Shown here piece after piece: positions 1-60,658 of a DNA stretch of 60,658 nt (the stretch's first letter is position 1; every line of letters starts with the position of its first letter). The stretch spans positions 1 through 60,658 of the IMG/VR virus record IMGVR_UViG_3300042868_014229. One strand, 5' to 3'. The notes under the pieces are model-generated. The model had not been told where the DNA came from and did no database searches. It was given only the letters and a program-made list of their open reading frames with translations. Source of the DNA: a virus. The position numbers were made by a program, and so were the translations under genes.

Positions 1-243
1 TTAATTAATTTTGTATTTTTCACAATCACCTAAGCTATAAGTTGTTAAACCATCCATGGACTCAACGTGCATGAAATCAGGTTCCAAGTGTTGAACCATG
101 AAACCATGGTCTAATCTAAGGATTTTGTCAATGTCAAATATATCTAAACGACCATTTGACCATAAATTGTGCAACACTCTAAGTGTTGTGTGAAAATTAG
201 GTTTACTAATCACTGTTTGTGTTTTGTTTTGTGATAAATTCAT
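1..243 (-). CDS. Hypothetical protein, 80 aa
   Basis: Complete 80-residue frame whose TAA stop is the first three bases of the window. It is soluble and mixed charge, with no signal peptide, membrane segment or motif I recognise. It follows the 147-aa gene at 256-699 with a 12-nt gap and is probably the last gene shown of that transcription unit. No function can be assigned. Confidence 0.6.
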   Translation of the reverse strand: MNLSQNKTQTVISKPNFHTTLRVLHNLWSNGRLDIFDIDKILRLDHGFMVQHLEPDFMHVESMDGLTTYSLGDCEKYKIN

Positions 244-255
244 ATTGTTTTATTT

Positions 256-699
256 TTAAATTCCAAATATTTTACTAGGATGGTTAAATTTCCTTTTATG
301 TTTTTTTCTACCTTCGGTTCTAGTTATCGTATCATTAACGTCATCGTATTCCGATTTGGACCAATGACCAGTAATAGATTGTTCATATATGATTCTATTT
401 TTTTCATCACGAAGTTTAATCCAAAAAGTATTATAATTATCTTCATGATATATCATATAACCTTTTATATTAAAACCGCAGATGCTTTTATAACCATTTG
501 AATCTTCCCTATATTCTCTATAGGTTCCATCTTTCTTGGTAATTGTTTTTATTTTGTACCAATCACCATTGGCATTCCAATTGTAGGTTAACACACCCCT
601 TTTGTTATAGTTTTCACTATGAACTAATTCGTCATCAACGTATTCTTCAAAGGTTTTCATTCCACCTTTGGGCCATCTAGTTATCAGGTGTTTTATCAT
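256..699 (-). CDS. Hypothetical protein with MORN/YwqK-like repeats, 147 aa
   Basis: 147 residues rich in Tyr, Trp, Asn, Asp and Lys, with short repeating beta-hairpin-like units (for example WNANGDWYKI and KKDGTYREYREDSNGYK). These recall MORN or YwqK-type repeats, which usually act as interaction or membrane-proximal scaffolds. The gene at 1293-1745 has the same composition and is likely a diverged paralogue. Its start overlaps the end of the small membrane protein gene at 677-847 by 23 nt, so the two are probably translationally coupled. Function unknown. Confidence 0.65.
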   Translation of the reverse strand: MIKHLITRWPKGGMKTFEEYVDDELVHSENYNKRGVLTYNWNANGDWYKIKTITKKDGTYREYREDSNGYKSICGFNIKGYMIYHEDNYNTFWIKLRDEKNRIIYEQSITGHWSKSEYDDVNDTITRTEGRKKHKRKFNHPSKIFGI

Positions 700-847
700 C
701 TAAATCTTCTTCTTCTTCTTCTTCTTCGTTGAAAAAATCTTTCCCTTTATAGTCTGGATGTTTTTCATGCATACTAGCAATTCCATTTGCCCATAATAAT
801 GAAATAATAAGTACAACTACAAATTCAAGTAAATAAACTTTCCACAT
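677..847 (-). CDS. Small single-span membrane protein with acidic tail, 56 aa
   Basis: A 56-aa frame starting at 847. Residues 4-21 form one hydrophobic segment (WKVYLLEFVVVLIISLLW). A run of seven Glu residues and a DDK-rich C-terminus follow. It has the look of a small phage inner-membrane protein with a cytoplasmic acidic tail. It sits between two other small genes and overlaps the start of 256-699. Function unknown. Confidence 0.55.
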   Translation of the reverse strand: MWKVYLLEFVVVLIISLLWANGIASMHEKHPDYKGKDFFNEEEEEEEDLDDKTPDN

Positions 848-848
848 A

Positions 849-1019
849 TTATAATTCTTTTAATAGTTCGTAAATAATAACCAATACTACAATTGGCCAT
901 AATAAAATAAAAATAACAAATTCAAAACCTGTTAGTTTTGCTTCTTCAATGTCGTACATTTGAGTATAATAATCAATATACCCAGTCAATAACATTCCAA
1001 TTATCAAATATATTATCAT
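849..1019 (-). CDS. Small two-span membrane protein, 56 aa
   Basis: 56-aa frame directly upstream of the gene at 677-847 with a 1-nt gap. Two hydrophobic stretches (residues 2-13 and 36-50) flank a short polar loop, so it is probably a hairpin membrane protein. The tight spacing argues for cotranscription from the promoter at 1283-1313. Function unknown. Confidence 0.55.
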   Translation of the reverse strand: MIIYLIIGMLLTGYIDYYTQMYDIEEAKLTGFEFVIFILLWPIVVLVIIYELLKEL

Positions 1020-1026
1020 AATTCTT

Positions 1027-1278
1027 TTAGGGCATTACCCAATAATATTTATTGTTATGTTTACAGACTGGTATGTTACTCAGCGGCTGCTCTTTTGGTA
1101 CTCGGTATATAACAACCAATTTACCATCTATTTCAAGTGTAACTGTTCTATGATATGGTCCGTAAGGTATAGCATAAATTACTTCACCATTTAAACGCTG
1201 AATACCATCTTTACATATGTTTTGTAATGTAACGCATGATGTTGCAACCAATAATAAAAAAACAATTAACTTTCTCAT
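1027..1278 (-). CDS. Small lipoprotein, 83 aa
   Basis: Begins MRKLIVFLLLVATSC, a lipoprotein signal peptide with the lipobox Cys at residue 15, so the mature protein is about 68 residues and membrane-anchored outside the cytoplasm. A promoter (1283-1313) lies just upstream, giving a very short leader. Short phage lipoproteins often alter the host envelope or block superinfection, but nothing here identifies a role. Confidence 0.65.
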   Translation of the reverse strand: MRKLIVFLLLVATSCVTLQNICKDGIQRLNGEVIYAIPYGPYHRTVTLEIDGKLVVIYRVPKEQPLSNIPVCKHNNKYYWVMP

Positions 1279-1282
1279 AAGG

Positions 1283-1313
1283 CAAATATACGTTAATTTT
1301 CTAACCCACCAAA
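1283..1313 (-). promoter_or_regulatory. Bacteroidetes-type promoter
   Basis: On the - strand, -33 TTTG (1310-1313), 19-nt spacer, -7 TATATTTG (1283-1290). It drives the lipoprotein gene at 1027-1278 and probably the genes down to position 1. Confidence 0.65.
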
Positions 1314-1745
1314 CTTATTAAGTGTTTTTTTGAAATTTAATTCATAACTACAAAATAATTCAGGGTTTTCAACATCTTCGTATTTTATGTTACCTCTACC
1401 ATCGTGGTAATGTACTGAACCATAACAATTTAAGAAGAATGTTTTATTACCATCTTCATTATATCTGGTTTCGTGCCATGTACCGTTTGACCTTTCTGTC
1501 AATAATTTATTATCATCGTTATCGTAGAGATGTCTTTCCCATGTGTTTTTAATCTTATCCTCTATAAAAACGCTGGTGTTGCCATCTGGTAGATAATCCA
1601 TTATACATAGAATAGCGTGGCTTTCTTTGTATAATAAGGTTCCTTGGTCATCAAACTCTTCTCTGATGACCAATTTACCATTATTGTATTCGCAACTAGA
1701 TTTAACTTGGTAATTATCATGATATGTTATTTCATGTTTGGTCAT
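1293..1745 (-). CDS. Hypothetical protein with MORN/YwqK-like repeats, 150 aa
   Basis: 150 residues built of short Tyr/Asp/Gly-rich strands such as HETRYNEDGNK and YNNGKLVIREEFDDQG, the pattern of MORN/YwqK-like repeat proteins. It resembles the product of 256-699. It overlaps the upstream gene at 1742-2209 by 4 nt (start and stop codons interleave), indicating translational coupling. Function unknown. Confidence 0.65.
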   Translation of the reverse strand: MTKHEITYHDNYQVKSSCEYNNGKLVIREEFDDQGTLLYKESHAILCIMDYLPDGNTSVFIEDKIKNTWERHLYDNDDNKLLTERSNGTWHETRYNEDGNKTFFLNCYGSVHYHDGRGNIKYEDVENPELFCSYELNFKKTLNKFGGLEN

Positions 1746-2209
1746 TTACCTCGTTCAATTAATTCGTCTCTTAATTTTGCTGCAAGTTCGTAATCTTCAT
1801 TACTAATAGCAACTTCCAATTCATGATTTAATTGTCCAATACTTTTAACATCTTTAGGGATGAAGTCAATCAAATCCCAAAACAATGCTTCAAACATACT
1901 GTAATCGATTCCTTCAAGAAACTCATCTTGTACAGCATCAATCACTTGAACCTCATTGTCAACAAATCCAATTACTACTGTTTGTGGTTCTTGCCAATCT
2001 CCACCGCAGGATATGATAAGTGTATCTTCAGTAAAATCAACAAACTCACAGTTTTCAGTATCTAATGGTTCATCAAATTCATCTTCATCTTCGAAGAATT
2101 CTTTCATGTTTATTTGTGGCCAGTTAGGTATGTTTTGTAACATGTAGGTAACCAAGAATCCACCATCAAATAAATAAGGTATCAATGCTAATTTAAAATT
2201 TCTATTCAT
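1742..2209 (-). CDS. Protein with C-terminal UVR motif, 155 aa
   Basis: The last 30 or so residues (LNHELEVAISNEDYELAAK...RDELIER) match the UVR motif found in UvrB, UvrC and the Clp adaptor McsA, a helical hairpin for protein-protein contact. The N-terminal 120 residues are acidic and unknown. A second protein with the same C-terminal motif is encoded at 48535-48984. It probably binds a host or phage partner through the UVR hairpin; the partner cannot be told from sequence. Confidence 0.7.
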   Translation of the reverse strand: MNRNFKLALIPYLFDGGFLVTYMLQNIPNWPQINMKEFFEDEDEFDEPLDTENCEFVDFTEDTLIISCGGDWQEPQTVVIGFVDNEVQVIDAVQDEFLEGIDYSMFEALFWDLIDFIPKDVKSIGQLNHELEVAISNEDYELAAKLRDELIERGK

Positions 2210-2210
2210 C

Positions 2211-2726
2211 TTATTCTTTCTTAAAATAATCTTTTAAATCGTTTTTTACAATCAACTTTTCCAAAACACCGCTGTAGTTTTTTCCTTTAGCATAGGTTTT
2301 GTCCAAGAATTTTTTGTATTGTGTTCTGGTCATGTTATTGAGATATAATGCTTCATAAATCATTCTGTCCTCGACACATAATTTCCAATTGTCATACAAC
2401 GCATGGTTTAAATTACTACCATTACATAGATTGTAACGTTTTTTAGGTTGTTTCATTCCAAAGAGGTTGTTATTCTCTTTAAATACAGCTGACTTAAAGT
2501 GTCCGCTCTCTAATACAGCTTGGGCTAAAATAATGTCAGGGAATTTGAATTTGTGACATTTGATTTCTTCAACCAAAGCTTGTTTGCTAAAGCTATCGTT
2601 GATAGCTTCGTTGGGGTCATCTTCTTTTTTACTCTTTGTCAAAGAAGTTAATACAAATAGTGCAACTAATATTAGGGCACCAAATAATACATGTTTAATT
2701 GTTTTCGTTTCATAAAATCTCATAAT
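2211..2726 (-). CDS. Membrane-anchored glucosaminidase-type lysin (GH73-like)
   Basis: The segment PDIILAQAVLESGHFKSAVF followed by KENNNLFGMK is the signature of the Flg_new/GH73 N-acetylglucosaminidase fold, with the catalytic Glu in LESG. An N-terminal hydrophobic segment precedes it, so the enzyme is probably tethered in or exported through the inner membrane and cleaves peptidoglycan. The frame opens to 2771, but a promoter -7 box lies at 2765-2772, so transcription would start below that Met. I therefore choose the Met at 2726 (MRFYETKTIKHV). It is a candidate lysis or spanin-helper enzyme. Confidence 0.75.
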   Translation of the reverse strand: MMRFYETKTIKHVLFGALILVALFVLTSLTKSKKEDDPNEAINDSFSKQALVEEIKCHKFKFPDIILAQAVLESGHFKSAVFKENNNLFGMKQPKKRYNLCNGSNLNHALYDNWKLCVEDRMIYEALYLNNMTRTQYKKFLDKTYAKGKNYSGVLEKLIVKNDLKDYFKKE

Positions 2727-2764
2727 TTTTGTTTTAGTTAATACTCCGTGAAACTTACGAGGGA

Positions 2765-2796
2765 CAAACATACAACATATATTTTAATCCACCAAA
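2765..2796 (-). promoter_or_regulatory. Bacteroidetes-type promoter; decides start of lysin gene
   Basis: -33 TTTG (2793-2796), 20-nt AT-rich spacer, -7 TATGTTTG (2765-2772). Because it overlaps the first possible Met codon of the lysin frame, it supports the downstream start at 2726. Confidence 0.65.
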
Positions 2797-2800
2797 TAAA

Positions 2801-2824
2801 AAAGCAACTATTTCTAGTTGCTTT
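2801..2824 (-). terminator. Intrinsic terminator
   Basis: Perfect 10-bp stem AAAGCAACTA/TAGTTGCTTT with a 4-nt loop, followed on the - strand by a T run. The stop of the 2814-3350 gene lies in the loop. Confidence 0.8.
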
Positions 2825-3350
2825 CTTTTTTTACTCTAAGTATATTAACAAACCGATTAATAAGATAGGGTTCTTGCTTACCATTGGCGAAGGTTATTGT
2901 ATAATCTACTGGGTAATTAACTTCTTTATCTATTACACCCAACTCTTTAAATTTAGATACGTCTAACATAGGTGTCCCATCATTTTGATTGGTTGAACCT
3001 ATAACGGTTTCTAAATTGTTAAAACCAACTGTCATAGACCCAAAACATCTTTCACTTGATGAGCAGATACCTTTTTCATCATCAATAAAACTTGTAAAAA
3101 TTGGTCTCATATCACACCAGATTGCAACACCACCTTCTTCTGGTGTAACACTTCCATCAATTAGATACCAATGACCTTTTCTATATTTTAATTCAACGTT
3201 ATTCATTTTTTTCTTTATTAATTCGTTAAAACCTTCTAGTTCATGAGGTAGAACCATACCATTTAAAAACTCTTTTACATGGTCGTTTAATCTTTTAAAA
3301 GGTTGTTTACCTTTAAGACTTTCAGCCGCATGTTTGATTTTATCATTCAT
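2814..3350 (-). CDS. Hypothetical protein, 178 aa
   Basis: Soluble 178-aa protein with no recognised motif. The middle contains YRKGHWYLIDGSVTPEEGG and several Cys residues (ICSSSERCFG). It ends inside an intrinsic terminator. It follows a 51-aa gene by 2 nt. No family is recognised. Confidence 0.65.
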   Translation of the reverse strand: MNDKIKHAAESLKGKQPFKRLNDHVKEFLNGMVLPHELEGFNELIKKKMNNVELKYRKGHWYLIDGSVTPEEGGVAIWCDMRPIFTSFIDDEKGICSSSERCFGSMTVGFNNLETVIGSTNQNDGTPMLDVSKFKELGVIDKEVNYPVDYTITFANGKQEPYLINRFVNILRVKKESN

Positions 3351-3352
3351 AA

Positions 3353-3508
3353 TTAGTAAATAAAATTGTCATCAGAAGCATGACCAGAAAATTGTTGGTA
3401 CTGAGGCTGATTTTGTTGTTTCTCAATTTCTTTAAATTTAAACTCAATACGTCTTTTTCTTATCAGATGATTTAACATACCAGTCATTTTTTCTCTTAGA
3501 TTTTTCAT
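3353..3508 (-). CDS. Small basic hypothetical protein, 51 aa
   Basis: 51-aa frame in the gap between two larger genes. Basic helical first half (MKNLREKMTGMLNHLIRKRR) and Gln-rich second half. Spacing of 2-4 nt to both neighbours supports it as part of the same unit. Function unknown. Confidence 0.5.
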   Translation of the reverse strand: MKNLREKMTGMLNHLIRKRRIEFKFKEIEKQQNQPQYQQFSGHASDDNFIY

Positions 3509-3512
3509 GTGG

Positions 3513-4514
3513 TTAATTATTAATTGTTATCAGCCAAATGTATTTAGCTAATTTATTGTAAAATTCTAAATATAATCTTTGCGTGAACCTAGATATTTTT
3601 CTGTGTTTATAGGCAAATTTCATTTTTCTAACTATCTCATAGTGAGATGTTGGTTTTGCTTTCAAGAACCATGGCATCCATGTAATATCTTCACCAGCAA
3701 CAATTGGTACACCAGCAGTTACAAAATCAGCAGTTACAATATTAAATGATTCAGAAAATGAAACTTGAGTACCAATATCTAATGTCGAAATAACAGCTAA
3801 TAAATCTTTATGGTTATACCATGTATGTTCTATTAAGTTATGATGAGAATACTCAAATATAGCTCTTAAGTTTCTAATTACATTATCACCAGATTGTTCT
3901 ATTCTAGATGAATTGATATGAAAATTTAAAACTTTACCTTCCGTTTCAGCAAACTCAATCGCTGCCAGTGCTTGTTGAAACGTATTTTTCATTGGTCTTA
4001 TAGCACCAAAAGAACCTATATCAATAGTGGTTGAGCTTGTTTTATCTTTTATTTCAAAATCATGAAACTCATAAACATTTGGTAAATAAATAAATTCTCC
4101 ACCTCTAAATGCTATTTTCAATTGTCTTGTTAACTCTCTAGTATTTGGGGCTATAATAACACCTTTGATTCTAGTGTATTCTTCAATCCACTTCAAAGCA
4201 ACACCTTCATTGGCTAAAAATGGTGCTTTAGAATGTATTCTAACTATCCATTTTCTGTTTTTATGACGTTCTATTTTTAATAGTTCGTCAAATTTTGCAG
4301 GTGGAACCCATAAAGCCTCAATAACTACAATATCCGCTTTGTACTCAGTTACAACTTTATCAATTTGGTTTGAATCGGTAACTGGAATTAATTTAGAATC
4401 ATATTTATCTGACAAAAAATTAACAACAAATCTAGCAGAATTAAATAACCCAGATGTGATTCCATAGGTGTCTTTAACCCTGTCACATGTAATAAATAAA
4501 ATTTTTTGTTTCAT
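3513..4514 (-). CDS. GT-B fold glycosyltransferase (GT4-like)
   Basis: 333 residues. The C-terminal half shows the GT4 donor-binding signature: a GSFGAIRPMKN strand-loop, then SFSESFNIVTADFVTAGVPIV, which carries the E-x7-[E/D]-type motif. The N-terminal half starts KILFITCD as in Rossmann-like GT-B domains. It would transfer a sugar from a nucleotide-sugar donor. In large phages such enzymes decorate DNA bases or alter host surface glycans, and the acceptor is not evident. A second, unrelated GT-A enzyme is at 15252-16628. Confidence 0.8.
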   Translation of the reverse strand: MKQKILFITCDRVKDTYGITSGLFNSARFVVNFLSDKYDSKLIPVTDSNQIDKVVTEYKADIVVIEALWVPPAKFDELLKIERHKNRKWIVRIHSKAPFLANEGVALKWIEEYTRIKGVIIAPNTRELTRQLKIAFRGGEFIYLPNVYEFHDFEIKDKTSSTTIDIGSFGAIRPMKNTFQQALAAIEFAETEGKVLNFHINSSRIEQSGDNVIRNLRAIFEYSHHNLIEHTWYNHKDLLAVISTLDIGTQVSFSESFNIVTADFVTAGVPIVAGEDITWMPWFLKAKPTSHYEIVRKMKFAYKHRKISRFTQRLYLEFYNKLAKYIWLITINN

Positions 4515-4666
4515 ATATTTCTTTACAAATAAATATAGATATATAACTGAAAATTTTATTAATTTTTATAAATTAATTCAAAAATAATATTAGTGTTTTT
4601 CTGACTTACAATGTAATTAATCAACGATAACCAATTATTATCTTTACTTAGTATTTCAGGTCAATT

Positions 4667-5047
4667 TTAAACTTCATGAACGTATGTTTCTAAGTTAGTA
4701 ATCATTTTGTCTAATAACTCATGTTCATTTCTATCCATTTCATCAAGGATTTCATTAACCTCAGCATTTGTTTTTGTAAGAATAGTGTTTTTGATTAATT
4801 CTAAAAACTCATCTCTGTAGTTCCTAACAATTGCAAATCCGTGATTTGTATAAGCCAAACCACTTGAATTTACATGTAAGAAATAATCCAAAGCTTTACT
4901 ACGAATCAAATAACCAAAGTCTTGTGGCTTGATTTCAACATCAGGCATTGAAAGAATAAGTTTACATATTCTAAGTATCTTTGCTTCTTTTGCAGTTAAC
5001 GTTATGGGTTTAACCCACCATTTTGTAAAAATTTTCATAATGAACAT
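4667..5047 (-). CDS. Hypothetical protein, 126 aa
   Basis: 126 residues, soluble, with a predicted mixed alpha fold and an acidic helical C-terminus (EVNEILDEMDRNEHELLDKM). It has its own promoter at 5065-5095. The 152 nt downstream to the glycosyltransferase holds nothing I can name. Function unknown. Confidence 0.6.
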   Translation of the reverse strand: MFIMKIFTKWWVKPITLTAKEAKILRICKLILSMPDVEIKPQDFGYLIRSKALDYFLHVNSSGLAYTNHGFAIVRNYRDEFLELIKNTILTKTNAEVNEILDEMDRNEHELLDKMITNLETYVHEV

Positions 5048-5064
5048 TATTAATTAATATTGGA

Positions 5065-5095
5065 CAAAGATATTAATCTTTTCCGAACTACCAAA
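5065..5095 (-). promoter_or_regulatory. Bacteroidetes-type promoter
   Basis: -33 TTTG (5092-5095), 19-nt spacer, -7 TATCTTTG (5065-5072), 17 nt upstream of the start at 5047. Confidence 0.7.
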
Positions 5096-5100
5096 CTTTT

Positions 5101-5304
5101 TTATTCTTTTTTCCAAGAATTTTTTATAAAAACATCAAAGAACGCCAGTATCAGGGCTATTGGTGCAAAAACAATTGTGCAACCGCATACAAAATTAGGT
5201 GTGGTATCACTTGCATAACTAGCTGTATCTTTATACCAATTGCGTTTGTAACATATCCAAACACCTATAACTAACCAAATAAAAACCCATTGAACTATTT
5301 GCAT
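5101..5304 (-). CDS. Two-span small membrane protein, 67 aa
   Basis: Hydrophobic segments at residues 2-18 and 37-58 separated by a polar loop containing SYASDTTPNFVCGC. It is 2 nt from the AAA+ ATPase gene upstream (5307-6347) and likely cotranscribed. Function unknown. Confidence 0.6.
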   Translation of the reverse strand: MQIVQWVFIWLVIGVWICYKRNWYKDTASYASDTTPNFVCGCTIVFAPIALILAFFDVFIKNSWKKE

Positions 5305-5306
5305 GA

Positions 5307-6347
5307 TTAAAATACTAAATTGTTAATTGTCATTTTATTGAATGGAACCAATTTTACTAGGATATCCACTTCAACGTCTTTACCTTTTTTATCTTCAATC
5401 CAATCTTTCGCTTTGAATACGATTTCATTTGCTTTGAAAGTTACCATATCAATAACTGACTCACCAGCAAGATAAGTATCAGTATATTTTATCTTCTTGC
5501 TAGTAGTGAAGATTGTTTTGAATGTATCTACACCATTAACAATATGATAAACTTCATATTTGTATTGCTCAAATTGATAGTTGTACATTGATTTGAACTC
5601 GCTGAATGGTTTACCAAATAAATTGATGTCATCAATAATGCTTATCAATAAATCGATATTCAAGTTAACCAACGAAACGTTTTCTTCCAAGTCTTTTTTA
5701 TACTCTAGGTTAATCAATTTGTCATCAACAATCATGTTGAACAACTCTTCTGGTAATTCTGCATACTCTTGCAAAAATTTGATTCTAGAAGGTCTGTTGA
5801 TGAAGAACTCGTTAACATTATCATTGGTTGTCATCAAGAACAATACCTTGTGGTCATTGCTTGTAACACCATCCATAAAAGATAGAAAAGACTCTTGGGA
5901 ATGATAACCATCCATCTTGTTATTATCAGTCTTTTTGGTATCAAATAACTTCTCAAACTCATCCACAAACAAAGTATGGTTTTGTTTGATGTTACTCAAG
6001 AATGTTGTAAAATTTACTTCTACTGGAATTTGTTTGTTGATAATAACAACTGGTTGATTTAAGTCAGTACAAATAAGTTTTGCAGTAAGACTTTTACCTT
6101 GACCTTTATTACCAGTCAACAATACACCCAAATTCTTTTGGTTTGCTTCGTATGACTTTTTTATAAGTTCTCTAAGTTCATCATTTACGTCATAAACTTT
6201 ATCAGGAAATTTAAACCCTTCAATGTCTTCCAACCAACAGTTACCATTCTCATCAAAATTGAATAGGTAATTTTTGTTCTCAAGCGTTTGCTCAATAGTT
6301 AATGCGTTAAAGAAGAAATACTTTCCGTTGTCTTTTAATATATTCAT
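5307..6347 (-). CDS. AAA+ ATPase, 346 aa
   Basis: Walker A GNKGQGKSLTAK (residues about 79-90), Walker B TLFVDEFE, sensor-1 LMTTND and an arginine-finger candidate in NRPSRIKF mark an AAA+ ATPase of the classical (BCS1/FtsH-like) clade. N- and C-terminal parts are unlike known families. A second AAA+ protein with the same core order is at 37370-38701. Likely a phage remodelling ATPase or helicase-loader-like factor; the substrate is unknown. Confidence 0.8.
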   Translation of the reverse strand: MNILKDNGKYFFFNALTIEQTLENKNYLFNFDENGNCWLEDIEGFKFPDKVYDVNDELRELIKKSYEANQKNLGVLLTGNKGQGKSLTAKLICTDLNQPVVIINKQIPVEVNFTTFLSNIKQNHTLFVDEFEKLFDTKKTDNNKMDGYHSQESFLSFMDGVTSNDHKVLFLMTTNDNVNEFFINRPSRIKFLQEYAELPEELFNMIVDDKLINLEYKKDLEENVSLVNLNIDLLISIIDDINLFGKPFSEFKSMYNYQFEQYKYEVYHIVNGVDTFKTIFTTSKKIKYTDTYLAGESVIDMVTFKANEIVFKAKDWIEDKKGKDVEVDILVKLVPFNKMTINNLVF

Positions 6348-6348
6348 T

Positions 6349-6771
6349 TTATTTTAATTTAATTTGTTCTAAAGCAATCGGTTCCCCATAATACTTTAAA
6401 TTTTTCATTCCAGTTAATCGTTCATTGATTCTTTCGACCAAAAGCTTTCTATCATTGGACTTTTCTTTATAATCATTATAAAGATTTCCAGGTAAACCGT
6501 CAAAGGCATCGGAATAATCGGTAATATTAAAATTACGTTTTAAACATTCTTCGGTTAATTCATTGTATCTATCGTGTAGGTATTTCAACCTATTGTAAAA
6601 GAAAACAACATGTCCTGTTCCTAGGGTGAACATACTAGGTATCTTGGATAAATTAACCTTAGCTTTCCCAGACTTAATAGAGTTTGGAATTCTAAGTATC
6701 TCGATTCTTTCTTTGATAAGATGTGCATCACACAACTCAATTCCTCTGACGGCAACTGAAATTCTTGTCAT
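6349..6771 (-). CDS. Hypothetical protein, 140 aa
   Basis: 140 residues ending 1 nt before the AAA+ gene start, so it is probably the first gene of that operon. Mixed alpha/beta, no motif recognised. A promoter lies at 6787-6818. Confidence 0.6.
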   Translation of the reverse strand: MTRISVAVRGIELCDAHLIKERIEILRIPNSIKSGKAKVNLSKIPSMFTLGTGHVVFFYNRLKYLHDRYNELTEECLKRNFNITDYSDAFDGLPGNLYNDYKEKSNDRKLLVERINERLTGMKNLKYYGEPIALEQIKLK

Positions 6772-6786
6772 AATAATTTAATTAAG

Positions 6787-6818
6787 CAAAACTACTACAT
6801 TGTTTAGTGTTTTACAAG
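6787..6818 (-). promoter_or_regulatory. Bacteroidetes-type promoter
   Basis: -7 TAGTTTTG (6787-6794) with a CTTG -33 element 20 nt upstream (6815-6818). It drives the 140-aa gene and the AAA+ ATPase. Confidence 0.5.
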
Positions 6819-6825
6819 TTTTTAG

Positions 6826-7038
6826 TTACTTATTTTTAGAAATTAATTCTTCCAACTCTTGAAAGTCTTCGTCACGTACAGCTTCTTTATCATAATACAC
6901 ATAACTACTACAAGTTGGTGGCATTACAAATTGTATCTCAATAGAGAAATTACTCACACTACCCTTGGCAATGTTGCTAATGTTTTTTGGTTCTGCTAAA
7001 AGTGTTTTTAGGTCAGAGTTAAGACTTTTGTTCTTCAT
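6826..7038 (-). CDS. Hypothetical protein, 70 aa
   Basis: 70-aa frame 1 nt below the 108-aa gene at 7040-7366. Contains a short PPTCSSYVYYDKE segment and an acidic tail. No family recognised. Confidence 0.5.
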   Translation of the reverse strand: MKNKSLNSDLKTLLAEPKNISNIAKGSVSNFSIEIQFVMPPTCSSYVYYDKEAVRDEDFQELEELISKNK

Positions 7039-7039
7039 T

Positions 7040-7366
7040 TTATTTTTGTTTAATATGATTTATACTACCGATTACTTTTCCAGTATGATTTATAATTTGA
7101 CCATTTGAATTGATTAACCCCATTCTTCTAAGGGTTTCAATTTCTGTTGGTATTGGCAATGGTGCCCATGGTAATCTAATACCATTGAACCTTTTCTTTA
7201 ATACCCAATCAACTTGTTCCATGAACTTGTCGCTTGACTTGGTTCGATTATTAAAAATCTCGTTAAACCAAAGAGCATTTGAAATGTGTTGGTGAGATAC
7301 TTTATCAAATGATACAAATCTCCCATCAAAAGTGTACCAACCATCGTAAATTACATGTGTTTGCAT
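7040..7366 (-). CDS. Hypothetical protein, 108 aa
   Basis: 108 residues with Trp/His-rich beta segments (YDGWYTFDGRFVSFDK). Preceded by a promoter at 7392-7422 that sits just below a terminator, so it starts a fresh transcription unit. Function unknown. Confidence 0.55.
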   Translation of the reverse strand: MQTHVIYDGWYTFDGRFVSFDKVSHQHISNALWFNEIFNNRTKSSDKFMEQVDWVLKKRFNGIRLPWAPLPIPTEIETLRRMGLINSNGQIINHTGKVIGSINHIKQK

Positions 7367-7391
7367 AATGTTACATTTTAATATTAAAGCA

Positions 7392-7422
7392 CAAAGATAA
7401 ACTAATATTTAATATAAACAAA
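7392..7422 (-). promoter_or_regulatory. Bacteroidetes-type promoter
   Basis: -33 TTTG (7419-7422), 19-nt spacer, -7 TATCTTTG (7392-7399). Lies directly after the terminator at 7427-7452. Confidence 0.7.
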
Positions 7423-7426
7423 AAAA

Positions 7427-7452
7427 AAGCAACTATTTTTACATAGTTGCTT
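7427..7452 (-). terminator. Intrinsic terminator
   Basis: 9-bp stem AAGCAACTA/TAGTTGCTT, 8-nt loop, T run on both strands. It has almost the same stem as the terminator at 2801-2824. It closes the transcript carrying the GC-rich region 7457-7680. Confidence 0.8.
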
Positions 7453-7456
7453 TTTT

Positions 7457-7680
7457 ATATGGTTACACACCCTATCAAGATTGGGATAATCGTGCAGGCC
7501 CAAACCCCAACACTCCAGTCAGTCATCTCTCTCCACCAGTAGTGGCTGATGCTTAATGATTATCTTACTCAACACACATGACGTGTCTTGATTCTTGTCA
7601 TAATATGGCATCTAACGGGACCAGCCTATTTTATTCACCGCCTTGTATTACTTGTTTGTCTTTCTATGTGTAATGGTTTC
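7457..7680 (-). ncRNA. Candidate structured ncRNA or 3' UTR, unidentified
   Basis: About 224 nt with no credible reading frame, clearly richer in G+C than its surroundings. It lies between the stop codon of the lipoprotein gene (7681) and an intrinsic terminator. Several helices can form on the - strand: CCAC/GTGG, ACAC/GTGT, TTGGG/CCCAA, and a long-range 7-bp pairing ATCAAGA (7586-7592) with TCTTGAT (7474-7480). In an AT-rich genome, locally raised GC content is a common mark of structured RNA. It matches no RNA family I recognise and has no tRNA T-loop, so it is not a tRNA or a canonical tmRNA. Confidence 0.4.
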
Positions 7681-8274
7681 TTAGTTAGCAGCATCTAACC
7701 TTGCCATAAGAGCTTTCAATTGCTCTTGTGTTGCAACGTCAACTATCGCTAACTTATTCACTGGTTGTGTAAAGTGTAATGGAACCGTAGCTACAATGTA
7801 ATGCATGTTATGCTCGATATAGATATCTTCTGGTGTAAATCCGAATACTGCATCACCGTTTGTTCCATATGAACCATCTTCTGCAGGTGAAGGTAGCGTA
7901 GAATAATTCCCAGCTTCATAACTAGAATTTTTAACAATTTGTTCAGTGTTTGTCAATTGAGAGTTAACGCTAGATACTTTGTTTACTTGGTAATATCCAA
8001 TCGGAGCCGAAACACCTTCATTGAAGATATACATGTAGAACATTACACTTCTATCGTTTTGCAACTTGAAACGTTTGATAAGGTTATCACGTTCAAGTGA
8101 CCATGTAATTCTTGGTGCTGGTTGAACTTGGTTCAGGTTTTGTTGATTAATTTCAGTGTGAGCTTGTTCATCTCTTGCTGATGTGTTTCTCGGTCTTGTC
8201 TCTTCACAACTTGAAGCTACTAATAACGTAACAAATACAAATACCATTGTGAATTTTCCTAATACTTTTTTCAT
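7681..8274 (-). CDS. Lipoprotein, 197 aa
   Basis: Signal peptide with lipobox VASSC (Cys about residue 23), then a disordered Gln/Asn-rich linker and a folded domain of about 140 residues. No known family recognised. It is transcribed with the single-span protein at 8287-8673 and followed by the candidate ncRNA. Probably envelope-located; role unknown. Confidence 0.7.
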   Translation of the reverse strand: MKKVLGKFTMVFVFVTLLVASSCEETRPRNTSARDEQAHTEINQQNLNQVQPAPRITWSLERDNLIKRFKLQNDRSVMFYMYIFNEGVSAPIGYYQVNKVSSVNSQLTNTEQIVKNSSYEAGNYSTLPSPAEDGSYGTNGDAVFGFTPEDIYIEHNMHYIVATVPLHFTQPVNKLAIVDVATQEQLKALMARLDAAN

Positions 8275-8286
8275 GTTTTCTTTTTT

Positions 8287-8673
8287 TTAATTATTATAAC
8301 AATTGAAGTCGTTAACATTTAATTCGTAAGGTAGAGCACTAGACTTCCAAAGGCTTCTTCCCCACATTTTTGATTTAGCATTGTAATCTTCAACCCATTT
8401 GTTTAATTGAGTTTTGATTGTGTTCACACGTTGAGCTTTGCTAAATTGCTCAAACATGACATCTTTTTCATCTAATTCTTTCATGTTACATAAGTCGGTA
8501 TTCAACTTACTACATGTGTTGTAGATTTCCTGGTACTCTTCGTAAACAATTACAGCATCTTCTGCATGTGTTGCCTTAGAAACTCTTGTTAACATCCATC
8601 CACCGATAGATAATCCTACTACTATGACAATAAGCCATAAATACAAATTCTTGAAAATTTTAATTTCGTCCAT
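8287..8673 (-). CDS. Single-span membrane protein, 128 aa
   Basis: Short cytoplasmic N-terminus, one hydrophobic helix (residues 11-30, YLWLIVIVVGLSIGGWML), then about 95 residues probably outside the cytoplasm, helical with three Cys residues. The topology resembles phage periplasmic-domain regulators such as T4 RI, but there is no sequence identity I can claim. Confidence 0.65.
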   Translation of the reverse strand: MDEIKIFKNLYLWLIVIVVGLSIGGWMLTRVSKATHAEDAVIVYEEYQEIYNTCSKLNTDLCNMKELDEKDVMFEQFSKAQRVNTIKTQLNKWVEDYNAKSKMWGRSLWKSSALPYELNVNDFNCYNN

Positions 8674-8730
8674 TTTTTAAAATGATTTTTAATACCTACT
8701 CTATTATTGGTTTTCGGCTTCCCCTTATTT

Positions 8731-8946
8731 TTAATCTAAAATCTCAACTCGTCTACATTCAACGTAGCTATCGTCTTCATAAAAAACATAAGCTGGTACG
8801 TTTAAATGTGGGTGGTTAATGATACCCTTGATGGTGTTTGTCTTGGCACCGCTTTTAAATGGTTTTGGGTTATATCTTTTATCACCATTGATTGACTTCT
8901 TTGTACATTTTCTACCAATGTACCCTTCATAAAATTCTGCTTCCAT
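8731..8946 (-). CDS. Hypothetical protein, 71 aa
   Basis: 71 residues, basic centre and beta-rich C-terminus (VPAYVFYEDDSYVECRRVEIL), possibly a small SH3-like barrel. Own promoter at 8969-9000. Function unknown. Confidence 0.5.
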   Translation of the reverse strand: MEAEFYEGYIGRKCTKKSINGDKRYNPKPFKSGAKTNTIKGIINHPHLNVPAYVFYEDDSYVECRRVEILD

Positions 8947-8968
8947 GACCTGTCTTTTAATTAGAGTG

Positions 8969-9000
8969 CAAATATATAATTTATTTTTTTAACTACCAAA
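8969..9000 (-). promoter_or_regulatory. Bacteroidetes-type promoter
   Basis: -33 TTTG (8997-9000), 20-nt spacer, -7 TATATTTG (8969-8976). Confidence 0.65.
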
Positions 9001-9013
9001 CTTTTTAATTAAA

Positions 9014-9547
9014 TTAATCAAAAATATTATTTGAATAGATTGTTATTTCATGGTATTTCATTAGATATTCTTCTACTTCAACCCATGTTGGATAATCACC
9101 ATGACCAAAGTGTAAGTGTTTACCAATAAAGTATTCAGCACCATTGGCTAGTCTATCATCAACCAGGAAATCACCCATATTTAATTCTTTTCGTTGAGAT
9201 AGAATAAGTCTATCTTTTGCTTCATCACCAAAGTATTTTTGAATCCAATGTCTTTTATCCATATAAGACTCAGGGACCAACCAACAAGGCGTTGAAAGGA
9301 ATAAGATATCATAATGTTCCCAAAGTCTATTAACGGCCTCTATACTGCCTTGTATTGGTTCTAAATCTAAGAACATTCTAGGATTATCTGACATTACCTT
9401 TTCAACCATCTTAGAACGTTTCTCATAGTTGGGTGCGTTTGATGATAGTGTAACAATACTTGGGTTTATTTCTAATACCCTTTTATCGAAATCGGCTAGT
9501 ACTCCATCCATATCAACATAGAGTATTTTTTTGTTGTTTTTTCTCAT
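9014..9547 (-). CDS. 5'(3')-deoxyribonucleotidase-like HAD phosphatase
   Basis: 177 residues of the NT5C family. Catalytic motif I is YVDMDGVLADFDKRV (nucleophile Asp and acid/base Asp), followed by FLDLEPIQGSIEA, LFLSTP (motif II), and FLVDDRLANGAEYF (motif IV acidic pair). The family removes 5' or 3' phosphates from deoxynucleoside monophosphates. In a phage it would tune dNMP pools, for example by removing unwanted bases. Ends at the odd tRNA-like RNA. Confidence 0.8.
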   Translation of the reverse strand: MRKNNKKILYVDMDGVLADFDKRVLEINPSIVTLSSNAPNYEKRSKMVEKVMSDNPRMFLDLEPIQGSIEAVNRLWEHYDILFLSTPCWLVPESYMDKRHWIQKYFGDEAKDRLILSQRKELNMGDFLVDDRLANGAEYFIGKHLHFGHGDYPTWVEVEEYLMKYHEITIYSNNIFD

Positions 9548-9557
9548 AATATTTTTT

Positions 9558-9720
9558 TGGTAGGGATGGCAGGAATCGAACCTGCACGAGTTCCATGTTT
9601 TATCATGCCTTGTTTCCCTTTTAGTGTCCTAAGTCGGCTAGCATGCAGAAACAACTTAGGTAGTAAGGAACTCTAGTAAGATTGCGTATAACTTAGCGGC
9701 TACCATTTCGCCACATCCCC
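9558..9720 (-). ncRNA. 163-nt tRNA-like RNA with pseudoknot potential
   Basis: The 5' end has a normal tRNA acceptor strand and D arm, and the 3' end has a normal T arm (GCAGG TTCGATT CCTGC), acceptor strand and encoded CCA (9558-9560). The acceptor stem GGGGATG/CATCCCT pairs over 7 bp with G1-U72. Between the arms lies about 100 nt instead of an ordinary anticodon arm. A 7-bp helix GAGTTCC (9667-9673)/GGAACTC (9588-9594) closes it. Inside, CCTAAG (9655-9660) pairs with CTTAGG (9628-9633) and TTGTTTC (9648-9654) with GAAACAA (9610-9616), which interleave as an H-type pseudoknot. The D arm and long extra arm look tRNA-Leu-like. It is either a tRNA with a large insertion or a reduced tmRNA-like RNA. 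No clear anticodon can be assigned. Confidence 0.55.
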
Positions 9721-9722
9721 AT

Positions 9723-10082
9723 TTATTTTTTCTTTTTAGGTTTACGATATATTTCAGTTAATCCATTTAAATGTATGACTTTATCGTATGTATACATAAT
9801 TACTTTTAATGTCTTTTTTACTCTAATTCTTATTGAACCAATAACTTTAGCTGATTTAATATCAATACAAAACAAACCAGGAATTATCTCATTTCTTTTG
9901 TATTTAGCAACCAAACTATCCATTACTTCTGACATTATTAGTGGTCTAGCAAGGGAATCACAAAAAATTACATTTGAATTTTTATGCATTAATCCTCTTT
10001 GAATTCCACCATAACCAAAATTATAATACTCAATACTTTGACCTATTGCAAATATTGGTAATAAAACTAATAATAATTTCAT
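9723..10082 (-). CDS. Secreted hypothetical protein, 119 aa
   Basis: Begins MKLLLVLLPIFAIGQS, a cleavable signal peptide, so it is probably exported. The remaining 103 residues end in a basic KPKKKK tail. No family recognised. It directly precedes the tRNA-like RNA on the transcript. Confidence 0.55.
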   Translation of the reverse strand: MKLLLVLLPIFAIGQSIEYYNFGYGGIQRGLMHKNSNVIFCDSLARPLIMSEVMDSLVAKYKRNEIIPGLFCIDIKSAKVIGSIRIRVKKTLKVIMYTYDKVIHLNGLTEIYRKPKKKK

Positions 10083-10088
10083 ATTTAG

Positions 10089-10358
10089 CTAATTTAAACA
10101 AATTTCAAATTGATTTTCTTCAGTGCCAAATACATTGAATATGAATTCTTCTCTTACTCTCATTTCATAAAGAAAAACTTCTAAAGAAGATTCGATATTA
10201 TCTAACATATCGTTGATATCTTCTATCTCATCTTCATCCTCAAAATCATCTAGGTTAGCTAACTTTGAACATAATTTAACTTTCTGTTTAGTCAAAATAT
10301 CAATCTTAGTATATAAATTGCTATATGATAATAGAGTATAATTATTATTATTTTTCAT
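10089..10358 (-). CDS. Hypothetical coiled-coil protein, 89 aa
   Basis: 89 residues, largely helical with an acidic patch (DDFEDEDEIEDINDML) and coiled-coil character. Promoter -7 box at 10379-10386. Function unknown. Confidence 0.55.
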   Translation of the reverse strand: MKNNNNYTLLSYSNLYTKIDILTKQKVKLCSKLANLDDFEDEDEIEDINDMLDNIESSLEVFLYEMRVREEFIFNVFGTEENQFEICLN

Positions 10359-10378
10359 ATAATTAATATTATTATTGG

Positions 10379-10386
10379 CAAATATA
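10379..10386 (-). promoter_or_regulatory. Promoter -7 box
   Basis: TATATTTG, 20 nt upstream of the start at 10358. No clear -33 element is seen. Confidence 0.45.
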
Positions 10387-10426
10387 CTAATTTATTTTGA
10401 TATAATCACTGTTTTTATAAAATAAT

Positions 10427-11089
10427 TTATTTACCATTATAAAATTCATCTTGTTTTTTTATATAATCAGGGTCATCATGGAAAAAACCATCATTATAAA
10501 CAGGTTTTGGTTCTTCTATTTCAACTGGTTCTGGTGTTTTATTTCTTTCTAAACATGCCTGGATATTTCTATCAACCCAACCAGGGTGAGAAATTAAAGT
10601 TTGATTTGTAAAAAGAATTAGTATCCAACCAATAACTAATATAAAGGTTAAAAAAGCTTTTTTACATTTATCTTCAGTATCAAATGTTATATTTATTGTG
10701 TTAAATATAAAACCACTAAAAAGTAGAAAAATAACGTGAAATACTAGTGATACAGCGTTTAAACATACCAATATATTAATAATACTTTCACTTAATATTA
10801 TATGTAAAAAATTAGTTACTAGCCAACCGTGATAAGCATCATATAAAAAATATCCACCTAAAACAATACCAACTATATTTAAAATATTAGTTCGGCCATT
10901 AAAATTTAAAATAGCTAATATTAAGGTAAGTGGTGATACAATTTGAATAAATAAGATTGCTGAAAAAATATTCATAAATCCACCTACCAACTCATAACCA
11001 GCTCTACTATCGTAGTCCCATTCTTCAATTCTAAGATTTGAACCATTAGCGTGTTTCCCTAAGAATACCTTTTCGGGTCTAAAATTCAT
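10427..11089 (-). CDS. Multi-span membrane protein, 220 aa
   Basis: Four hydrophobic segments (about residues 38-60, 68-84, 100-125, 144-160) with a cytoplasmic-type N-terminus and a polar Pro/Glu-rich C-tail. No recognised transporter signature. It starts 2 nt after the 206-aa gene upstream, so cotranscribed. Function unknown. Confidence 0.65.
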   Translation of the reverse strand: MNFRPEKVFLGKHANGSNLRIEEWDYDSRAGYELVGGFMNIFSAILFIQIVSPLTLILAILNFNGRTNILNIVGIVLGGYFLYDAYHGWLVTNFLHIILSESIINILVCLNAVSLVFHVIFLLFSGFIFNTINITFDTEDKCKKAFLTFILVIGWILILFTNQTLISHPGWVDRNIQACLERNKTPEPVEIEEPKPVYNDGFFHDDPDYIKKQDEFYNGK

Positions 11090-11091
11090 AA

Positions 11092-11712
11092 CTATTTCTT
11101 TTTTAAGATTGGATTCAACACATTTTGAATTGTTCTAACAGCTGATTTGAATGTACGATATTCTTCATCAGTTAATTTTCTGGTATCAGTAAGCATATCA
11201 TTGATACATTTATTATTCATAGTCAAATAAATGTTTTTAAGGTCATTGTTAGCTAACGCTGCCAATTGAGGATTGGTTCCAACACCACCTTGATTTTTGA
11301 TATCTTGAACTATTTTTTCTTTACCATACCATTTAGGTAATTTTTTTGTTGTGGATGTTGTTTTTTTAACTGAAGGTACAGGTGTTGCAACTGGTGCTAC
11401 TTCAATAACAACAGGAATTTCCTGGGTTACCACCTCTGATGGAACCAGGTTTTCAATGTCTGAATTTAATACTCTAAGGTATTTTTCAACATAACCTTTC
11501 TTGGTTGAAATGACTTTATCAAAGAAATCAAAGACGATTTCTTTAATCTCTTCAGTTAAAATATTATCTTTAGACATTCTATATAACATATTGAATGGTA
11601 ATCTAACATCTTCAGTGAACATGCTCTTTAAATCAGCATCTTTTTCAATAACATTTAATGCTACTAATTCGTTGTATTCTAAGTCCGCAATTTTTTCTAC
11701 TGTAACTTTCAT
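11092..11712 (-). CDS. Hypothetical protein with Pro/Thr linker, 206 aa
   Basis: Two globular parts joined by a low-complexity PVATPVPSVKKTTSTTKK linker (about residues 108-126). The N-part is helical and acidic; the C-part is a basic helical domain. A promoter lies at 11738-11767. No family recognised. Confidence 0.6.
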   Translation of the reverse strand: MKVTVEKIADLEYNELVALNVIEKDADLKSMFTEDVRLPFNMLYRMSKDNILTEEIKEIVFDFFDKVISTKKGYVEKYLRVLNSDIENLVPSEVVTQEIPVVIEVAPVATPVPSVKKTTSTTKKLPKWYGKEKIVQDIKNQGGVGTNPQLAALANNDLKNIYLTMNNKCINDMLTDTRKLTDEEYRTFKSAVRTIQNVLNPILKKK

Positions 11713-11737
11713 GATTAATTTATTTAAAATTATAGGG

Positions 11738-11767
11738 CAAAGATAAAACCTTTTTTTAAATAACCAA
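11738..11767 (-). promoter_or_regulatory. Bacteroidetes-type promoter
   Basis: -7 TATCTTTG (11738-11745), GTTG -33 element at 11764-11767, 18-nt spacer with an A-tract. Confidence 0.6.
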
Positions 11768-11797
11768 CTATTTTATGAATTATTTTTAATAAAAATA

Positions 11798-11825
11798 AAA
11801 AACCCTCGAATTACCGAGGGTTTTT
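11798..11825 (-). terminator. Intrinsic terminator
   Basis: Stem ACCCTCG/CGAGGGT with a short loop, flanked by A and T runs, immediately after the stop of 11827-12207. Works on both strands. Confidence 0.85.
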
Positions 11826-11826
11826 G

Positions 11827-12207
11827 TTATTGTTTATTTTTAATTGCGGTTCTAACTCTATCTAATTGGTCATCGTCAAATTGATAAAGACCACCTTCAT
11901 CATTTTTATCTTGGTGAAGCATCTTACCAAATAAAGAACGATTGGCACCAACTTTATCATCTTCCCAACCCAAAGCTTTTTTCATTACAGCTACTTGAGA
12001 AAATGCTAAGTCTTTTTCAAAGTAGTTTTGAACGTCATTGTAATCCATTTTGGTATTACGATTTTCATCATCTTTTTTTTCACTATCAGATTTATTAGAC
12101 TGTTTTTCTTTTTTTGGTTGAGATTTTTCTTCAGAATTTTTCCCAGCTTCACGAATTCTATCAAATAAGCTTTCTCTCAATTTAATTTTTATAATATTTT
12201 TTTCCAT
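11827..12207 (-). CDS. Hypothetical protein with N-terminal tag, 126 aa
   Basis: The N-terminus (MEKNIIKIKLRESLFDRIRE) resembles the amphipathic tag on the proteins at 43824, 44347 and 45447. A highly charged Lys/Ser/Glu-rich linker follows (residues 22-55), then a folded acidic domain (residues 55-126). The tag may be a virion-targeting peptide. Function of the domain is unknown. Confidence 0.6.
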   Translation of the reverse strand: MEKNIIKIKLRESLFDRIREAGKNSEEKSQPKKEKQSNKSDSEKKDDENRNTKMDYNDVQNYFEKDLAFSQVAVMKKALGWEDDKVGANRSLFGKMLHQDKNDEGGLYQFDDDQLDRVRTAIKNKQ

Positions 12208-12258
12208 ATCAATTTTGGTTTATTATAAATATCTAACTTTTGTAAAAAATAGATAATA

Positions 12259-13143
12259 TTATCCATTAATATCAATAGTTTGAGCACATTTATTTGATGA
12301 GTTTCTCAATTTCTTTAATATTCTTTCTTTTGATAAACGAATAGCTTCATTACAAACATCATATTTGTTAGCAATTTCACTAATTGTTAATACTTCACAA
12401 TTATTTAAACCAAATAATGAAGATATAATATCTTTCTCTTTTGGTTTAAGAGTATTTAACAATCTATCCAATTGTTCGTTAACATCAGATTCATTTACCA
12501 AATAATCCGTAGGTCTAAAGAATGAATCATCACTAATAAGGTCACCCAACGTAGCACTACCATCATTATCTGATGATATATCTCTATCCAAAGAATCAAC
12601 ACTAAACACATTCAATAATGAAAGTACCTTGATTTCTTCATCAGAAACTTCATTACCGTATTCAGATATGACATCTTCAATATCAACACCTCTACCTAAT
12701 TTTTGTTCCAAAGCTGCCATCTTTTGGTTCATTTTAGACATGTTGGTAATTTTGTTTATTGGAATACGAACTGTTCTACCATTGTTTGATTGGTATTCAT
12801 TGATGTACTTTCTAATCCACCATACAGCATATGAAATGAATTTGAAGCCCATGTCTGGTTTGAATCTTTTGGCAGCATAAATCAACCCTAAATTACCTTC
12901 ATTGATAAGGTCACCCAACAAGCAATCTTTGTTTTCATATTGTTTGGCAACACTCACAACAAAACGCAAGTTTCTATTGATAAGTTCATTCATTGCAGTT
13001 TCATCACCTGCAGATGATTTAAAAGCACATTCTGCTTCTTCTTCTGGTGTGAATTTTTTATAAGCGTAGATATCTCTAAAATATTGTTTTAGGTAATCGT
13101 TATCTCTATTCGTAACTTTGGCTGTAATAGTTAATGGTTTCAT
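12259..13143 (-). CDS. Sigma-70 family RNA polymerase sigma factor
   Basis: 294 residues with sigma region 1.2 (YLKQYFRDIYAYKKFTPEEE), region 2 (NLRFVVSVAKQYENK, LGDLINEGNLGLIYAAKRF, FISYAVWWIRKYI; -10 melting and recognition), region 3, and region 4 helix-turn-helix (LTISEIANKYDVCNEAIRL) for -35/-33 contact. It lacks region 1.1 and is about the length of Bacteroidetes RpoD, which it resembles. It would redirect host RNA polymerase to phage promoters. No Bacteroidetes-type box is evident directly upstream of it. Confidence 0.9.
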   Translation of the reverse strand: MKPLTITAKVTNRDNDYLKQYFRDIYAYKKFTPEEEAECAFKSSAGDETAMNELINRNLRFVVSVAKQYENKDCLLGDLINEGNLGLIYAAKRFKPDMGFKFISYAVWWIRKYINEYQSNNGRTVRIPINKITNMSKMNQKMAALEQKLGRGVDIEDVISEYGNEVSDEEIKVLSLLNVFSVDSLDRDISSDNDGSATLGDLISDDSFFRPTDYLVNESDVNEQLDRLLNTLKPKEKDIISSLFGLNNCEVLTISEIANKYDVCNEAIRLSKERILKKLRNSSNKCAQTIDING

Positions 13144-13181
13144 TTTCTATGATTTTATGATTAATGATTTGGGGTGTAGTA

Positions 13182-13634
13182 TTAAAGAGTTCTTTCCATA
13201 TCACGTTTGATATCTTTCTCTTTAATAGATTGTCGTTTGTCGTAGAGGTGTTTACCTTTGGCTAAGCCAATTTCAAGCTTGATTAAACCTGTGTCAGTAA
13301 TTATAACCTCTAAAGGTACAATAGTCAAGCCTTTTTCACCTAAACTTTTGTCCAATTTGGCAATTTCTTTCTTTTTCATCAATAACTTCTTATCCCTAAG
13401 AGGTTTATGATTATAGTGTTTACCACCTTCTGTGTATTCAGCTATGTGCATACCTTTGATGAATATCTCACCATCAAGTATATAACAATAAGCTTCACTC
13501 ACGGAAACCTTACCTGCTCGAATAGACTTAACTTCCGAACCTTGTAACTGAATTCCAGCAGTGTTCTTTTCAAGTATGTTATACTCAAAATAGGCTTTTT
13601 TGTTCTTTGTAATTGATTTCATTTTTTTTAACAT
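13182..13634 (-). CDS. smpB: SmpB, tmRNA-binding protein
   Basis: 150 residues matching SmpB over its full length: N-terminal KNKKAYFEYNILEKNTAGIQLQGSEVKSIR (split here for display), GKVSVSEAYCYI, YNHKPLRDKKLLMKK, and a basic C-terminal tail GLAKGKHLYDKRQSIKEKD that contacts the decoding centre. SmpB delivers tmRNA to stalled ribosomes. With RNase R at 18076-20001 and odd tRNA-like RNAs nearby, this suggests a phage trans-translation or ribosome-rescue function. It overlaps the 75-aa gene upstream by 7 nt. Confidence 0.93.
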   Translation of the reverse strand: MLKKMKSITKNKKAYFEYNILEKNTAGIQLQGSEVKSIRAGKVSVSEAYCYILDGEIFIKGMHIAEYTEGGKHYNHKPLRDKKLLMKKKEIAKLDKSLGEKGLTIVPLEVIITDTGLIKLEIGLAKGKHLYDKRQSIKEKDIKRDMERTL

Positions 13635-13855
13635 CTCAATACAGCACCATCACTATCTCTACTAGGAAATGTTGGGTTGTGTATTTGGTTTAATTCTTCT
13701 TGGTGCTCTGGACCACCCATGCTTGGGTCAATCTCATGTTTAAACACAAGAGCTAAGTGCTTCTTGATTTGTGCTGTTTCTTTTCTACTGATTTCTGTTG
13801 GTTCAGTAATTTCAAAAAATCCCTGCAACCAGTATGCGAAGTCTCTGCTCGTCAT
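13628..13855 (-). CDS. Conserved small phage protein (SRDFxYWLQGFFE type), 75 aa
   Basis: Contains SRDFAYWLQGFFEI and HLALVFKHEIDPSMG, a combination I recognise from many phage small proteins of unknown role. Promoter -7 box at 13886-13893. Function unknown, but the pattern supports a phage origin for the window. Confidence 0.7.
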   Translation of the reverse strand: MTSRDFAYWLQGFFEITEPTEISRKETAQIKKHLALVFKHEIDPSMGGPEHQEELNQIHNPTFPSRDSDGAVLRC

Positions 13856-13885
13856 AACAATTTTGTTTTATATTAATACTAAATG

Positions 13886-13893
13886 CAAATATA
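13886..13893 (-). promoter_or_regulatory. Promoter -7 box
   Basis: TATATTTG, 30 nt upstream of the start at 13855. It would drive the small gene and smpB. Confidence 0.5.
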
Positions 13894-13911
13894 CGAATAA
13901 AATTTGGATAT

Positions 13912-14154
13912 TTACTTTTTTTCTTTCTTTTTTTTAGGCCACATTCCTTCACATGGTTCTTCACACCATTTATGGGTTCTAGCAACGATTACGTTGGTTT
14001 GTTTAATATCACAACCATCTAGCATCATACTAGCAAATTCTTTGGCTGTTCTTTTATCTATCTTGTGTGATACGGCTACCAATACAGCTCCATTACACTT
14101 AGAGCAGCATGCTATTTGTACTTTAACTTTGCTTAAATCTTCCTCTTGGGTCAT
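13912..14154 (-). CDS. Small Cys-rich protein, 80 aa
   Basis: CCSKCNGAVLVAVSH and KWCEEPCEGMW carry paired cysteines that could bind zinc. Basic tail KKKKEKK. Its start overlaps the 86-aa gene upstream by 32 nt. Function unknown. Confidence 0.6.
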   Translation of the reverse strand: MTQEEDLSKVKVQIACCSKCNGAVLVAVSHKIDKRTAKEFASMMLDGCDIKQTNVIVARTHKWCEEPCEGMWPKKKKEKK

Positions 14155-14383
14155 CTTGTTTTAGTTTTAAAAGGATTAATACTCTTTCAATAATACTAGG
14201 TTTCCCAAAGTCTTCTGGGAACATTTTAATGTAATCATCTGAAAACATTTTGGGTTCTGGTATCATGTCATAGGTTAATGACCATTTGAATGGATACAAG
14301 TTTATTGGAACAGTAGTATCACGCCATATATAACCACGACCACCACCATATTCTTTGCTAACTTTACTAGTTATAATGTTCAT
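14123..14383 (-). CDS. Hypothetical protein, 86 aa
   Basis: 86 residues with aromatic-rich GYIWRDTTVPINLYPFKWSL. Overlaps the start of 13912-14154 by 32 nt and shares one nucleotide with the upstream stop (14383). No family recognised. Confidence 0.55.
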   Translation of the reverse strand: MNIITSKVSKEYGGGRGYIWRDTTVPINLYPFKWSLTYDMIPEPKMFSDDYIKMFPEDFGKPSIIERVLILLKLKQDDPRGRFKQS

Positions 14384-14598
14384 TATTTCTCAGAATTTTT
14401 ATTTTTATTCAACCATTTATCCATGATAACTCTAACTTTACTACCTAAAATCGCATCATCAGAAGTTTCATCGATTGCAATACCAATTTCCATGATTAAT
14501 ACCTCAAAATCAACCAACGTATTCAACATACTTAGTTCACCATCAAATTCTTCTTTAAATAATTGAATCATTTCTGGTAGTTCTTTTCTATCTTTCAT
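14383..14598 (-). CDS. Hypothetical acidic helical protein, 71 aa
   Basis: 71 residues, acidic and helical, in a tightly packed operon between the phosphoesterase and the 86-aa gene. No motif. Confidence 0.55.
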   Translation of the reverse strand: MKDRKELPEMIQLFKEEFDGELSMLNTLVDFEVLIMEIGIAIDETSDDAILGSKVRVIMDKWLNKNKNSEK

Positions 14599-14600
14599 AT

Positions 14601-15251
14601 TTACAAATTTATTTCTAATTCAAATGGCACATTGGCCATGTTATAACTCAGATTCAACACTGAAGCATTTATCAACAGCGGCCCATCAGCAAACTGAAAA
14701 GACCCATAAGCTTCATGGATATGTCCGCATTGATGCAATTTCAAATCCGTAAAGTCTTTTAACTTATCCAACAAATAAGGACAACCAGTCAAATCACCAC
14801 CCCTTGTTTTATCCAAGTAACCATAGATTGGTCCGTGAGTTAACAAAATATGTGTATCCAATGGAATCATATCCCAATGCTTAAGGATTTCTTCACCCTT
14901 TCGGTTGAATGCCCAGTTGTGAAACCATGGCTGAACTGGGCTTCCCCATATCTTAATACCATCAATTTCAACACCACTATCATTTAAGTATGTGATGTTA
15001 GGATACTTAGCCAACACTGCTTCAATTTCATATTCTGGTGCTTCCTCAAAGAAGAAGTCATGGTTACCTGCAATAAGAATCTTATGTGTGTAAGGCAAAT
15101 CGTTATACCATTCTAGAAATGCTTCCACTTCTGTTCTGGAACCTCGGCCACTAATGTCGCCAGAGTGTAATATGCAATCCCCACCAAGTAAATACTTAGA
15201 AGGGATTTGTAAATGCTTATTATGTGTATCGCTGATACATGTTATTTTCAT
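14601..15251 (-). CDS. Calcineurin-like metallophosphoesterase, 216 aa
   Basis: Full set of dimetal motifs: CISDTHNKH (D-x-H), LHSGDISGRG (GD), ILIAGNHDFF (GNHD), LLTHGP (H), and CGHIHEAYG (GHxH). The family hydrolyses phosphomono- or diesters, often nucleotides or cyclic nucleotides. It is 216 aa, a normal single-domain length. The st/stop with the glycosyltransferase gene upstream is adjacent, suggesting cotranscription. One of three such enzymes here (24717, 38704). Confidence 0.85.
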   Translation of the reverse strand: MKITCISDTHNKHLQIPSKYLLGGDCILHSGDISGRGSRTEVEAFLEWYNDLPYTHKILIAGNHDFFFEEAPEYEIEAVLAKYPNITYLNDSGVEIDGIKIWGSPVQPWFHNWAFNRKGEEILKHWDMIPLDTHILLTHGPIYGYLDKTRGGDLTGCPYLLDKLKDFTDLKLHQCGHIHEAYGSFQFADGPLLINASVLNLSYNMANVPFELEINL

Positions 15252-16628
15252 TTATGAAAAGTTATCGTTTGATGTGTTATCATCATTATTGTTATTGTCG
15301 TCTGGTGTTGTAAAATCACCACCTGCTCCACCGCCAGAGAAACCTCCACCACCGAAACCACCATCAAAACCTTGTTCAGTTACGCTGTCAGTTATTTGGT
15401 CATTGGTATTTAACATATCACCCAAATCGGCTCCTAAAAGGTCACCACCTACTGCGGTTCCCATCATCGTTGAGTTAGTCATGTAACCTATTAACAATGA
15501 TTCAATGAATGAACTATCAGAATTAGGGTATTGTTGTTCTAATTCTCGTTTTTTACGTTGGATATCATCAACAAAACTCTTTGGAATTACTTTATGTTTC
15601 CTTTGAATTTCAGGATATAAATCTTTGTAAGACAAATCAATCTCAGGGTAGTTTTCAGTACTACCAGTAAACTCTCTATGTTCCATGTATTTTTTCACAT
15701 AGTCATCATTCTCGGTTACAAATAAACCGTTTTCATCTCTTTCAGTAATTTGTTTCGCAGTCGATGTAAAATCTTGAATACGTTTCAAGTACTGGCGTTT
15801 AGCAACATCACCATGCCAAATGTGATATAAATCACCTTTAACAAACCCTAGTTTTCCTTGAACAACTTTATAAAATGTTTCTGACCATTTATTAACTGCC
15901 TCAATATCGTCAGTAAATGACTTAGTGATACATGAGTGACCAATTTGACCTGCGGCAGCGTGTGCCATGATGTGGTCGGCTCCACCAATAAGTGCTTTAT
16001 CGTACAATGGCATTGCATCTAAGATATAACGTTTAGCACCCCAAGCGAATCCTACGTGACCATGTTTATCATAGTTATCTAACCCTGATGTTCCATTAAC
16101 ATGATTGGCACCAAAGCTTCTCCAAACCTTAGGATGTCTGTTGGCAGTTCCGCATGTTAACTTAGCATTATTTAAATTAAAATCTGGGCTTAATAAGTCT
16201 TGTTCTAAGTGAACACAATATTCGAATAATTGAACTACATGATTTTTTTGCAACTGAGCAACAGCATCTTGCATCCAATTTTTGTTTTTAAAGATAACAT
16301 CAGCATCAACCCAAAATACATATTTTAGTTCTGCTGGCAACTTAGCAATAATACCATTCAACAATGACTCTTTATGCCAAAGCGTTGTGTTGGTAGATAC
16401 TCTTGTAATAAATTCAGTTTGAGGTAATTCTGGTTTAGCATCACCAATAACACATTCCACAATTCTGTGGTTTAAGTGTTTTATTGAGTTATAGAACTCA
16501 TTAAACGCTTTTAATCTATAAGGATTGTACGTTGGATTGTAATAGCACGCAATGATTACAGCTTCTGAATGTGTTTTGTATTTATCAGCATACAAAAATG
16601 TGTTTTTTAAGAAATCTAAAACTCTCAT
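15252..16628 (-). CDS. GT-A-like glycosyltransferase with Gly-rich C-terminus
   Basis: The core contains a DxD metal motif in YVFWVDADVIFKN and a nucleotide-sugar domain start (AVIIACYYNPTYNP). GGADHIMAHAAAGQIGH lies further on. The last 60 residues are Gly- then Asn/Asp-rich (GGFGGGGFSGGGAGG) and look disordered. The open frame extends to 16667, but a promoter -7 box is at 16657-16664, so I place the start at the internal Met (MRVLDFLKN) at 16628, giving 458 aa. It likely modifies a phage or host glycan. The Gly-rich tail suggests virion or surface association. Confidence 0.75.
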   Translation of the reverse strand: MRVLDFLKNTFLYADKYKTHSEAVIIACYYNPTYNPYRLKAFNEFYNSIKHLNHRIVECVIGDAKPELPQTEFITRVSTNTTLWHKESLLNGIIAKLPAELKYVFWVDADVIFKNKNWMQDAVAQLQKNHVVQLFEYCVHLEQDLLSPDFNLNNAKLTCGTANRHPKVWRSFGANHVNGTSGLDNYDKHGHVGFAWGAKRYILDAMPLYDKALIGGADHIMAHAAAGQIGHSCITKSFTDDIEAVNKWSETFYKVVQGKLGFVKGDLYHIWHGDVAKRQYLKRIQDFTSTAKQITERDENGLFVTENDDYVKKYMEHREFTGSTENYPEIDLSYKDLYPEIQRKHKVIPKSFVDDIQRKKRELEQQYPNSDSSFIESLLIGYMTNSTMMGTAVGGDLLGADLGDMLNTNDQITDSVTEQGFDGGFGGGGFSGGGAGGDFTTPDDNNNNDDNTSNDNFS

Positions 16629-16656
16629 AATATTATATTTTGTTATTATTATGATG

Positions 16657-16686
16657 CAAAGATACACTTTTTTTTAATACTACAAA
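16657..16686 (-). promoter_or_regulatory. Bacteroidetes-type promoter; decides start of GT-A gene
   Basis: -33 TTTG (16683-16686), 18-nt spacer, -7 TATCTTTG (16657-16664). It excludes the upstream Met codon of the glycosyltransferase frame. Confidence 0.7.
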
Positions 16687-16970
16687 ATTTCTTGGTTATT
16701 TTTTCTTAATAATTTAGCTAATTCTTCTAATTTCTCGGCATGCTCTACCTTCCAAATGAATTCATCGAAGTGTCCATAGCGACATTTGTAACCAAATATG
16801 TATCGAATACCGTTTTTAAGTCGGTTCCAAAAACGATAGTTGGTTAAATGTATATGACACCACACAATATTGTCATCAATATCGTATTCAAATACTATTT
16901 GGTGTTCTCTGCTGCTACAATCGCAAACAAAGATTTCTGGTGTTTCTTTATAATCCTGCATAATTTCCAT
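16680..16970 (-). CDS. Hypothetical protein, 96 aa
   Basis: 96 residues with a possible zinc or metal site (CDCSSREHQ, VWCHIHLTNY). The motif set resembles small phage proteins that read ...HFDEFIW near the C-terminus. The same HxDEFIWG element is in the 85-aa product of 58736-58993, so the two may share a domain. Overlaps 16948-18045 by 23 nt. Confidence 0.6.
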   Translation of the reverse strand: MEIMQDYKETPEIFVCDCSSREHQIVFEYDIDDNIVWCHIHLTNYRFWNRLKNGIRYIFGYKCRYGHFDEFIWKVEHAEKLEELAKLLRKNNQEIL

Positions 16971-18045
16971 TATTTTTTAATACTTCTCTTTCACTTGCTG
17001 CTATTACTGCTTTGGAGTACCATTCATCATATTTTTTAAGGATATAACTTTTATGGTAATTATGCTCCATAAGATATTGACATAATTTATTTTCATCTAA
17101 CAACCCATGTCCAATCCATCTAACTTCCCAATTTCTTTTACCTAAAATAATAATTAATTGAGATAGTAAATCATCGACCTTATCAGTCAAAGCCACTTCA
17201 CCATACCATTCATTGACCTTATCAATACAATAATCGTAGTGTGTTTCTATTTCAATTGATAATTGTTTGAAGTTATCAACAATGAATTGACTATTCATTT
17301 TAGAATTAAGTGTTTTTATATAATCTTTGATTACCTTGTCCAAGTGATTTTCTCGATAGTACTTATCAAAAGTATCAACTATATAACTATGGTAATTTTC
17401 TAAATCACCAACCATCGCATTAACCAAATCTTTAGATAGAATAATAGTACCCAAAGATAAATCCATAGATTCTAAAAATTTATTTAATTTACTACCAACA
17501 ATATGTTCTTTATAATAACTAATAATACCTTTTTGTATTTCAGCTTTTACATAATCATTCTTTCTATAAATACGATTAGAAAACTTACTTACCCATTTAT
17601 TAGAATTAACTGAATCATTCATTTTCTTATAAAACTTATCCAATTTTGGTTGAATATAATGTCTCATATACAATTCATTAATTCTAGTTTCTAAAAACTT
17701 ACCACTAAAAGTTTCATCATCTTTAAAGTGTTCTATTATTTCTGCTTCTAAAACATTAATACCCGTGGTTAATTTTAAACTCATCAGATAATCAAGCAAT
17801 ACTTTATCTTTAATATCACATTGCTTTTCAAACCAATCAATTAAAATCCAACCCAAATCTTTAGATGGAATAATTTTACGAAAAGAGTTAACAAATTCTT
17901 TGGTACCAGGAAATTGTTCTCCAGTAATCAAATCGGTAACACAGTATTTATTATCAATACTGTATTTTCTCATACCTAAGCCATAATTTTTATTTACGTA
18001 TTTTAAAATTAATTCTTTTTCTGACATACTATATTTTTTAACCAA
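16948..18045 (-). CDS. Hypothetical helical protein, 365 aa
   Basis: 365 residues, almost entirely helical, with many Lys/Tyr/Asn and heptad-like spacing. No catalytic motif. The start may be the Met at residue 7 (MSEKELILKY). It lies just downstream of RNase R (30-nt gap). Function unknown. Confidence 0.6.
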   Translation of the reverse strand: MVKKYSMSEKELILKYVNKNYGLGMRKYSIDNKYCVTDLITGEQFPGTKEFVNSFRKIIPSKDLGWILIDWFEKQCDIKDKVLLDYLMSLKLTTGINVLEAEIIEHFKDDETFSGKFLETRINELYMRHYIQPKLDKFYKKMNDSVNSNKWVSKFSNRIYRKNDYVKAEIQKGIISYYKEHIVGSKLNKFLESMDLSLGTIILSKDLVNAMVGDLENYHSYIVDTFDKYYRENHLDKVIKDYIKTLNSKMNSQFIVDNFKQLSIEIETHYDYCIDKVNEWYGEVALTDKVDDLLSQLIIILGKRNWEVRWIGHGLLDENKLCQYLMEHNYHKSYILKKYDEWYSKAVIAASEREVLKNNGNYAGL

Positions 18046-18075
18046 TATAATGCTTTATTAGTTAAAAATAAAGCA

Positions 18076-20001
18076 TTATAATCTAATTAACGATAAATTA
18101 ATGTTCTTTTTCTCAACATCAACACCAGATACAATCACATGTACTTCATCACCAAGTCTAATCTTATCACCAGTATTATATCCTTTGATACAATAGTTGT
18201 TAGTATCAGCGGACCAAGTATCACCATTGATATCTGACAGACGTATCATACCTTCGCAACCATTCTCTGGTATCTCAACAAATACACCGTAGTCTTGGAT
18301 ACTGGAAACAACACCTTTGAATACCTTGCCTAAGTGTTCAGTCATATAGATACATTGCATGTACTTGATTGAATCTCTTTCAGCTTTCTGTGCTTTCTTT
18401 TCTCTCTCAGATAAATGTAAACATCTACCTTCCAATTTCTCCAACTTAGGAATTGTTTTCTCTTCCAAATATCTATTCAATAATCGGTGAACGATTACGT
18501 CAGGATATCTTCTGATAGGACTTGTGAAATGGCTATAGTTCTCGAAACCTAACCCATAGTGACCAGGATTTTTGGTAGTATATGTTGCTTTCTGCATCGT
18601 TCTAACTACCAAGTTTTCAATCATATTGGCTTCTGGTTTACCTTTTACATCCAATAACAATTGGTTAAGTGTTCTGGTTATCTCAACTGGATTTTGAGTT
18701 CTAATTTCATACCCAAATTCTTTGATGAACTCTTTAAGTCTTTCCAACTTTTCTTCGTTAGGTTTCTCGTGAGCTCTGTTTACCATAGGTAACCCTTTGC
18801 TATTCACAAATTCCGCAACGTGTCTGTTGGCAAGCAACATAAATTCTTCAATCAATTTGTTTGAGTCTTTACCAACCTTGAATATAATACCCACTGGTTT
18901 GTTATTCTCATCCAATTTGAATTTAATCTCTTGCTTGTCCAATGAGATACTACCTTGTTTGAAACGTTCTTTACGCATCGTCTTAGCCAACTTATCTAAA
19001 TAGATAATTGCTGCTTCTAAGGCAATATTATTGTGGTTTGTTAACAACCTAGCATTGTTTTGTTTTTCAATAATCTCTTGAGCTTCTTCGTAGGTGTATC
19101 TATGATTAGAATTAATGACAGTTTTACCAAACCATTCTTCGGTTACATGTCCTCTATTATTAATTTTAAACACTGCTGAGAAACACAATTTATCCTCGTT
19201 AGGTCTTAACGAGCATAATCCGTTAGATAAGTTTTCTGGAAGCATTGGTACACAACGGTCTACAAGATAAACACTGGTTCCTCTGGCATAAGCTTCTTTA
19301 TCCAATTCGGTATCTGGTCGCAAGTAATGTGACACATCGGCTATGTGGATTCCCACTTCCAATATCCCATCAATCCATTCAACACTTAACGCATCATCAA
19401 AGTCTTTGGCATCTGCAGGGTCAATTGTAAATGTAAGTACATTACGCATATCTCTACGTTTATCAATTTCTTTCTGTGTAATCTCAGTTGAAATAGCATT
19501 CGCTTCTGCAATAACATCTTCCTCAAAATCATACGGTAAACCATATTCTTCCAATATCGAATGTATTTCAGTTTCATGTTCACCAGCGTTACCAAGTATT
19601 CTAATAACTTCACCGTTAGGGTTTTTGGCACCTTCTCTCCATTCAACCAACCTTACAATAACCTTCTGGCCATCAGTTGCTTTCATCATCTTATTCTTTG
19701 GTACAAAGAAATCTACTGATAGTTTATTGCTATCAGGTATGAAGAACACATGTTTATCACTAATCTGTAGCATTCCTACAAATTCAGTTCTAAATCGTTC
19801 TACGATTTCAATTACCTTACCTTCTAGTGAACGACCATCTCCTGGTATCACTTCAATTTTTACACTATCCAAGTGCAACGCATGATTTGTGTTGCTTTTA
19901 TGAATATAAATGTCTTTTGGTAAGTCTGTGCTTACCAAGTATGCGGAACCTGATGCATTCATGCTCAGTTTTCCGTCTAATATATCTCCTATTTTAATCA
20001 T
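18076..20001 (-). CDS. rnr: Ribonuclease R-like 3'-5' exoribonuclease
   Basis: 641 residues: cold-shock OB domains at the N-terminus (residues 1-150), catalytic RNB domain with TFTIDPADAKDFDDALSVE (four metal-binding Asp), VGIHIADVSHYL and NYSHFTSPIRRYPDVIVH, then a C-terminal S1 domain (GVVSSIQDYGVFVEI). It degrades structured RNA processively. It lacks the N-terminal HTH of longer RNase R (about 800 aa in enterobacteria). RNase R acts with SmpB and tmRNA in bacteria to destroy non-stop mRNA. Finding both in one phage points to a coupled rescue or RNA-turnover role. Confidence 0.93.
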   Translation of the reverse strand: MIKIGDILDGKLSMNASGSAYLVSTDLPKDIYIHKSNTNHALHLDSVKIEVIPGDGRSLEGKVIEIVERFRTEFVGMLQISDKHVFFIPDSNKLSVDFFVPKNKMMKATDGQKVIVRLVEWREGAKNPNGEVIRILGNAGEHETEIHSILEEYGLPYDFEEDVIAEANAISTEITQKEIDKRRDMRNVLTFTIDPADAKDFDDALSVEWIDGILEVGIHIADVSHYLRPDTELDKEAYARGTSVYLVDRCVPMLPENLSNGLCSLRPNEDKLCFSAVFKINNRGHVTEEWFGKTVINSNHRYTYEEAQEIIEKQNNARLLTNHNNIALEAAIIYLDKLAKTMRKERFKQGSISLDKQEIKFKLDENNKPVGIIFKVGKDSNKLIEEFMLLANRHVAEFVNSKGLPMVNRAHEKPNEEKLERLKEFIKEFGYEIRTQNPVEITRTLNQLLLDVKGKPEANMIENLVVRTMQKATYTTKNPGHYGLGFENYSHFTSPIRRYPDVIVHRLLNRYLEEKTIPKLEKLEGRCLHLSEREKKAQKAERDSIKYMQCIYMTEHLGKVFKGVVSSIQDYGVFVEIPENGCEGMIRLSDINGDTWSADTNNYCIKGYNTGDKIRLGDEVHVIVSGVDVEKKNINLSLIRL

Positions 20002-20018
20002 CTTCTATAAATATGTTG

Positions 20019-20026
20019 CAAAGATA
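20019..20026 (-). promoter_or_regulatory. Promoter -7 box
   Basis: TATCTTTG, 17 nt upstream of the RNase R start. No clear -33 box. Confidence 0.5.
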
Positions 20027-20054
20027 CGCAAAGTTTTCTTATTCTAATAAAAAA

Positions 20055-20080
20055 AAACTCACTTATTTACAAGTGAGTTT
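20055..20080 (-). terminator. Intrinsic terminator
   Basis: 10-bp stem AAACTCACTT/AAGTGAGTTT with 6-nt loop and T run, ending the transcript of 20086-20607. Confidence 0.85.
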
Positions 20081-20085
20081 TCTTT

Positions 20086-20607
20086 TTAGTGTCTTTCTGC
20101 AGGTACTACAGTGATATTGAATGTTTTAAGTCTTCCAGATTGAACCTTTGCTTTTAAAAATTCATGGAACACTGGTATGTGTTCTATTCTATCATCCCAT
20201 AAAACAATCTCATCAGCTTCTGGAAACTTATCCAATAGCATATCCATTGTTTTCATTTTAGCAACATCAGTGGCACCACCTTTGTTGTAATGGTATTCAT
20301 CAAACTCTAAACCATGTTCTTGTAATATCTTTTCCACATGTGTTGAAAGCTTAATCATACGACCAGTCAACATAACCATAAGAGTTTCATCTTCTAGTTT
20401 CATTTTATCGTAAGCTTCTTTAACCATTTCAACCAATGGAGTTTCAAAGATATCTGTATCAAGACTCTCTGCTTTACCCCACCAACCTTGATGTGGCCAT
20501 TCTTTACCTGTCTTGTCCAAGTATTTTTGTTTACCTGTGATAGGTAATTCTGTTGAAACCAAAGTTCCGTCAAAATCGAATATCGCTATTTTCGTTATTT
20601 TTTTCAT
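20086..20607 (-). CDS. HAD-family hydrolase (Swiss Army Knife RNA-repair-like)
   Basis: Motif I AIFDFDGTLVSTELP, WWGKAESLD, motif II VMLTGRM and motif IV EIVLWDDRIEHI. The spacing WWGK-ESLD-LTGR is that of the HAD domain in so-called Swiss Army Knife RNA repair proteins, which suggests 3'-phosphate or 5'-phosphate processing of RNA ends, although this is family inference. It follows an ABC membrane domain gene directly. Given the odd tRNAs and Thg1-like enzyme, an RNA end-healing role is plausible. Confidence 0.7.
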   Translation of the reverse strand: MKKITKIAIFDFDGTLVSTELPITGKQKYLDKTGKEWPHQGWWGKAESLDTDIFETPLVEMVKEAYDKMKLEDETLMVMLTGRMIKLSTHVEKILQEHGLEFDEYHYNKGGATDVAKMKTMDMLLDKFPEADEIVLWDDRIEHIPVFHEFLKAKVQSGRLKTFNITVVPAERH

Positions 20608-21450
20608 TTATTCTTCTATTTCTAAACGTCTTACTACGTCTTTTATGTTAATATATGATGTTAATATCATTGGTAATCCCAACAATGCATTACAGAAATC
20701 AAACATATATCGATATGTTGAAAATACACTACCCACGGTAACCTTGCTGTACATTACATAGTACGTTAACAAAGCTGTAACACTACCGTAAACAATCGCT
20801 TGAATCCAAACACCAAAATTGGAATCAATATAAGCCCTTTTAATCGCAATCTTTTGACCTCTTCGTAATAAATTGTTAACACCACCTATTTTACGTTTAC
20901 CAATAATATCAGTTTGTTCTTCCGATATGTCGTTGTTCAAAGCTGTCATTGCTGCTAACTTGGGTGAATAGTAATAACTGGCACCTACAATAGCTAAACC
21001 ACTTAGAAGTAAAAACCCTACAATAGGTAAACTAACTAGTGATAAGAAATATATTGAACCTACAACACCTATAAATGTTTGTATAACAACAATCATATCG
21101 TATTCAAAAAATCTAACAATATTGTTCATCAAGGTTAACCTACCGTTTATCTTGGTTGTTTCAATACCAGCTTCAATTTGTTTATTTGTTTCTATTGAAG
21201 CAAATTTTCTATATATCCCTGAGAATACCTTTATGTCATAAATTCGGCTAATATACCCAAAAAACATAAGCAAAACAAATGTTCCAACCATATACCAAAT
21301 ATATGAATAATCTTTAGCGATTAAATGGTCAATTGTGTTTCCTAACACCTTAGGATAAATCAACATAAGTATTGAATTTATTGAGAACAATGAATATGAA
21401 AAGATGATTGCTTTCCAATTATCCATGAACATTACTTTTAACTTACCCAT
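20608..21450 (-). CDS. ABC exporter-type transmembrane domain lacking an ATPase
   Basis: 280 residues with five to six membrane segments and the coupling-helix pattern of type-I ABC exporters (DNWKAIIFSYSLFSINSILM, NNDISEEQTDIIGKRKIGGVN). The nucleotide-binding domain normally fused behind it is absent, and the next genes are a HAD hydrolase and a 114-aa protein. It may pair with an ABC ATPase elsewhere or with a host one. It overlaps the upstream gene by 13 nt. Confidence 0.7.
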   Translation of the reverse strand: MGKLKVMFMDNWKAIIFSYSLFSINSILMLIYPKVLGNTIDHLIAKDYSYIWYMVGTFVLLMFFGYISRIYDIKVFSGIYRKFASIETNKQIEAGIETTKINGRLTLMNNIVRFFEYDMIVVIQTFIGVVGSIYFLSLVSLPIVGFLLLSGLAIVGASYYYSPKLAAMTALNNDISEEQTDIIGKRKIGGVNNLLRRGQKIAIKRAYIDSNFGVWIQAIVYGSVTALLTYYVMYSKVTVGSVFSTYRYMFDFCNALLGLPMILTSYINIKDVVRRLEIEE

Positions 21451-21782
21451 TTTTTAATTTTTTTTACTAGTTGTTTAAATATATTTTCTTTTTGTGTGTT
21501 GTTATCTGCAAGCAAACTACCGTATATTCTTTTGGTTGCAGAACCAATAAGAACCATTGTTATCGGTCCATGTGCGTGTATCGTGCTCTTTAAAGCACCT
21601 TTAATCTTGTTGGTTTCAATTTGTTTTTCTCGTCTGAGTTTTTCAATCGTTTCCAAGTTTTTCTTTTCATACTGTTTTATATGAGCCAGAATCTTATCTG
21701 GGTTAGGTTTTGGTGAAGCTAATTCACATTTGATGTTGAGCATCAAAACCCCTTCTCTGGTTGCTATTAAGTCAAATTTCAT
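21438..21782 (-). CDS. Hypothetical protein, 114 aa
   Basis: 114 residues, N-terminal beta part, then a basic coiled coil (YEKKNLETIEKLRREKQIETN). Overlaps the ABC membrane-domain gene, with which it is probably coupled. Function unknown. Confidence 0.55.
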   Translation of the reverse strand: MKFDLIATREGVLMLNIKCELASPKPNPDKILAHIKQYEKKNLETIEKLRREKQIETNKIKGALKSTIHAHGPITMVLIGSATKRIYGSLLADNNTQKENIFKQLVKKIKKWVS

Positions 21783-22325
21783 TTATTCATTAAGTTTATG
21801 CATAGACAAGTATTGTTCCATCCATTGATTCTTTTTAGTATCGTGGTCTAATACACCATAACGCATAATTTTATTTTTTGGTTTCTTTTTAAAGAACCCT
21901 TTTATTTTTTTCCATAGTTTTTTATACCATGATTCATTATACACAAAATCTATATAACACAAATCCATCGTAGGCATTGACATTGGTTGGACTGGAACCA
22001 AATCATTTGCTATAGTTCTTGCTGATATTCTTTGAACAATAGGGAAAATTAGATTCCCAATATTTAAAGGTGTTGCGTTGTTTTTCCAGTAAAATTCTAA
22101 ATCAACATCGTCATTCTTTTTATGTGCCCATAAATGAATTTCTAACTTTGCTTCTTCTTTCTCAATACTGAATATGGTAACAATTTCATTGATAATATTA
22201 TCACCATATTCTGGGTATTTATTTTCATCGTTTTTGTCAGTTAATAGATAAATCCCATAGTTACCAACAGGACTATTAGCAACGTAGTACTTTTCATCTA
22301 AGTGTTTGTGAATGTATTTTCTCAT
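21783..22325 (-). CDS. Hypothetical protein, 180 aa
   Basis: 180 residues, soluble, with a basic Lys/Trp-rich segment (WYKKLWKKIKGFFKKK) near residues 133-148 that could be amphipathic and membrane- or nucleic-acid-binding. Adjacent to the 114-aa gene without gap. No family recognised. Confidence 0.55.
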   Translation of the reverse strand: MRKYIHKHLDEKYYVANSPVGNYGIYLLTDKNDENKYPEYGDNIINEIVTIFSIEKEEAKLEIHLWAHKKNDDVDLEFYWKNNATPLNIGNLIFPIVQRISARTIANDLVPVQPMSMPTMDLCYIDFVYNESWYKKLWKKIKGFFKKKPKNKIMRYGVLDHDTKKNQWMEQYLSMHKLNE

Positions 22326-22361
22326 TCACAATTATACTCATTTTAAAAATACTAGTAAAGA

Positions 22362-22868
22362 CTATTTCTTAGCTTTTGGCTTAAGTGTTGACATTAATTT
22401 TTTACCTTCCAACTTTGGTATTGATTCAGCAGAACCGTAGTCTTCCAAGTTAAGAATCAATTTTAACATAAGTTCTTGACCTTTATCAACAAAAGCCATT
22501 TGACGACCTCTAAATTGCATTGATAGTTTAACTTTATGTCCTTTTTGAAGAAACTCAATGATGTGTTTAGTGCGATACTCCAAGTCATTGTCGGCCATGT
22601 TTGGACCAAGTTTAACTTCTTTTACGTCTAAACCTTTGTTTTTTGGTTTTTTGCTTTGCTCGTACATGAACTTCTCGTAGTTCATAATCTTGCAAACACC
22701 AATATCATTGGTTTCAGTAACCAAAACTAAATCCAAGTTTAAGTCATTAGCTTTTGCTAAGGCTTCTTTTAAAGTGACGATTTCACCTTTAAAACCTTCA
22801 CCAGTTAATCTAATGTTTTGGAACCTAATCTCTTCGTTTAATTTTTCTTTTCTAACATGTTTTTTCAT
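22362..22868 (-). CDS. infC: Translation initiation factor IF-3-like protein
   Basis: 168 residues covering both IF-3 domains. N-domain: NEEIRFQNIRLTGEGFKGEI and ALAKANDLNLDLVLV. Then the conserved CKIMNYEKFMYEQSKK and KEVKLGPNMADNDLEYR, and C-domain VKLSMQFRGRQMAF. IF-3 binds the 30S platform and proofreads initiator tRNA. A phage copy would bias initiation toward phage messages, and IF-3 homologues have been reported in huge phages. It overlaps the deoxyribosyltransferase-like gene by 4 nt. Confidence 0.92.
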   Translation of the reverse strand: MKKHVRKEKLNEEIRFQNIRLTGEGFKGEIVTLKEALAKANDLNLDLVLVTETNDIGVCKIMNYEKFMYEQSKKPKNKGLDVKEVKLGPNMADNDLEYRTKHIIEFLQKGHKVKLSMQFRGRQMAFVDKGQELMLKLILNLEDYGSAESIPKLEGKKLMSTLKPKAKK

Positions 22869-23332
22869 ATTGTTGCTCTAATAAATTCAATCAATTCGTC
22901 AAATGTATCAACTTGGTTAATACCGTAATACTCACATACTACATCTACATTACCTTTTCTCCAGAAACCTTCTGGACATAACACAACCAACTTTTGTTCT
23001 TTGGCGTGTAACCCTAACTCCAATAATGAAATTGGGGATTTTGTGTTTGGGTCAAAATACATAATTACAATCTGAGCTAATTCTAAGGAACTCAATTCCC
23101 AAATTACCTGCTCAACAAAATTATCGTTATCAATATCTTGTTTCCAAGATGAATCCCAATCCTCACGTCTTGGGTTCAGAAATCTGATTGGTTTATCAGA
23201 TAGTGCGGCAATAACTTTCTCTTGCCATTTTTCAGCTACTCCCATTTCAATGCTACCAGCCAAGAATATATTTACGTATTCTTGGTCAATAGTAACTGAA
23301 TTAGGTGCTTGAACTTCAATTGCTTTGTTCAT
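22865..23332 (-). CDS. Nucleoside 2-deoxyribosyltransferase-like protein
   Basis: 155 residues with NIFLAGSIEMGVAEKWQEKV, FLNPRREDWDSSWKQDI, NFVEQVIWELSSLELAQIV and SPISLLELGL, the signatures of the Nuc_deoxyrib_tr_2 family. The Glu in LLELG is the likely nucleophile. The family cleaves or exchanges N-glycosidic bonds of deoxynucleosides, so it may take part in nucleotide salvage or base modification. Sits in a tight operon with GIY-YIG, Smr and Nudix genes. Confidence 0.8.
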   Translation of the reverse strand: MNKAIEVQAPNSVTIDQEYVNIFLAGSIEMGVAEKWQEKVIAALSDKPIRFLNPRREDWDSSWKQDIDNDNFVEQVIWELSSLELAQIVIMYFDPNTKSPISLLELGLHAKEQKLVVLCPEGFWRKGNVDVVCEYYGINQVDTFDELIEFIRATI

Positions 23333-23564
23333 TAATCAATTTTAATTTTTCTTTTCTGGTAAGTTGTTTTATTCTATATTCTTCTTTACTTGCACTACTT
23401 CTATCCTCGGCTTCAAATGAGGCCTTTAGAACGACTGGAAGTCTAGTTTTGGTATATTTAGCACCTTTACCATTATTATGTGTTTTAAGCCTCTTATCGA
23501 GGTCTGTGGTTATCCCAGTGTATAACGTTCCATCAGAACATTCTAAGATATAAACATACCACAT
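23316..23564 (-). CDS. GIY-YIG domain nuclease, UPF0213/YhbQ-like
   Basis: 82 residues: WYVYILECSDGTLYTGITTDL (split GIY-YIG motif YVYILECSDG...YTGIT), then AKYTKTRLPVVLKAS and an E in SKEEYRIKQL that serves as the metal ligand. Single-domain GIY-YIG proteins of this type are common in bacteria; the substrate is unclear. Overlaps the gene before it by 17 nt. Different from the two tRNA-linked GIY-YIG proteins at 57621 and 59050. Confidence 0.85.
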   Translation of the reverse strand: MWYVYILECSDGTLYTGITTDLDKRLKTHNNGKGAKYTKTRLPVVLKASFEAEDRSSASKEEYRIKQLTRKEKLKLINEQSN

Positions 23565-23779
23565 TATAAATCAAATCTAAGACTACCCTCACTAAACAAA
23601 TCATTGTTGCTTGTAAGACCATATTCACTCAAACACTCTTTTACTAGTGTTTGCATTTCAGAAGATTTTCCAGTGACAATTTCTACTTGGCTAACCTTGG
23701 CTTGCATGGCTTCCCAAATAAAAGTATCTAACTTTCTTGTAACGTCTGAATGTTTAATTCCGTGTAAATCTAGTATCAT
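23564..23779 (-). CDS. Stand-alone Smr domain protein, 71 aa
   Basis: ILDLHGIKHSDV (LDxHG) and VEIVTGKSSEMQTLV (variant of TGxG) define a minimal Smr domain, a nuclease fold that in MutS2 and SmrB-like proteins cuts nucleic acid, including mRNA on collided ribosomes. The second motif reads TGKSS rather than TGKGS. Overlaps its neighbours by 1 and 4 nt. Role in mRNA or DNA cleavage is inferred from the family. Confidence 0.75.
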   Translation of the reverse strand: MILDLHGIKHSDVTRKLDTFIWEAMQAKVSQVEIVTGKSSEMQTLVKECLSEYGLTSNNDLFSEGSLRFDL

Positions 23780-24231
23780 TTGAGAAATTCTATTATTTCT
23801 TCAATTCTATCCAATGATGCTACTTGAGTTGGATGAAGCAAATCTCTTGCTATTTCAATATCAACCCACGCATAATCATCCATTTCAGGGAAACCTCCAC
23901 GTGCTTTGGGTACATTTGAGTTACATTTTAACTCAAACGATTCAAAATCAACCTTAGGATTTTCACTTTCTAAAAATAAAAACGCTTTTAACGATTTTTT
24001 TTTATGTGAATATGTTTGTATTTCTAAATGAATGAACTTTTCACTTTCAGTCAAATCAATGTTGGTTTCTTCACGTGTTTCACGAATAGCAGCATCAAGT
24101 GCTTCTTCACCTTTTTCAATCTTACCTTTTGGAATACTCCAAACATCTGCTGGATGATTAGTCGGATGACAAATCAAAACTTGTTTTTCTTTATTTACTA
24201 GGAATATCCCAGCCGCTAATACTTTTGCCAT
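23776..24231 (-). CDS. Nudix hydrolase, 151 aa
   Basis: Perfect Nudix box GKIEKGEEALDAAIRETREE (G-x5-E-x7-RE-x2-EE) preceded by DVWSIPK, typical of diadenosine polyphosphate or NDP-sugar hydrolases. It may clean nucleotide pools or act on RNA caps. It has a promoter at 24250-24280. Confidence 0.85.
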   Translation of the reverse strand: MAKVLAAGIFLVNKEKQVLICHPTNHPADVWSIPKGKIEKGEEALDAAIRETREETNIDLTESEKFIHLEIQTYSHKKKSLKAFLFLESENPKVDFESFELKCNSNVPKARGGFPEMDDYAWVDIEIARDLLHPTQVASLDRIEEIIEFLK

Positions 24232-24249
24232 AATCTTAAATTAATAATG

Positions 24250-24280
24250 CAAAGATACTAATTATTTTTACATAAACAAG
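24250..24280 (-). promoter_or_regulatory. Bacteroidetes-type promoter
   Basis: -7 TATCTTTG (24250-24257), 19-nt spacer, -33 CTTG (24277-24280). It drives the Nudix-Smr-GIY-YIG-deoxyribosyltransferase-IF-3 series. Confidence 0.65.
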
Positions 24281-24297
24281 CATCTTTGCATTTATTT

Positions 24298-24714
24298 TTA
24301 GATTAACCCTCTACTTTCTAACCATTCCTCAGTTTTACCCCAATCTACAAAAGGTCTTTGTGATATTGTTGTATCATACCTCAGAGGACAACCTAATGCA
24401 ATATCATCAATCAAAAGTTGACCAAAAGCTTTAGGGCTATCTGTCCAATTTTTTTGGTCAGGATTTTCGTTTATCCCATACAATGGTAATTCATTATCTG
24501 CAAACCATTGAACAGCTTCATCAAGCGTATCTCTGGTTGAACCATTAAAATTAATAAATGGTCTGTGACTTCTCATAGTAAACAATATCAATCTATGACC
24601 TTTTTCTACCAACTTTTTTAACACTGGAACACTACCGATGTCTTTACCAACATTTGGAAAATCATGTGTTGTACACGTTCCATCAAAATCTACTAATATT
24701 TCAATATTTTCCAT
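24298..24714 (-). CDS. HAD-superfamily phosphatase, 138 aa
   Basis: LVDFDGTCTTHDFP (motif I), LILFTMRS (motif II) and LLIDDIALGCPL (motif IV) give a small HAD phosphatase. Close in type to phage and bacterial hydrolases acting on nucleotides. The substrate is unknown. Confidence 0.75.
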   Translation of the reverse strand: MENIEILVDFDGTCTTHDFPNVGKDIGSVPVLKKLVEKGHRLILFTMRSHRPFINFNGSTRDTLDEAVQWFADNELPLYGINENPDQKNWTDSPKAFGQLLIDDIALGCPLRYDTTISQRPFVDWGKTEEWLESRGLI

Positions 24715-24716
24715 AA

Positions 24717-26297
24717 TTAAAATGTTGTATATTCTCCGTTGATGAAATTTATGTGTTGCGACCTTCCATCATTATGTATAATTACATGTGATTGTAACCA
24801 TGTACTAGCCCCTTTGTTGTACCCAACTCTCAATTTTGTTGATGTACCAACAGCCAATGCACCATCTTTTCTACCAGGACTATGATAGTGTCCTACAATA
24901 ATCTTTGTATTCAATTTACGAAATTGTAATAATGAACCACGACTACCATTTGAACCAATATCACCATGTTGTCCTAATTCCCAGTCTTTTACTCTATATG
25001 TAGCACTTCTACCTAGAGTAATGAATTTAGGAAATTTCTCGTTGATTATACATGGAATAACACCTTTAACATTGTAAGGGTCTCTACCATATTGTTCTAA
25101 CAACATATCAGACATTTTCATGTAAAGTCTTGAGTTCTTGTATGTTGGTTGTTTCTTCCAATCTTCGTTTTTTAACCATCGGTCTAAGAAATCATCATGG
25201 TTACTTCTAACAATCACAACGTTATCAAACTTCTCAAAAGCTTGTAGTCCTTCTAACATTTCATCAACTTCTTTACCCAAGTCATTGGTTCCAGCAACCT
25301 CTTTACCATATTGGATAAAAGGGTCTTTCATTTCGTGATGGCTTATAGAATTTCCATCAAAAACATCGTGAAGAATCACGTGTTTTGGTGTTAACGCTTC
25401 TAATAATTCCATCGTTGAATCCAAAACTTCTTGGTCATGATGACCGTAGTGGATATCACCTAAAACAGCAGCAGCAATTGTATTTAAACCACTAACACTT
25501 CCACCTTCAACTCTAAAGAATAAATCACTAAAGTTACCAGTTTTATCATCGGCAGTTACTTGTCTAACAAAAAACGTCTCATCGTCTTTAATTTCAACAA
25601 TAACAAAACCAAAGGTGTGGTGAAATTCACCAGTCTTACCAGATTTAGAATCTGTGTAGTTCTTTTTAGTAATTGACCCAGTGGTTAACATAATCTTTGG
25701 TTTGTTACCTTCTAGCACTGGAATCATTTCCATTTGTACCTTAGGACTACCGAAGATTGATGAGTTCACACCACTCAATGCTTGTAACCCAGTCATAGGG
25801 TTAACAGCTGTTGCTTGAATCTTGATATCAGATAAAATAGACACATATTTGTGAATATCATGTCTGTTGGCATCTAAATATTTAACTACTTCTTCAGCCC
25901 AAAATTCTTCATTTTCTTGGTCATTGGACCAGATACTTGTTGGGTTCTTATACCTACCAGCGATGACATGAACATCAGCGTTAATATAATCAGCATAAGC
26001 TTCGATGTTTTTAAGAAATCCCTTGTGTACTGGGGTATTATTTTGTGCCCATGTAATAATGAAACGTCTTTTTGTTTCATCATATGTTTTGGCTTTGGCT
26101 TTAAGATACTGTTCTGGTTCCACCTCAACCTTTTCTTTAAACCCTAATTTCTCAGAACACCATTTTCTTACGGTTCTTTCTGATTTACCAAAAAACCCTA
26201 CCAATTTATTCATCCTATCATCCCATGATAGTTCTTTGTTTTGGTAAACGCCTCTTGCGTATTCTACTTCTTCTGGTGTTAAATCTTTAAAATTCAC
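24717..26297 (-). CDS. T5 A1-like metallophosphoesterase with N-terminal HTH
   Basis: 526 residues. N-terminal helix-turn-helix (FGKSERTVRKWCSEKLG, residues 35-51). Central and C-terminal parts carry phosphoesterase motifs: VLGDIHYGHHD, ILHDVFDGNSISHH, IVRSNHDDFLDRW, GQHGDIGSNGSRG and VGHYHSPGR. This order recalls phage T5 A1-type proteins, which are needed for host DNA breakdown and second-step DNA transfer. The homology is judged by motif pattern only. It may act early in host takeover. Confidence 0.7.
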   Translation of the reverse strand: MNFKDLTPEEVEYARGVYQNKELSWDDRMNKLVGFFGKSERTVRKWCSEKLGFKEKVEVEPEQYLKAKAKTYDETKRRFIITWAQNNTPVHKGFLKNIEAYADYINADVHVIAGRYKNPTSIWSNDQENEEFWAEEVVKYLDANRHDIHKYVSILSDIKIQATAVNPMTGLQALSGVNSSIFGSPKVQMEMIPVLEGNKPKIMLTTGSITKKNYTDSKSGKTGEFHHTFGFVIVEIKDDETFFVRQVTADDKTGNFSDLFFRVEGGSVSGLNTIAAAVLGDIHYGHHDQEVLDSTMELLEALTPKHVILHDVFDGNSISHHEMKDPFIQYGKEVAGTNDLGKEVDEMLEGLQAFEKFDNVVIVRSNHDDFLDRWLKNEDWKKQPTYKNSRLYMKMSDMLLEQYGRDPYNVKGVIPCIINEKFPKFITLGRSATYRVKDWELGQHGDIGSNGSRGSLLQFRKLNTKIIVGHYHSPGRKDGALAVGTSTKLRVGYNKGASTWLQSHVIIHNDGRSQHINFINGEYTTF

Positions 26298-26361
26298 TAA
26301 TTTCTTTTATTAATTCAATGTTATTTTGGTAAATATACAATTAATATTTACAATAATCAAA

Positions 26362-26394
26362 CTTAATCCCAATTATTTACTAACTGGGATTAAG
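26362..26394 (-). terminator. Probable intrinsic terminator
   Basis: 10-bp stem CTTAATCCCA/TGGGATTAAG overlapping the last codons of the Thg1-like gene, followed by a short T-rich stretch on the - strand. Confidence 0.6.
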
Positions 26395-27176
26395 TTTTGT
26401 AGGTATTCTCTGTCTTTTGAAAACTCTGGTGTATTATAATCTGGCAACCATTTATTACGTTGCACTGGTTCACCATTTTCACCATCAACCCAAATAGTCC
26501 CTTTCTTAACTACAACACCTCTTTTGTATTTAGGTTTGTAATCATTCCAGTTAATACCTTTTTCAGTGAATAGCATTTCTTGTTTATCACTACCAGATTT
26601 ACCCTCTAACAACTTGTGTGAGAAATTAGCAGAAGCAGCCATACTTACGCTATTACGAGTACAATCTTGTTGTCTCCAAACAAAATAGTTGTAAACCTCT
26701 GTGATATCAGGAATAACAAATACTCTAGCATCAAAGATAGCACCAAGTTCGTTTAAAGTACCAGTTGTGATTTTTTGAATCAAGTCTTCTGGTTTGTATT
26801 TGAACGTGGCTAAGAATCTAAGCATGAAACTATTAAAAGCTTCAGTTGCTTTGGCTGCAGTGATACTACAAATTTTTTGTACCTTCCCATCATAAATCAA
26901 TTCAGAATTGATATTATCAAGGTTGGTAAAGATAAGACTAATCTCATCTGACTGAGTATAAGCCATCTTAGGATTGAATTGTTTACACAATTCCATTGTT
27001 GCAAAATCCATTGTATTTGATAAGGTATCATCAAATGGTTTCTCAAATTGTTTAGTGTACTTGCTGAACCCAACACCATCTAAACGTACAATTACGTAAG
27101 ACCTGTTAGGAACCTTGTACCCATAGCAACCTTCATATTCTTTCATGCGGTCACTTAAACTTTTATCTTTTCCCAT
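26373..27176 (-). CDS. tRNA-His guanylyltransferase / Thg1-like 3'-5' polymerase
   Basis: 267 residues. RLDGVGFSKYTKQFEKPFDD is the Thg1 signature with the metal-binding Asp; the second metal motif is MAYTQSDEISLIF. Thg1-like enzymes add nucleotides in the 3'-5' direction, either G-1 on tRNA-His or, in bacterial and phage TLPs, to rebuild 5' ends of truncated tRNAs. No tRNA-His is identified in this window, so tRNA 5'-end repair or maturation of the unusual tRNAs here is the more attractive role (inference). It ends at a terminator. Confidence 0.9.
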   Translation of the reverse strand: MGKDKSLSDRMKEYEGCYGYKVPNRSYVIVRLDGVGFSKYTKQFEKPFDDTLSNTMDFATMELCKQFNPKMAYTQSDEISLIFTNLDNINSELIYDGKVQKICSITAAKATEAFNSFMLRFLATFKYKPEDLIQKITTGTLNELGAIFDARVFVIPDITEVYNYFVWRQQDCTRNSVSMAASANFSHKLLEGKSGSDKQEMLFTEKGINWNDYKPKYKRGVVVKKGTIWVDGENGEPVQRNKWLPDYNTPEFSKDREYLQNLIPVSK

Positions 27177-27177
27177 T

Positions 27178-27441
27178 TTATTGTTGATTTAAAATGTTAA
27201 TTGTTTTTACATAACTAGCGTATGGAACGTATGAATCATCTAACCTTACAACTGAAACATGGTCATCAATCCATAAGAATGGTGCGTTTACACTTCTGAT
27301 AACAATAGTATCAACTGTTTTATCTAAGTATTTAACTTCTACTTGCCAATCAGTAGTTACTGGTTCTGGTTCTAATGCTTTTGGTTTTTCGTTACAACTA
27401 ACCATAAGGATAATTGTTAACACTAATAATATTTGTTTCAT
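27178..27441 (-). CDS. Small lipoprotein, 87 aa
   Basis: MKQILLVLTIILMVSCNEK is a lipoprotein signal with lipobox Cys at residue 16. The mature part is about 70 residues. Overlaps the upstream dioxygenase gene by 4 nt. Role unknown. Confidence 0.6.
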   Translation of the reverse strand: MKQILLVLTIILMVSCNEKPKALEPEPVTTDWQVEVKYLDKTVDTIVIRSVNAPFLWIDDHVSVVRLDDSYVPYASYVKTINILNQQ

Positions 27442-28061
27442 TTTTTATTTAATTTAATTATACATGTAATTGCTATTCTTGGTTTTGTGGTCGAGTTCTC
27501 GTTTGAATAATGAACAGAGAATTGATTGTGAATGACACAATCACCATATTTTAACTCTACTGGTGTAAATTCTGCCAATGGTATATCTGTTATGTATTGC
27601 GACATCCCAGTCTTACCAGTTCGAGTTCTTACATTCGTTCCACAATCGTCATGTTTGATTATTTCACGTTTACCATCCCAATCCTTATAAAACATTGTTG
27701 AAGTTGATACATCAACATCATGCAAAGGAATCCAGAAAGTAAGAATGTCATCGTCCACGTTGTCAAAATAAGCACCATCTTGATGAGGTGCTGTAATTTT
27801 GTAATCAGGATGTTTTATAAAGTATTGCATATTAAGTACTTCGCCATCATACCCTAAAGTTTCTCTAATGTATTTAGAAATAATAAAAAATACTCTAAAA
27901 TTCTGACAATTTTGAATTTGTTTAACATCACCATTCTTGGTTCTAAAAACATTTTCATCCTTGCATTGTAGAGCAACTGATTCAAAATCCCTAGCAATTA
28001 AATCTAAACCTTCTTTAGGGAATGCTTGTCTTAATATTTTATACCCTTTTTCCATTACCAA
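27438..28061 (-). CDS. PhyH-like Fe(II)/2-oxoglutarate dioxygenase
   Basis: 207 residues. Metal triad HxD...H visible as APHQDGAYFDN and IHNQFSVHYSNEN, with a downstream Arg (KPRIAI) for 2-oxoglutarate. The family hydroxylates small molecules or, in phages, modified nucleobases. Overlaps the PRPP synthetase gene by 7 nt, so coupled to it. Substrate unknown. Confidence 0.75.
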   Translation of the reverse strand: MVMEKGYKILRQAFPKEGLDLIARDFESVALQCKDENVFRTKNGDVKQIQNCQNFRVFFIISKYIRETLGYDGEVLNMQYFIKHPDYKITAPHQDGAYFDNVDDDILTFWIPLHDVDVSTSTMFYKDWDGKREIIKHDDCGTNVRTRTGKTGMSQYITDIPLAEFTPVELKYGDCVIHNQFSVHYSNENSTTKPRIAITCIIKLNKK

Positions 28062-29044
28062 CGTTCTTTTTTAAGTCCTTCGTAACTAGAACTGCTATTG
28101 ATAGCACTCATAGCAATACTAATTTGTTTAGCCATGCTAATTACATTTATTTTGTTATTGCTATACATTCCGTTGTAGTCAACTGGCTTAGGTAGTGAGT
28201 TACTAATAACCAATTCAGTAAGAACCGATTTATCAATTCGAGCAAGAGCTGGTCCAGAACAAATTCCGTGACTAATAATCGCTCTAACACTCTTGGCACC
28301 AGCTTCTATAAGAACCTCTGCAGCTTTGCATAGCGTTCCAGCAGTATCAACCATATCATCCAAGATGATTACATCTTTATTGTTTACATCACCAATAACT
28401 GACATGGTATCAATAACGTTAGCTTTTGCTCTTGTTTTATACATAAGAACAAAATCCAAATCTAACCCATGAGTTTTCTCCAATTCTTTTTTCATTCTTT
28501 CAACACGTTTACCAGACCCTGCATCAGGACCACATAGGATTGTGTCTTCAGTAGCGATGCTAGCGATGTATTCGCTAAACACATTTTTACCTTCCAAATG
28601 AGTTACTGGAATGTTAAAGAACCCTTGAATTTGGTCAGCATGTAAATCAAATGTGATAACACCAGTCGCTCCACGTTGCTCAAGCATTTCAGCCACAACC
28701 TTGGCACCAATTGGTCCACGTTTTTGGTCTTTTTTGTCTTGACGAGCATATGGAAAATAAGGTAAAATTGGAATGATTTCTTTTGCTGCTGCACGTTTAG
28801 CGGCATCGATAGCCAAGTTAAGGTTCATGAGTTTATCAGAATCGTTTGCACTAGTAAGAATGTAAACACGCTTGCCTCTGATTGAATTATCAAAATCAGG
28901 ACATAATTCTCCATCGGAAAATTTTTGACTGGTTATGGTGTCTAAAGATACTTTATTTTTAATCTTGTGATTATCAATAAAGCTGACTATCTCGTTTGCA
29001 AAGTCTTCTCTACCATCTAGAGAAACTAATATAGTATTTTCCAT
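28055..29044 (-). CDS. prs: Ribose-phosphate pyrophosphokinase (PRPP synthetase)
   Basis: 329 residues. ILPYFPYARQDKK (ATP loop), ITFDLHADQIQGFFNIPV, and the PRPP-binding VIILDDMVDTAGTLCKAA mark a class-I PRPP synthetase, converting ribose 5-phosphate and ATP to PRPP. PRPP is the cosubstrate of Nampt (34120-35685), so the two fit one NAD+ route. It has its own promoter (29061-29093), apart from the nadM/nadV transcript. Confidence 0.93.
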   Translation of the reverse strand: MENTILVSLDGREDFANEIVSFIDNHKIKNKVSLDTITSQKFSDGELCPDFDNSIRGKRVYILTSANDSDKLMNLNLAIDAAKRAAAKEIIPILPYFPYARQDKKDQKRGPIGAKVVAEMLEQRGATGVITFDLHADQIQGFFNIPVTHLEGKNVFSEYIASIATEDTILCGPDAGSGKRVERMKKELEKTHGLDLDFVLMYKTRAKANVIDTMSVIGDVNNKDVIILDDMVDTAGTLCKAAEVLIEAGAKSVRAIISHGICSGPALARIDKSVLTELVISNSLPKPVDYNGMYSNNKINVISMAKQISIAMSAINSSSSYEGLKKERW

Positions 29045-29060
29045 GTTTATAAATTTTTAA

Positions 29061-29093
29061 CAAAGATACTAAAAAGATATCGAATAAAACAAA
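29061..29093 (-). promoter_or_regulatory. Bacteroidetes-type promoter
   Basis: -7 TATCTTTG (29061-29068), 21-nt spacer, -33 TTTG (29090-29093). Nested in the terminator at 29071-29110; drives prs, dioxygenase, lipoprotein and Thg1-like genes. Confidence 0.65.
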
Positions 29094-29110
29094 TTATTCG
29101 ATATCTTTTT
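29071..29110 (-). terminator. Strong intrinsic terminator
   Basis: 16-bp perfect stem (29071-29086 with 29095-29110) and T run, overlapping the stop of the 59-aa gene. It separates the Sir2 operon from prs. Confidence 0.85.
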
Positions 29111-29273
29111 TTACTTTTCTGTTAAACAAATATATTAACCATGCGATAACACCTGCTATCGCTAAATATTTTGCTAAATAAGTGAACACTACTATTCCAA
29201 ACCAAATGGCATGAAATATGATTATTACTAACAAAACTGCTAGGAATATTAATATAAATTTTGCTATTTTCAT
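29094..29273 (-). CDS. Small two-span membrane protein, 59 aa
   Basis: Two hydrophobic helices (about residues 5-25 and 33-49) and a basic C-tail (NRKVKKDIE). Ends inside the terminator hairpin. Function unknown. Confidence 0.55.
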   Translation of the reverse strand: MKIAKFILIFLAVLLVIIIFHAIWFGIVVFTYLAKYLAIAGVIAWLIYLFNRKVKKDIE

Positions 29274-29281
29274 TTTTTTTA

Positions 29282-29731
29282 TTATTTAATTATTATTGAA
29301 CCTGTATGTTTATTGGTAACCCATTTTTCATCACATATATCACTAACGGATATTACGTATTCACCTTTAGGTGGATATTTTAAAGAAAATGACTCTGTGG
29401 TTATTGAATGAAATACACATTTACCACAATTAGGAAAATAATACGTTCCTTCAGAACCATTATGATAATCTCTACCACACGAGTAATAGAATGTTTCGCT
29501 CATAGTAACTTCTTTACCATTGATAGTCATAGATAATTCATAATCTTTTGATATCCTAATTTGTTTCTGCCAGTCTTTATCTTCACTGGTAAATAAATCC
29601 TTTGGGACCAATAGTTTCATTGTATCAGTTTTCTTATCATAAGAAAACGTTACACCACCAACCTTAGTCGTTTGACCAAACATTACTCCTACCAAAAGGA
29701 ATAAAATTAGTGTTAATTTATTTTTTTCCAT
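29282..29731 (-). CDS. Secreted hypothetical protein, 149 aa
   Basis: Signal peptide (LTLILFLLVGVMFGQ), then a beta-rich domain with four Cys (YYSCGRDYH, FPNCGKCVF, SDICDEKW) that may form disulphides outside the cytoplasm. Overlaps the upstream gene by 19 nt. No family recognised. Confidence 0.6.
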   Translation of the reverse strand: MEKNKLTLILFLLVGVMFGQTTKVGGVTFSYDKKTDTMKLLVPKDLFTSEDKDWQKQIRISKDYELSMTINGKEVTMSETFYYSCGRDYHNGSEGTYYFPNCGKCVFHSITTESFSLKYPPKGEYVISVSDICDEKWVTNKHTGSIIIK

Positions 29732-30072
29732 TCTCTAAGATGAAATTTAGTTTTATAAGTACCAGTTTGGAAATGACCATTATATAAAACAATATCCAAT
29801 ACTGTTGGTAATTCTGAAAACACTTTATCCCATTCTGCTTTTTGTTCGTCAGAGTATTCTTTAATATCTTCAGTGTTAAAAGGGTCAAACCCTTCTGGTA
29901 CACCATTTAATATGATATCCATAGCATCATATAGGTTATTTTCCCCAAATACTGGGATAAAATCATCACCATCGTGTCCTAGACTTACGATAGCACCATC
30001 TTTTTCTGACCAACGTAATTTACTAATTAGTTTGATGTGGTCTTCCGTTACTGTTAATTTTAATACTGACAT
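29713..30072 (-). CDS. Hypothetical protein, 119 aa
   Basis: Soluble 119-aa protein; N-terminus SVLKLTVTEDHIKLISKLRW. I recognise no family. Lies between the DUF3127 gene and the secreted protein. Confidence 0.6.
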   Translation of the reverse strand: MSVLKLTVTEDHIKLISKLRWSEKDGAIVSLGHDGDDFIPVFGENNLYDAMDIILNGVPEGFDPFNTEDIKEYSDEQKAEWDKVFSELPTVLDIVLYNGHFQTGTYKTKFHLREWKKIN

Positions 30073-30435
30073 TTATGCTAGTGTGTTTGCGTTTCGCAAC
30101 TCATCAACTAATTTTTGAGTTGCTTTATTGAGTGATTTTGCTTTCTTGTTTTGTTTTTCTACAAATTTATCAGCCACTCCACTGATTGCAATTGCTCTTA
30201 ACTGAACATAATGCTTACTTTGATACTCATTTCCCTTAGGGACGAAAGCTACGGTAACAACTTCACCTACGCTAAATGTATCTAAAGCATCGCATTGGTC
30301 GTTAATGAATTCTAATTTAAGTGTTTCTGGATATTTTTCATCCGTTTCCACTACAAATTCTCTTTTTTGGAACTTCTCTCCAAAGGATTGTGTTTCGTCA
30401 ATACTTTTGATTGACGCATTCATAAAATAATGCAT
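30073..30435 (-). CDS. DUF3127-type OB-fold-like protein
   Basis: KSIDETQSFGEKFQKREFVV, TLKLEFINDQCDALD and VGEVVTVAFVPKGNEY match the DUF3127 pattern found across Bacteroidetes and their phages. The fold resembles single-stranded nucleic-acid binding OB domains. A DNA- or RNA-binding role is inferred. 1 nt from the Sir2 gene. Confidence 0.75.
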   Translation of the reverse strand: MHYFMNASIKSIDETQSFGEKFQKREFVVETDEKYPETLKLEFINDQCDALDTFSVGEVVTVAFVPKGNEYQSKHYVQLRAIAISGVADKFVEKQNKKAKSLNKATQKLVDELRNANTLA

Positions 30436-30436
30436 G

Positions 30437-31189
30437 TTATTTGTCGTTTTTGTCGTCTCCGACTGCTTGGGTTAATAATCTGTCTACCACTTCTCTAACA
30501 CCATTGACTGCTGTCTTGGTTATATACTCTACTTTGATTTCTGGATAATCAAAATCTAGTGTTTTACTTGGTTCTGGGTCAATATAGATAATCGGTGTAT
30601 CTTTCTTGGTTTTCCCAAAGAAATTAAGGGTGTATCCAATGTTAAGACTAGTACCAACAATCATAACGATATCCGCTTCAATAAAAGCTTCCAAAGCATT
30701 GTAATAAAAAAAAGGATATTCACCAAACCATACAATATGTGGTCTCAATTGACCACCTTCCTCAGCTTCATCACCAAGATTAATATCATTATAACCAATA
30801 TCTTGAACTGGTTGACTCGCAACAAGTGTTGGGTTATTCATTCCAAAACTTGTTCTAGCTTTTGTTAATTCACCATGCAAATGAAGAATGTTTGTTGACC
30901 CTGCTCTTTCGTGCAAATCATCTACGTTTTGTGTTACTATCGTAACATCATATTCGTTCTCTAATTCAACCAATAATCTATGAGCAGCATTAGGTTCCAC
31001 GTTGGGTAATTCTCTTCTACGTTGATTGTAAAAGTCTAGTACCTTGCTGCGGTCTTTGGCCCAACCTTCTGGTGTGGCAACTTCATCAATCTTAAAATTA
31101 TTCCAAAGTCCATCTTTGGAATCTCTGAATGTATCAACTCCAGATTCTTTGCTGATTCCAGCACCTGTGAATACTACTATCTTTTTCAT
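30437..31189 (-). CDS. Sir2-family NAD+-dependent deacylase
   Basis: 250 residues: VVFTGAGISKESGVDTFRD (NAD+ binding), IVTQNVDDLHERAGS, ILHLHGEL (catalytic His) and LRPHIVWFGE. The protein has no cysteine at all, so the usual Zn-tetracysteine module is absent, as in some Bacteroidetes sirtuins. It consumes NAD+ to remove acyl groups and yields nicotinamide, the substrate of phage Nampt. It overlaps the next gene by 4 nt. Confidence 0.88.
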   Translation of the reverse strand: MKKIVVFTGAGISKESGVDTFRDSKDGLWNNFKIDEVATPEGWAKDRSKVLDFYNQRRRELPNVEPNAAHRLLVELENEYDVTIVTQNVDDLHERAGSTNILHLHGELTKARTSFGMNNPTLVASQPVQDIGYNDINLGDEAEEGGQLRPHIVWFGEYPFFYYNALEAFIEADIVMIVGTSLNIGYTLNFFGKTKKDTPIIYIDPEPSKTLDFDYPEIKVEYITKTAVNGVREVVDRLLTQAVGDDKNDK

Positions 31190-31380
31190 TTTTTTATATT
31201 AAATGTTTCGTTTTTATAAATTTTAATTTGATTTGTAAGATAATGTCTTACAATACCACCATCACAATGCACAACACACCATACGTCATTTTCAAATGTT
31301 CCAGAATTGGTTACATATATTGCATAACCTTCTTTATCTTCTTCAATAATAACTGGTATCGGTTTTTTAAATTCTAACAT
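31186..31380 (-). CDS. Hypothetical protein, 64 aa
   Basis: 64 residues, beta-rich (CVVHCDGGIVRHYLTNQIKIY), overlapping the Sir2 start by 4 nt. Function unknown. Confidence 0.5.
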   Translation of the reverse strand: MLEFKKPIPVIIEEDKEGYAIYVTNSGTFENDVWCVVHCDGGIVRHYLTNQIKIYKNETFNIKK

Positions 31381-31386
31381 AATTAT

Positions 31387-31806
31387 TTAAATCGAATCAT
31401 CGATTGCTTTTCTAATTTTGCGTAATTTTTCGTCAACTCGTCTGTTGACTTCTTCATTTATTATTCGACTAGTTGTAATTGATATAATATCTTCTGTCAT
31501 TTTATTGATTTTGTCATTTATATGACCTTCAATGTTAGACATCTGCACATCAAGTCTTCTTTGTAATTGTTCTTGATATTGTTTAACAGTTTCATCAGCA
31601 TATAAATCAACTTCTCTAGTAAGATAATCAGAAATATATTCTCTGAGTTCCATTGGTGTAATTACAATGTTATCACCATGTTTATTCTCAAATTTAAGGA
31701 CATTAGAAATACTACTATGAATTTCACCATTAGTAGAAATAAGTGTATCGCTACCTCTGATTGAGTTATAAGCTTGTAAATCAATTATTTTCGCCATAAT
31801 GAGCAA
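31387..31806 (-). CDS. Hypothetical coiled-coil protein, 139 aa
   Basis: Short N-terminal domain, then a long predicted coiled coil (residues 65-139, with ETVKQYQEQLQRRLDVQM). Overlaps the HAD gene by 26 nt. Function unknown. Confidence 0.6.
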   Translation of the reverse strand: MLIMAKIIDLQAYNSIRGSDTLISTNGEIHSSISNVLKFENKHGDNIVITPMELREYISDYLTREVDLYADETVKQYQEQLQRRLDVQMSNIEGHINDKINKMTEDIISITTSRIINEEVNRRVDEKLRKIRKAIDDSI

Positions 31807-32221
31807 TTAATAAATCGTAAACCTCTTGCCATTCAACCATTGGGTCGAATCCTGCTTTGTCTTCAAACAAAACATTCATGTAAGGTTTTTTATCGTAACA
31901 TCCATAACCATTAATATCAGTAGGAACATCTGGGTTCTCATTGATAAATTTGAAATGAATGTTGTTATCTTCAAATAACTTTACATACTCTGCCACTTCA
32001 TTTGGGTGTGAACAGGTATATAAAAAAGTTACCACATCTGGTAATTTACTAATTAGTTGAAGCGTTTCTTTCGCCATCGGATAAAATTCGTCTGGCGTGC
32101 TACCGTAAGTATAATTAGGTTTAAGTATTGTCCCATGAATATCAAAGGCCCAATACATAGTGTCCCAATTTCTTGTTATCTTGTATGCAAATGAATTGAT
32201 TATTGCTTTAGTTACTCCCAT
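31781..32221 (-). CDS. HAD-like hydrolase, 146 aa
   Basis: WAFDIHGTILKP has the DxHGT variant of motif I, FLYTCSHP matches motif II and MNVLFEDKAGFDP motif IV. The second Asp of motif I is replaced by His, which may reduce phosphatase activity. It may be a nucleotide-binding relic or altered enzyme. Function uncertain. Confidence 0.6.
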   Translation of the reverse strand: MGVTKAIINSFAYKITRNWDTMYWAFDIHGTILKPNYTYGSTPDEFYPMAKETLQLISKLPDVVTFLYTCSHPNEVAEYVKLFEDNNIHFKFINENPDVPTDINGYGCYDKKPYMNVLFEDKAGFDPMVEWQEVYDLLIAHYGENN

Positions 32222-32484
32222 ATTTCTTTTTTAAACCATTGATATCTTATTATTAAACCTGCTTGTCCATCACATGTCATAACAGCTTGTGCATCATTAA
32301 AAAAGATACCTTCATATCCTCTATCTGTTGCATACTCCCTTTTTCTTTCTAAGAAGTCATGTAATGTTTCACCTATCTTTAAACATTCAGACCTAAGTAA
32401 CCAATGTACTATTTTTCCATCGATTACTTGTGGTCTTTTTGTATGTTCTGTTTGAACTGGTGAATAAACATAAATTACTTTCAT
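32212..32484 (-). CDS. Hypothetical protein, 90 aa
   Basis: 90 residues starting MKVIYVYSPVQ, with a basic middle. Overlaps the HAD gene by 10 nt and has a promoter -7 box at 32489-32496. A GIY-YIG relationship was considered but the catalytic residues are absent. Function unknown. Confidence 0.5.
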   Translation of the reverse strand: MKVIYVYSPVQTEHTKRPQVIDGKIVHWLLRSECLKIGETLHDFLERKREYATDRGYEGIFFNDAQAVMTCDGQAGLIIRYQWFKKEIWE

Positions 32485-32488
32485 AACG

Positions 32489-32496
32489 CAAAGATA
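32489..32496 (-). promoter_or_regulatory. Promoter -7 box
   Basis: TATCTTTG, 4 nt above the start at 32484. The -33 element is weak. It likely starts the Sir2-containing operon. Confidence 0.5.
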
Positions 32497-32519
32497 CGAT
32501 AATAAATTTAATAAATCAA

Positions 32520-32972
32520 TTATTGTGGAACATAATTAACAACAATTACTCTTTCCCCTTCTAACTCTTCTTCAATGATTGCTTCAATCACGTCCCAATC
32601 ACCACCAGCTAAACCAGCACCAATCTTTGGTAGACCAAATAACAACCCAGAAAATTCTTGTTTCATCGCTCTCAATGCTGAACGCAATGCATCATAGTCC
32701 AAATCCATTTCGCCATGTCGTCTACCAGTATAGTCGTATTGACCATATAAGTTTACAACAATTGGATGTGTATCATCTGAAAATGAAATGGTTCCAAGTT
32801 TTGATTCATCACCTTTTATTGTTTCACAATCTGCGGCATAAGCATCAGGAAATTTAGCTTTAATTTGTGGTGCAATACCTGCACCCATTGTACAAAAGCA
32901 ATTACAACAGTGTGCAATTACGTCAAATAATTCGGCTTCTTTAACCAAGTCGCCATCGATATACTTTATCAT
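32520..32972 (-). CDS. Macrodomain protein (ADP-ribose hydrolase type)
   Basis: 150 residues: YIDGDLVKEAELFDVIAHCCNC, MGAGIAPQIKAKFPDAY, and LLFGLPKIGAGLAGGDWDVI, matching the Appr-1''-p processing/TARG1-like macrodomain fold. It binds ADP-ribose and may remove it from nucleic acid or protein or process ADP-ribose phosphate. Adjacent to NADAR and the NAD+ synthesis genes, consistent with reversing ADP-ribosylation. Confidence 0.87.
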   Translation of the reverse strand: MIKYIDGDLVKEAELFDVIAHCCNCFCTMGAGIAPQIKAKFPDAYAADCETIKGDESKLGTISFSDDTHPIVVNLYGQYDYTGRRHGEMDLDYDALRSALRAMKQEFSGLLFGLPKIGAGLAGGDWDVIEAIIEEELEGERVIVVNYVPQ

Positions 32973-32995
32973 CTTTTTTGTTTTTATTTTTATTG

Positions 32996-33490
32996 TTATT
33001 TTCCGTCTCCGTATGATTCGGTTAGAATCTTTGCCCTAACTTTCATTATTGCTTCACCTAACCAATTTGTCCCTTTCCAAGTTGCTTTGTCCCAAGCCAA
33101 TGGATTTGTTTCATGAAGACCAATTCCCCAGATAGTATCTTCTGGACTTGCTTCGACAATCTCTTTATCTCCAGTTGCCATAAGTTCTTTAAGCATTTTT
33201 GGGTTCTGAGTGAACTTTGCATAGTTTGCATCGTAAACATAATCTCTACAATATGTTTCCCATTTAACCTTGTTGAAACCTTTTACCTTTTTACCCATAG
33301 CTTTTTGTAAAGCTGGGCTCTTCTCAAGCATTATCTCTCTAAGTGAATCATAATCACCAAATAGTAACGCTTTTTTTGCCATCATATATTGTTCAGCGGT
33401 GTTGTACTCAACCCCATCTATCACGAAGACAGATGGGCACCATTGGCTATAAGTACCACCCCAAAACAATATGAAATCTGATTTTGCCAT
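32996..33490 (-). CDS. NADAR (YbiA-like) ADP-ribose glycosidase
   Basis: 164 residues: FWGGTYSQWCPSVFVIDGVEYNTAEQYMM and KAMGKKVKGFN, and IWGIGLHETNPLAWDKATWKGTNWLG are the NADAR signatures (shown in parts). The family cleaves N-glycosidic bonds of ADP-riboside-type compounds, and some members strip ADP-ribose from guanine in DNA, opposing DarT-type toxins. Here it likely protects phage DNA or recycles ADP-ribose. Directly upstream of the macrodomain gene. Confidence 0.85.
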   Translation of the reverse strand: MAKSDFILFWGGTYSQWCPSVFVIDGVEYNTAEQYMMAKKALLFGDYDSLREIMLEKSPALQKAMGKKVKGFNKVKWETYCRDYVYDANYAKFTQNPKMLKELMATGDKEIVEASPEDTIWGIGLHETNPLAWDKATWKGTNWLGEAIMKVRAKILTESYGDGK

Positions 33491-33495
33491 TGTTT

Positions 33496-34107
33496 TTAAA
33501 TTAAATCTTTTGCATGTGACATGCTTATTTTATCATAAACTCCTGAACATAAGCTATACACGTATAACCAAAGTCTTCGGAATGGGTTGTTCAATAACGT
33601 TGCTGTCAAAGATAACGGCCAATATGAAATCCATGCGATGATAGAAGCTTTGTTATCAGTACCATTAGGCATAATTTTAACTACTATATCTTTCATATTT
33701 TTAACTTGGTTACTATATACGTTGAATCCAAAATTTCTAAGGAAATCACATATTCCACGTAAATGAATTTCATCTTTTTCGTCAAATTTTTTATTTTGGT
33801 CCAAATATTCAGCTCGTTTTGTTTTGAACAAATTAACTTTTTTCTTAACAAATTCATTCCATTTAAGTATCGACCAACCCATACCTAATATAACGTAACC
33901 TAGCGAAAAGTAAACGGTTGTAGCAATGTTTGTCGATACAAAACCCCAAATATCTTTCCCATAGTTCCACAATAAAAGTGCTAACACAAATGATACAATA
34001 CCACTGGCCCAACCTTCTTCTTCATTCTCTAACGATACCATTATCGCTATTGCTCCTACGATACTAACTCCTAGTATAACGTAGATGTTGCTTAAAAATT
34101 CTAACAT
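33496..34107 (-). CDS. Multi-span membrane protein, 203 aa
   Basis: Three to four hydrophobic segments (residues 6-24, 34-50, 60-80, and a weaker one near 155-170). No family recognised. It sits between nadV and NADAR, so a role in the same pathway (for example uptake of a precursor) is possible but unsupported. Confidence 0.55.
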   Translation of the reverse strand: MLEFLSNIYVILGVSIVGAIAIMVSLENEEEGWASGIVSFVLALLLWNYGKDIWGFVSTNIATTVYFSLGYVILGMGWSILKWNEFVKKKVNLFKTKRAEYLDQNKKFDEKDEIHLRGICDFLRNFGFNVYSNQVKNMKDIVVKIMPNGTDNKASIIAWISYWPLSLTATLLNNPFRRLWLYVYSLCSGVYDKISMSHAKDLI

Positions 34108-34119
34108 AATTTATATTTT

Positions 34120-35685
34120 TTAGTTTGTTATTTTTGCTCTTTCTCTTATTTCTTCAAAGGTCCAATCTTTAAGGATTTCACCATTTCTAAACACCTCAAC
34201 CAATTCATCTTGTACGGTGTCGAAATCGGCATCCATTGATGTAACTGTTCTGTATGTACCATCTTCATTCTTAACCAATTTAAGCTTTCCTTGCTTAGAT
34301 TTTTTGAATGATTTACTCAATCCACCGAACTCGTCCATTTCTGTTGGAGATTTAACGATGTTTTTTTCTTCACCATTCACAATAGCGTAACATGCTTTGG
34401 TTGCAAAGTTTTGTGTATCACGATTGATGTCTGCTTGAAGCAATTTACCACCCATACCCAACGCTAAGTTCTCTGGAGATATTTTCTCAGCTTCTAACAT
34501 TGCATAGATTTCTTGGATTGATTCGAAATTCACACCATCACCTTGAATTACTCTTACTTGTGGTGGCAATACTTTGTAACCTTTGTCATTGGTGGTAAAA
34601 CCAAATTTATCGAAAAGGATACTGAAGATTTCTTTTAACGTGTTGATTACGTGACCAGAATCTGGACGAATAACAAGTTGATTTCCTGGTTCTGCAGGTC
34701 TAGACAATACTAAATCTCTCAATTCAGTTCCCCAGTATTCAGAACATGCTCTGAAGATATTAAATGAATCTGATACACAAGCTACCAATCCAGTTGGATA
34801 TGTAGTTAATACTCGTTTCATCAACTCTAACTCTCCTTCTTCACCTTTAAGTGTCATGATTGAATGTTCAGTTGCTGGAATAGATAAACCATATACAGTA
34901 TCCGTATTGTAAAGGTCCGTAATCAATTTAGATGCTACTACAGTATCTGAACCTCTAAAGTTAACCAAGTGAGCAGAACCACCTATTCTAGCTGATTGTA
35001 CGCTTGATACACCACGGAAACCGAAATCATTCAATACGAAGTCAACCAAGAAATCAATTAACCCAGCATCGTATGATGTAGAGTTTTTAAATGCTTTGGT
35101 AACAACTTTTCTTACTTCTCTAGAAAGAGTAGCAACAGTGATAGGATACCAAACTTGTAATAAGATTGATTCTAAGAAATTTGTTAACCATGCACACTCA
35201 GGGTCAAGGCTTTCAATAACGAATAATACGTTTTTGGTTCCAACAACAGTTCCTTCTGGAACAGCTTTGATACTGATAGGTAATTTACCATCGTATTTGT
35301 CAACGATGTAATCAAATTTACTTCTATCGAATACATCATCACGACCAAAGATACCATGTTTGGTTCCAAGCATTCTATGTGCTTCAGCTACTTCTTCACG
35401 TGTAATTGCAATACCTTCTAAGTATTCTTTAAGGAATATTTGTAAACCGTAGAATACAGTTTCTGAGAATTTACCACCACGAGATTCCATATAAGAAACC
35501 ATCTTGGTCATTTCACTACCATAGAATTTGTGGTGTGAGTATTTGTAACCATCTGAACATAAGATAAGGTTATCTGGTTTTCCAATTACCTTGTTAAGGT
35601 ATTTTTGTACTTCTTTCATTTTGCTCCAATCTTTATTTTCGATTGCAGCGTTAATTTGTTCGAGTAATACTTTTTTCAATTTCAT
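34120..35685 (-). CDS. nadV: Nicotinamide phosphoribosyltransferase (Nampt)
   Basis: 521 residues. NLILCSDGYKYSHHKFYGSEM, VSYMESRGG, FGFRGVSSVQSARIGGSAHLVNF, PATEHSIM, and VIRPDSGHVINT / GDGVNFESIQEI fit bacterial and phage NadV. It makes NMN from nicotinamide and PRPP. With the NMN adenylyltransferase 616 nt upstream it forms a complete two-step nicotinamide-to-NAD+ route, the arrangement described as a phage NAD+ reconstitution pathway (Nampt plus NMNAT, NARP2) that counters NAD+-depleting defences. Confidence 0.95.
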   Translation of the reverse strand: MKLKKVLLEQINAAIENKDWSKMKEVQKYLNKVIGKPDNLILCSDGYKYSHHKFYGSEMTKMVSYMESRGGKFSETVFYGLQIFLKEYLEGIAITREEVAEAHRMLGTKHGIFGRDDVFDRSKFDYIVDKYDGKLPISIKAVPEGTVVGTKNVLFVIESLDPECAWLTNFLESILLQVWYPITVATLSREVRKVVTKAFKNSTSYDAGLIDFLVDFVLNDFGFRGVSSVQSARIGGSAHLVNFRGSDTVVASKLITDLYNTDTVYGLSIPATEHSIMTLKGEEGELELMKRVLTTYPTGLVACVSDSFNIFRACSEYWGTELRDLVLSRPAEPGNQLVIRPDSGHVINTLKEIFSILFDKFGFTTNDKGYKVLPPQVRVIQGDGVNFESIQEIYAMLEAEKISPENLALGMGGKLLQADINRDTQNFATKACYAIVNGEEKNIVKSPTEMDEFGGLSKSFKKSKQGKLKLVKNEDGTYRTVTSMDADFDTVQDELVEVFRNGEILKDWTFEEIRERAKITN

Positions 35686-35690
35686 AATTT

Positions 35691-36305
35691 CTATTTTATT
35701 TTAACTTTTTCAAAATCTACAGTGGCGGTAAAAGAAAATTCATTACCATATCTGTTTTTAATTACTTTGATAATCATATTTGGTTTTTTTAACCAAAAAC
35801 AAAGTTTATACTTTAAAGTATTTAATTGTTTAGTCGATAATTCATTATCTCTTAATCTTGTTATTGTGATTATCATATCACTTTTATACATTATTTGCTT
35901 TTCAACAGCATCGTAACCATCATTAAGTACTCTTGTTGGTCTAGCTGATGTAATTAAAATACTATTGTTTTGTTTAGCAATTTCAATCAACAAATCAAAT
36001 TCCTCAGTAGTTCTATAAACATCTGCAATGATAACATCATATTTATTTTCTTCATGACCTTTAAAACTAGCAAATTTTTTGACTGTTAAAACCTTTTCCT
36101 CAGAAATATTTGATACTCCAATAGTTTTACGTAGTTTTCTAAGTATATTTTTATTCGTATCTTCAAAAGTCAAATATAAAACACTTTTACCTGCTAAATA
36201 ATACTCACCAGCAATTATAGAAAGCAACGTTGTTGTACCACTACCAAAACTACCACCAAGTGTATAAACACCTGTCTTTAAACCTAATTTTTCTACTAAT
36301 TTCAT
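35691..36305 (-). CDS. RecA/DnaB-like P-loop protein with altered Walker A
   Basis: 204 residues resembling the ATPase core of DnaB or RadA: GVYTLGGSFGSGTTTLLSIIA at the Walker A site, SVLYLTFEDTNKNILRK, and Walker B YDVIIADVYR. The invariant Walker A Lys is Thr here (GSGTTT), and the N-terminal helicase domain is missing. It may bind nucleotide without hydrolysis, or be a regulatory homologue. Overlaps the NMNAT-Nudix gene by 4 nt. Confidence 0.7.
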   Translation of the reverse strand: MKLVEKLGLKTGVYTLGGSFGSGTTTLLSIIAGEYYLAGKSVLYLTFEDTNKNILRKLRKTIGVSNISEEKVLTVKKFASFKGHEENKYDVIIADVYRTTEEFDLLIEIAKQNNSILITSARPTRVLNDGYDAVEKQIMYKSDMIITITRLRDNELSTKQLNTLKYKLCFWLKKPNMIIKVIKNRYGNEFSFTATVDFEKVKIK

Positions 36306-37297
36306 AGTTCTTTTTTTACAATTAATTTATCACTTACCGCTTTTCTTAAAAACGTTTCCATTAGTTTTATGTGTTCTGGTACAATTTTATCTTCCAAATG
36401 AAATTCAAAATTAACCTTTGGTACGTGACCACTACCTTGACTTGCTTCTGTGGTTACATCAAACAAATCAGTTAGATTAAACCAACGAACTTCAGCAATG
36501 TCGTCAGAAGCTTCTGGTCTACCCATTTGGTCCCATGTATACGCTAAAAACAATGTAGTCATAATACCAGATTCTTCTCTAGCATATCGCCAGTCTTCAA
36601 CAGCTTGACTACAAACGTAATGCATCTTCAATGCTGATAATTTGGTTTCTTCATATAATTCTCTACGAGCAGCCATTTCCCAATCAACATCGGTACGGTC
36701 TACAAATCCACCAACAAATCTAAAAAGGGTTTCTGCAGGTTTTCTAGCCAAAAGTATTTGGCCATTGTCATTAGCAACTACAACATCAACTGTTGGATAC
36801 GTTACTGGTCTTTGTTTGTTAACACCATAAATAACACCTGCTCTGAAAGACTCATTTGAAATTACTTGTTCAGCCGCTATTCTTCTAATATCAGTTGCAT
36901 TATGTTGACCAACAATTGGAAATTCTTCAACAACATATTTACCATGATAATGAGGAATGAATGAATCACGACTACCATATATCAATACTGATTTATCTGG
37001 GAAAATTGCTCTGATATTATTATCAACGTTGGTTGACCATTTATTATCGCTTCTATTATCTTCTAATGGTAATACGGTTAGATTAGGGTAGTAATGTTGA
37101 ATCATTTCTTTTCTAGTAGAAAAATCCAACGGATTTCTTTTTGTATTTTGTATTCTAGGTATCCCTAAAAACACAATTACGTTAGGATGTTTTTTACTTA
37201 CGTGGTCAAATAAAGCTTTGTGACCAGCATGTAAATATGGTGTTTGAACTCTTGCGATTATTACACCTACTGTAGAAATATCTTCTAATTTTTTCAT
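36302..37297 (-). CDS. nadM: Bifunctional NMN adenylyltransferase-Nudix hydrolase
   Basis: N-terminal nucleotidyltransferase: GVIIARVQTPYLHAGHKALFD (HxGH motif) and FSTRKEMIQ, making NAD+ from NMN and ATP. C-terminal Nudix: FVGGFVDRTDVDWEMAARRE followed by LYEETKL, similar to the two-domain NadM-Nudix of some phages and cyanobacteria, where it cleaves ADP-ribose. The open frame extends to 37339, but a promoter -7 box is at 37317-37324, so the Met at 37297 (MKKLEDISTV) is taken (331 aa). It heads the NAD+ operon. Confidence 0.92.
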   Translation of the reverse strand: MKKLEDISTVGVIIARVQTPYLHAGHKALFDHVSKKHPNVIVFLGIPRIQNTKRNPLDFSTRKEMIQHYYPNLTVLPLEDNRSDNKWSTNVDNNIRAIFPDKSVLIYGSRDSFIPHYHGKYVVEEFPIVGQHNATDIRRIAAEQVISNESFRAGVIYGVNKQRPVTYPTVDVVVANDNGQILLARKPAETLFRFVGGFVDRTDVDWEMAARRELYEETKLSALKMHYVCSQAVEDWRYAREESGIMTTLFLAYTWDQMGRPEASDDIAEVRWFNLTDLFDVTTEASQGSGHVPKVNFEFHLEDKIVPEHIKLMETFLRKAVSDKLIVKKEL

Positions 37298-37316
37298 TGT
37301 ATATGATTTTATAGTG

Positions 37317-37324
37317 CAAATGTA
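37317..37324 (-). promoter_or_regulatory. Promoter -7 box; decides start of nadM
   Basis: TACATTTG, 20 nt above the start at 37297. The region above is AT-rich and overlaps a terminator, so no clear -33 box can be called. Confidence 0.5.
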
Positions 37325-37330
37325 CATAAA

Positions 37331-37361
37331 AAAACCCAATAAAAAAATATTATTGGGTTTT
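37331..37361 (-). terminator. Intrinsic terminator
   Basis: 11-bp stem AAAACCCAATA/TATTGGGTTTT with 9-nt loop and T run, after the AAA+ gene at 37370. Bidirectional. Confidence 0.85.
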
Positions 37362-37369
37362 TTTTGATT

Positions 37370-38701
37370 TTATTTTGTAAAACCTAATGTACTCTTTTCT
37401 TTTTCGACTTGACTAGAGTAGAATCCTTTGTAAGATTCTTCGATTAACTTCACAGTATCAGCTATTGTCCAATCATCATCACCCTCAGACATTTCTCTTA
37501 GGTTTTCTGCTAAGTTAGCAATGAAAGCACCAGTTACTTTGGCTTTTTTACCAGCAACCGTTCCAGTTAATGTATCATACACTTCTTGTATTTGCCATTT
37601 TTCATCCAAGTGGATATTACATACCTTAACAATTTGTTCATCGTTTAAGAAACTGTAATCTAAAGTGAAATTGAAACGACCTGGACGTTCTGCTGCTTTA
37701 TCTACAAGACCTTTATCATTGGTTGAAGCTAACAAGCTGATTTTTCTTTTCTTAACACCATCAAAGAATCCTAAGAATTGACCTAACAAACTTGTGTAGT
37801 GACCATGTTCACGATTACCCAAGAACAAATCAATATCATCCATGATGATTACACCATTCTCGAAAATCTCACATGCTTCCATGATGCTGGTTAAATCATC
37901 AGTAGTTCTAAACTCTGGAATAACAAATGTTACGTTAGGTAAAAGTCTTCTAGCGATATCTCTAATGCTTTCTGTTTTACCAGTTCCAGGTTCACCATTC
38001 AATAGGTATCTCATGTGTCCACCTCTACCAACGATTCTTACGAATTGGTCAACAAATCTATGTTGAGTTTCGTTAAGGATAAGTTCATTTTTAGATTCTT
38101 CCATATTGATAATTTCAATACCTTTGAAAGAACCTTCTCTCATTTTAACCTTGATACATTTACCTTTGTATTCTGAGTTATTAAATGATAAGTTTTTCAT
38201 TGTTTTAAATAAATCCTCAAAAGCACCACTATTGATACCTTTCTTTGACGAAATATGTAATTGAGTGTTCAACTCACCACGACCATCGATATACATAATC
38301 GTTTGGAAAATGTATTCATTTTCATCTGCAGCGAATTTAGTGTTGTACCAGAATGAACTTCTATTATCAAAAGTTCCACCAAAAGATAATCTTCCGATGT
38401 TATCTACACCACCATAAGCAGTTACACTAATCCCTTCATGTTTACCTCTGTAAACATCATGTAGATAACCATTGATAATTGCCAATTCAACGAAGCTAAT
38501 ATCTTCAGTTACAGAATTTGATAGATACTCTTCTTCTTCTAATAAGTCATCATCTTCATCGTCCATCATGTCTTCAAATCTAATTGTTGGAAGTTCTAAA
38601 TACCCTTCGCTTGTTCTTCCTAATCTTACGTTACGTGTGTTTCCTTTTGCCATTGCTTCTTTTGCTTGTGTTAATAATTTAAAAAATTTGTCTTTTTCCA
38701 T
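37370..38701 (-). CDS. AAA+ ATPase, 443 aa
   Basis: N-terminal domain of about 200 residues with an acidic DDEDDDLLEEEEYL patch. AAA+ core: LNGEPGTGKTESIRD (Walker A), GVIIMDDIDLFLGNREHG (Walker B), LLASTNDKGL (sensor 1) and AAERPGRFNFTLDY (arginine finger). The core resembles the one at 5307-6347 and AAA+ unfoldase-like enzymes. Its target is unknown. Confidence 0.82.
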   Translation of the reverse strand: MEKDKFFKLLTQAKEAMAKGNTRNVRLGRTSEGYLELPTIRFEDMMDDEDDDLLEEEEYLSNSVTEDISFVELAIINGYLHDVYRGKHEGISVTAYGGVDNIGRLSFGGTFDNRSSFWYNTKFAADENEYIFQTIMYIDGRGELNTQLHISSKKGINSGAFEDLFKTMKNLSFNNSEYKGKCIKVKMREGSFKGIEIINMEESKNELILNETQHRFVDQFVRIVGRGGHMRYLLNGEPGTGKTESIRDIARRLLPNVTFVIPEFRTTDDLTSIMEACEIFENGVIIMDDIDLFLGNREHGHYTSLLGQFLGFFDGVKKRKISLLASTNDKGLVDKAAERPGRFNFTLDYSFLNDEQIVKVCNIHLDEKWQIQEVYDTLTGTVAGKKAKVTGAFIANLAENLREMSEGDDDWTIADTVKLIEESYKGFYSSQVEKEKSTLGFTK

Positions 38702-38703
38702 TT

Positions 38704-39348
38704 TTATTCTCTTGTGGTTTTTTCTACCTTGATATGTGATAATTTTTCAATCACTTCAGTATAGCTTATTGGTCGATAGTCGTGTAACATACAACCAGCA
38801 TCTATAACTCTTCTCTCATCATAAAAAGATGCTTCTTCTCCATGATGTAAATTGCCATGGCAATGTCCGTGAATCATGTAACTACCGTGATGTTTTTTAT
38901 TCCATGAATAAATTGGGTAGTGCATACAACAAAACAATGTCTCAACTTTTATTTTGGCTCCAATATGTATATCAGAATCCACATTATGTGTTATTCTTAC
39001 TTCTAAGTAATCTTGAACACTTTCAAGTTTAGGCAACTTCTTAATTTCTTCAATCTTGTCATGGTTACCCATAATAAAATGAATATGACCGTTTAGACGT
39101 TTCAACATATCTTCAACATATTGTTTGTCTTCTCTTCTTGCGAAACTTAAGTCACCCAAATAAATAACAATATCATCTGGGTTGACCGTTTCATTCCAAC
39201 GCTGCTCAATCACTTGATGCATTTGATGCACGTCATCAAATGGACGATTATCAAACTTTAGCACGTTGTTATGGAATAAATGAAAATCAGACGTAAAATA
39301 TACGTTAATTTCTTTTTTCCCTTGCGTTAAATCAACATTTAATCTCAT
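38704..39348 (-). CDS. Calcineurin-like metallophosphoesterase, 214 aa
   Basis: YFTSDFHLFHNN (DxH), IVIYLGDLSFA (GD), HFIMGNHDK (GNHD), CCMHYPIYSW and MIHGHCHGNL (GHxH). Close to small phage and bacterial phosphoesterases of about 200 aa. Third such enzyme in the window; substrate unknown. Confidence 0.85.
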   Translation of the reverse strand: MRLNVDLTQGKKEINVYFTSDFHLFHNNVLKFDNRPFDDVHQMHQVIEQRWNETVNPDDIVIYLGDLSFARREDKQYVEDMLKRLNGHIHFIMGNHDKIEEIKKLPKLESVQDYLEVRITHNVDSDIHIGAKIKVETLFCCMHYPIYSWNKKHHGSYMIHGHCHGNLHHGEEASFYDERRVIDAGCMLHDYRPISYTEVIEKLSHIKVEKTTRE

Positions 39349-39349
39349 T

Positions 39350-39859
39350 TTAATACCCTTGGGCCTCCATTTTAGCTTTTAAAGCAGCCAATGCACTATT
39401 TGCATCTCCCAACTTGAAAGAAGCTGATTTAGTTCCTTGTGTTTTTTCTTTTAATTTAAAAGCTTTAGCTTTAACATCATCATTGATGTAATTACTTTGA
39501 GTTGCTCTATCAATAAAATCAGTTCTTTTAACACCACTTAGTAACCAATTGATGTGTTTGTCTTTATTGAATGATTTAGCAATTACCCAATCAGTAAAAA
39601 CACTTAAAGATTCTGCAGATAAAAAAGTGTTTGTATCTTTACTGGTAAAACCAGCTTCCGCAACATCTTTATTAGCTTCGGTGTTTAAAACCAATTCTTT
39701 TCTACTCAAAGCACACTTAAATGTACCTTCAGGTGTGATTTCAACTTTAAGTCTTTTAGTGGTTGGAAAATAGCTTCTTACCATATGGTTAAGAAAATTC
39801 TTTGCTTTTGGGTTTACCAACATCGCTTCTAAACTTGTGATGATTTCTTCGTTTGTCAT
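39350..39859 (-). CDS. Hypothetical protein, 169 aa
   Basis: 169 residues. Mostly helical with a short beta part (LKVEITPEGTFKCALSRKEL). No family recognised. It lies 1 nt from the phosphoesterase gene. Confidence 0.6.
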   Translation of the reverse strand: MTNEEIITSLEAMLVNPKAKNFLNHMVRSYFPTTKRLKVEITPEGTFKCALSRKELVLNTEANKDVAEAGFTSKDTNTFLSAESLSVFTDWVIAKSFNKDKHINWLLSGVKRTDFIDRATQSNYINDDVKAKAFKLKEKTQGTKSASFKLGDANSALAALKAKMEAQGY

Positions 39860-39864
39860 TTTTT

Positions 39865-40242
39865 TTATTTTAAAATTATGTAATTAAATACTATGAATAT
39901 TTGAAGGTAATGTAACCATTGGTCAAATCCAATCGTAACAAAAAATTCGTGACTCTTCTTTGCTTGATAATATTTGCTAGTAATACGGCTAGTAATATAA
40001 TCAGTAATAAAATGCATTACAAATATTGCTACTCCAGCCCCTAAATATTGCCATGATGTTGCATGTATGCCCACTATCAAAAATAATAACCACCATGCAA
40101 CTATAGTTGTTACTGTATAAATTGTAACGTGCATACCTAAATAGTAATTACTAGTGCTTTTTCTCAACGCCATGTGCTCCGTTTGTAAAACGAAATCAGC
40201 CAGCCAATGCACCAACAAAAAATATAAAACAATTATACTCAT
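39865..40242 (-). CDS. DUF3307-like membrane protein
   Basis: Four to five membrane spans. VHWLADFVLQTEHMALRKS and FVMHFITDYITSRI, then FDQWLHYLQI match the DUF3307 pattern. Function of the family is unknown. Shares one nucleotide with the YqeY-like gene. Confidence 0.7.
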   Translation of the reverse strand: MSIIVLYFLLVHWLADFVLQTEHMALRKSTSNYYLGMHVTIYTVTTIVAWWLLFLIVGIHATSWQYLGAGVAIFVMHFITDYITSRITSKYYQAKKSHEFFVTIGFDQWLHYLQIFIVFNYIILK

Positions 40243-40631
40243 TATACTTCTGCTACTATTGATGAAACTAATTTGTTATCAGCTAACCCCTTATGTTCTT
40301 TATTGAATTGTCCCATGATTTGACCAGCGTTTGTTAAACCAGAATCTTTATAACCTTTAACAATAGTTCTGATTTGTTCTTCAGTCATAAGACTTGGTAA
40401 ATAAGGGTCCATGTATGATAACTCCACCAAGGATTGTGGGTCGTTGGTTAGTTTAAGTGCTTTTTCCATCTTACGTAAGATAATCAAAACTGTTCCATCA
40501 GTTGTTACAGTTCCTCTACCTTCTTCGTTTTGGATTTCACTTTTCAATAGACCTAGAAAGTTTTTTCTTTCCATATCTTTTGCTTTGAATGCTGAAATAA
40601 AATCAGCATTGATTTTTTCTTTTAAATTCAT
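40242..40631 (-). CDS. GatB/YqeY-domain protein
   Basis: 129 residues: NADFISAFKAKDMERKNFLGLLKSE, then LVELSYMDPYLPSLMTEEQI and a C-terminal NAGQIMGQFNKEHKGLADNKLV. YqeY-type proteins share the tRNA-binding tail domain of the GatB amidotransferase and are linked to tRNA or translation. Fits the translation-related set in this window. Precise role unknown. Confidence 0.8.
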   Translation of the reverse strand: MNLKEKINADFISAFKAKDMERKNFLGLLKSEIQNEEGRGTVTTDGTVLIILRKMEKALKLTNDPQSLVELSYMDPYLPSLMTEEQIRTIVKGYKDSGLTNAGQIMGQFNKEHKGLADNKLVSSIVAEV

Positions 40632-40643
40632 TTTTCCTAATTA

Positions 40644-40979
40644 TTATTTGGTTAAAATATAATAGTGATAAAATTCATCACCATCTACTGCGAAATACGC
40701 AAATTTCATTTCATTTTTTTGTATCTTTTCAGATATAGTTAATTTGTCCTTTAGGTATTCACTACTAGCATATCTCACATATTTGTCGTTGCTAGGTTTT
40801 GTTCTTGCTCTTTTGTAATCAGTAATCGCAATTTCTGGATTCATTAAATCCTCTGTTTTGATTTCTGGTTTAACCACAACCTTTGGTTTTTCAACCTCAG
40901 CAACCTTAACTTCTTCTCTTTTTTTAGGTGTTGGCTTCGCTATCGGAGCTTTCTCCACCCTTTTTCTCTCCTGTGACAT
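40644..40979 (-). CDS. Hypothetical protein overlapping folA, 111 aa
   Basis: Lys/Pro/Val-rich N-terminal third (KAPIAKPTPKKREEVKVAEV), then a small domain. Its first 56 nt overlap the end of the DHFR gene in another frame, where DHFR has an extra hydrophilic tail. No family recognised. Confidence 0.5.
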   Translation of the reverse strand: MSQERKRVEKAPIAKPTPKKREEVKVAEVEKPKVVVKPEIKTEDLMNPEIAITDYKRARTKPSNDKYVRYASSEYLKDKLTISEKIQKNEMKFAYFAVDGDEFYHYYILTK

Positions 40980-41481
40980 TGCTTAATTTATCAAATGTTG
41001 TAAATCTAAACTCTATACCATTTTCAATGATATGTTCTGATGTTTCACTCAAAGCCCATTCAGTAAAATCTAATCCTTCTAAATACGTATCACCCTCAAC
41101 TTCACTAAGTATTTGAGTTAAATACAATTTATCAGCATGCTTGAATGTTTCTTTGTATATCTGTGCACCACCGATAATAAATACTTCACCATGTTCCCCA
41201 TCATTCTTAAAAACTCTTATGATAGTTTCCAAATCATTAATTACTGCAGCTCCTTTAGCTTCGTAATGTGGGTCTCTGGTGATAACTATATTTTGTCTGT
41301 TTGGTAGAGGTCTGAACTTCTCAGGAATACTTTCCCAACACTTTCTACCCATTATCACAAAACTACCTTGTGTTATTGCCTTAAAGCTTTTTAAATCGCT
41401 TGGTAAGTTCCATGGCAAATCATTATCTTTACCAATTACTAAATTCTTGCTAGCCGCAGCTATTATACTAATTTTACTCAT
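40924..41481 (-). CDS. folA: Dihydrofolate reductase
   Basis: 185 residues: SIIAAASKNLVIGKDNDLPWNLPSDL, FVIMGRKCWESIP, VFIIGGAQIY. Reduces dihydrofolate for thymidylate and purine synthesis. About 160 residues is normal; here a hydrophilic tail of about 15 residues (GEKKGGESSDSEANT) overlaps the next gene. It supports phage nucleotide synthesis. Confidence 0.93.
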   Translation of the reverse strand: MSKISIIAAASKNLVIGKDNDLPWNLPSDLKSFKAITQGSFVIMGRKCWESIPEKFRPLPNRQNIVITRDPHYEAKGAAVINDLETIIRVFKNDGEHGEVFIIGGAQIYKETFKHADKLYLTQILSEVEGDTYLEGLDFTEWALSETSEHIIENGIEFRFTTFDKLSNVTGEKKGGESSDSEANT

Positions 41482-41654
41482 ACATTTTTCTTTGTTCCTT
41501 CTTCTGTTATTGATACAAGAGTATGCTTGTCATATGTTGCTACATCAAATACTTTAGAATACCCATGGTTGAGCCATCTTTTGTATATTAACTGACCTTT
41601 ACCATTGTAAAGATACAACTCTTGTCCTCGTATTATTTTTTTGAATGTTCCCAT
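41478..41654 (-). CDS. Hypothetical protein, 58 aa
   Basis: 58 residues, basic, beta-rich (GQELYLYNGKGQLIYKRW). Supported by a promoter 4 nt above its start and a 4-nt overlap with folA. Function unknown. Confidence 0.6.
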   Translation of the reverse strand: MGTFKKIIRGQELYLYNGKGQLIYKRWLNHGYSKVFDVATYDKHTLVSITEEGTKKNV

Positions 41655-41658
41655 GATG

Positions 41659-41690
41659 CAAATCTACAACTTAATTTTGGTACTGACAAC
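41659..41690 (-). promoter_or_regulatory. Bacteroidetes-type promoter
   Basis: -7 TAGATTTG (41659-41666) with GTTG at 41687-41690, 20-nt spacer. Drives the 58-aa gene, folA and genes beyond. Confidence 0.5.
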
Positions 41691-42530
41691 TTTTTTTTCA
41701 TTATCTTTTAATGCATCTAACATATCCTTAAATAATTCACTGGTTGGCAAATCGTTAGGGTCATCAGCAAATGGATTTTCTATCTCGTTACTAATAATTT
41801 CCACACCTGCAATAATATAATATACCAACATAACCAATGGTGTAGCCCATAAACCCATTTCATGAAACATTCCAAAAGGAAGTGTTAAAAGATAAATCAA
41901 TATACTCATTTTTATATGTAAAACATAAGCCAATGGTATTGGTGTATTTTTTATACGTTCTAAATTATTTGAATGTTCCAAAAGTAAATTTAATGAATTG
42001 TTAATATGTGCAACATTTGGGTCATTTGAGTCAAATTGATGCAATTCTATAAAAGCTTCTTCAATAATCTTATTTTGTTTTATATGAAATGTTGTAGATT
42101 CTTGATTATCCATACTATTCACTAAATAATCGTGTAAAGATACCAAAAATTTTTTAACTATTCTTTTAAAATTTTTGGTAGAATCTGAATAATAATTGTT
42201 TTGATAACTTTTCATCGTAACTAGTCTGGCTGTTATCAAACCTACTTGAGTTGATAGGTTACCAATTATCTTACGACCATCCCACCATCTATCATAAGCT
42301 GTATTGGTTCTAAATACCAATAACAAACCAATAACAATTCCAATAAGACTATGCATTGTTGCTGGAATTGTAGATTTATCAAAGTGAAAAAATTTAACGA
42401 ATAACCCCATAGCCAGAGTGAATAACCCAATAAGACAGGTTCGCCAAACCAGAACCTTAAGGTAAACACCAGGTTTTGAAAATATTAAGTAAAATGCGTT
42501 TTTTTTAAGTGTTTTTTTAATTTGATGCAC
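41664..42530 (-). CDS. Bestrophin-like anion channel protein
   Basis: 288 residues with LLLVFRTNTAYDRWWDGRKII, ERIKNTPIPLAYVLHIK, PFGMFHEMG and ISNEIENPFADDPNDLP, the bestrophin/RFP-TM signatures. Members form pentameric Cl- or anion channels in bacterial inner membranes. A phage-encoded copy could change host membrane potential or act in exclusion or lysis timing. Shares one nucleotide with the next gene. Confidence 0.88.
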   Translation of the reverse strand: MHQIKKTLKKNAFYLIFSKPGVYLKVLVWRTCLIGLFTLAMGLFVKFFHFDKSTIPATMHSLIGIVIGLLLVFRTNTAYDRWWDGRKIIGNLSTQVGLITARLVTMKSYQNNYYSDSTKNFKRIVKKFLVSLHDYLVNSMDNQESTTFHIKQNKIIEEAFIELHQFDSNDPNVAHINNSLNLLLEHSNNLERIKNTPIPLAYVLHIKMSILIYLLTLPFGMFHEMGLWATPLVMLVYYIIAGVEIISNEIENPFADDPNDLPTSELFKDMLDALKDNEKKVVSTKIKL

Positions 42531-42871
42531 TATTTTGAATAATTAGCGTTAATTTCTGTTTTTCTATCTCTTAGCAACTCTATTAAATCATGATATATTG
42601 CCCCATTTGAATAAGTTTTCAAGTATAGGTCTAAATAATTCATTGCAGCATCCAAATGTTCTTGTGTATTGCTTGATTTAATAATTGCTTTTGCTTTTTC
42701 TATTGTTTTAACTTCAGAACATTTTTCACAATACAAAGGTACTTCTTTTTCAGTACCTTTGATAGTAAAAGTATCATCTTCATTGTACGTTACATATTCT
42801 GTGATTACAGAACACTCATCACATAAAGCAACTGGGTCCCCCCCATTAAATTTTATTGTCGGTTTTTTCAT
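42530..42871 (-). CDS. Zinc-ribbon-like protein, 113 aa
   Basis: Two CxxC pairs (ALCDECSV and LYCEKCSE) spaced about 33 residues apart form a likely zinc ribbon; the C-terminal half is helical. It may bind nucleic acid or protein. Overlaps the thioesterase gene by 26 nt. Confidence 0.65.
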   Translation of the reverse strand: MKKPTIKFNGGDPVALCDECSVITEYVTYNEDDTFTIKGTEKEVPLYCEKCSEVKTIEKAKAIIKSSNTQEHLDAAMNYLDLYLKTYSNGAIYHDLIELLRDRKTEINANYSK

Positions 42872-43292
42872 CTTGTTTATTTTCTAATTTATCAAAGCTT
42901 AACCCATGGTGAAAAGACTTTTTATCTTTCATTGCTACAAACGTAAAATTAGCAGCACAAATATCTTGTACTTCACCCATAGTACTTTCACTAGAAACAC
43001 TTATTTTAACTTGAATACTGGATTTACCTAGTGTTTTAATTTCAGCAGTCATAGTAATCAAATCACCCAAGAAAGCTGGTTTTTTGAAATCTATTCTATC
43101 AACACTTGCAGTAACGGCACCATCAGCACCTGTACCATATAAAGCACGTCTAACAACCTTTACACCTGCAATATCCATTTCTGCCATTACTTTACCACCA
43201 AAAAGGGTGTCAGCATAATTTAAGTCTTGTGGGAATACTGTAAATGAATGTACAGCAGTTAATTTATTTTTCCCTGTGCCATCTATAATCAT
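42846..43292 (-). CDS. Hotdog-fold acyl-CoA thioesterase (YciA-like)
   Basis: 148 residues: FPQDLNYADTLFGGKVMAEMDIAG and TASVDRIDFKKPAFLGDLI, followed by CAANFTFVAMKD, the acyl-CoA hydrolase pattern of the 4HBT family. The Asn/Asp after FPQ and the GG turn are conserved. It would hydrolyse acyl-CoA. Its purpose in a phage is not obvious, perhaps membrane lipid change. Confidence 0.83.
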   Translation of the reverse strand: MIIDGTGKNKLTAVHSFTVFPQDLNYADTLFGGKVMAEMDIAGVKVVRRALYGTGADGAVTASVDRIDFKKPAFLGDLITMTAEIKTLGKSSIQVKISVSSESTMGEVQDICAANFTFVAMKDKKSFHHGLSFDKLENKQDEKTDNKI

Positions 43293-43585
43293 TATTCTTC
43301 AGTTTTAATTGGTTCTTCCGTTTCTGGTGATTCAGCTGGTTTCTCAGTTTTCATTGAATGTATGGTTACAATTGCAGCATCAACAAGTTCTGTCAATTCA
43401 CCATATTTATTTTGATGAGCAATATCGATAAGACGACATAATGCTTCAGTAACACATGTAATATCAACAAGAATCATTTCTTTAGCTTCTTCAGGTGTTG
43501 ATGGTGGTGGAACTTCTGGTGGTTTACCAATAACTATTGGTTGTTCTCTTTCAGTATCAATACTGATAAAAATATTATTTTTCAT
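43292..43585 (-). CDS. Hypothetical protein, 97 aa
   Basis: N-terminal strand, Pro-rich linker (KPPEVPPPSTPEEAKE), helical middle and Glu-rich tail. Promoter at 43604-43634. Function unknown. Confidence 0.55.
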   Translation of the reverse strand: MKNNIFISIDTEREQPIVIGKPPEVPPPSTPEEAKEMILVDITCVTEALCRLIDIAHQNKYGELTELVDAAIVTIHSMKTEKPAESPETEEPIKTEE

Positions 43586-43603
43586 AAATTTATTTATTTT
43601 TTA

Positions 43604-43634
43604 CAAAGATACTATAAAAAAAGTAAAAAACAAC
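43604..43634 (-). promoter_or_regulatory. Bacteroidetes-type promoter
   Basis: -7 TATCTTTG (43604-43611), GTTG -33 element at 43631-43634, 19-nt spacer. It lies in the divergent gap opposite the + strand gene. Confidence 0.6.
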
Positions 43635-43658
43635 TATTTATTAGAAAAAATAGTTATT

Positions 43659-43808
43659 ATGGCAAAAGCAAAAACAACATCAGCAAACACTAGTGTCAAA
43701 TTGGATAGACCTAAAAAGAAAAGACCAGGAGTACACGCAAAATCAAAATCCTCTAAACTTAAACAATCTAAAAATTATTTAAAGAAAAACAAAGGACAAG
43801 GTAAGTAA
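43659..43808 (+). CDS. Small basic protein (KRPGVHAKxKxSKxKxSKNY family), 49 aa
   Basis: The only + strand gene in the window. 49 residues, very rich in Lys, with KKKRPGVHAKSKSSKLKQS and NYLKK and a GQGK end. I recognise this pattern from many unrelated marine and large phages. It probably binds nucleic acid. It is flanked by the divergent promoter region at 43604-43634 and a terminator at 43812-43837. Confidence 0.7.
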   Translation: MAKAKTTSANTSVKLDRPKKKRPGVHAKSKSSKLKQSKNYLKKNKGQGK

Positions 43809-43811
43809 AAC

Positions 43812-43837
43812 AAAAAGAGGCTATTATGCCTCTTTTT
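43812..43837. terminator. Bidirectional terminator
   Basis: 10-bp stem AAAAAGAGGC/GCCTCTTTTT between the convergent + strand gene and the GNAT gene. The GNAT stop lies in the loop. Confidence 0.85.
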
Positions 43838-44345
43838 TTATTTCTTTTAATTGTGATACCATATCATGTGCACCAGCAATTTTAATAACTTCAAAACCAA
43901 ATCTACGATAGTATCTAAGCAAGTCTTCAATAGTTGGTCTAGGTTCAGGTCCAACTGGTGTTGCATTAAGGAATATTGTTTTAATATTCTTTTCTTTACA
44001 ACGTTCTAAAATAGCATTCATAAGTTGAGAACCATATCTTTTTACTTTATCACCTCTGAATTTTTGATATATTTCTATGTGATTTATTTTAGCAGCGTTT
44101 CCTTGTGGGAAGTGTCTACCCATATCTGGGTCAACATATTCAGCATCTGGGTCTTCATAACTATTAGTAACGTACTCATCACTATCCATCTTGAAATCAA
44201 CAACAGCATAACCAACTGGTTCATTTTCTTCATTAGTAATAACAATATTGGTTTTATCCCAACCAATTTCATCATCTTTAGTGTCAAAAAATTCAATACC
44301 TTCTTCTAAATTTTCTCTGAGTAATTGTTTAATTAATTTTTTCAT
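43824..44345 (-). CDS. Tagged GNAT N-acetyltransferase
   Basis: N-terminal tag MKKLIKQLLRENLEE, then a GNAT domain: EPVGYAVVDFKM, EIYQKFRGDKVKRYGSQLMN (acetyl-CoA loop), and RYYRRFGFEVI. It transfers acetyl groups to an unknown substrate. The tag is shared with the next two genes and may mark proteins packaged in the virion. It directly follows the tagged gene at 44347-45417. Confidence 0.75.
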   Translation of the reverse strand: MKKLIKQLLRENLEEGIEFFDTKDDEIGWDKTNIVITNEENEPVGYAVVDFKMDSDEYVTNSYEDPDAEYVDPDMGRHFPQGNAAKINHIEIYQKFRGDKVKRYGSQLMNAILERCKEKNIKTIFLNATPVGPEPRPTIEDLLRYYRRFGFEVIKIAGAHDMVSQLKEIKKEA

Positions 44346-44346
44346 A

Positions 44347-45417
44347 TTAGTGTTGTGTTAATAATATTGTTCTTACATCTGTTCTAAAACCAGCATCATC
44401 ACCATCATTGGTAGTTATTATAACATTCCATTTAGGAGTTTCACTTTTTGGTGTTTGCATCATTTCATCATAAGTAAGTATTGTGTTAATATCAAAACCA
44501 TATTCATTAGCAATACGTTCTTTTAATGTTTTTTCATCAGCAAATTTCATTAAGTTTAAATCTTTAAACATTTGTTTAGGTACGACTACAGACATTTTAT
44601 TTTTCAAAGGGTCATTTTTACCAGTTTGCGTTTTATTCGCACCAGTAGAGAATGTTGTTTGAAAACCAGTATCATTGGTTGCTAAATCACCCATTTTGGT
44701 ATAAGCATAACTATCAACATTATACCCTTCAGATTGTAATTTGCTCATAACATTTTCAGCTATTGCAACATATCTTTTTGTAAAGAAATCACCAGAATCA
44801 TTCCAACGTAACAAAACTTTATTTTTGTAACCTTCTAAAGCTCCATGTTCAATACATTTTTCTTTTAATTCTTCATAAAATTGTTGTTCATAACCATTTG
44901 GGTCATTCAAAAGAAAATTAAGTCTTCTAGTCATACTATCATATGAAGCACTATATTGAATAAAACGACCTTTTAAAGCATAACATATGTTAACACACTT
45001 ACCAGCACCAGGACAAGTTTCAATAAATGAAAACTTTTGTTTATCCATATCGTATACTATACCTCTAAATGCTGGCAAACCAGTTTTATAAACATATTCA
45101 TTATGATTACCAGTTTTAAGAATTTTCTCGTTGGTGTTGATTAAGTTGTTTGGTCTTTTGGTTATTTGTTTAATGAAATAATCAATATCTACATCTTCAC
45201 CATCGTTAAAAAATTCAGAACTAGCATGAAGATAAGGCAACCCTTTAGGAAATTTTTGTCTATCTTTTGTTTCTAACCCTTTGTTACCTCTAATATCATT
45301 TAAGTGTTTAACAATTTGTTTAGGATTAACACATGTTTGTTTTACATCACTGAATGTATCATCCCAATCAATCTCATTTAATAGTGCTTCCCTAAGTAAT
45401 TTTTTTATATTTAACAT
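44347..45417 (-). CDS. Tagged Gp88-like protein, 356 aa
   Basis: N-terminal tag MLNIKKLLREALLNE ending in LxNE. The middle has ETCPGAGKCVNICYALKGRF (Cys set) and VLLRWNDSGDFF, the pattern of phage gene-product-88-like proteins. The cysteines suggest a metal or iron-sulphur cofactor. The function of that family is not known. The tag is followed by an acidic site that a head protease could cut. Confidence 0.7.
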   Translation of the reverse strand: MLNIKKLLREALLNEIDWDDTFSDVKQTCVNPKQIVKHLNDIRGNKGLETKDRQKFPKGLPYLHASSEFFNDGEDVDIDYFIKQITKRPNNLINTNEKILKTGNHNEYVYKTGLPAFRGIVYDMDKQKFSFIETCPGAGKCVNICYALKGRFIQYSASYDSMTRRLNFLLNDPNGYEQQFYEELKEKCIEHGALEGYKNKVLLRWNDSGDFFTKRYVAIAENVMSKLQSEGYNVDSYAYTKMGDLATNDTGFQTTFSTGANKTQTGKNDPLKNKMSVVVPKQMFKDLNLMKFADEKTLKERIANEYGFDINTILTYDEMMQTPKSETPKWNVIITTNDGDDAGFRTDVRTILLTQH

Positions 45418-45446
45418 ATTTTTGTCTTTATTATAAATATAACGAA

Positions 45447-46010
45447 TTACTTCATTTTATAATCTTTTTTACTTCCGTCAGCTTTTGAATAAACAATCTT
45501 TGAAGGTTCCATTTCCATATTAACCAAATCTTTAGCTTTCTTTATGTATTTTGCTGCCTTTCCTGGTTTTAAATACGCTATTGTACAATGTGGATGATAA
45601 TCTGGGAAGTTGCTAGTAAACGGATATTCTTTAAATACCTTATTCAATTTATGCAAGTCTTTGCTTTCAACATCAAACTTCAATACATCGTATTTAGGAT
45701 TATCAAAGGAAGAAATCGATTTAAAAGCGATTTTAGGCTCTTTAATTTCGTTTATGTCTTCTTCTATATCTTCGTCCTCGATGTCGTCATGTAGGCCATA
45801 TAATATGGTTACGTGAGGTTCATCTTCTCTACCATAACTGTTGTCACCTTCTTCGGTGTATAGGTCATCTTCGTCAATCATGTCTTGTAGTTCTTCCCAT
45901 GATTCTTCGTTTACATCTAGGAAAACCATAAGGCATCCATATTCATGTTTATGGTCTTTTTTTTCAGCTTCGGTAAGCAAAGCTTTTCTTACTAATTTAC
46001 GTATATTCAT
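45447..46010 (-). CDS. Tagged 2H phosphoesterase (2'-5' RNA ligase-like)
   Basis: HVTILYGLHDD and HPHCTIAYLKPG supply the two HxT/S motifs of 2H phosphoesterases, which process 2',3'-cyclic or 2'-5' phosphates of RNA or nucleotides. Start set at the internal Met (MNIRKLVRKALLTE), giving the same N-terminal tag as its neighbours; the 16 residues above it are unlike a tag. It may act on RNA ends, or counter 2'-5' or cyclic oligonucleotide signalling, which is an inference. Confidence 0.78.
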   Translation of the reverse strand: MNIRKLVRKALLTEAEKKDHKHEYGCLMVFLDVNEESWEELQDMIDEDDLYTEEGDNSYGREDEPHVTILYGLHDDIEDEDIEEDINEIKEPKIAFKSISSFDNPKYDVLKFDVESKDLHKLNKVFKEYPFTSNFPDYHPHCTIAYLKPGKAAKYIKKAKDLVNMEMEPSKIVYSKADGSKKDYKMK

Positions 46011-46051
46011 AATAATTCTTTTATATGTAAATATACGAATATAAAATAAAA

Positions 46052-46073
46052 AATCCATGCTTTCACATGGATT
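46052..46073 (-). terminator. Intrinsic terminator
   Basis: Stem AATCCATG/CATGGATT with 6-nt loop and T-rich tail on the - strand, directly below the 37-aa gene. Confidence 0.75.
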
Positions 46074-46076
46074 TAG

Positions 46077-46190
46077 TTATTGATTTTTCAATCTAGATAG
46101 AATTTCTTCATTCTTTTTAATTACAGCAGTTCTTTTTACTTGATTACCTCTGTTTGCTTTAGGTTTCCCTGGTTTGTGTGATTTTGACAT
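46077..46190 (-). CDS. Small basic protein, 37 aa
   Basis: 37 residues, MSKSHKPGKPKANRGNQ then KRTAVIKKNEE. Highly basic, resembling short phage RNA- or DNA-binding peptides. It lies between the odd tRNA at 46233 and a terminator. Confidence 0.5.
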   Translation of the reverse strand: MSKSHKPGKPKANRGNQVKRTAVIKKNEEILSRLKNQ

Positions 46191-46232
46191 AATATTTTGT
46201 TTCCTAATAAATATGTCAATTTTTAAAATTTG

Positions 46233-46352
46233 TGGGGAGGGCTGGAATCGAACCAGCGTTTTTCAAATTTACAGTTTGTGTGAAGTGTGTTTGAGTTTGC
46301 AGAAAGCATTCTTCTTTAACAGAATGCACAAGACCAACATTTCAACCTCCCC
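46233..46352 (-). tRNA. Oversized tRNA-like RNA, 120 nt (Tyr- or Asn-type signals)
   Basis: 7-bp acceptor GGGGAGG/CCTCCCC and a perfect T arm (GCTGG TTCGATT CCAGC), discriminator A, no encoded CCA. The body is about 47 nt too long. A hairpin GCATTC/GAATGC has an enlarged loop with TGTTAAA (GTT, Asn-like). A later stem CAAA/TTTG carries loop CTGTAAA (GTA, Tyr-like). It is unclear which is the anticodon arm, so one of them belongs to an insertion. A normal tRNA-Tyr exists at 47220-47301. Confidence 0.5.
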
Positions 46353-46419
46353 AAAATAGAGGACTTTCACCTCTTGGACATGGTTTGTTTCGCCTAAGTC
46401 GCCACGTCAACAGACCCAG

Positions 46420-46492
46420 AGCGAGTGAAGGGATTCGAACCCTCGACAACCTAATTGGTAATCAGGTGCTCTACCAACTGAGCTACACTCGC
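46420..46492 (-). tRNA. tRNA-Gly(ACC)
   Basis: Normal cloverleaf: acceptor GCGAGTG/CACTCGC, T73, stem CCTGA/TTAGG and loop TTACCAA. Gly identity (G1-C72, C2-G71, G3-C70, C35, C36, U73) is complete. The anticodon ACC with A34 is very rare for bacterial Gly tRNAs, which normally use GCC, TCC or CCC. Confidence 0.85.
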
Positions 46493-46629
46493 ATTTATGC
46501 CTCTCTCTGCATCCGTCACACCCCATTTGTATTCTGTTAATCTCCTAAGACCGTTTGCTACGCTTGACATTAAGCCTCAGCCCTTAAAAGGATTTTCCTA
46601 ACGGTAAATCGGTGTCAAAAACCAGTATA
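46493..46629 (-). other. GC-rich intergenic region, possible structured RNA
   Basis: 137 nt with no reading frame and raised GC, between a tRNA-Gly and the 88-aa gene. ACCGTT and AACGGT can close a domain of about 55 nt, with an inner CCTT/AAGG hairpin. It may be a leader or processing element for the tRNA transcript. No known family recognised. Confidence 0.35.
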
Positions 46630-46896
46630 TCATTTCAAGTTGATTTTACCAACTATCTTGAAACCTTGTGGTTTCCATTTTTCTTTTTCTTTGTCGCTTA
46701 TAGTGTTGCCATTTCTACCAACATGAAACTTGTAACATGTTTTGCATTTGTAAGCAACAACTTTAAACTTTCTATCTGGCAAAGCATTAACGCTTTTTGC
46801 GTGTTTGATAGCTGATTCTAAATCATTAAATTGTCTTTTAGGTTTATCAACCAATTGACCATTTATTCTATCTACTGTTTGAGTTGTACAATCCAT
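46630..46896 (-). CDS. Hypothetical protein with CxxC, 88 aa
   Basis: 88 residues, basic, with YKCKTCYKFHVGRNG, a zinc-binding-like CxxC-H motif seen in small phage proteins. Promoter at 46916-46946. Function unknown. Confidence 0.6.
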   Translation of the reverse strand: MDCTTQTVDRINGQLVDKPKRQFNDLESAIKHAKSVNALPDRKFKVVAYKCKTCYKFHVGRNGNTISDKEKEKWKPQGFKIVGKINLK

Positions 46897-46915
46897 ATCT
46901 TTATAATTTATTTCG

Positions 46916-46946
46916 CAAAGATATGAAGTTTTTTTAATTTACCAAA
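46916..46946 (-). promoter_or_regulatory. Bacteroidetes-type promoter
   Basis: -33 TTTG (46943-46946), 19-nt spacer, -7 TATCTTTG (46916-46923). Overlaps the end of the 63-aa gene. Confidence 0.7.
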
Positions 46947-47125
46947 TCATTGTAAGTTTTTTTTTCAGAAACTGATGCAAATTGATTAATCATAAGACGA
47001 TGTGCTTCCCATGCTTCTGCTATTGCTACTTTAGCATCTTCTAAATCTCTAGCCCACGTAACTACTTCGATTTCTGGTATGGTTATTTTAATAAAACCAT
47101 CAAAACTTTTCCTAAATTCCATCAT
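46934..47125 (-). CDS. HicB-like small protein, 63 aa
   Basis: MEFRKSFDGFIKITIPEIE then AKVAIAEAWEAHR is similar to partial HicB-type (RNase H-like) antitoxin folds. No HicA toxin partner is adjacent, so this may be an orphan. Low certainty of family. Confidence 0.45.
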   Translation of the reverse strand: MMEFRKSFDGFIKITIPEIEVVTWARDLEDAKVAIAEAWEAHRLMINQFASVSEKKTYNDLVN

Positions 47126-47139
47126 TTTAAATTATTAGA

Positions 47140-47211
47140 GCACATAGACGGAACTGACCCGACAACTGAGGGTTACAAATCCCCTATTTTTCCTGTTAAA
47201 CTATACGTGCA
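47140..47211 (-). tRNA. tRNA-Thr(TGT), atypical T loop
   Basis: Acceptor GCACGTA/TATGTGC, anticodon loop TTTGTAA (TGT). The anticodon stem has one A-C mismatch, the T stem one T-T mismatch, and the T loop reads GTCAGTT instead of TTCRANY. It may be a degenerate or specially folded tRNA. Confidence 0.55.
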
Positions 47212-47219
47212 TATTTTTG

Positions 47220-47301
47220 TGGGGCACACAGGATTCGAACCTGCTCAGCCGAAGCACCAGTTTTACAGACTGGCCCAACTCTCCTACGTTGGCGGTACCC
47301 C
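47220..47301 (-). tRNA. tRNA-Tyr(GTA)
   Basis: Class II tRNA: acceptor GGGGTAC/GTGCCCC, stem CCAGT/ACTGG, loop CTGTAAA, variable arm TGCTTCGGCTGA, T arm GCAGG TTCGAAT CCTGT. No encoded CCA. Confidence 0.95.
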
Positions 47302-47374
47302 AGATAGAACAGAGAGATATTGTTTCAAATTAAAAGTTTGTTTTTGTTAATTGCTGAAATCTCTCTTTATCTTG

Positions 47375-47445
47375 TTGGGATACAAGGATTCGAACCTTGA
47401 CGGACTGGCTCAAAACCAGTAATGCTACCGTTACATCATATCCCA
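47375..47445 (-). tRNA. tRNA-Gln(TTG)
   Basis: Acceptor TGGGATA/TATCCCA (U1-A72, a Gln feature), stem ACTGG/CCAGT, loop TTTTGAG. Preceded by leader-repeat copy A. Confidence 0.95.
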
Positions 47446-47449
47446 AAAT

Positions 47450-47511
47450 TTCTAATTCTATGCAAACACTTTTCCGTGTGGGTCCCTATGAATTAGTAAC
47501 AGTCCTTTCTC
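47450..47511 (-). repeat. Inter-tRNA linker repeat, copy A
   Basis: On the - strand, GACTGTTACTAATTCATAG, then a variable loop, then TAGAATTAGA. CTAATTC and GAATTAG pair as a hairpin. Located between tRNA-Gly(TCC) and tRNA-Gln. Same design as 47591-47650 and 59821-59871. Confidence 0.8.
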
Positions 47512-47512
47512 G

Positions 47513-47586
47513 TGCAGATAGTGAGATTCGAACTCACGAAGTCCTGATTGGAAGTCAGGTGCAATTGGCCACTATGCGACATCTGC
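47513..47586 (-). tRNA. tRNA-Gly(TCC)
   Basis: Acceptor GCAGATG/TATCTGC, stem CCTGA/TCAGG, loop CTTCCAA, T arm GTGAG TTCGAAT CTCAC. Confidence 0.95.
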
Positions 47587-47590
47587 AATT

Positions 47591-47650
47591 TTCTAATTCT
47601 ACGCTTCGAGTTCTTCACGGTCTTCTATGAATTAGTAACAGTCTCTTCTC
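47591..47650 (-). repeat. Inter-tRNA linker repeat, copy B
   Basis: Same end blocks as copy A with a different inner loop. Located between tRNA-Pro(TGG) and tRNA-Gly(TCC). Confidence 0.8.
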
Positions 47651-47652
47651 AG

Positions 47653-47725
47653 TCTAAGTAGCAGGGCTCGAACCTGCGGTCTCATGGTCCCAAACCATGC
47701 GGAATACCAACTTTCCCACACCTAG
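47653..47725 (-). tRNA. tRNA-Pro(TGG)
   Basis: Acceptor CTAGGTG/TACTTAG, stem CATGG/CCATG, loop TTTGGGA (TGG), T arm GCAGG TTCGAGC CCTGC. Confidence 0.92.
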
Positions 47726-47789
47726 ATTAATGTGTTCATTATTTATGAGTGTTCATTGTCAATGAACATGTAATTATATTGAACACTTG

Positions 47790-47864
47790 TGCATCCACTG
47801 GGGCTCGAACCCAGACAGCCCATATTAAAAGTATGGTGCCTTATTCCATTTTGGCTATAGATGC
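47790..47864 (-). tRNA. tRNA-Lys(TTT)
   Basis: Acceptor GCATCTA/TGGATGC, loop CTTTTAA, T arm CTGGG TTCGAGC CCCAG. Confidence 0.93.
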
Positions 47865-47880
47865 AATTTTATTTGTCTTG

Positions 47881-47952
47881 TAGCCCCAACGGGAATCGAA
47901 CCCATTTTCCTCGGTTAAAAGCCGAGTACATCGCCAGCAATGTTTTGAAGCC
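47881..47952 (-). tRNA. tRNA-Lys(TTT), second copy
   Basis: Acceptor GGCTTCA/TGGGGCT with three G-U pairs, stem CTCGG/CCGAG, loop CTTTTAA, T arm ATGGG TTCGATT CCCGT. The acceptor is wobble-rich compared with the first copy. Confidence 0.8.
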
Positions 47953-48040
47953 ATAGTTATTACTATCCCTTCAACGCATTGAAGGCGGTTAGTGTTTACT
48001 CTTTATGTTCTTTATCTTTTTCATAATTTTTATTTTCTTG

Positions 48041-48113
48041 TCGGGTTTAAAGGATTCGAACCTTTATCGAGCAGCCGCATGCCGCCCAGTTTGCCAATTA
48101 ACGTATTACCCGA
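48041..48113 (-). tRNA. tRNA-like gene with abnormal anticodon arm
   Basis: Acceptor about TCGGGTA/AACCCGA (one mismatch), T arm AAAGG TTCGAAT CCTTT. The anticodon arm is a 7-bp stem GGGCGGC/GCTGCTC with a 5-nt loop ATGCG and no U33. TGC or GCG could be the anticodon. Isotype undetermined. Confidence 0.5.
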
Positions 48114-48138
48114 ATTGTTATTATTTTATTCTATTTTG

Positions 48139-48214
48139 TCGAGTGAGTGGGATTCGAACCCACGTGCTCTAGCGTCCAAGGCCAGCGAGATAGACCTGAC
48201 TCCTCTACCACTCG
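48139..48214 (-). tRNA. tRNA-Pro(TGG)-like
   Basis: Acceptor CGAGTGG/TCACTCG (C1-G72), long D loop, stem CTGGC/GCTAG, loop CTTGGAC (TGG), T arm GTGGG TTCGAAT CCCAC. Probably a second proline tRNA. Confidence 0.7.
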
Positions 48215-48238
48215 TTTGTTAATTTTGTTGCATAAAAA

Positions 48239-48267
48239 AACCCAGTTTAGATTTCTCTAACTGGGTT
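48239..48267 (-). terminator. Intrinsic terminator
   Basis: 9-bp stem AACCCAGTT/AACTGGGTT followed by seven T residues on the - strand, between the 33-aa gene and tRNA array 1. Confidence 0.8.
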
Positions 48268-48291
48268 AATAAATAATACTTGCGTATTGTT

Positions 48292-48393
48292 TTACTTTAT
48301 CATGTTTGACTTCATGACATACCCAGTTGTGCCTTTAGGCGTTCCGCCTTGAGGTTGATACTGTTTCGTTTGATATGTTTTTGTTGTCATCAT
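48292..48393 (-). CDS. Small hypothetical protein, 33 aa
   Basis: 33 residues, MMTTKTYQTKQYQPQGG then TPKGTTGYVMKSN. Too short for homology, but a full promoter 48 nt above it and a terminator 25 nt below make it a likely real small gene. Confidence 0.5.
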   Translation of the reverse strand: MMTTKTYQTKQYQPQGGTPKGTTGYVMKSNMIK

Positions 48394-48440
48394 TGTTTCT
48401 AATTTTGTGGGTTTTACCCTGTTTGTTTAATAAATATATG

Positions 48441-48471
48441 CAAATGTACGAAAGTTTTTTAATTAATCAAG
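48441..48471 (-). promoter_or_regulatory. Bacteroidetes-type promoter
   Basis: -7 TACATTTG (48441-48448), 19-nt spacer, -33 CTTG (48468-48471). Confidence 0.6.
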
Positions 48472-48534
48472 TTTTTTTATTACTTTTTTTCAAAAAAATT
48501 ACATTTATTTTTTAAAGTATTGATAATGTGATAG

Positions 48535-48984
48535 TTACTTGTTTAATTTTTTAGCAATTCTTTTTTCTTTGGCAATAGCTTTTTTGATTTTATCTCTTAA
48601 TTCTGCAGCTAATTCATAATTTTCACTTTCAACAGCTATTTGTAATTGTTCTTGTAAAGGAATTTCTTCTTTCTTTTTAATTGGTCCAAGTGGTTCATCA
48701 CTAACAAGTGTTTTAATAATAACACCTAGTGGTTTGTACCACATACGTTTTTCAAAATACATTTCACCATCAGTTGAATACTCGATGTCATCTGGTTCAC
48801 CTAATTTGTCATCCAATTCATCATCAAGTTTATCCAATTCGGCACCAGTATAAGTACCATCAGGATTGATATTCTTGAAACTATCAATCATATCAATTAT
48901 TCTTTTGGCTTCAGAATTTAAAAAATCTTGATTTTCATCATCTTTACCTAAGAATTTGTTAAAAAGGTCATCAAAGTTTTCCAT
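48535..48984 (-). CDS. Protein with C-terminal UVR motif, 149 aa
   Basis: Acidic N-terminal 100 residues, then LQEQLQIAVESENYELAAEL and RDKIKKAIAKEK, a UVR motif as in the product of 1742-2209. Likely a protein-interaction adaptor. Overlaps the 152-aa membrane gene by 14 nt. Confidence 0.68.
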   Translation of the reverse strand: MENFDDLFNKFLGKDDENQDFLNSEAKRIIDMIDSFKNINPDGTYTGAELDKLDDELDDKLGEPDDIEYSTDGEMYFEKRMWYKPLGVIIKTLVSDEPLGPIKKKEEIPLQEQLQIAVESENYELAAELRDKIKKAIAKEKRIAKKLNK

Positions 48985-49429
48985 TTTTTTGTTTTAATTT
49001 ACGTTTTATGTGATTACGTGTTCTAATTGAATGATATCTAAATGCATATACTGGATTTATGTTATATAAGTACATAAACAAAGCAAAGAATAATCCAGCT
49101 AACGTATACATTATACTCATTGTCATCCAATAATCTTTGGTTATAGAATTAATCCAAAACACTACCAAGTCATAACCAAATGGGTTTAAGAACAACGCTA
49201 TCGTTATTAAAGTATTACCTAAATCTTTTTTGTTTAATTTAAATAAAATAAAAGATAATATAAACGATAGGAACGCACATCCATAAAGTACGAACATTGT
49301 ATGCCAGTAGTTTTTCGTTAATTCTGTCAGTTTGTAAACCAGTATATCGAAACCTAGGGGGTTCAGGAATGTCGCTGTCATTAGGCAAACTGTTCCTAAG
49401 ACTTTCCTGTTTATCGCTTTTACTATCAC
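48971..49429 (-). CDS. Four-span membrane protein, 152 aa
   Basis: Four hydrophobic helices arranged as two similar halves: both carry LNPxGFD/YDLVV and a YW-x-TM step (FLNPLGFDILVYKLTE and FLNPFGYDLVVFWINS). This internal duplication is clear. Basic C-terminus. Function unknown. Confidence 0.7.
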   Translation of the reverse strand: MIVKAINRKVLGTVCLMTATFLNPLGFDILVYKLTELTKNYWHTMFVLYGCAFLSFILSFILFKLNKKDLGNTLITIALFLNPFGYDLVVFWINSITKDYWMTMSIMYTLAGLFFALFMYLYNINPVYAFRYHSIRTRNHIKRKLKQKNGKL

Positions 49430-49495
49430 CTTCCATATGTTTGTATTTAGTTTTCATTATATAATTAAGTAATCACATAAATCTTATTTTCTAGA

Positions 49496-49527
49496 ATAAC
49501 CGCTAAAAATCAATCTAGCGGTTATTG
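49496..49527. other. 11-bp hairpin downstream of lipoprotein gene
   Basis: Perfect inverted repeat AATAACCGCTA/TAGCGGTTATT, 10-nt loop. No T run follows on the - strand, so it may protect the mRNA 3' end rather than terminate. Confidence 0.5.
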
Positions 49528-49531
49528 GGTT

Positions 49532-49708
49532 TTACTTTACAGTATCTTTCACCACTGCAGTAGTGTCAACACTTGTCGTATCAGCTTTAACTGAATCTGT
49601 AGCTACTGCTGTAGAATCGGTTGTTGTTGCTGTAGCTGTAGCATCATTTTTACATGATACGAATGCTAACGTTACAACCAAAGCCAAAGCTAAAATTACT
49701 TTTTTCAT
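49532..49708 (-). CDS. Small Thr/Ala-rich lipoprotein, 58 aa
   Basis: Signal peptide with lipobox FVSC (Cys about residue 19), then low-complexity ATATATTTDSTAVATDSV to the end. Typical Bacteroidetes short lipoprotein, probably surface or periplasmic. Own promoter at 49785-49816. Confidence 0.6.
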   Translation of the reverse strand: MKKVILALALVVTLAFVSCKNDATATATTTDSTAVATDSVKADTTSVDTTAVVKDTVK

Positions 49709-49784
49709 TGTTTTTGTTTTTATTAATAAATATGTTATTTTTTGGTTTTATCGGGCCCACCGTGTTTTAAATATTTTATGAACG

Positions 49785-49816
49785 CAAATATACGTCTGTT
49801 TTATATGAAAGTCAAC
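49785..49816 (-). promoter_or_regulatory. Bacteroidetes-type promoter
   Basis: -7 TATATTTG (49785-49792), GTTG at 49813-49816, 20-nt spacer. Confidence 0.5.
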
Positions 49817-49820
49817 TAAA

Positions 49821-50642
49821 TTATGACTTAAGTAACAATTCTTTTATATCAGAAACAAGTTGTCTGTGACCCTCACCGTAAGGTTGCCATGCTAATCCCA
49901 TTGCTTTAAGGTCATAGTGTTTCAAGATTGTTGAATAATTTGTTTCTCCTTCTGGAAATCCGATTACATAAATACTATCAGCCAACTCAGCAGCCAAACG
50001 GATATCGTGAGTAGAGAATATAATAGTATTCAATTCATCAGCAGCAGTAATTTTATTGAATGATTGCTTAACCTTTTCAATGTTTCCAACATCTAACCCA
50101 GAAAATGGTTCATCTAGAATCATAAAGTGTTTAGATGTAAGCATTTGCTCAATGATTGCCGTTCTTTGTCTTTGTCCACCAGATAACTCACATGAGTATT
50201 TATCTTTATGTTCCAACAATCCCCAATCCGTTAGATACTCATTAATAATAGCATCTTTTTCGGGCTTGGTAGCTGTTGATTTTCTCAAAGCATATTCACA
50301 TATCTGCGTAATGGTTTTGTGTCTAAAAAGCGTGTATTTTTGGTCTACAAACCCCATATCACCCTCACCCAATGGCTTGGCATCATCATCAGCTTCTGTT
50401 GTCAAGTCCGTGATAAGGACTTGACCTTGTGTTGGTTTAAGCAAACCTGTTAGTCCTTTGAAAAGGGTTGATTTACCTCTACCAGAACGACCAATAAACG
50501 CAATTACCTGACCAGTTGCATCGTGACCATCTCTAACAATATCTTTGATGTCAAAATTAACATTTTTAAGTATTGTTTTTCCATCGTAACCTAAACTTAC
50601 ATCATTGATGTACAATAGGGTTTTTGTTTCTTTATAACTCAT
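49821..50642 (-). CDS. ABC transporter ATP-binding protein (nitrate/sulfonate/taurine type)
   Basis: 273 residues: Walker A FIGRSGRGKSTLF, Q-loop FVDQKYTLF, signature CELSGGQRQR, Walker B HFMILDEPFSGLD and switch FSTHDI. Order and length fit SsuB/TauB/NrtC-type importers. It works with the permease at 50783-51559 and the binding protein at 51628-53460, which together form a full importer. Overlaps the 48-aa gene by 11 nt. Confidence 0.88.
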   Translation of the reverse strand: MSYKETKTLLYINDVSLGYDGKTILKNVNFDIKDIVRDGHDATGQVIAFIGRSGRGKSTLFKGLTGLLKPTQGQVLITDLTTEADDDAKPLGEGDMGFVDQKYTLFRHKTITQICEYALRKSTATKPEKDAIINEYLTDWGLLEHKDKYSCELSGGQRQRTAIIEQMLTSKHFMILDEPFSGLDVGNIEKVKQSFNKITAADELNTIIFSTHDIRLAAELADSIYVIGFPEGETNYSTILKHYDLKAMGLAWQPYGEGHRQLVSDIKELLLKS

Positions 50643-50778
50643 GGTTTCTTTTTTCTAATTTAATGATTTTTTCTTTCAAAACTTTGTTTTCATCCCTTTC
50701 TGCATGAAAAGCTAAACAATACATAACCGCAGACATTATAGCACAAACCAACAGAAAAATTAATTTATTTTCTTTCAT
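50632..50778 (-). CDS. Small single-span protein with coiled coil, 48 aa
   Basis: MKENKLIFLLVCAIMSAVM (one membrane span), then a charged coiled coil (RDENKVLKEKIIKLEKRN). Located between ABC permease and ATPase genes, overlapping the latter by 11 nt, so possibly an accessory subunit. No family recognised. Confidence 0.5.
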   Translation of the reverse strand: MKENKLIFLLVCAIMSAVMYCLAFHAERDENKVLKEKIIKLEKRNHEL

Positions 50779-50782
50779 AATC

Positions 50783-51559
50783 TTAATAATTTGAATATCT
50801 AAACGCTAATTTGCGTAGTTTGGTTAATAAAAAGTCCAAGGCAACACCTACCAAGATGATTACAGCTTGAACTGCGATAACTCTACCATTAGAACCTAAA
50901 CGGTCACCATTCTTGATAAGAACTCCCAGACCACCTGCAGCGATAAGAATACTCTCAACGGTTACAAGCATAACCCATACGATTGCTAAGTTTTGTCTAA
51001 CCAATTCGATTACATAATCTATTCGACCTTTGATAACAACTTCCCAAAGCATTTCCCATCTATTACACCCAAGTGTTTTAGCATGGTCAAATTCTTCTTG
51101 TGGAATGTCTTTAATCATTTGAATAAGACTTGTAATAAGGAATGTTGACATGAAGATAACAAGTACCCATACTTGTATTGCTCTTGCATCTGACATCATA
51201 ATCGTAACATAGAAAGCAATTCCAGTTGGTGGTAAGTATCTTAATTTTGATAAGAACGTTCCTAGCGACTTAGAGAAGGCAATTGTTGTTAAGTAAGCGA
51301 AAATCATCGAGATAATCACTGAATAAAATATGGCTTGGAAACACAATGATAGTGAACTACCTAAATGTGTAATAAGACCTTCTTGCCATACATCACCCAA
51401 ACCTTTAAATACTTGTGCAGGTGTTGGGAATAAATGTGTTGTTCCAATTGAACCTGACACAAACCAAATTGATACTAATAAGGCTAACCATATCAATACA
51501 ATTATATTTTTTGTTAAACCATTAAGGTTTCTAAACGGTGTGAATATTTTTTTAAACAT
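50783..51559 (-). CDS. ABC transporter permease (nitrate/sulfonate/taurine type)
   Basis: 258 residues, six membrane spans, with HLFPTPAQVFKGL and HAKTLGCNRWEMLWEVVI (the EAA-type coupling loop of SsuC/TauC-like permeases). Together with the ATPase and binding protein it makes an inner-membrane importer. The terminator between it and the binding-protein gene suggests reduced read-through. Confidence 0.85.
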   Translation of the reverse strand: MFKKIFTPFRNLNGLTKNIIVLIWLALLVSIWFVSGSIGTTHLFPTPAQVFKGLGDVWQEGLITHLGSSLSLCFQAIFYSVIISMIFAYLTTIAFSKSLGTFLSKLRYLPPTGIAFYVTIMMSDARAIQVWVLVIFMSTFLITSLIQMIKDIPQEEFDHAKTLGCNRWEMLWEVVIKGRIDYVIELVRQNLAIVWVMLVTVESILIAAGGLGVLIKNGDRLGSNGRVIAVQAVIILVGVALDFLLTKLRKLAFRYSNY

Positions 51560-51580
51560 CTTTTAAGTTTTAATTTATAA

Positions 51581-51609
51581 AAAAACCGTGACTATTTGCC
51601 ACGGTTTTT
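51581..51609 (-). terminator. Intrinsic terminator
   Basis: 10-bp stem AAAAACCGTG/CACGGTTTTT with 9-nt loop and T run, below the binding-protein gene. Confidence 0.85.
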
Positions 51610-51627
51610 TTTATTATTGTATGGCTA

Positions 51628-53460
51628 TTATTTTAGCAAAGTGATTTCAACTCTACGGTTTTTAGCTTTACCACTTGCAGTTGAGTTATCAGCTACTGGG
51701 TTAGCATCACCTTTACCATCTACCAATTGGAAACGGTCTCCAGAAATACCTCTACCTTTCAAGTAAGCAACTACTGATTGAGCACGACCATTAGATAATG
51801 TTATATTGCTAGCAGGGTTACCTACATTATCTGTAAATCCAACAACTTTCAATTTAGTTTCTTCTGCTTGAGTTAACAAGTTATAGATTGTTTCTAAGTC
51901 TCTTGTTGAACCAGAGATAGTTGCACTACCAGTTTCAAAGTTGATGTTCCATTGTCCGTTAGCCAAAACTTGTGTTTTAGTATCAGCATACGTAATCTTT
52001 TCTACAGTACCTTTATCATTAACATTTGCTGATGTTAAGAAATATAAGTTAACAGCATCTTCGTAAGCTACAACGCCATCTGGATTAGATTCATTGAAAC
52101 CACATGGGTTTAAGTCTGTCAAATAAGTAGATACTTGTTCGTAAACAGCTTTGTAACGATTTTTACCATCTGAAATACCGTAGTATTGCATTGCATCAGC
52201 ATAATTGAATACACGTGAACCACCGATGTTATATTCTAATCCACCATTTTTAGCAACTTGCTCTGGAGTAGCTTTTTGTCCTTTGAACAAATCGTACCAG
52301 TATTTAGGTGTTTCAAAGTTGTATGTTTTTGCAACAGCTTCTGATGCTCTTACAGCCCACTCATCGTATTGTTTCATTTGATTAGCCGCAACATAAGTTT
52401 GTTTTAAGATTGCAATAACCTCTTTATCATGTTGTAAGGCCCATTCTTTAACGCCTACTAGAGTTGTTGCCATTTGGTTAACGAAATCTTTTGTAGTAAC
52501 TACATCAGTAAACCCAGTTAACGCATCGAATGCCATTTTATCACCTGGTGTCCATGTTGTTGCACCATCAATTTTATGGTTGATTGTTTTACCAGTTAAT
52601 TTACCATTTACAACTTCTTTTAACGGAACAGTATATCCAGTTTTTTGAGATTTAATCAATTCTTTTACAGAGTTGATGTAGTCATCGTCTTGTGATGGTA
52701 CGAAGTTAATCGCATTTGCATCCCATGTTGTTGGGTCTGGATTAATGTTGATTTTATTAGCAGCCGCATAGTTACATGCAACAACCCAGTCACCATCACC
52801 AATTACTGAAGATATAACACAACCTTTCATTGATTGAGGATTATCTCTCCAAATTCTTGGTCCGATAAGTTTATCCTCACCATATGATAAACCATATGCT
52901 CCTAATACTTGTACGTGGTACTTGTCTTTACCAAATTTCTCATCTAGAGATTTCTGTGTAGTTGTAATATAGAATGGCACACCATCACCCATGATACTTA
53001 CAGCGAAAGCTGATTTATCAGATTTAGGATAAGCTACACCTTTATCAAATTCTTCAACAAATTTGATTTGCATATCACGTAAACCACCTACCATGTCTTG
53101 TCTTACGATTTCCAAGTTTACACCTGCAGCTTCCATAAGAGAACCTTCTGTAGTACGAGGACCACCGTTAGCTACAATCATTCCAGAGTTACCATTCCAC
53201 GCATACTCTGCGATACGGATAAGTCCTTTAGAAGCGACTGCTGAAGATACTGTTTCCGATGGTAACGGCAATTTAGCACCTTTGGTTACGTTATTAAGGT
53301 CGTCACCATCAATTGTAAGTCCAGTTAATTGTTTTGAAACTGCAACTCTAAGTCCAGGTGCGAAAAAATACACACCAGTTAATAATACTGCAACACCTAG
53401 TGCTACGATAACACCTTCTGCTAAGGTTGTTAATTTTTGTTGTTTAAGGATTCTTCCCAT
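51628..53460 (-). CDS. Membrane-anchored ABC substrate-binding protein fused to OmpA domain
   Basis: 610 residues. N-terminal membrane anchor (EGVIVALGVAVLLTGVYFF, about residues 14-33), a periplasmic binding domain similar to nitrate/sulfonate binding proteins (AEYAWNGNSGMIVANGG, VVACNYAAANK), then a C-terminal OmpA-like peptidoglycan-binding domain (WNINFETGSATISGS, KVVGFTDNVGNPASN, SNGRAQSVVAYLKGRGI, KAKNRRVEITL). The fusion would hold the binder to the cell wall near the permease. Such a fusion in a phage is unusual. Promoter at 53502-53532. Confidence 0.82.
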   Translation of the reverse strand: MGRILKQQKLTTLAEGVIVALGVAVLLTGVYFFAPGLRVAVSKQLTGLTIDGDDLNNVTKGAKLPLPSETVSSAVASKGLIRIAEYAWNGNSGMIVANGGPRTTEGSLMEAAGVNLEIVRQDMVGGLRDMQIKFVEEFDKGVAYPKSDKSAFAVSIMGDGVPFYITTTQKSLDEKFGKDKYHVQVLGAYGLSYGEDKLIGPRIWRDNPQSMKGCVISSVIGDGDWVVACNYAAANKININPDPTTWDANAINFVPSQDDDYINSVKELIKSQKTGYTVPLKEVVNGKLTGKTINHKIDGATTWTPGDKMAFDALTGFTDVVTTKDFVNQMATTLVGVKEWALQHDKEVIAILKQTYVAANQMKQYDEWAVRASEAVAKTYNFETPKYWYDLFKGQKATPEQVAKNGGLEYNIGGSRVFNYADAMQYYGISDGKNRYKAVYEQVSTYLTDLNPCGFNESNPDGVVAYEDAVNLYFLTSANVNDKGTVEKITYADTKTQVLANGQWNINFETGSATISGSTRDLETIYNLLTQAEETKLKVVGFTDNVGNPASNITLSNGRAQSVVAYLKGRGISGDRFQLVDGKGDANPVADNSTASGKAKNRRVEITLLK

Positions 53461-53501
53461 TTTTTTAATAAATTTAAATTAATTAATATTGTTTAACGGT
53501 A

Positions 53502-53532
53502 CAAAGATAACAATCTTTTTTAATGTACCAAA
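53502..53532 (-). promoter_or_regulatory. Bacteroidetes-type promoter
   Basis: -33 TTTG (53529-53532), 19-nt spacer with an A-tract, -7 TATCTTTG (53502-53509). One of the best matches in the window. Confidence 0.75.
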
Positions 53533-53560
53533 CATTTTTACTTTTTTTTACGTTTTTTTT

Positions 53561-54394
53561 TTAACTTCCACATCCACCACAACCACCACATCCACCACAA
53601 CCTGATGAACCACACCCTGATGAACCACAACCTGATGTTCCGCATCCGAAAAATGAAGATACTATACCACATCCGCTATCAGAAGAAGAAGAACTAGACG
53701 AAGAATTTGATGAACGGCTACTTCTTGAATTTCTTGTCATATATCGGTATATACCTCTAATTAAAAATATACCACAAATAACACCAAAAACAATCCATAA
53801 AATTGTTGATAATTCAAGCTTACCATCTGATGGTTTTGCTGATAAAAACAAAACAGCACCAAACAACGTAAACAAGATTGTCGCAAGACTTAATGTGTAT
53901 TTTTTAACCTTTTCTTTGTTTAAGACATAGTTATCATGCATGCTTACACGTTTAAAGTTAACCTTACCAAATCTAACATCATGATTAGGCCAAATATCCT
54001 TAGGTGCATCACCACCAAATTCATTTCGATAAAAATCTAGAGTTTGCGAATATTGGTTGTCATATCTATTTTTTTCTGTCACCCCACCTTTGGTTGGACC
54101 ATGATGTAATCTGAAACCACCAAGAGTATTTTCACACATTTCTACCCAATATGAGTAAGAATATACCAAGTGCAAATGCCATGCTTGGTCAACTTCATCC
54201 GATGGTGTTAATGATTTTCCAGATACGACTGACATATAGATGAATTTCTTGTATTCATCAACCACTCGTTTTGAAAACTCAATCGACCACCCATTCTCTC
54301 TGGCAAGTCTGTCAGTAAATGAGAATGACGCTTCTGGGTTATCTAAACTAAAGTTAGATAATTTTTCCCACAGTTTTAAATTTGTTTTTACCAT
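53561..54394 (-). CDS. GRDP-like protein with two membrane spans and Cys-Gly tail
   Basis: 277 residues. N-terminal half has TPSDEVDQAWHLHLVYSYSYW and LHHGPTKGG, resembling bacterial glycine-rich-domain-containing proteins. Two membrane helices (about residues 166-186 and 199-215), then Ser-rich and a Cys/Gly tail with repeating GCGSSGCG units (13 or so Cys). The tail could bind metal or form disulphides. It sits between the binding-protein gene and the coiled-coil genes, so it probably belongs to the same system. Confidence 0.65.
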   Translation of the reverse strand: MVKTNLKLWEKLSNFSLDNPEASFSFTDRLARENGWSIEFSKRVVDEYKKFIYMSVVSGKSLTPSDEVDQAWHLHLVYSYSYWVEMCENTLGGFRLHHGPTKGGVTEKNRYDNQYSQTLDFYRNEFGGDAPKDIWPNHDVRFGKVNFKRVSMHDNYVLNKEKVKKYTLSLATILFTLFGAVLFLSAKPSDGKLELSTILWIVFGVICGIFLIRGIYRYMTRNSRSSRSSNSSSSSSSSDSGCGIVSSFFGCGTSGCGSSGCGSSGCGGCGGCGGCGS

Positions 54395-54563
54395 TTTTAC
54401 ATTTTTTTTTCGCCACTCTAGAAACTACCCTCATCGGTCTAAAACTATCATGACTACCTTCTTACTCGTTTAGGCTCGGCAATCCCACAATTATATTTGT
54501 CCACCCCTTTACAACCAGATAATGAGTCAATGGTTGCTACTCGAACAGTTTTTTTATTAATTC
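54395..54563 (-). other. Intergenic region with raised GC, no gene seen
   Basis: 169 nt between the GRDP-like and the coiled-coil genes, without a credible frame. The 54411-54545 part is GC-richer than its flanks and holds a few short inverted repeats. It may be a 5' leader or small RNA. No T-loop, so not a tRNA. Confidence 0.3.
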
Positions 54564-55715
54564 TTAGAACATGTCACCAAAACCACCTGATTTTGATTTA
54601 TCTTCTGTTGTTAATTTATAATCAACGTTGTTGTATTTTTTAACATCTAAAACGTTACCATCACCTGCTTGGATTTTATCAGCGATAGCATCTAAGTTAG
54701 CAAACAACTCATCAGAGTTCAAATCATAGTTTTGTGTCAAGCTTTCGATATCTTTAAAGTTACCAGAACTAATAGCGATATCAGCAGAGATTGTTGAAGT
54801 AATAACTTCCAAAGCATAATCACGTTCCCAATCGCTAGAGAATCCCATTGCTGATTTAGCAGCGGTAGTAGCAGCGTTTAACTTTTGACCAGTTTCGTAG
54901 TCTTTCTTTAACATTTCAACCGTAGCATCAAAATCTGAAATCTTGATATCCATACCAGTTTCAACCATAACCAATTTTTGATTGATTTTTTTCAATACGT
55001 TGAAACGAGTTCCGTACTTTACAGTGAAATCTTTTGATTGCATCGCTTTGTTAGCAACCTGCATAGATGTAGCAAGCGTTTTTTGCATTTCAGCAGCCAA
55101 GTCAACATATGCATCTTCACTTTTAGCATCAACACCCATCTTAGCAACCATTGCTTCCATGTCAGCTTTGATTTTTTCAGCTTTACCTCTTAGACGTAAT
55201 GTTTCTTTATCACCTTTTTCAGCTTCTTCTTTTGCTCTAAGAGATTCATTTTGCATATCTTGTTGAAGAGATTTCAAATTACCCTTGGCAATACGGAATG
55301 TAGCTTGATTAGCAATCATTTTCTGTCTAGTTATTTCCAACTGACCAAATGGGTCAAATCTAATAACTGATTTGTGTAAGAACCTTGTAAAAGCACGAAT
55401 ACCTTTAAGGATTACTGGAGCCATGATTACCAACGCTACAACTGCGATTGCAGTAGCGGCCATTGCTAAGAATTGACCTAACGCAACCATTACTGGTGGT
55501 AATACGTATACCCATAATGCATATCCGATTGCTCCAAATACACCTAACTTCAAGAACCAATATAGATTCTTTTCACCTTTTCTAAAGTTATCAACCTTAG
55601 TAACAATTTGGCTCTCACTATAATTCTTCATCATAGGTAGATTCATTAAATTTGCATTTAATGTTGGAGCCGATTTAAATTGAGTTTCTGTTCCCATTTT
55701 ATTATTATTTAACAT
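54564..55715 (-). CDS. Membrane-anchored coiled-coil protein, 383 aa
   Basis: Two hydrophobic helices (about residues 52-75 and 80-103) followed by about 200 residues of coiled coil (for example NLKSLQQDMQNESLRAKEEA). The C-tail is Gly/Phe rich (KSGGFGDMF). The shape recalls PspA- or TelA-like membrane-stress factors, but with membrane anchors and no matching motif. Overlaps the 242-aa gene by 11 nt. Likely a structural partner in the ABC/OmpA cluster. Confidence 0.6.
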   Translation of the reverse strand: MLNNNKMGTETQFKSAPTLNANLMNLPMMKNYSESQIVTKVDNFRKGEKNLYWFLKLGVFGAIGYALWVYVLPPVMVALGQFLAMAATAIAVVALVIMAPVILKGIRAFTRFLHKSVIRFDPFGQLEITRQKMIANQATFRIAKGNLKSLQQDMQNESLRAKEEAEKGDKETLRLRGKAEKIKADMEAMVAKMGVDAKSEDAYVDLAAEMQKTLATSMQVANKAMQSKDFTVKYGTRFNVLKKINQKLVMVETGMDIKISDFDATVEMLKKDYETGQKLNAATTAAKSAMGFSSDWERDYALEVITSTISADIAISSGNFKDIESLTQNYDLNSDELFANLDAIADKIQAGDGNVLDVKKYNNVDYKLTTEDKSKSGGFGDMF

Positions 55716-56433
55716 TATTATTAATTCCTTGCTTAACTGTTTGAATAGAACCTACGATTCTATCCTTAGCTGTAGAGTTAGCAGCAAGTTTGCTATCAAT
55801 TTCGCTAAGTTGTGGATTATATTTGCTATCAATAGCTGATAGTTTTCTACTACGGTCTTCAATTTGTGTTTGCAACGCTTCCAATTGATGTCTCATATCA
55901 TTTAACTCATTGGTTAATGATTGATTCTCATTAACCTTAAGCGATTCAACTTCTTGTCTTTTGGCTTGTCCTTTAAGAACGTAATCTTCATAAACTTTTT
56001 GAATTTCACCTAAATAGAAATCAGCTTGTTGTGTTAAGCTAGTTTTAGAAATTGATTTGTCCATAGCTGATGCCATTTGAAATGCCATTGCATAAACAGC
56101 AGGATTGTCAATACCACCACTAGCCACTGATTGATAAAACTCATAGAAATCAAAACCTGGCTGATTCAATGAATCAAAACCTTTTTGATAAACCTCTAAA
56201 GCTTTATTCAAATACTCAGATGGTGGAGCACTAGCAAAAACTGGTGTCGTTGGTTGAGGTATGAATGTTGGAGTTGTAGTTTCCGCAGTTGGAAAACTAT
56301 ACGTAGAAGCAGCTGGTACTTCTGTTGTTGCTGCAGTCGGAAACTTCGTAGTAGAAGCCGAAGGTTTTGCAGTTTCTGTAGGTTTATTTGTTGATGGTTC
56401 ATCACTAACAATAAACAAGTCTTTAAATCCCAT
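55705..56433 (-). CDS. Pro/Thr-rich and coiled-coil protein, 242 aa
   Basis: N-terminal low-complexity region with repeated FPTAxTTE units (residues 14-70), a helical domain, and a C-terminal coiled coil (ELNDMRHQLEALQTQIEDRS). It starts the operon with the 383-aa membrane protein. Promoter at 56469-56498. Function unknown. Confidence 0.6.
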   Translation of the reverse strand: MGFKDLFIVSDEPSTNKPTETAKPSASTTKFPTAATTEVPAASTYSFPTAETTTPTFIPQPTTPVFASAPPSEYLNKALEVYQKGFDSLNQPGFDFYEFYQSVASGGIDNPAVYAMAFQMASAMDKSISKTSLTQQADFYLGEIQKVYEDYVLKGQAKRQEVESLKVNENQSLTNELNDMRHQLEALQTQIEDRSRKLSAIDSKYNPQLSEIDSKLAANSTAKDRIVGSIQTVKQGINNNVK

Positions 56434-56468
56434 TTGATTAAATTTTAAATTGTTATTTTTATTGAGTG

Positions 56469-56498
56469 CAAATATATAATCTATATTTCATTCCACAA
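56469..56498 (-). promoter_or_regulatory. Bacteroidetes-type promoter
   Basis: -33 TTTG (56495-56498), 18-nt spacer, -7 TATATTTG (56469-56476). Confidence 0.6.
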
Positions 56499-56568
56499 AA
56501 TAAAAATAACAAAATTTTTAAAGTTTTTTTTAAAACATTGTAAAACAATACATTATGTATTGAATTTG

Positions 56569-56691
56569 TTGATAAGACAGGCTTCGAACCTGCACTAAGT
56601 ATCCAACAGTTTGTCCTTTCATTAAGGATGAGGTTTAGGATAGTCCCTTCGTTTAACTCACCATTGCGTCTACCAATTTCGCCACTTATCA
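56569..56691 (-). tRNA. Oversized tRNA-Leu-like RNA, 123 nt
   Basis: Acceptor TGATAAG/CTTATCA, a Leu-type D arm (GCGAAATTGGTAGACGC), T arm GCAGG TTCGAAG CCTGT. The middle is about 36 nt longer than a class II tRNA. GGTGAG/CTCATC can pair around a 24-nt loop. No clean anticodon arm can be chosen. It is a normal-looking tRNA at both ends with an insertion. Confidence 0.5.
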
Positions 56692-56699
56692 CATGGACC

Positions 56700-56935
56700 T
56701 AAGTCCGTTATTGATTTTTACATCGTTAACACCACGTTTATTCGTGGATTTTGGGGCGACTAGTTGAACGATTCAAATAGATGCTTCCACCACCTTATTT
56801 TCTATAGAACAAGGAAACTTTATTTTAGAACAGAGGCTCAAGGGAATAGATACACCTAGGCACTAGAAACCGTTCACCCATTAAATGGGTTACCTGAGCT
56901 TGTTCTGTATGCGATAACAAGATTAACTTTTTTCT
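56700..56935 (-). ncRNA. Candidate structured RNA between Leu-like and permuted tRNA
   Basis: About 236 nt without a frame. On the - strand, AGAACA-GCTCA (56895-56906) pairs with TGAGC-TGTTCT (56827-56840), closing a domain that holds hairpin ACCCAT/ATGGGT (56876-56890). It is directly 3' of the 5' half of the permuted tRNA-Asn. It might help circularise or process that RNA, or be an independent ncRNA. I do not recognise it as a group I intron (core motifs not seen). Confidence 0.35.
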
Positions 56936-56938
56936 TTT

Positions 56939-57021
56939 TCGTGCTCTAACCAACTGAGCTAACCGCCCAGTAATATCGGACAGTATGGGACTCGAACCCA
57001 TGACAACGAGCTTAACAGGCT
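56939..57021 (-). tRNA. Circularly permuted tRNA-Asn(GTT)
   Basis: On the - strand the 3' half comes first (57021-56977: GC CTGTTAA GCTCG, variable TTGTC, T arm ATGGG TTCGAGT CCCAT, acceptor strand ACTGTCC, G73). Then 8 nt of spacer (56969-56976), then the 5' half (56968-56939: acceptor strand GGGCGGT, TA, D arm GCTC/GAGC with loop AGTTGGTTA, A26, CGA). Joined as 5' half plus 3' half, the parts give a full 74-nt cloverleaf: acceptor 7/7 paired, and anticodon stem CGAGC/GCTCG around loop CTGTTAA. The break is between positions 29 and 30. Neither half has a partner in normal order nearby. A 7-bp pairing AAGATTA/TAATCTT flanks the unit. Confidence 0.8.
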
Positions 57022-57063
57022 ATAGATTTTTTGTTGCTGAAATAATCTTTTTTTATCTTTCTT

Positions 57064-57237
57064 TTATACTAATTTTGTAAGGATTTCAATCTCCTTTTTT
57101 ATTCTTTTGATATCAGTTTCCGTCAATGGAACCTTAACATCGGTTGTTTTCTTTTGTGTTTTCACACCACTTTTTAGTTGCTTCTCAAGCATTACTAATA
57201 CTCTAGACTGTCTAGAACGTTTTGCAGCTGTTGCCAT
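57064..57237 (-). CDS. Small basic coiled-coil protein, 57 aa
   Basis: 57 residues, MATAAKRSRQSRVLVMLEKQ then KTTDVKVPLTETDIKRIKKE. Basic helix and short coiled coil, likely RNA- or DNA-binding. It lies between the permuted tRNA-Asn and another tRNA-like gene. Confidence 0.5.
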   Translation of the reverse strand: MATAAKRSRQSRVLVMLEKQLKSGVKTQKKTTDVKVPLTETDIKRIKKEIEILTKLV

Positions 57238-57256
57238 TTTATTTAATTTAAAATTA

Positions 57257-57328
57257 GTGTAAAGACGAGATTCGAACTCGCATCATCCTGCTCCACGCAG
57301 GGTCTCTATCCAGTTGAGATACTTTACT
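57257..57328 (-). tRNA. tRNA-like gene with abnormal anticodon arm
   Basis: Six acceptor pairs, D stem TCTC/GAGA, T arm GCGAG TTCGAAT CTCGT. The anticodon arm reads CCTGC GTGGA GCAGG, a 5-nt loop or a 7-nt loop CGTGGAG without U33 (TGG if so). Isotype undetermined. Confidence 0.5.
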
Positions 57329-57412
57329 ATAGCAAGAGGACGTAATTGCGATATTACTTAATCACCTCGGTATTGTCGCAGTCTTACCACCGTAACTTGG
57401 CTTGCTATTTTG

Positions 57413-57477
57413 TCGAGGTGAAAGGATTCGAACCTTAACACCTCGTGTTTTGGTACCATCTTTCCCACGATAGTACC
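57413..57477 (-). other. Rearranged tRNA-like element
   Basis: 57413-57445 is a minihelix: acceptor CGAGGTG, TT, T arm AAGG TTCGAAT CCTT, acceptor CACCTCG, with no D or anticodon arm between. Just upstream on the same strand (57452-57477) is a 9-bp hairpin GGTACTATC/GATGGTACC with loop GTGGGAAA that contains GGG after U (proline-like). C1-G72 also suits Pro. The D/anticodon part appears moved in front of the acceptor/T part, or this is a broken tRNA. Confidence 0.4.
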
Positions 57478-57620
57478 ATTGCAGTGTTTTCTTTGGGAGA
57501 GGGTCCGAACTGCAAACCCAGAAATTCTAGCATTTCCTCAGCTGTCACAATCATTTCACCTTAACATCTTCCATGGCTTGTTAAAGTTCTTTACGTAAGT
57601 GTAACCGTCTTACTGTATTT

Positions 57621-58286
57621 TTATTTTCTACCTTTTAACCAACCTTCATTTAGGTAGATTTCTAGGTCTTCTTTTTTAATTTTTTTATTGTTATTATCTT
57701 TTGTTATCCAACACGTTCCGTATTGACTGTTTGTTTTACCAACACCAGTACCTTTTCTTTGTTCAGACATTAATTGTTTTGTTTCTTCTGAATGTTTACT
57801 TTCAAATCTAACACCACCATTAAAACCAGTTAAAACACCCATAACATATTTTTTCTTTTGAGCTTCACTTGATATTTTAAACATTTTTTCTTTGAAATCT
57901 AAATCATTTTTTAACTTTTCAAGTCTACTATTAACCCCAGCTTTTGAACCTGCTAATTGAAATTTTTGTAAATGTTCTTTATTAACAAATCCACCACCTT
58001 CACCACCAACAACTAAATTCATACATAAATCTTCACTTATCAATTCTTTAGTAACTAGTTCTTTTTCTCTTTCTTTTAATAATTCTCTAGTTTCTAAAAA
58101 CTCTAGAATTTCTTTTGTGTGATTATCTTTACCATGATAATTTATTGAAAACCATAATCTTTTACCGCTCCCAAAATAACCATCGTTAAGATTATCGGTA
58201 CTATGCATACCAATATAAAATCTGTTTGTCACATTACATGTAATTTTATAAATGTAATGATATTTTCTTTTTTTTGTTCTTGTCAT
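57621..58286 (-). CDS. GIY-YIG homing-type endonuclease, tRNA-array copy 1
   Basis: Start set at MTRTKKRKYHYIYKITCN to align with its paralogue at 59050. GIY-YIG domain: YIYKITCNVTNRFYIGMHST, catalytic-site region LNDGYFGSGKRLWFSI, and E in LLKEREKELV. The C-terminal half has KHSEETKQLMSEQRKGTG and YGTCWITK, as in NUMOD-type DNA-binding repeats of phage homing nucleases. It sits in the tRNA array, probably cutting allelic tRNA arrays to spread. 221 aa. Confidence 0.85.
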   Translation of the reverse strand: MTRTKKRKYHYIYKITCNVTNRFYIGMHSTDNLNDGYFGSGKRLWFSINYHGKDNHTKEILEFLETRELLKEREKELVTKELISEDLCMNLVVGGEGGGFVNKEHLQKFQLAGSKAGVNSRLEKLKNDLDFKEKMFKISSEAQKKKYVMGVLTGFNGGVRFESKHSEETKQLMSEQRKGTGVGKTNSQYGTCWITKDNNNKKIKKEDLEIYLNEGWLKGRK

Positions 58287-58335
58287 ATATATTCTTTTAT
58301 TATAAATATACACGAAAACGCAAAAAAGTCAAGTG

Positions 58336-58408
58336 TGGTGCGAGCTGGATTCGAACCAGCGACACCTGCCTCTTCAGGGCAGTGCTCTACCAACTGAGCT
58401 ATCGCACC
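58336..58408 (-). tRNA. tRNA-Phe(GAA)
   Basis: Acceptor GGTGCGA/TCGCACC, stem CTGCC/GGCAG, loop CTGAAGA, T arm GCTGG TTCGAAT CCAGC. Upstream promoter at 58498-58529. Confidence 0.96.
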
Positions 58409-58497
58409 TTGTGTTAGTTATGTCTGTAGGACTTCTGACATAATTCCCTATGATTATCTTTTTACAACCCCTCATAGAACTAACGTTTTTATTTATG

Positions 58498-58529
58498 CAA
58501 ATATATACATAACATTTCAATTAAACAAG
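58498..58529 (-). promoter_or_regulatory. Bacteroidetes-type promoter for tRNA-Phe and GIY-YIG gene
   Basis: -7 TATATTTG (58498-58505), 20-nt spacer, -33 CTTG (58526-58529). About 90 nt above tRNA-Phe. Confidence 0.5.
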
Positions 58530-58566
58530 TTTTTATTTAAACTTTTTTTAATTATTTTATAACTTG

Positions 58567-58639
58567 TTGAGAGAGAGGGTTTCGAACCCTACGCTACCAC
58601 CCGTCTAGGTGGCCTTCTAACCAATTAAAGTATCTCCCA
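58567..58639 (-). tRNA. tRNA-like gene with 6- or 8-nt anticodon loop
   Basis: Acceptor TGGGAGA/TCTCTCA, T loop TTCGAAA. The anticodon arm is CCACC/GGTGG with loop TAGACG (6 nt), or 8 nt (CTAGACGG) if the top pair opens. The T stem has one mismatch. Isotype undetermined. Confidence 0.5.
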
Positions 58640-58738
58640 AAATTACCAGAGGTTGCCAGATAGAATTTAAAATACCCGTTTTTACCTATGTTTTCAAGCT
58701 TTCTCTAGTAAATAAAATTACCAGATATTGCCAGATTA
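58640..58738. repeat. Pair of 23-bp direct repeats
   Basis: AATTACCAGA(G/T)(G/A)TTGCCAGAT occurs at about 58642-58662 and 58718-58738, 76 nt apart, around a T-rich stretch. The second copy overlaps the end of the 85-aa gene. Possibly a recombination scar or a protein-binding site. Confidence 0.6.
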
Positions 58739-58993
58739 TATTTCTTCTCGTAACTGATAATATAAATCATTTAACACTTCTTTATCTGTACCCCAAATAA
58801 ATTCGTCTAAATGACCTTCTTCACCAGCACCCATTTCACAAACAAAAGGATTAACTAAAAAATAAACAGTTTCACCTTTAGAAATATGTTTATTTACAAT
58901 TTTTAATTCTTCCTCAGTTAAAGAGTTAAACCCTTCTTTGTTCATAAGAGCTTCTAAACTCTTACCCCATTTTTTATCATTATAATATATCAT
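58736..58993 (-). CDS. Hypothetical protein, 85 aa
   Basis: 85 residues, helical N-part, then MGAGEEGHLDEFIWGTDKE. The HxDEFIW element is also in the 96-aa product of 16680-16970. Promoter at 59018-59048. Function unknown. Confidence 0.6.
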   Translation of the reverse strand: MIYYNDKKWGKSLEALMNKEGFNSLTEEELKIVNKHISKGETVYFLVNPFVCEMGAGEEGHLDEFIWGTDKEVLNDLYYQLREEI

Positions 58994-59017
58994 AACTAAT
59001 ATTTTTAAATTAGATTA

Positions 59018-59048
59018 CAAAGATAATCATTAATTTCAATTAAACAAA
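59018..59048 (-). promoter_or_regulatory. Bacteroidetes-type promoter
   Basis: -33 TTTG (59045-59048), 19-nt spacer, -7 TATCTTTG (59018-59025). Confidence 0.65.
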
Positions 59049-59049
59049 A

Positions 59050-59697
59050 TTATTTTATTTTTCTTCCTTTTAACCAACCATCTAATTGATAGGTTTCAAG
59101 GTCTTCTTTTTTAATCTTTTTGTTAATACCTTCTTTGGTTATCCAACATGTACCGAATTGGCTATTTGTTTCCTCAGTTCCAGTACCTTTTCTTATTTCA
59201 GATAGTAATTGTTTTGTTTCTTCTGAATGAGTTTTACCTTTAAATGAAACATTTTTAAAGTTACCATTTTCTTTAGCTTTTTTAGTATTTTCCATTAATA
59301 AAGTTCTATTACGATTTGCAAATTCAACATCTGTTTTTAATTTTTTTAGTCTGTTAATTTTAGCAATAGCCATAAATTTTTGTTTATGTTCTTCACTTGA
59401 AAACCCACCATCACCACCTTCTTTAAGATTCATACATAAATCCTCAGATAACAATTCTTTATTTACTAATTCTTTTTCTCTTTCTTTTAATAATATTCTA
59501 CTAGGTAGATATTCTAATATTTCTTTAGCATGGTTTTCTTTACCATGATAGTTTATTGAAAACCATAATCTTTTTCCACTACCAAAATAACCATCATTAA
59601 GGTTATCAGTGCTATGCATACCAATATAAAACCTATTTGTTATATTACACGTAATTTTATAAATGTAATGATATTTTCTTTTTTCTGCTCTTGCCAT
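59050..59697 (-). CDS. GIY-YIG homing-type endonuclease, tRNA-array copy 2
   Basis: 215 residues, closely related to the product of 57621-58286 through the whole length: YIYKITCNITNRFYIGMHST, FGSGKRLWFSINYHG, KTHSEETKQLLSEIRKGTG, FGTCWITKEG. It lies just below tRNA-Ala. Even the leader upstream of both genes is conserved, ending GCAAAAAAGTCAAG on the + strand before the next tRNA. Recent duplication. Confidence 0.85.
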   Translation of the reverse strand: MARAEKRKYHYIYKITCNITNRFYIGMHSTDNLNDGYFGSGKRLWFSINYHGKENHAKEILEYLPSRILLKEREKELVNKELLSEDLCMNLKEGGDGGFSSEEHKQKFMAIAKINRLKKLKTDVEFANRNRTLLMENTKKAKENGNFKNVSFKGKTHSEETKQLLSEIRKGTGTEETNSQFGTCWITKEGINKKIKKEDLETYQLDGWLKGRKIK

Positions 59698-59744
59698 ATA
59701 TTCTTTTTAATATAAATATACGGCAAAATGCAAAAAAGTCAAGG

Positions 59745-59817
59745 TGGAGCCACGGAGACTCGAACTCCGTTCTGCTGGGTGCAAGCCAACTATTTTCGCC
59801 TGGTAAACTATAGCCCC
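59745..59817 (-). tRNA. tRNA-Ala(TGC)
   Basis: Acceptor GGGGCTA/TGGCTCC with G3-U70, the alanine identity pair; stem GTTGG/CCAGC, loop CTTGCAC, T arm CGGAG TTCGAGT CTCCG. Preceded by linker repeat copy C. Confidence 0.95.
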
Positions 59818-59820
59818 AAT

Positions 59821-59871
59821 TTTCTAATTCTACGCTTACAATATGTAGTTCTATGAATTAGTAACAGTCTC
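59821..59871 (-). repeat. Inter-tRNA linker repeat, copy C
   Basis: Same CTAATTC/GAATTAG end blocks and GACTGTTA head as copies A and B, 12 kb away. Located between the interrupted tRNA-Glu and tRNA-Ala. Confidence 0.8.
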
Positions 59872-59878
59872 ATCTGTG

Positions 59879-60000
59879 CGGACACGGCAGGATTCGAACC
59901 TACATCTTTTTCGTGAAAGGAAAATTAACATTTAATGCTGCAGATAACCTTATCAGGTTATGACTTGTTTTATAACATGCTACCATTACACCACGTGCCC
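59879..60000 (-). tRNA. tRNA-Glu(TTC) with 51-nt internal insertion
   Basis: Acceptor GGGCACG/CGTGTCC, D arm ending GGTAGCAT, anticodon arm TTTTC CTTTCAC GAAAA (TTC), variable AGAT, T arm GTAGG TTCGAAT CCTGC, all canonical. Between the D arm and the anticodon stem, 52 nt (59925-59976) stand where position 26 should be. The insert forms hairpin ATAACCT/AGGTTAT and a second GTTAT/ATAAC pairing. A removable segment is implied because the two tRNA parts fit well. Two normal tRNA-Glu(TTC) genes also exist. Confidence 0.75.
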
Positions 60001-60010
60001 AATATATTTG

Positions 60011-60082
60011 CGGTCCTAGAGGGAATCGAACCCTCCTCACCTCCGTGACAGGGAGGCATCCTAGCCGATGAACGATAGGACC
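60011..60082 (-). tRNA. tRNA-Asp(GTC)
   Basis: Acceptor GGTCCTA/TAGGACC, stem CCTCC/GGAGG, loop CTGTCAC, T arm GAGGG TTCGATT CCCTC, G73. Confidence 0.96.
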
Positions 60083-60086
60083 AATT

Positions 60087-60163
60087 TGGCGGTCTGCACG
60101 GGATTCGAACCCGTGACCTTCGCAGTGACAGTGCGATATTGTAACCAACTCTACTAGCAGACC
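60087..60163 (-). tRNA. tRNA-Asp(GTC), second copy, CCA encoded
   Basis: Acceptor GGTCTGC/GCAGACC, stem TCGCA/TGCGA, loop CTGTCAC, T arm ACGGG TTCGAAT CCCGT, G73 and an encoded CCA (60087-60089). Confidence 0.95.
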
Positions 60164-60172
60164 TTATATTTG

Positions 60173-60244
60173 TAGCCCCAGAGAGAATCGAACTCTCATT
60201 TACTGGCCGAAAACCAGTCGTCCTGACCGTTAGACGATAGGGCC
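60173..60244 (-). tRNA. tRNA-Glu(TTC)
   Basis: Acceptor GGCCCTA/TGGGGCT, stem ACTGG/CCAGT, loop TTTTCGG, T arm GAGAG TTCGATT CTCTC. Confidence 0.94.
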
Positions 60245-60251
60245 AATTTTG

Positions 60252-60324
60252 TACTCCCAACGGGATTCGAACCCGTGTACTACCCGTGAAAGGGGCATAT
60301 CCTGACCAACTAGATGATAGGAGC
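60252..60324 (-). tRNA. tRNA-Glu(TTC), further copy
   Basis: Acceptor GCTCCTA/TGGGAGT, stem TGCCC/GGGTA, loop CTTTCAC, T arm ACGGG TTCGAAT CCCGT. Confidence 0.9.
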
Positions 60325-60386
60325 ATGGCTTCTGTATACCCTTGCAAGGGTGATGGCAGTACAGACACTGTTGTTCCATTATTCTG

Positions 60387-60459
60387 TGGACCCACCCGAA
60401 CTCGAATCGGGAACTCTGGCTCTTCAGGCCAGCGGATTGCCAGTTAATCCCACAGGTCC
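60387..60459 (-). tRNA. tRNA-Phe(GAA), second copy
   Basis: Acceptor GGACCTG/TGGGTCC, stem CTGGC/GCCAG, loop CTGAAGA, T arm CCCGA TTCGAGT TCGGG. The sequence of 60325-60386 below it holds a 14-nt palindrome ACCCTTGCAAGGGT that could separate the transcripts. Confidence 0.94.
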
Positions 60460-60466
60460 AATTATA

Positions 60467-60658
60467 TTACGGATACAAAATCCATTGATAATCAATTGCA
60501 ATTTCATTAGTCTTTTCCAAGTCTTCTTCAAAAGTGTTTATTACAACACCAGTTGAATCTAAACATTCTGCTTTAACCGTTATCTTATCATTAGATTCTT
60601 TAAGTATTTTAATTACTCTACCTCTTAATTTATTTGGGGTTTTAAAATTCAATTCCAT
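60467..60658 (-). CDS. Hypothetical protein, 63 aa (at window edge)
   Basis: 63 residues beginning at an ATG formed by the last three bases of the window, so it may extend upstream. Beta-rich (ELNFKTPNKLRGRVIKILKE). No family recognised. Confidence 0.5.
   Translation of the reverse strand: MELNFKTPNKLRGRVIKILKESNDKITVKAECLDSTGVVINTFEEDLEKTNEIAIDYQWILYP

What the first reader, a model, noticed from the sequence alone, without database searches (positions are those of the whole stretch)
56939..57021. Circularly permuted tRNA-Asn(GTT) gene
On the - strand the T-arm/3' half (57021-56977) precedes the acceptor/D-arm 5' half (56968-56939) with only 8 nt between the mature 3' and 5' ends. Rejoined at position 29/30 they give a perfect cloverleaf: seven acceptor pairs, anticodon stem CGAGC/GCTCG, loop CTGTTAA. 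AAGATTA upstream and TAATCTT downstream can hold the new ends together. Permuted tRNA genes are known from some archaea and algae; I know of none in phages. The break is in the anticodon stem, not the usual loop site.
Basis: partly seen in the sequence, partly recalled or inferred. Interest (0 to 1): 0.92.

Follow-up and report, generated by a model that had tools for sequence, protein, structure and literature searches.

The report
Circularly permuted tRNA-like RNA in phages
Large bacteriophages carry a conserved family of small RNA genes in which a tRNA has been cut open in its anticodon arm and encoded back to front on a shared RNA hairpin; it may be a decoy or a new way of making tRNA, and it has not been described in viruses of bacteria as far as I could find.

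Summary
On the minus strand the 3' half (57021-56976, A29 to G73) precedes the 5' half (56968-56939), linked by 8 nt or fewer. They pair 7/7 in the acceptor stem, and no other T-arm in the window does. Rejoined, this gives tRNA-Asn(GUU).

It is not a one-off. Twenty-one distinct relatives were found in phage contigs, all called tRNAs by ARAGORN only after rejoining. Strong covariation supports the fold. Members include cultured Klebsiella phages KP13-26 and KP13-16 and Cronobacter phage GAP32.

The two flanks are the halves of a conserved hairpin element with an invariant CAGCAA. In other phages the same element interrupts ordinary, normal-order tRNAs at the same site. The permuted genes are therefore such interrupted tRNAs, reopened in the hairpin loop. 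The same element also carries bare anticodon stem-loops (Lys, Asn, Ser, Thr, Cys, Pro), including one in this window.

Drifting discriminator bases and short capped acceptor ends suggest tRNA mimicry, perhaps a decoy for anticodon nucleases, more than a translating tRNA. Maturation by the phages' Pnkp and T4-type RNA ligase remains a serious rival. Nothing about expression, splicing or function is shown.

The parts
57043..57049 (-). 5' strand of the outer (platform) stem, AAGATTA
   Evidence: helix 1 of the covariation test, 92% of cells paired, 4 pairs with changes on both sides
57022..57042 (-). platform segment TTTCAGCAACAAAAAATCTAT with the invariant CAGCAA; equals the 3' part of the interrupting element of linear phage tRNAs
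   Evidence: CAGCAA is invariant in 18 permuted genes; same motif in linear interrupted tRNAs
56976..57021 (-). 3' half of the tRNA: positions 29-73 (anticodon arm AGC-CTGTTAA-GCTCG, variable loop, T-arm, 3' acceptor strand ACTGTCC, G73), with its 3' border accurate to about one base
56969..56976 (-). short linker (ATATTACT) between the mature 3' and 5' ends; it would cap the acceptor stem as a loop if uncut
56939..56968 (-). 5' half of the tRNA: acceptor 5' strand GGGCGGT, D-arm, A26 and positions 27-28 (CG)
56926..56938 (-). A-rich segment (AAAAAGAAAAAAG), equals the 5' part of the interrupting element
56919..56925 (-). 3' strand of the outer (platform) stem, TAATCTT, followed by GTT
47312..47365 (-). 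second platform RNA: outer stem, TTTCAGCAA, and a bare tRNA-Lys(UUU)-type anticodon stem-loop CAAA-CTTTTAA-TTTG, no tRNA body
   Evidence: also matched weakly by model R1 (26.4 bits, E 0.005)
59879..60000 (-). linear (normal-order) tRNA interrupted in the anticodon arm by the same element: hairpin ATAACC-TGATAA-GGTTAT then CTGCAGCA; anticodon TTC on a body whose relatives carry GTC (Asp)

Best explanation
The locus encodes a real, conserved, circularly permuted tRNA-like RNA. It belongs to a family of phage RNAs built on one platform: an outer helix, a single-stranded segment with invariant CAGCAA, an A-rich segment on the other side, and a displayed tRNA part. Shown from sequence: (1) the permuted fold is under selection; (2) the flanks are the two halves of an element that interrupts linear phage tRNAs at the same point, so the permuted gene is such an interrupted tRNA reopened in the element's hairpin loop; (3) the same platform also carries bare anticodon stem-loops of several tRNAs. 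Inferred: its main job is to show a tRNA-shaped anticodon arm that is not (or need not be) aminoacylated, most likely as a decoy or sink for host anticodon nucleases, in phages that also carry Pnkp and T4-type RNA ligase. Not shown: expression, protein partner, whether the element is spliced out, and any effect on a nuclease. The family and its origin are much more certain (about 0.95) than the function; the confidence given is for the whole statement.
For: Covariation over 18 permuted genes: 95.3% of cells paired against 25-41% when slid by 1-3 columns; 18 of 28 pairs with changes on both sides; score 0.490 against 0.181 in shuffles, 0/500. All 21 rejoined genes are called tRNA and none as they stand (the finder itself demands stems, so this is partly circular). 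Linear homologues with the same element in the window, L005-L010, Vibrio phages D479 and D482, and GAP32; D479 L087:1506-1625 is the same tRNA in normal order. Platform RNAs with only an anticodon arm: Lys (window and relatives), Asn, Ser(UGA), Pro, Cys, Thr; 22 of 143 stem+CAGCAA candidates have such a hairpin against 3.2 expected; they cannot be tRNAs. Discriminator relaxed in permuted Asn genes, p = 0.002. Same body, different anticodon arm with compensatory stem change: L004 CCT, L008 CTT. Acceptor ends closed by loops of 3-4 nt in 12 of 18, including UUCG (L276) and GCAA (L104); UUCG again in GAP32 and GCAA in L278. Rnl1 over the cut-off in 8 of 11 records, Pnkp-like kinase in 11 of 13, usually near the ligase.
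Against: The invariant CAGCAA and the shared break point are easier to understand as splicing signals than as decoy parts. In GAP32 and CBB the break appears to lie in the anticodon loop, so an intact loop would exist only after joining (read by eye). The enrichment of short acceptor loops beyond chance is weak for spacers of 5 nt or more (8 against 4.7 expected). The window's own gene keeps G73 and a longer linker. No nuclease target was identified. Relatives are not independent, so the N73 test overstates significance.
Confidence: 0.48

Rival explanations
1. True permuted tRNA gene. The platform is cut at 28|29 on both sides, the halves are joined (5'-OH kinase/3'-phosphatase Pnkp plus Rnl1) into a circle, then RNase P and a 3' endonuclease remove the linker and CCA is added, as in red algae but with non-homologous enzymes.
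For: Perfect cloverleaf with canonical CTGTTAA loop in the window. Linear relatives with the same element mostly keep canonical identity bases, and GAP32 and L176 encode CCA, so they look like real tRNAs that would need splicing. Phages carry Rnl1 and a Pnkp-like kinase near each other. Linkers of 1-74 nt occur in known permuted tRNA genes (PMC3978253).
Against: Discriminator base not conserved; anticodon changes on a constant body; capped acceptor stems; bodiless members of the family; no archaeal-type splicing endonuclease in 13 records and no RtcB in 11.
Confidence: 0.3
2. Phage Y RNA of the YrlA kind: a tRNA mimic with T-arm before D-arm that tethers a Ro60-like (Rsr) protein.
For: cmscan hit to YrlA positions 23-87, 38 bits: same order of T-arm, capped acceptor and D-arm.
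Against: Below the gathering score of 69 bits; the YrlA model also rings below threshold in 11 of 14 control genomes; the Ro-binding outer part does not match; no TROVE protein in 10 records including 306 kb and 233 kb contigs.
Confidence: 0.06
3. Decayed or rearranged tRNA array: a degenerate tRNA next to another tRNA's 3' half, with no function.
For: Tandem tRNA arrays with homing endonuclease genes are recombination-prone; some members (CBB acceptor, KP13-26 copy A anticodon arm) look incomplete.
Against: Covariation, invariant CAGCAA and conservation across relatives only about 64% identical in the neighbouring protein.
Confidence: 0.04
4. The RNA serves another purpose of the platform, for example a guide, anchor or antitoxin-like RNA for an unknown phage or host protein that reads the anticodon arm.
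For: The CAGCAA platform is constant while the displayed part varies.
Against: No candidate protein found.
Confidence: 0.12

Closest known systems
Circularly permuted tRNA genes of red/green algae and Thermofilum pendens (review PMC3978253)
   Same: 3' half before 5' half, short linker between mature ends, leader and trailer that can pair
   Different: Bacterial viruses; break at 28/29 in the anticodon stem; no bulge-helix-bulge enzyme family found; constant CAGCAA platform; discriminator bases drift; bodiless relatives exist
YrlA bacterial Y RNA (RF02553)
   Same: T-arm, capped acceptor stem, D-arm in permuted order on an outer stem; tRNA mimic
   Different: Outer module differs, an anticodon arm is usually present, no Ro60/Rsr protein in the phages
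Bacterial and phage group I introns in tRNA genes
   Same: Interrupt tRNA anticodon arms in bacteria and phages
   Different: The element here is only about 40-60 nt, in the anticodon stem, with no group I core in cmscan
Phage tRNAs that escape anticodon nucleases (T5 tRNA-Lys and PARIS; van den Berg et al., eLife 85183)
   Same: Phage tRNA-derived RNA bearing on anticodon nucleases
   Different: Those are ordinary linear tRNAs with altered loops that replace the cut host tRNA; decoy action is only proposed here
T4 stable RNAs C and D
   Same: Small tRNA-cluster RNAs of unknown function
   Different: No CAGCAA platform

Membership tests
Circularly permuted tRNA gene | 3' half encoded upstream of 5' half, rejoining gives a cloverleaf | tested here: met
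Circularly permuted tRNA gene | Bulge-helix-bulge motif cut by EndA-type endonuclease | tested here: not met
   no PF01974 protein in 13 phage records; no obvious bulge-helix-bulge at the break by eye, not tested with a motif program
Circularly permuted tRNA gene | Circular intermediate and mature aminoacylated tRNA | not testable with these tools
   needs RNA from infected cells
Circularly permuted tRNA gene | Identity elements for charging kept | tested here: inconclusive
   window keeps G73, but 9 of 11 permuted Asn(GTT) genes do not
YrlA Y RNA (RF02553) | Score above gathering threshold | tested here: not met
   38 bits against 69
YrlA Y RNA (RF02553) | Ro60/Rsr (TROVE) partner encoded | tested here: not met
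   0 of 10 records; fragments, and a host protein is not excluded
Group I intron in tRNA | Catalytic core | tested here: not met
   no Rfam intron match; element too short

The most novel reading that the evidence does not exclude
The phages splice these RNAs with their own Pnkp and Rnl1 (and an unknown nuclease that reads the CAGCAA platform), so that permuted genes yield covalently circular tRNAs with a closed acceptor loop: stable decoys that present anticodon arms to host anticodon nucleases. It would be a new class of bacterial tRNA intron, a new RNA family and a new anti-defence strategy at once.
Probability: 0.2. Interest if true: 0.97.

Novelty: new variant of a known kind. Interest (0 to 1): 0.87.

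Why it matters
Permuted tRNA genes were known from some algae and archaea and tied to their splicing endonuclease. A conserved family in viruses of bacteria, sharing one element with interrupted linear tRNAs and with bare anticodon stem-loops, asks how bacteria-infecting phages could cut and join tRNAs, and gives a new candidate role for phage Pnkp/RNA ligase. It also suggests that some phage 'tRNAs' are mimics aimed at anticodon nucleases. Named phages (Klebsiella phages KP13-26 and KP13-16, Cronobacter phage GAP32; linear relatives in Vibrio phage D479) carry members, so this is testable now.

Tried and rejected
YrlA/Ro60: rejected as membership. Two separate interrupted tRNAs lying side by side: rejected. 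Group I/II intron or other known Rfam RNA: no match. T4 RNA C/D as relatives: no platform. RtcB or archaeal-type splicing endonuclease in the phages: none. Linker always extends the acceptor helix: not significant in general. Literature: no paper found on permuted tRNAs in phages or on this tRNA-interrupting element; the library holds open-licence PMC papers only, so this is weak evidence of absence. The CBB genome paper reports its tRNAs without mentioning tRNA introns in the passages found.

Full report
What is there. The window is a whole 60,658-base virus record from IMG/VR, probably a fragment of a large tailed phage, with a tRNA-rich end. At 57049-56919 on the minus strand lies an RNA gene of about 130 nt. 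Its order is: AAGATTA; TTTCAGCAACAAAAAATCTAT; tRNA positions 29-73 with anticodon loop CTGTTAA; eight linking bases; tRNA positions 1-28; an A-rich stretch; TAATCTT. ARAGORN misses it. The acceptor stem pairs 7/7, and among 35 T-arms in the window no other 3' strand pairs 7/7 with GGGCGGT. There is no credible normal-order partner within 2 kb on either side.

It is a family. Using the neighbouring 383-aa protein, ten related loci were found, most only about 64% identical in that protein; all but L010 carry the permuted gene at the same place. Pattern scans and a structural finder bring the number of distinct relatives to 21, with 2 hits in 3.9 Mb of locally shuffled sequence. All 21 become tRNAs for ARAGORN when rejoined (Asn, Lys, Arg, Ser, Thr), and none is found as it stands; as my finder requires stems, this is partly circular. 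The unbiased set defined by a 17-mer alone gives 16 genes with a T-loop, 15 with an acceptor stem of 6-7/7, and a swap test over 10 acceptor types gives p = 5e-5. On the alignment of 18 genes the proposed structure has 95.3% of cells paired, 18 of 28 pairs with changes on both sides and a covariation score of 0.49 against 0.18 for shuffles. Slid controls fall to 25-41% paired. CAGCAA is invariant.

Where it comes from. Several phages have normal-order tRNAs interrupted in the anticodon arm, mostly at 28|29, by an element of about 41-60 nt: an A-rich stretch, a hairpin whose loop often begins with TG and ends with AA, then a CAGCAA-like motif about 12 nt before the second exon. One lies in this window (59879-60000). 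Vibrio phage D479 has, in normal order, the same tRNA that is permuted here: GAGCACG^TATGAAA-TGATTC-TGTCAA-GAATCG-ATACCGCACACTAAACTCAAT^AGCCCGTTAAGCTCG. In the permuted genes the hairpin is opened in its loop: the 5' strand of the outer stem sits before TTTCAGCAA and the 3' strand is followed by TG or GT. The permuted gene is thus a circular permutation of an interrupted tRNA with the new ends in the element's loop. This relation is read from sequence; the direction of change is inferred.

What else sits on the platform. The same stem plus CAGCAA carries, in the window (47312-47365) and relatives, only a Lys(UUU)-type anticodon stem-loop, and in other phages Asn, Ser(UGA), Pro(UGG), Cys(GCA) and Thr(GGU) types. 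Of 143 candidates chosen by stem and CAGCAA alone, 22 hold a hairpin with a 7-nt loop, U33 and a purine at 37, against 3.2 expected from shuffles. A Leu-type anticodon arm with a T-arm is also seen. These pieces cannot be aminoacylated.

Members in named phages. Model R1 finds permuted-type RNAs in Klebsiella phages KP13-26 and KP13-16 (two each, 70-84 bits) and Cronobacter phage GAP32 (66 bits). GAP32's acceptor stem is CAGTACT-TTCG-AGTACTG, and its break seems to lie in the anticodon loop rather than the stem. The Pectobacterium phage CBB homologue is weaker and its acceptor looks degraded. T4 gives only a marginal hit over tandem tRNAs.

Mimic or tRNA. Three things speak for a mimic: bodiless members; relaxed discriminators (G73 in 2 of 11 permuted Asn(GTT) genes against 9 of 10 ordinary ones, p = 0.002, not corrected for shared descent); and acceptor stems closed by 3-4 nt loops in 12 of 18 cases, among them UUCG and GCAA. 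The last is suggestive only, since shuffled linkers often do the same. Two things speak for splicing: the shared break point with linear genes that look like true tRNAs, and the GAP32/CBB break in the loop. The phages carry T4-type RNA ligase 1 (8 of 11 records over the cut-off) and a Pnkp-like kinase, usually nearby (11 of 13), but not RtcB, an EndA-type endonuclease or TROVE/Ro60. That set is the known phage tRNA-repair pair, as reviewed for jumbo phages in PMC7824862, and would suffice for joining if something cuts. No cutting enzyme is known. The window record itself is too short to show its own ligase.

Compared with what is known. Permuted tRNA genes of algae and archaea share the gene order, but their processing rests on the bulge-helix-bulge endonuclease (PMC3978253), of which nothing was found here. 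YrlA shares the permuted T-arm/acceptor/D-arm architecture but fails on score, on the Ro-binding part and on the partner protein. A competitive-inhibitor role for the tRNA-like part of YrlA against an anticodon nuclease has been suggested before (PMC7790460); here anticodon arms themselves are displayed, which makes the idea more natural, but it remains untested.

Verdict. Observation confirmed; interpretation as a permuted tRNA sequence supported; interpretation as a functioning tRNA-Asn gene open. The finding is larger than reported: a conserved platform RNA family, linked to a tRNA-interrupting element that gave no match in Rfam 15, present in named phages.

Noticed in passing
window 58566-58639 (-); L007 2053-2126; L006 533-606: tRNA with a 4-base anticodon call (AGAC/AAAC, 8-nt loop), conserved in relatives.
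   Followed up: no
window 56572-56693 (-): Leu-like tRNA with a long insertion in or near the anticodon arm, missed by ARAGORN and without the CAGCAA motif; follows the permuted gene.
   Followed up: partly
window 56700-56918 (-): Stretch with several strong inverted repeats and the words GTGAACGG and GTGGTGG, partly conserved in L003 and L005; possibly another structured RNA.
   Followed up: no
window 57621-58313 and 59050-59697 (-): Two SegB/GIY-YIG-like free-standing homing endonuclease genes inside the tRNA cluster, similar to T4 segB.
   Followed up: partly
window 45447-46058 (-): 2H phosphoesterase gene (2'-5' RNA ligase superfamily, Acb1-like) beside the tRNA cluster; could open cyclic phosphates before ligation or act against CBASS.
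   Followed up: no
window 49821-51559 (-): ABC transporter ATPase and inner-membrane permease genes in a phage genome, between tRNA clusters.
   Followed up: no
window 28055-29044 and 34120-35685 (-): Ribose-phosphate pyrophosphokinase and nicotinamide phosphoribosyltransferase genes, an NAD+ salvage pair.
   Followed up: no
window 9561-9720 (-): Lone tRNA with a long insertion (about 85 nt), far from the clusters, close to a DUF805b RNA match at 8693-8727.
   Followed up: partly
window 57414-57597 (-): T-arm with CACCTCG 3' acceptor strand preceded by a long, highly structured stretch and followed by CGAGGTG near 57370: another possibly broken or permuted tRNA-like element.
   Followed up: no
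L042 15207-15401: A 195-nt RNA with the platform stem and TTTCTGCAA enclosing a complex structure other than a tRNA, so the platform may carry further cargo.
   Followed up: no
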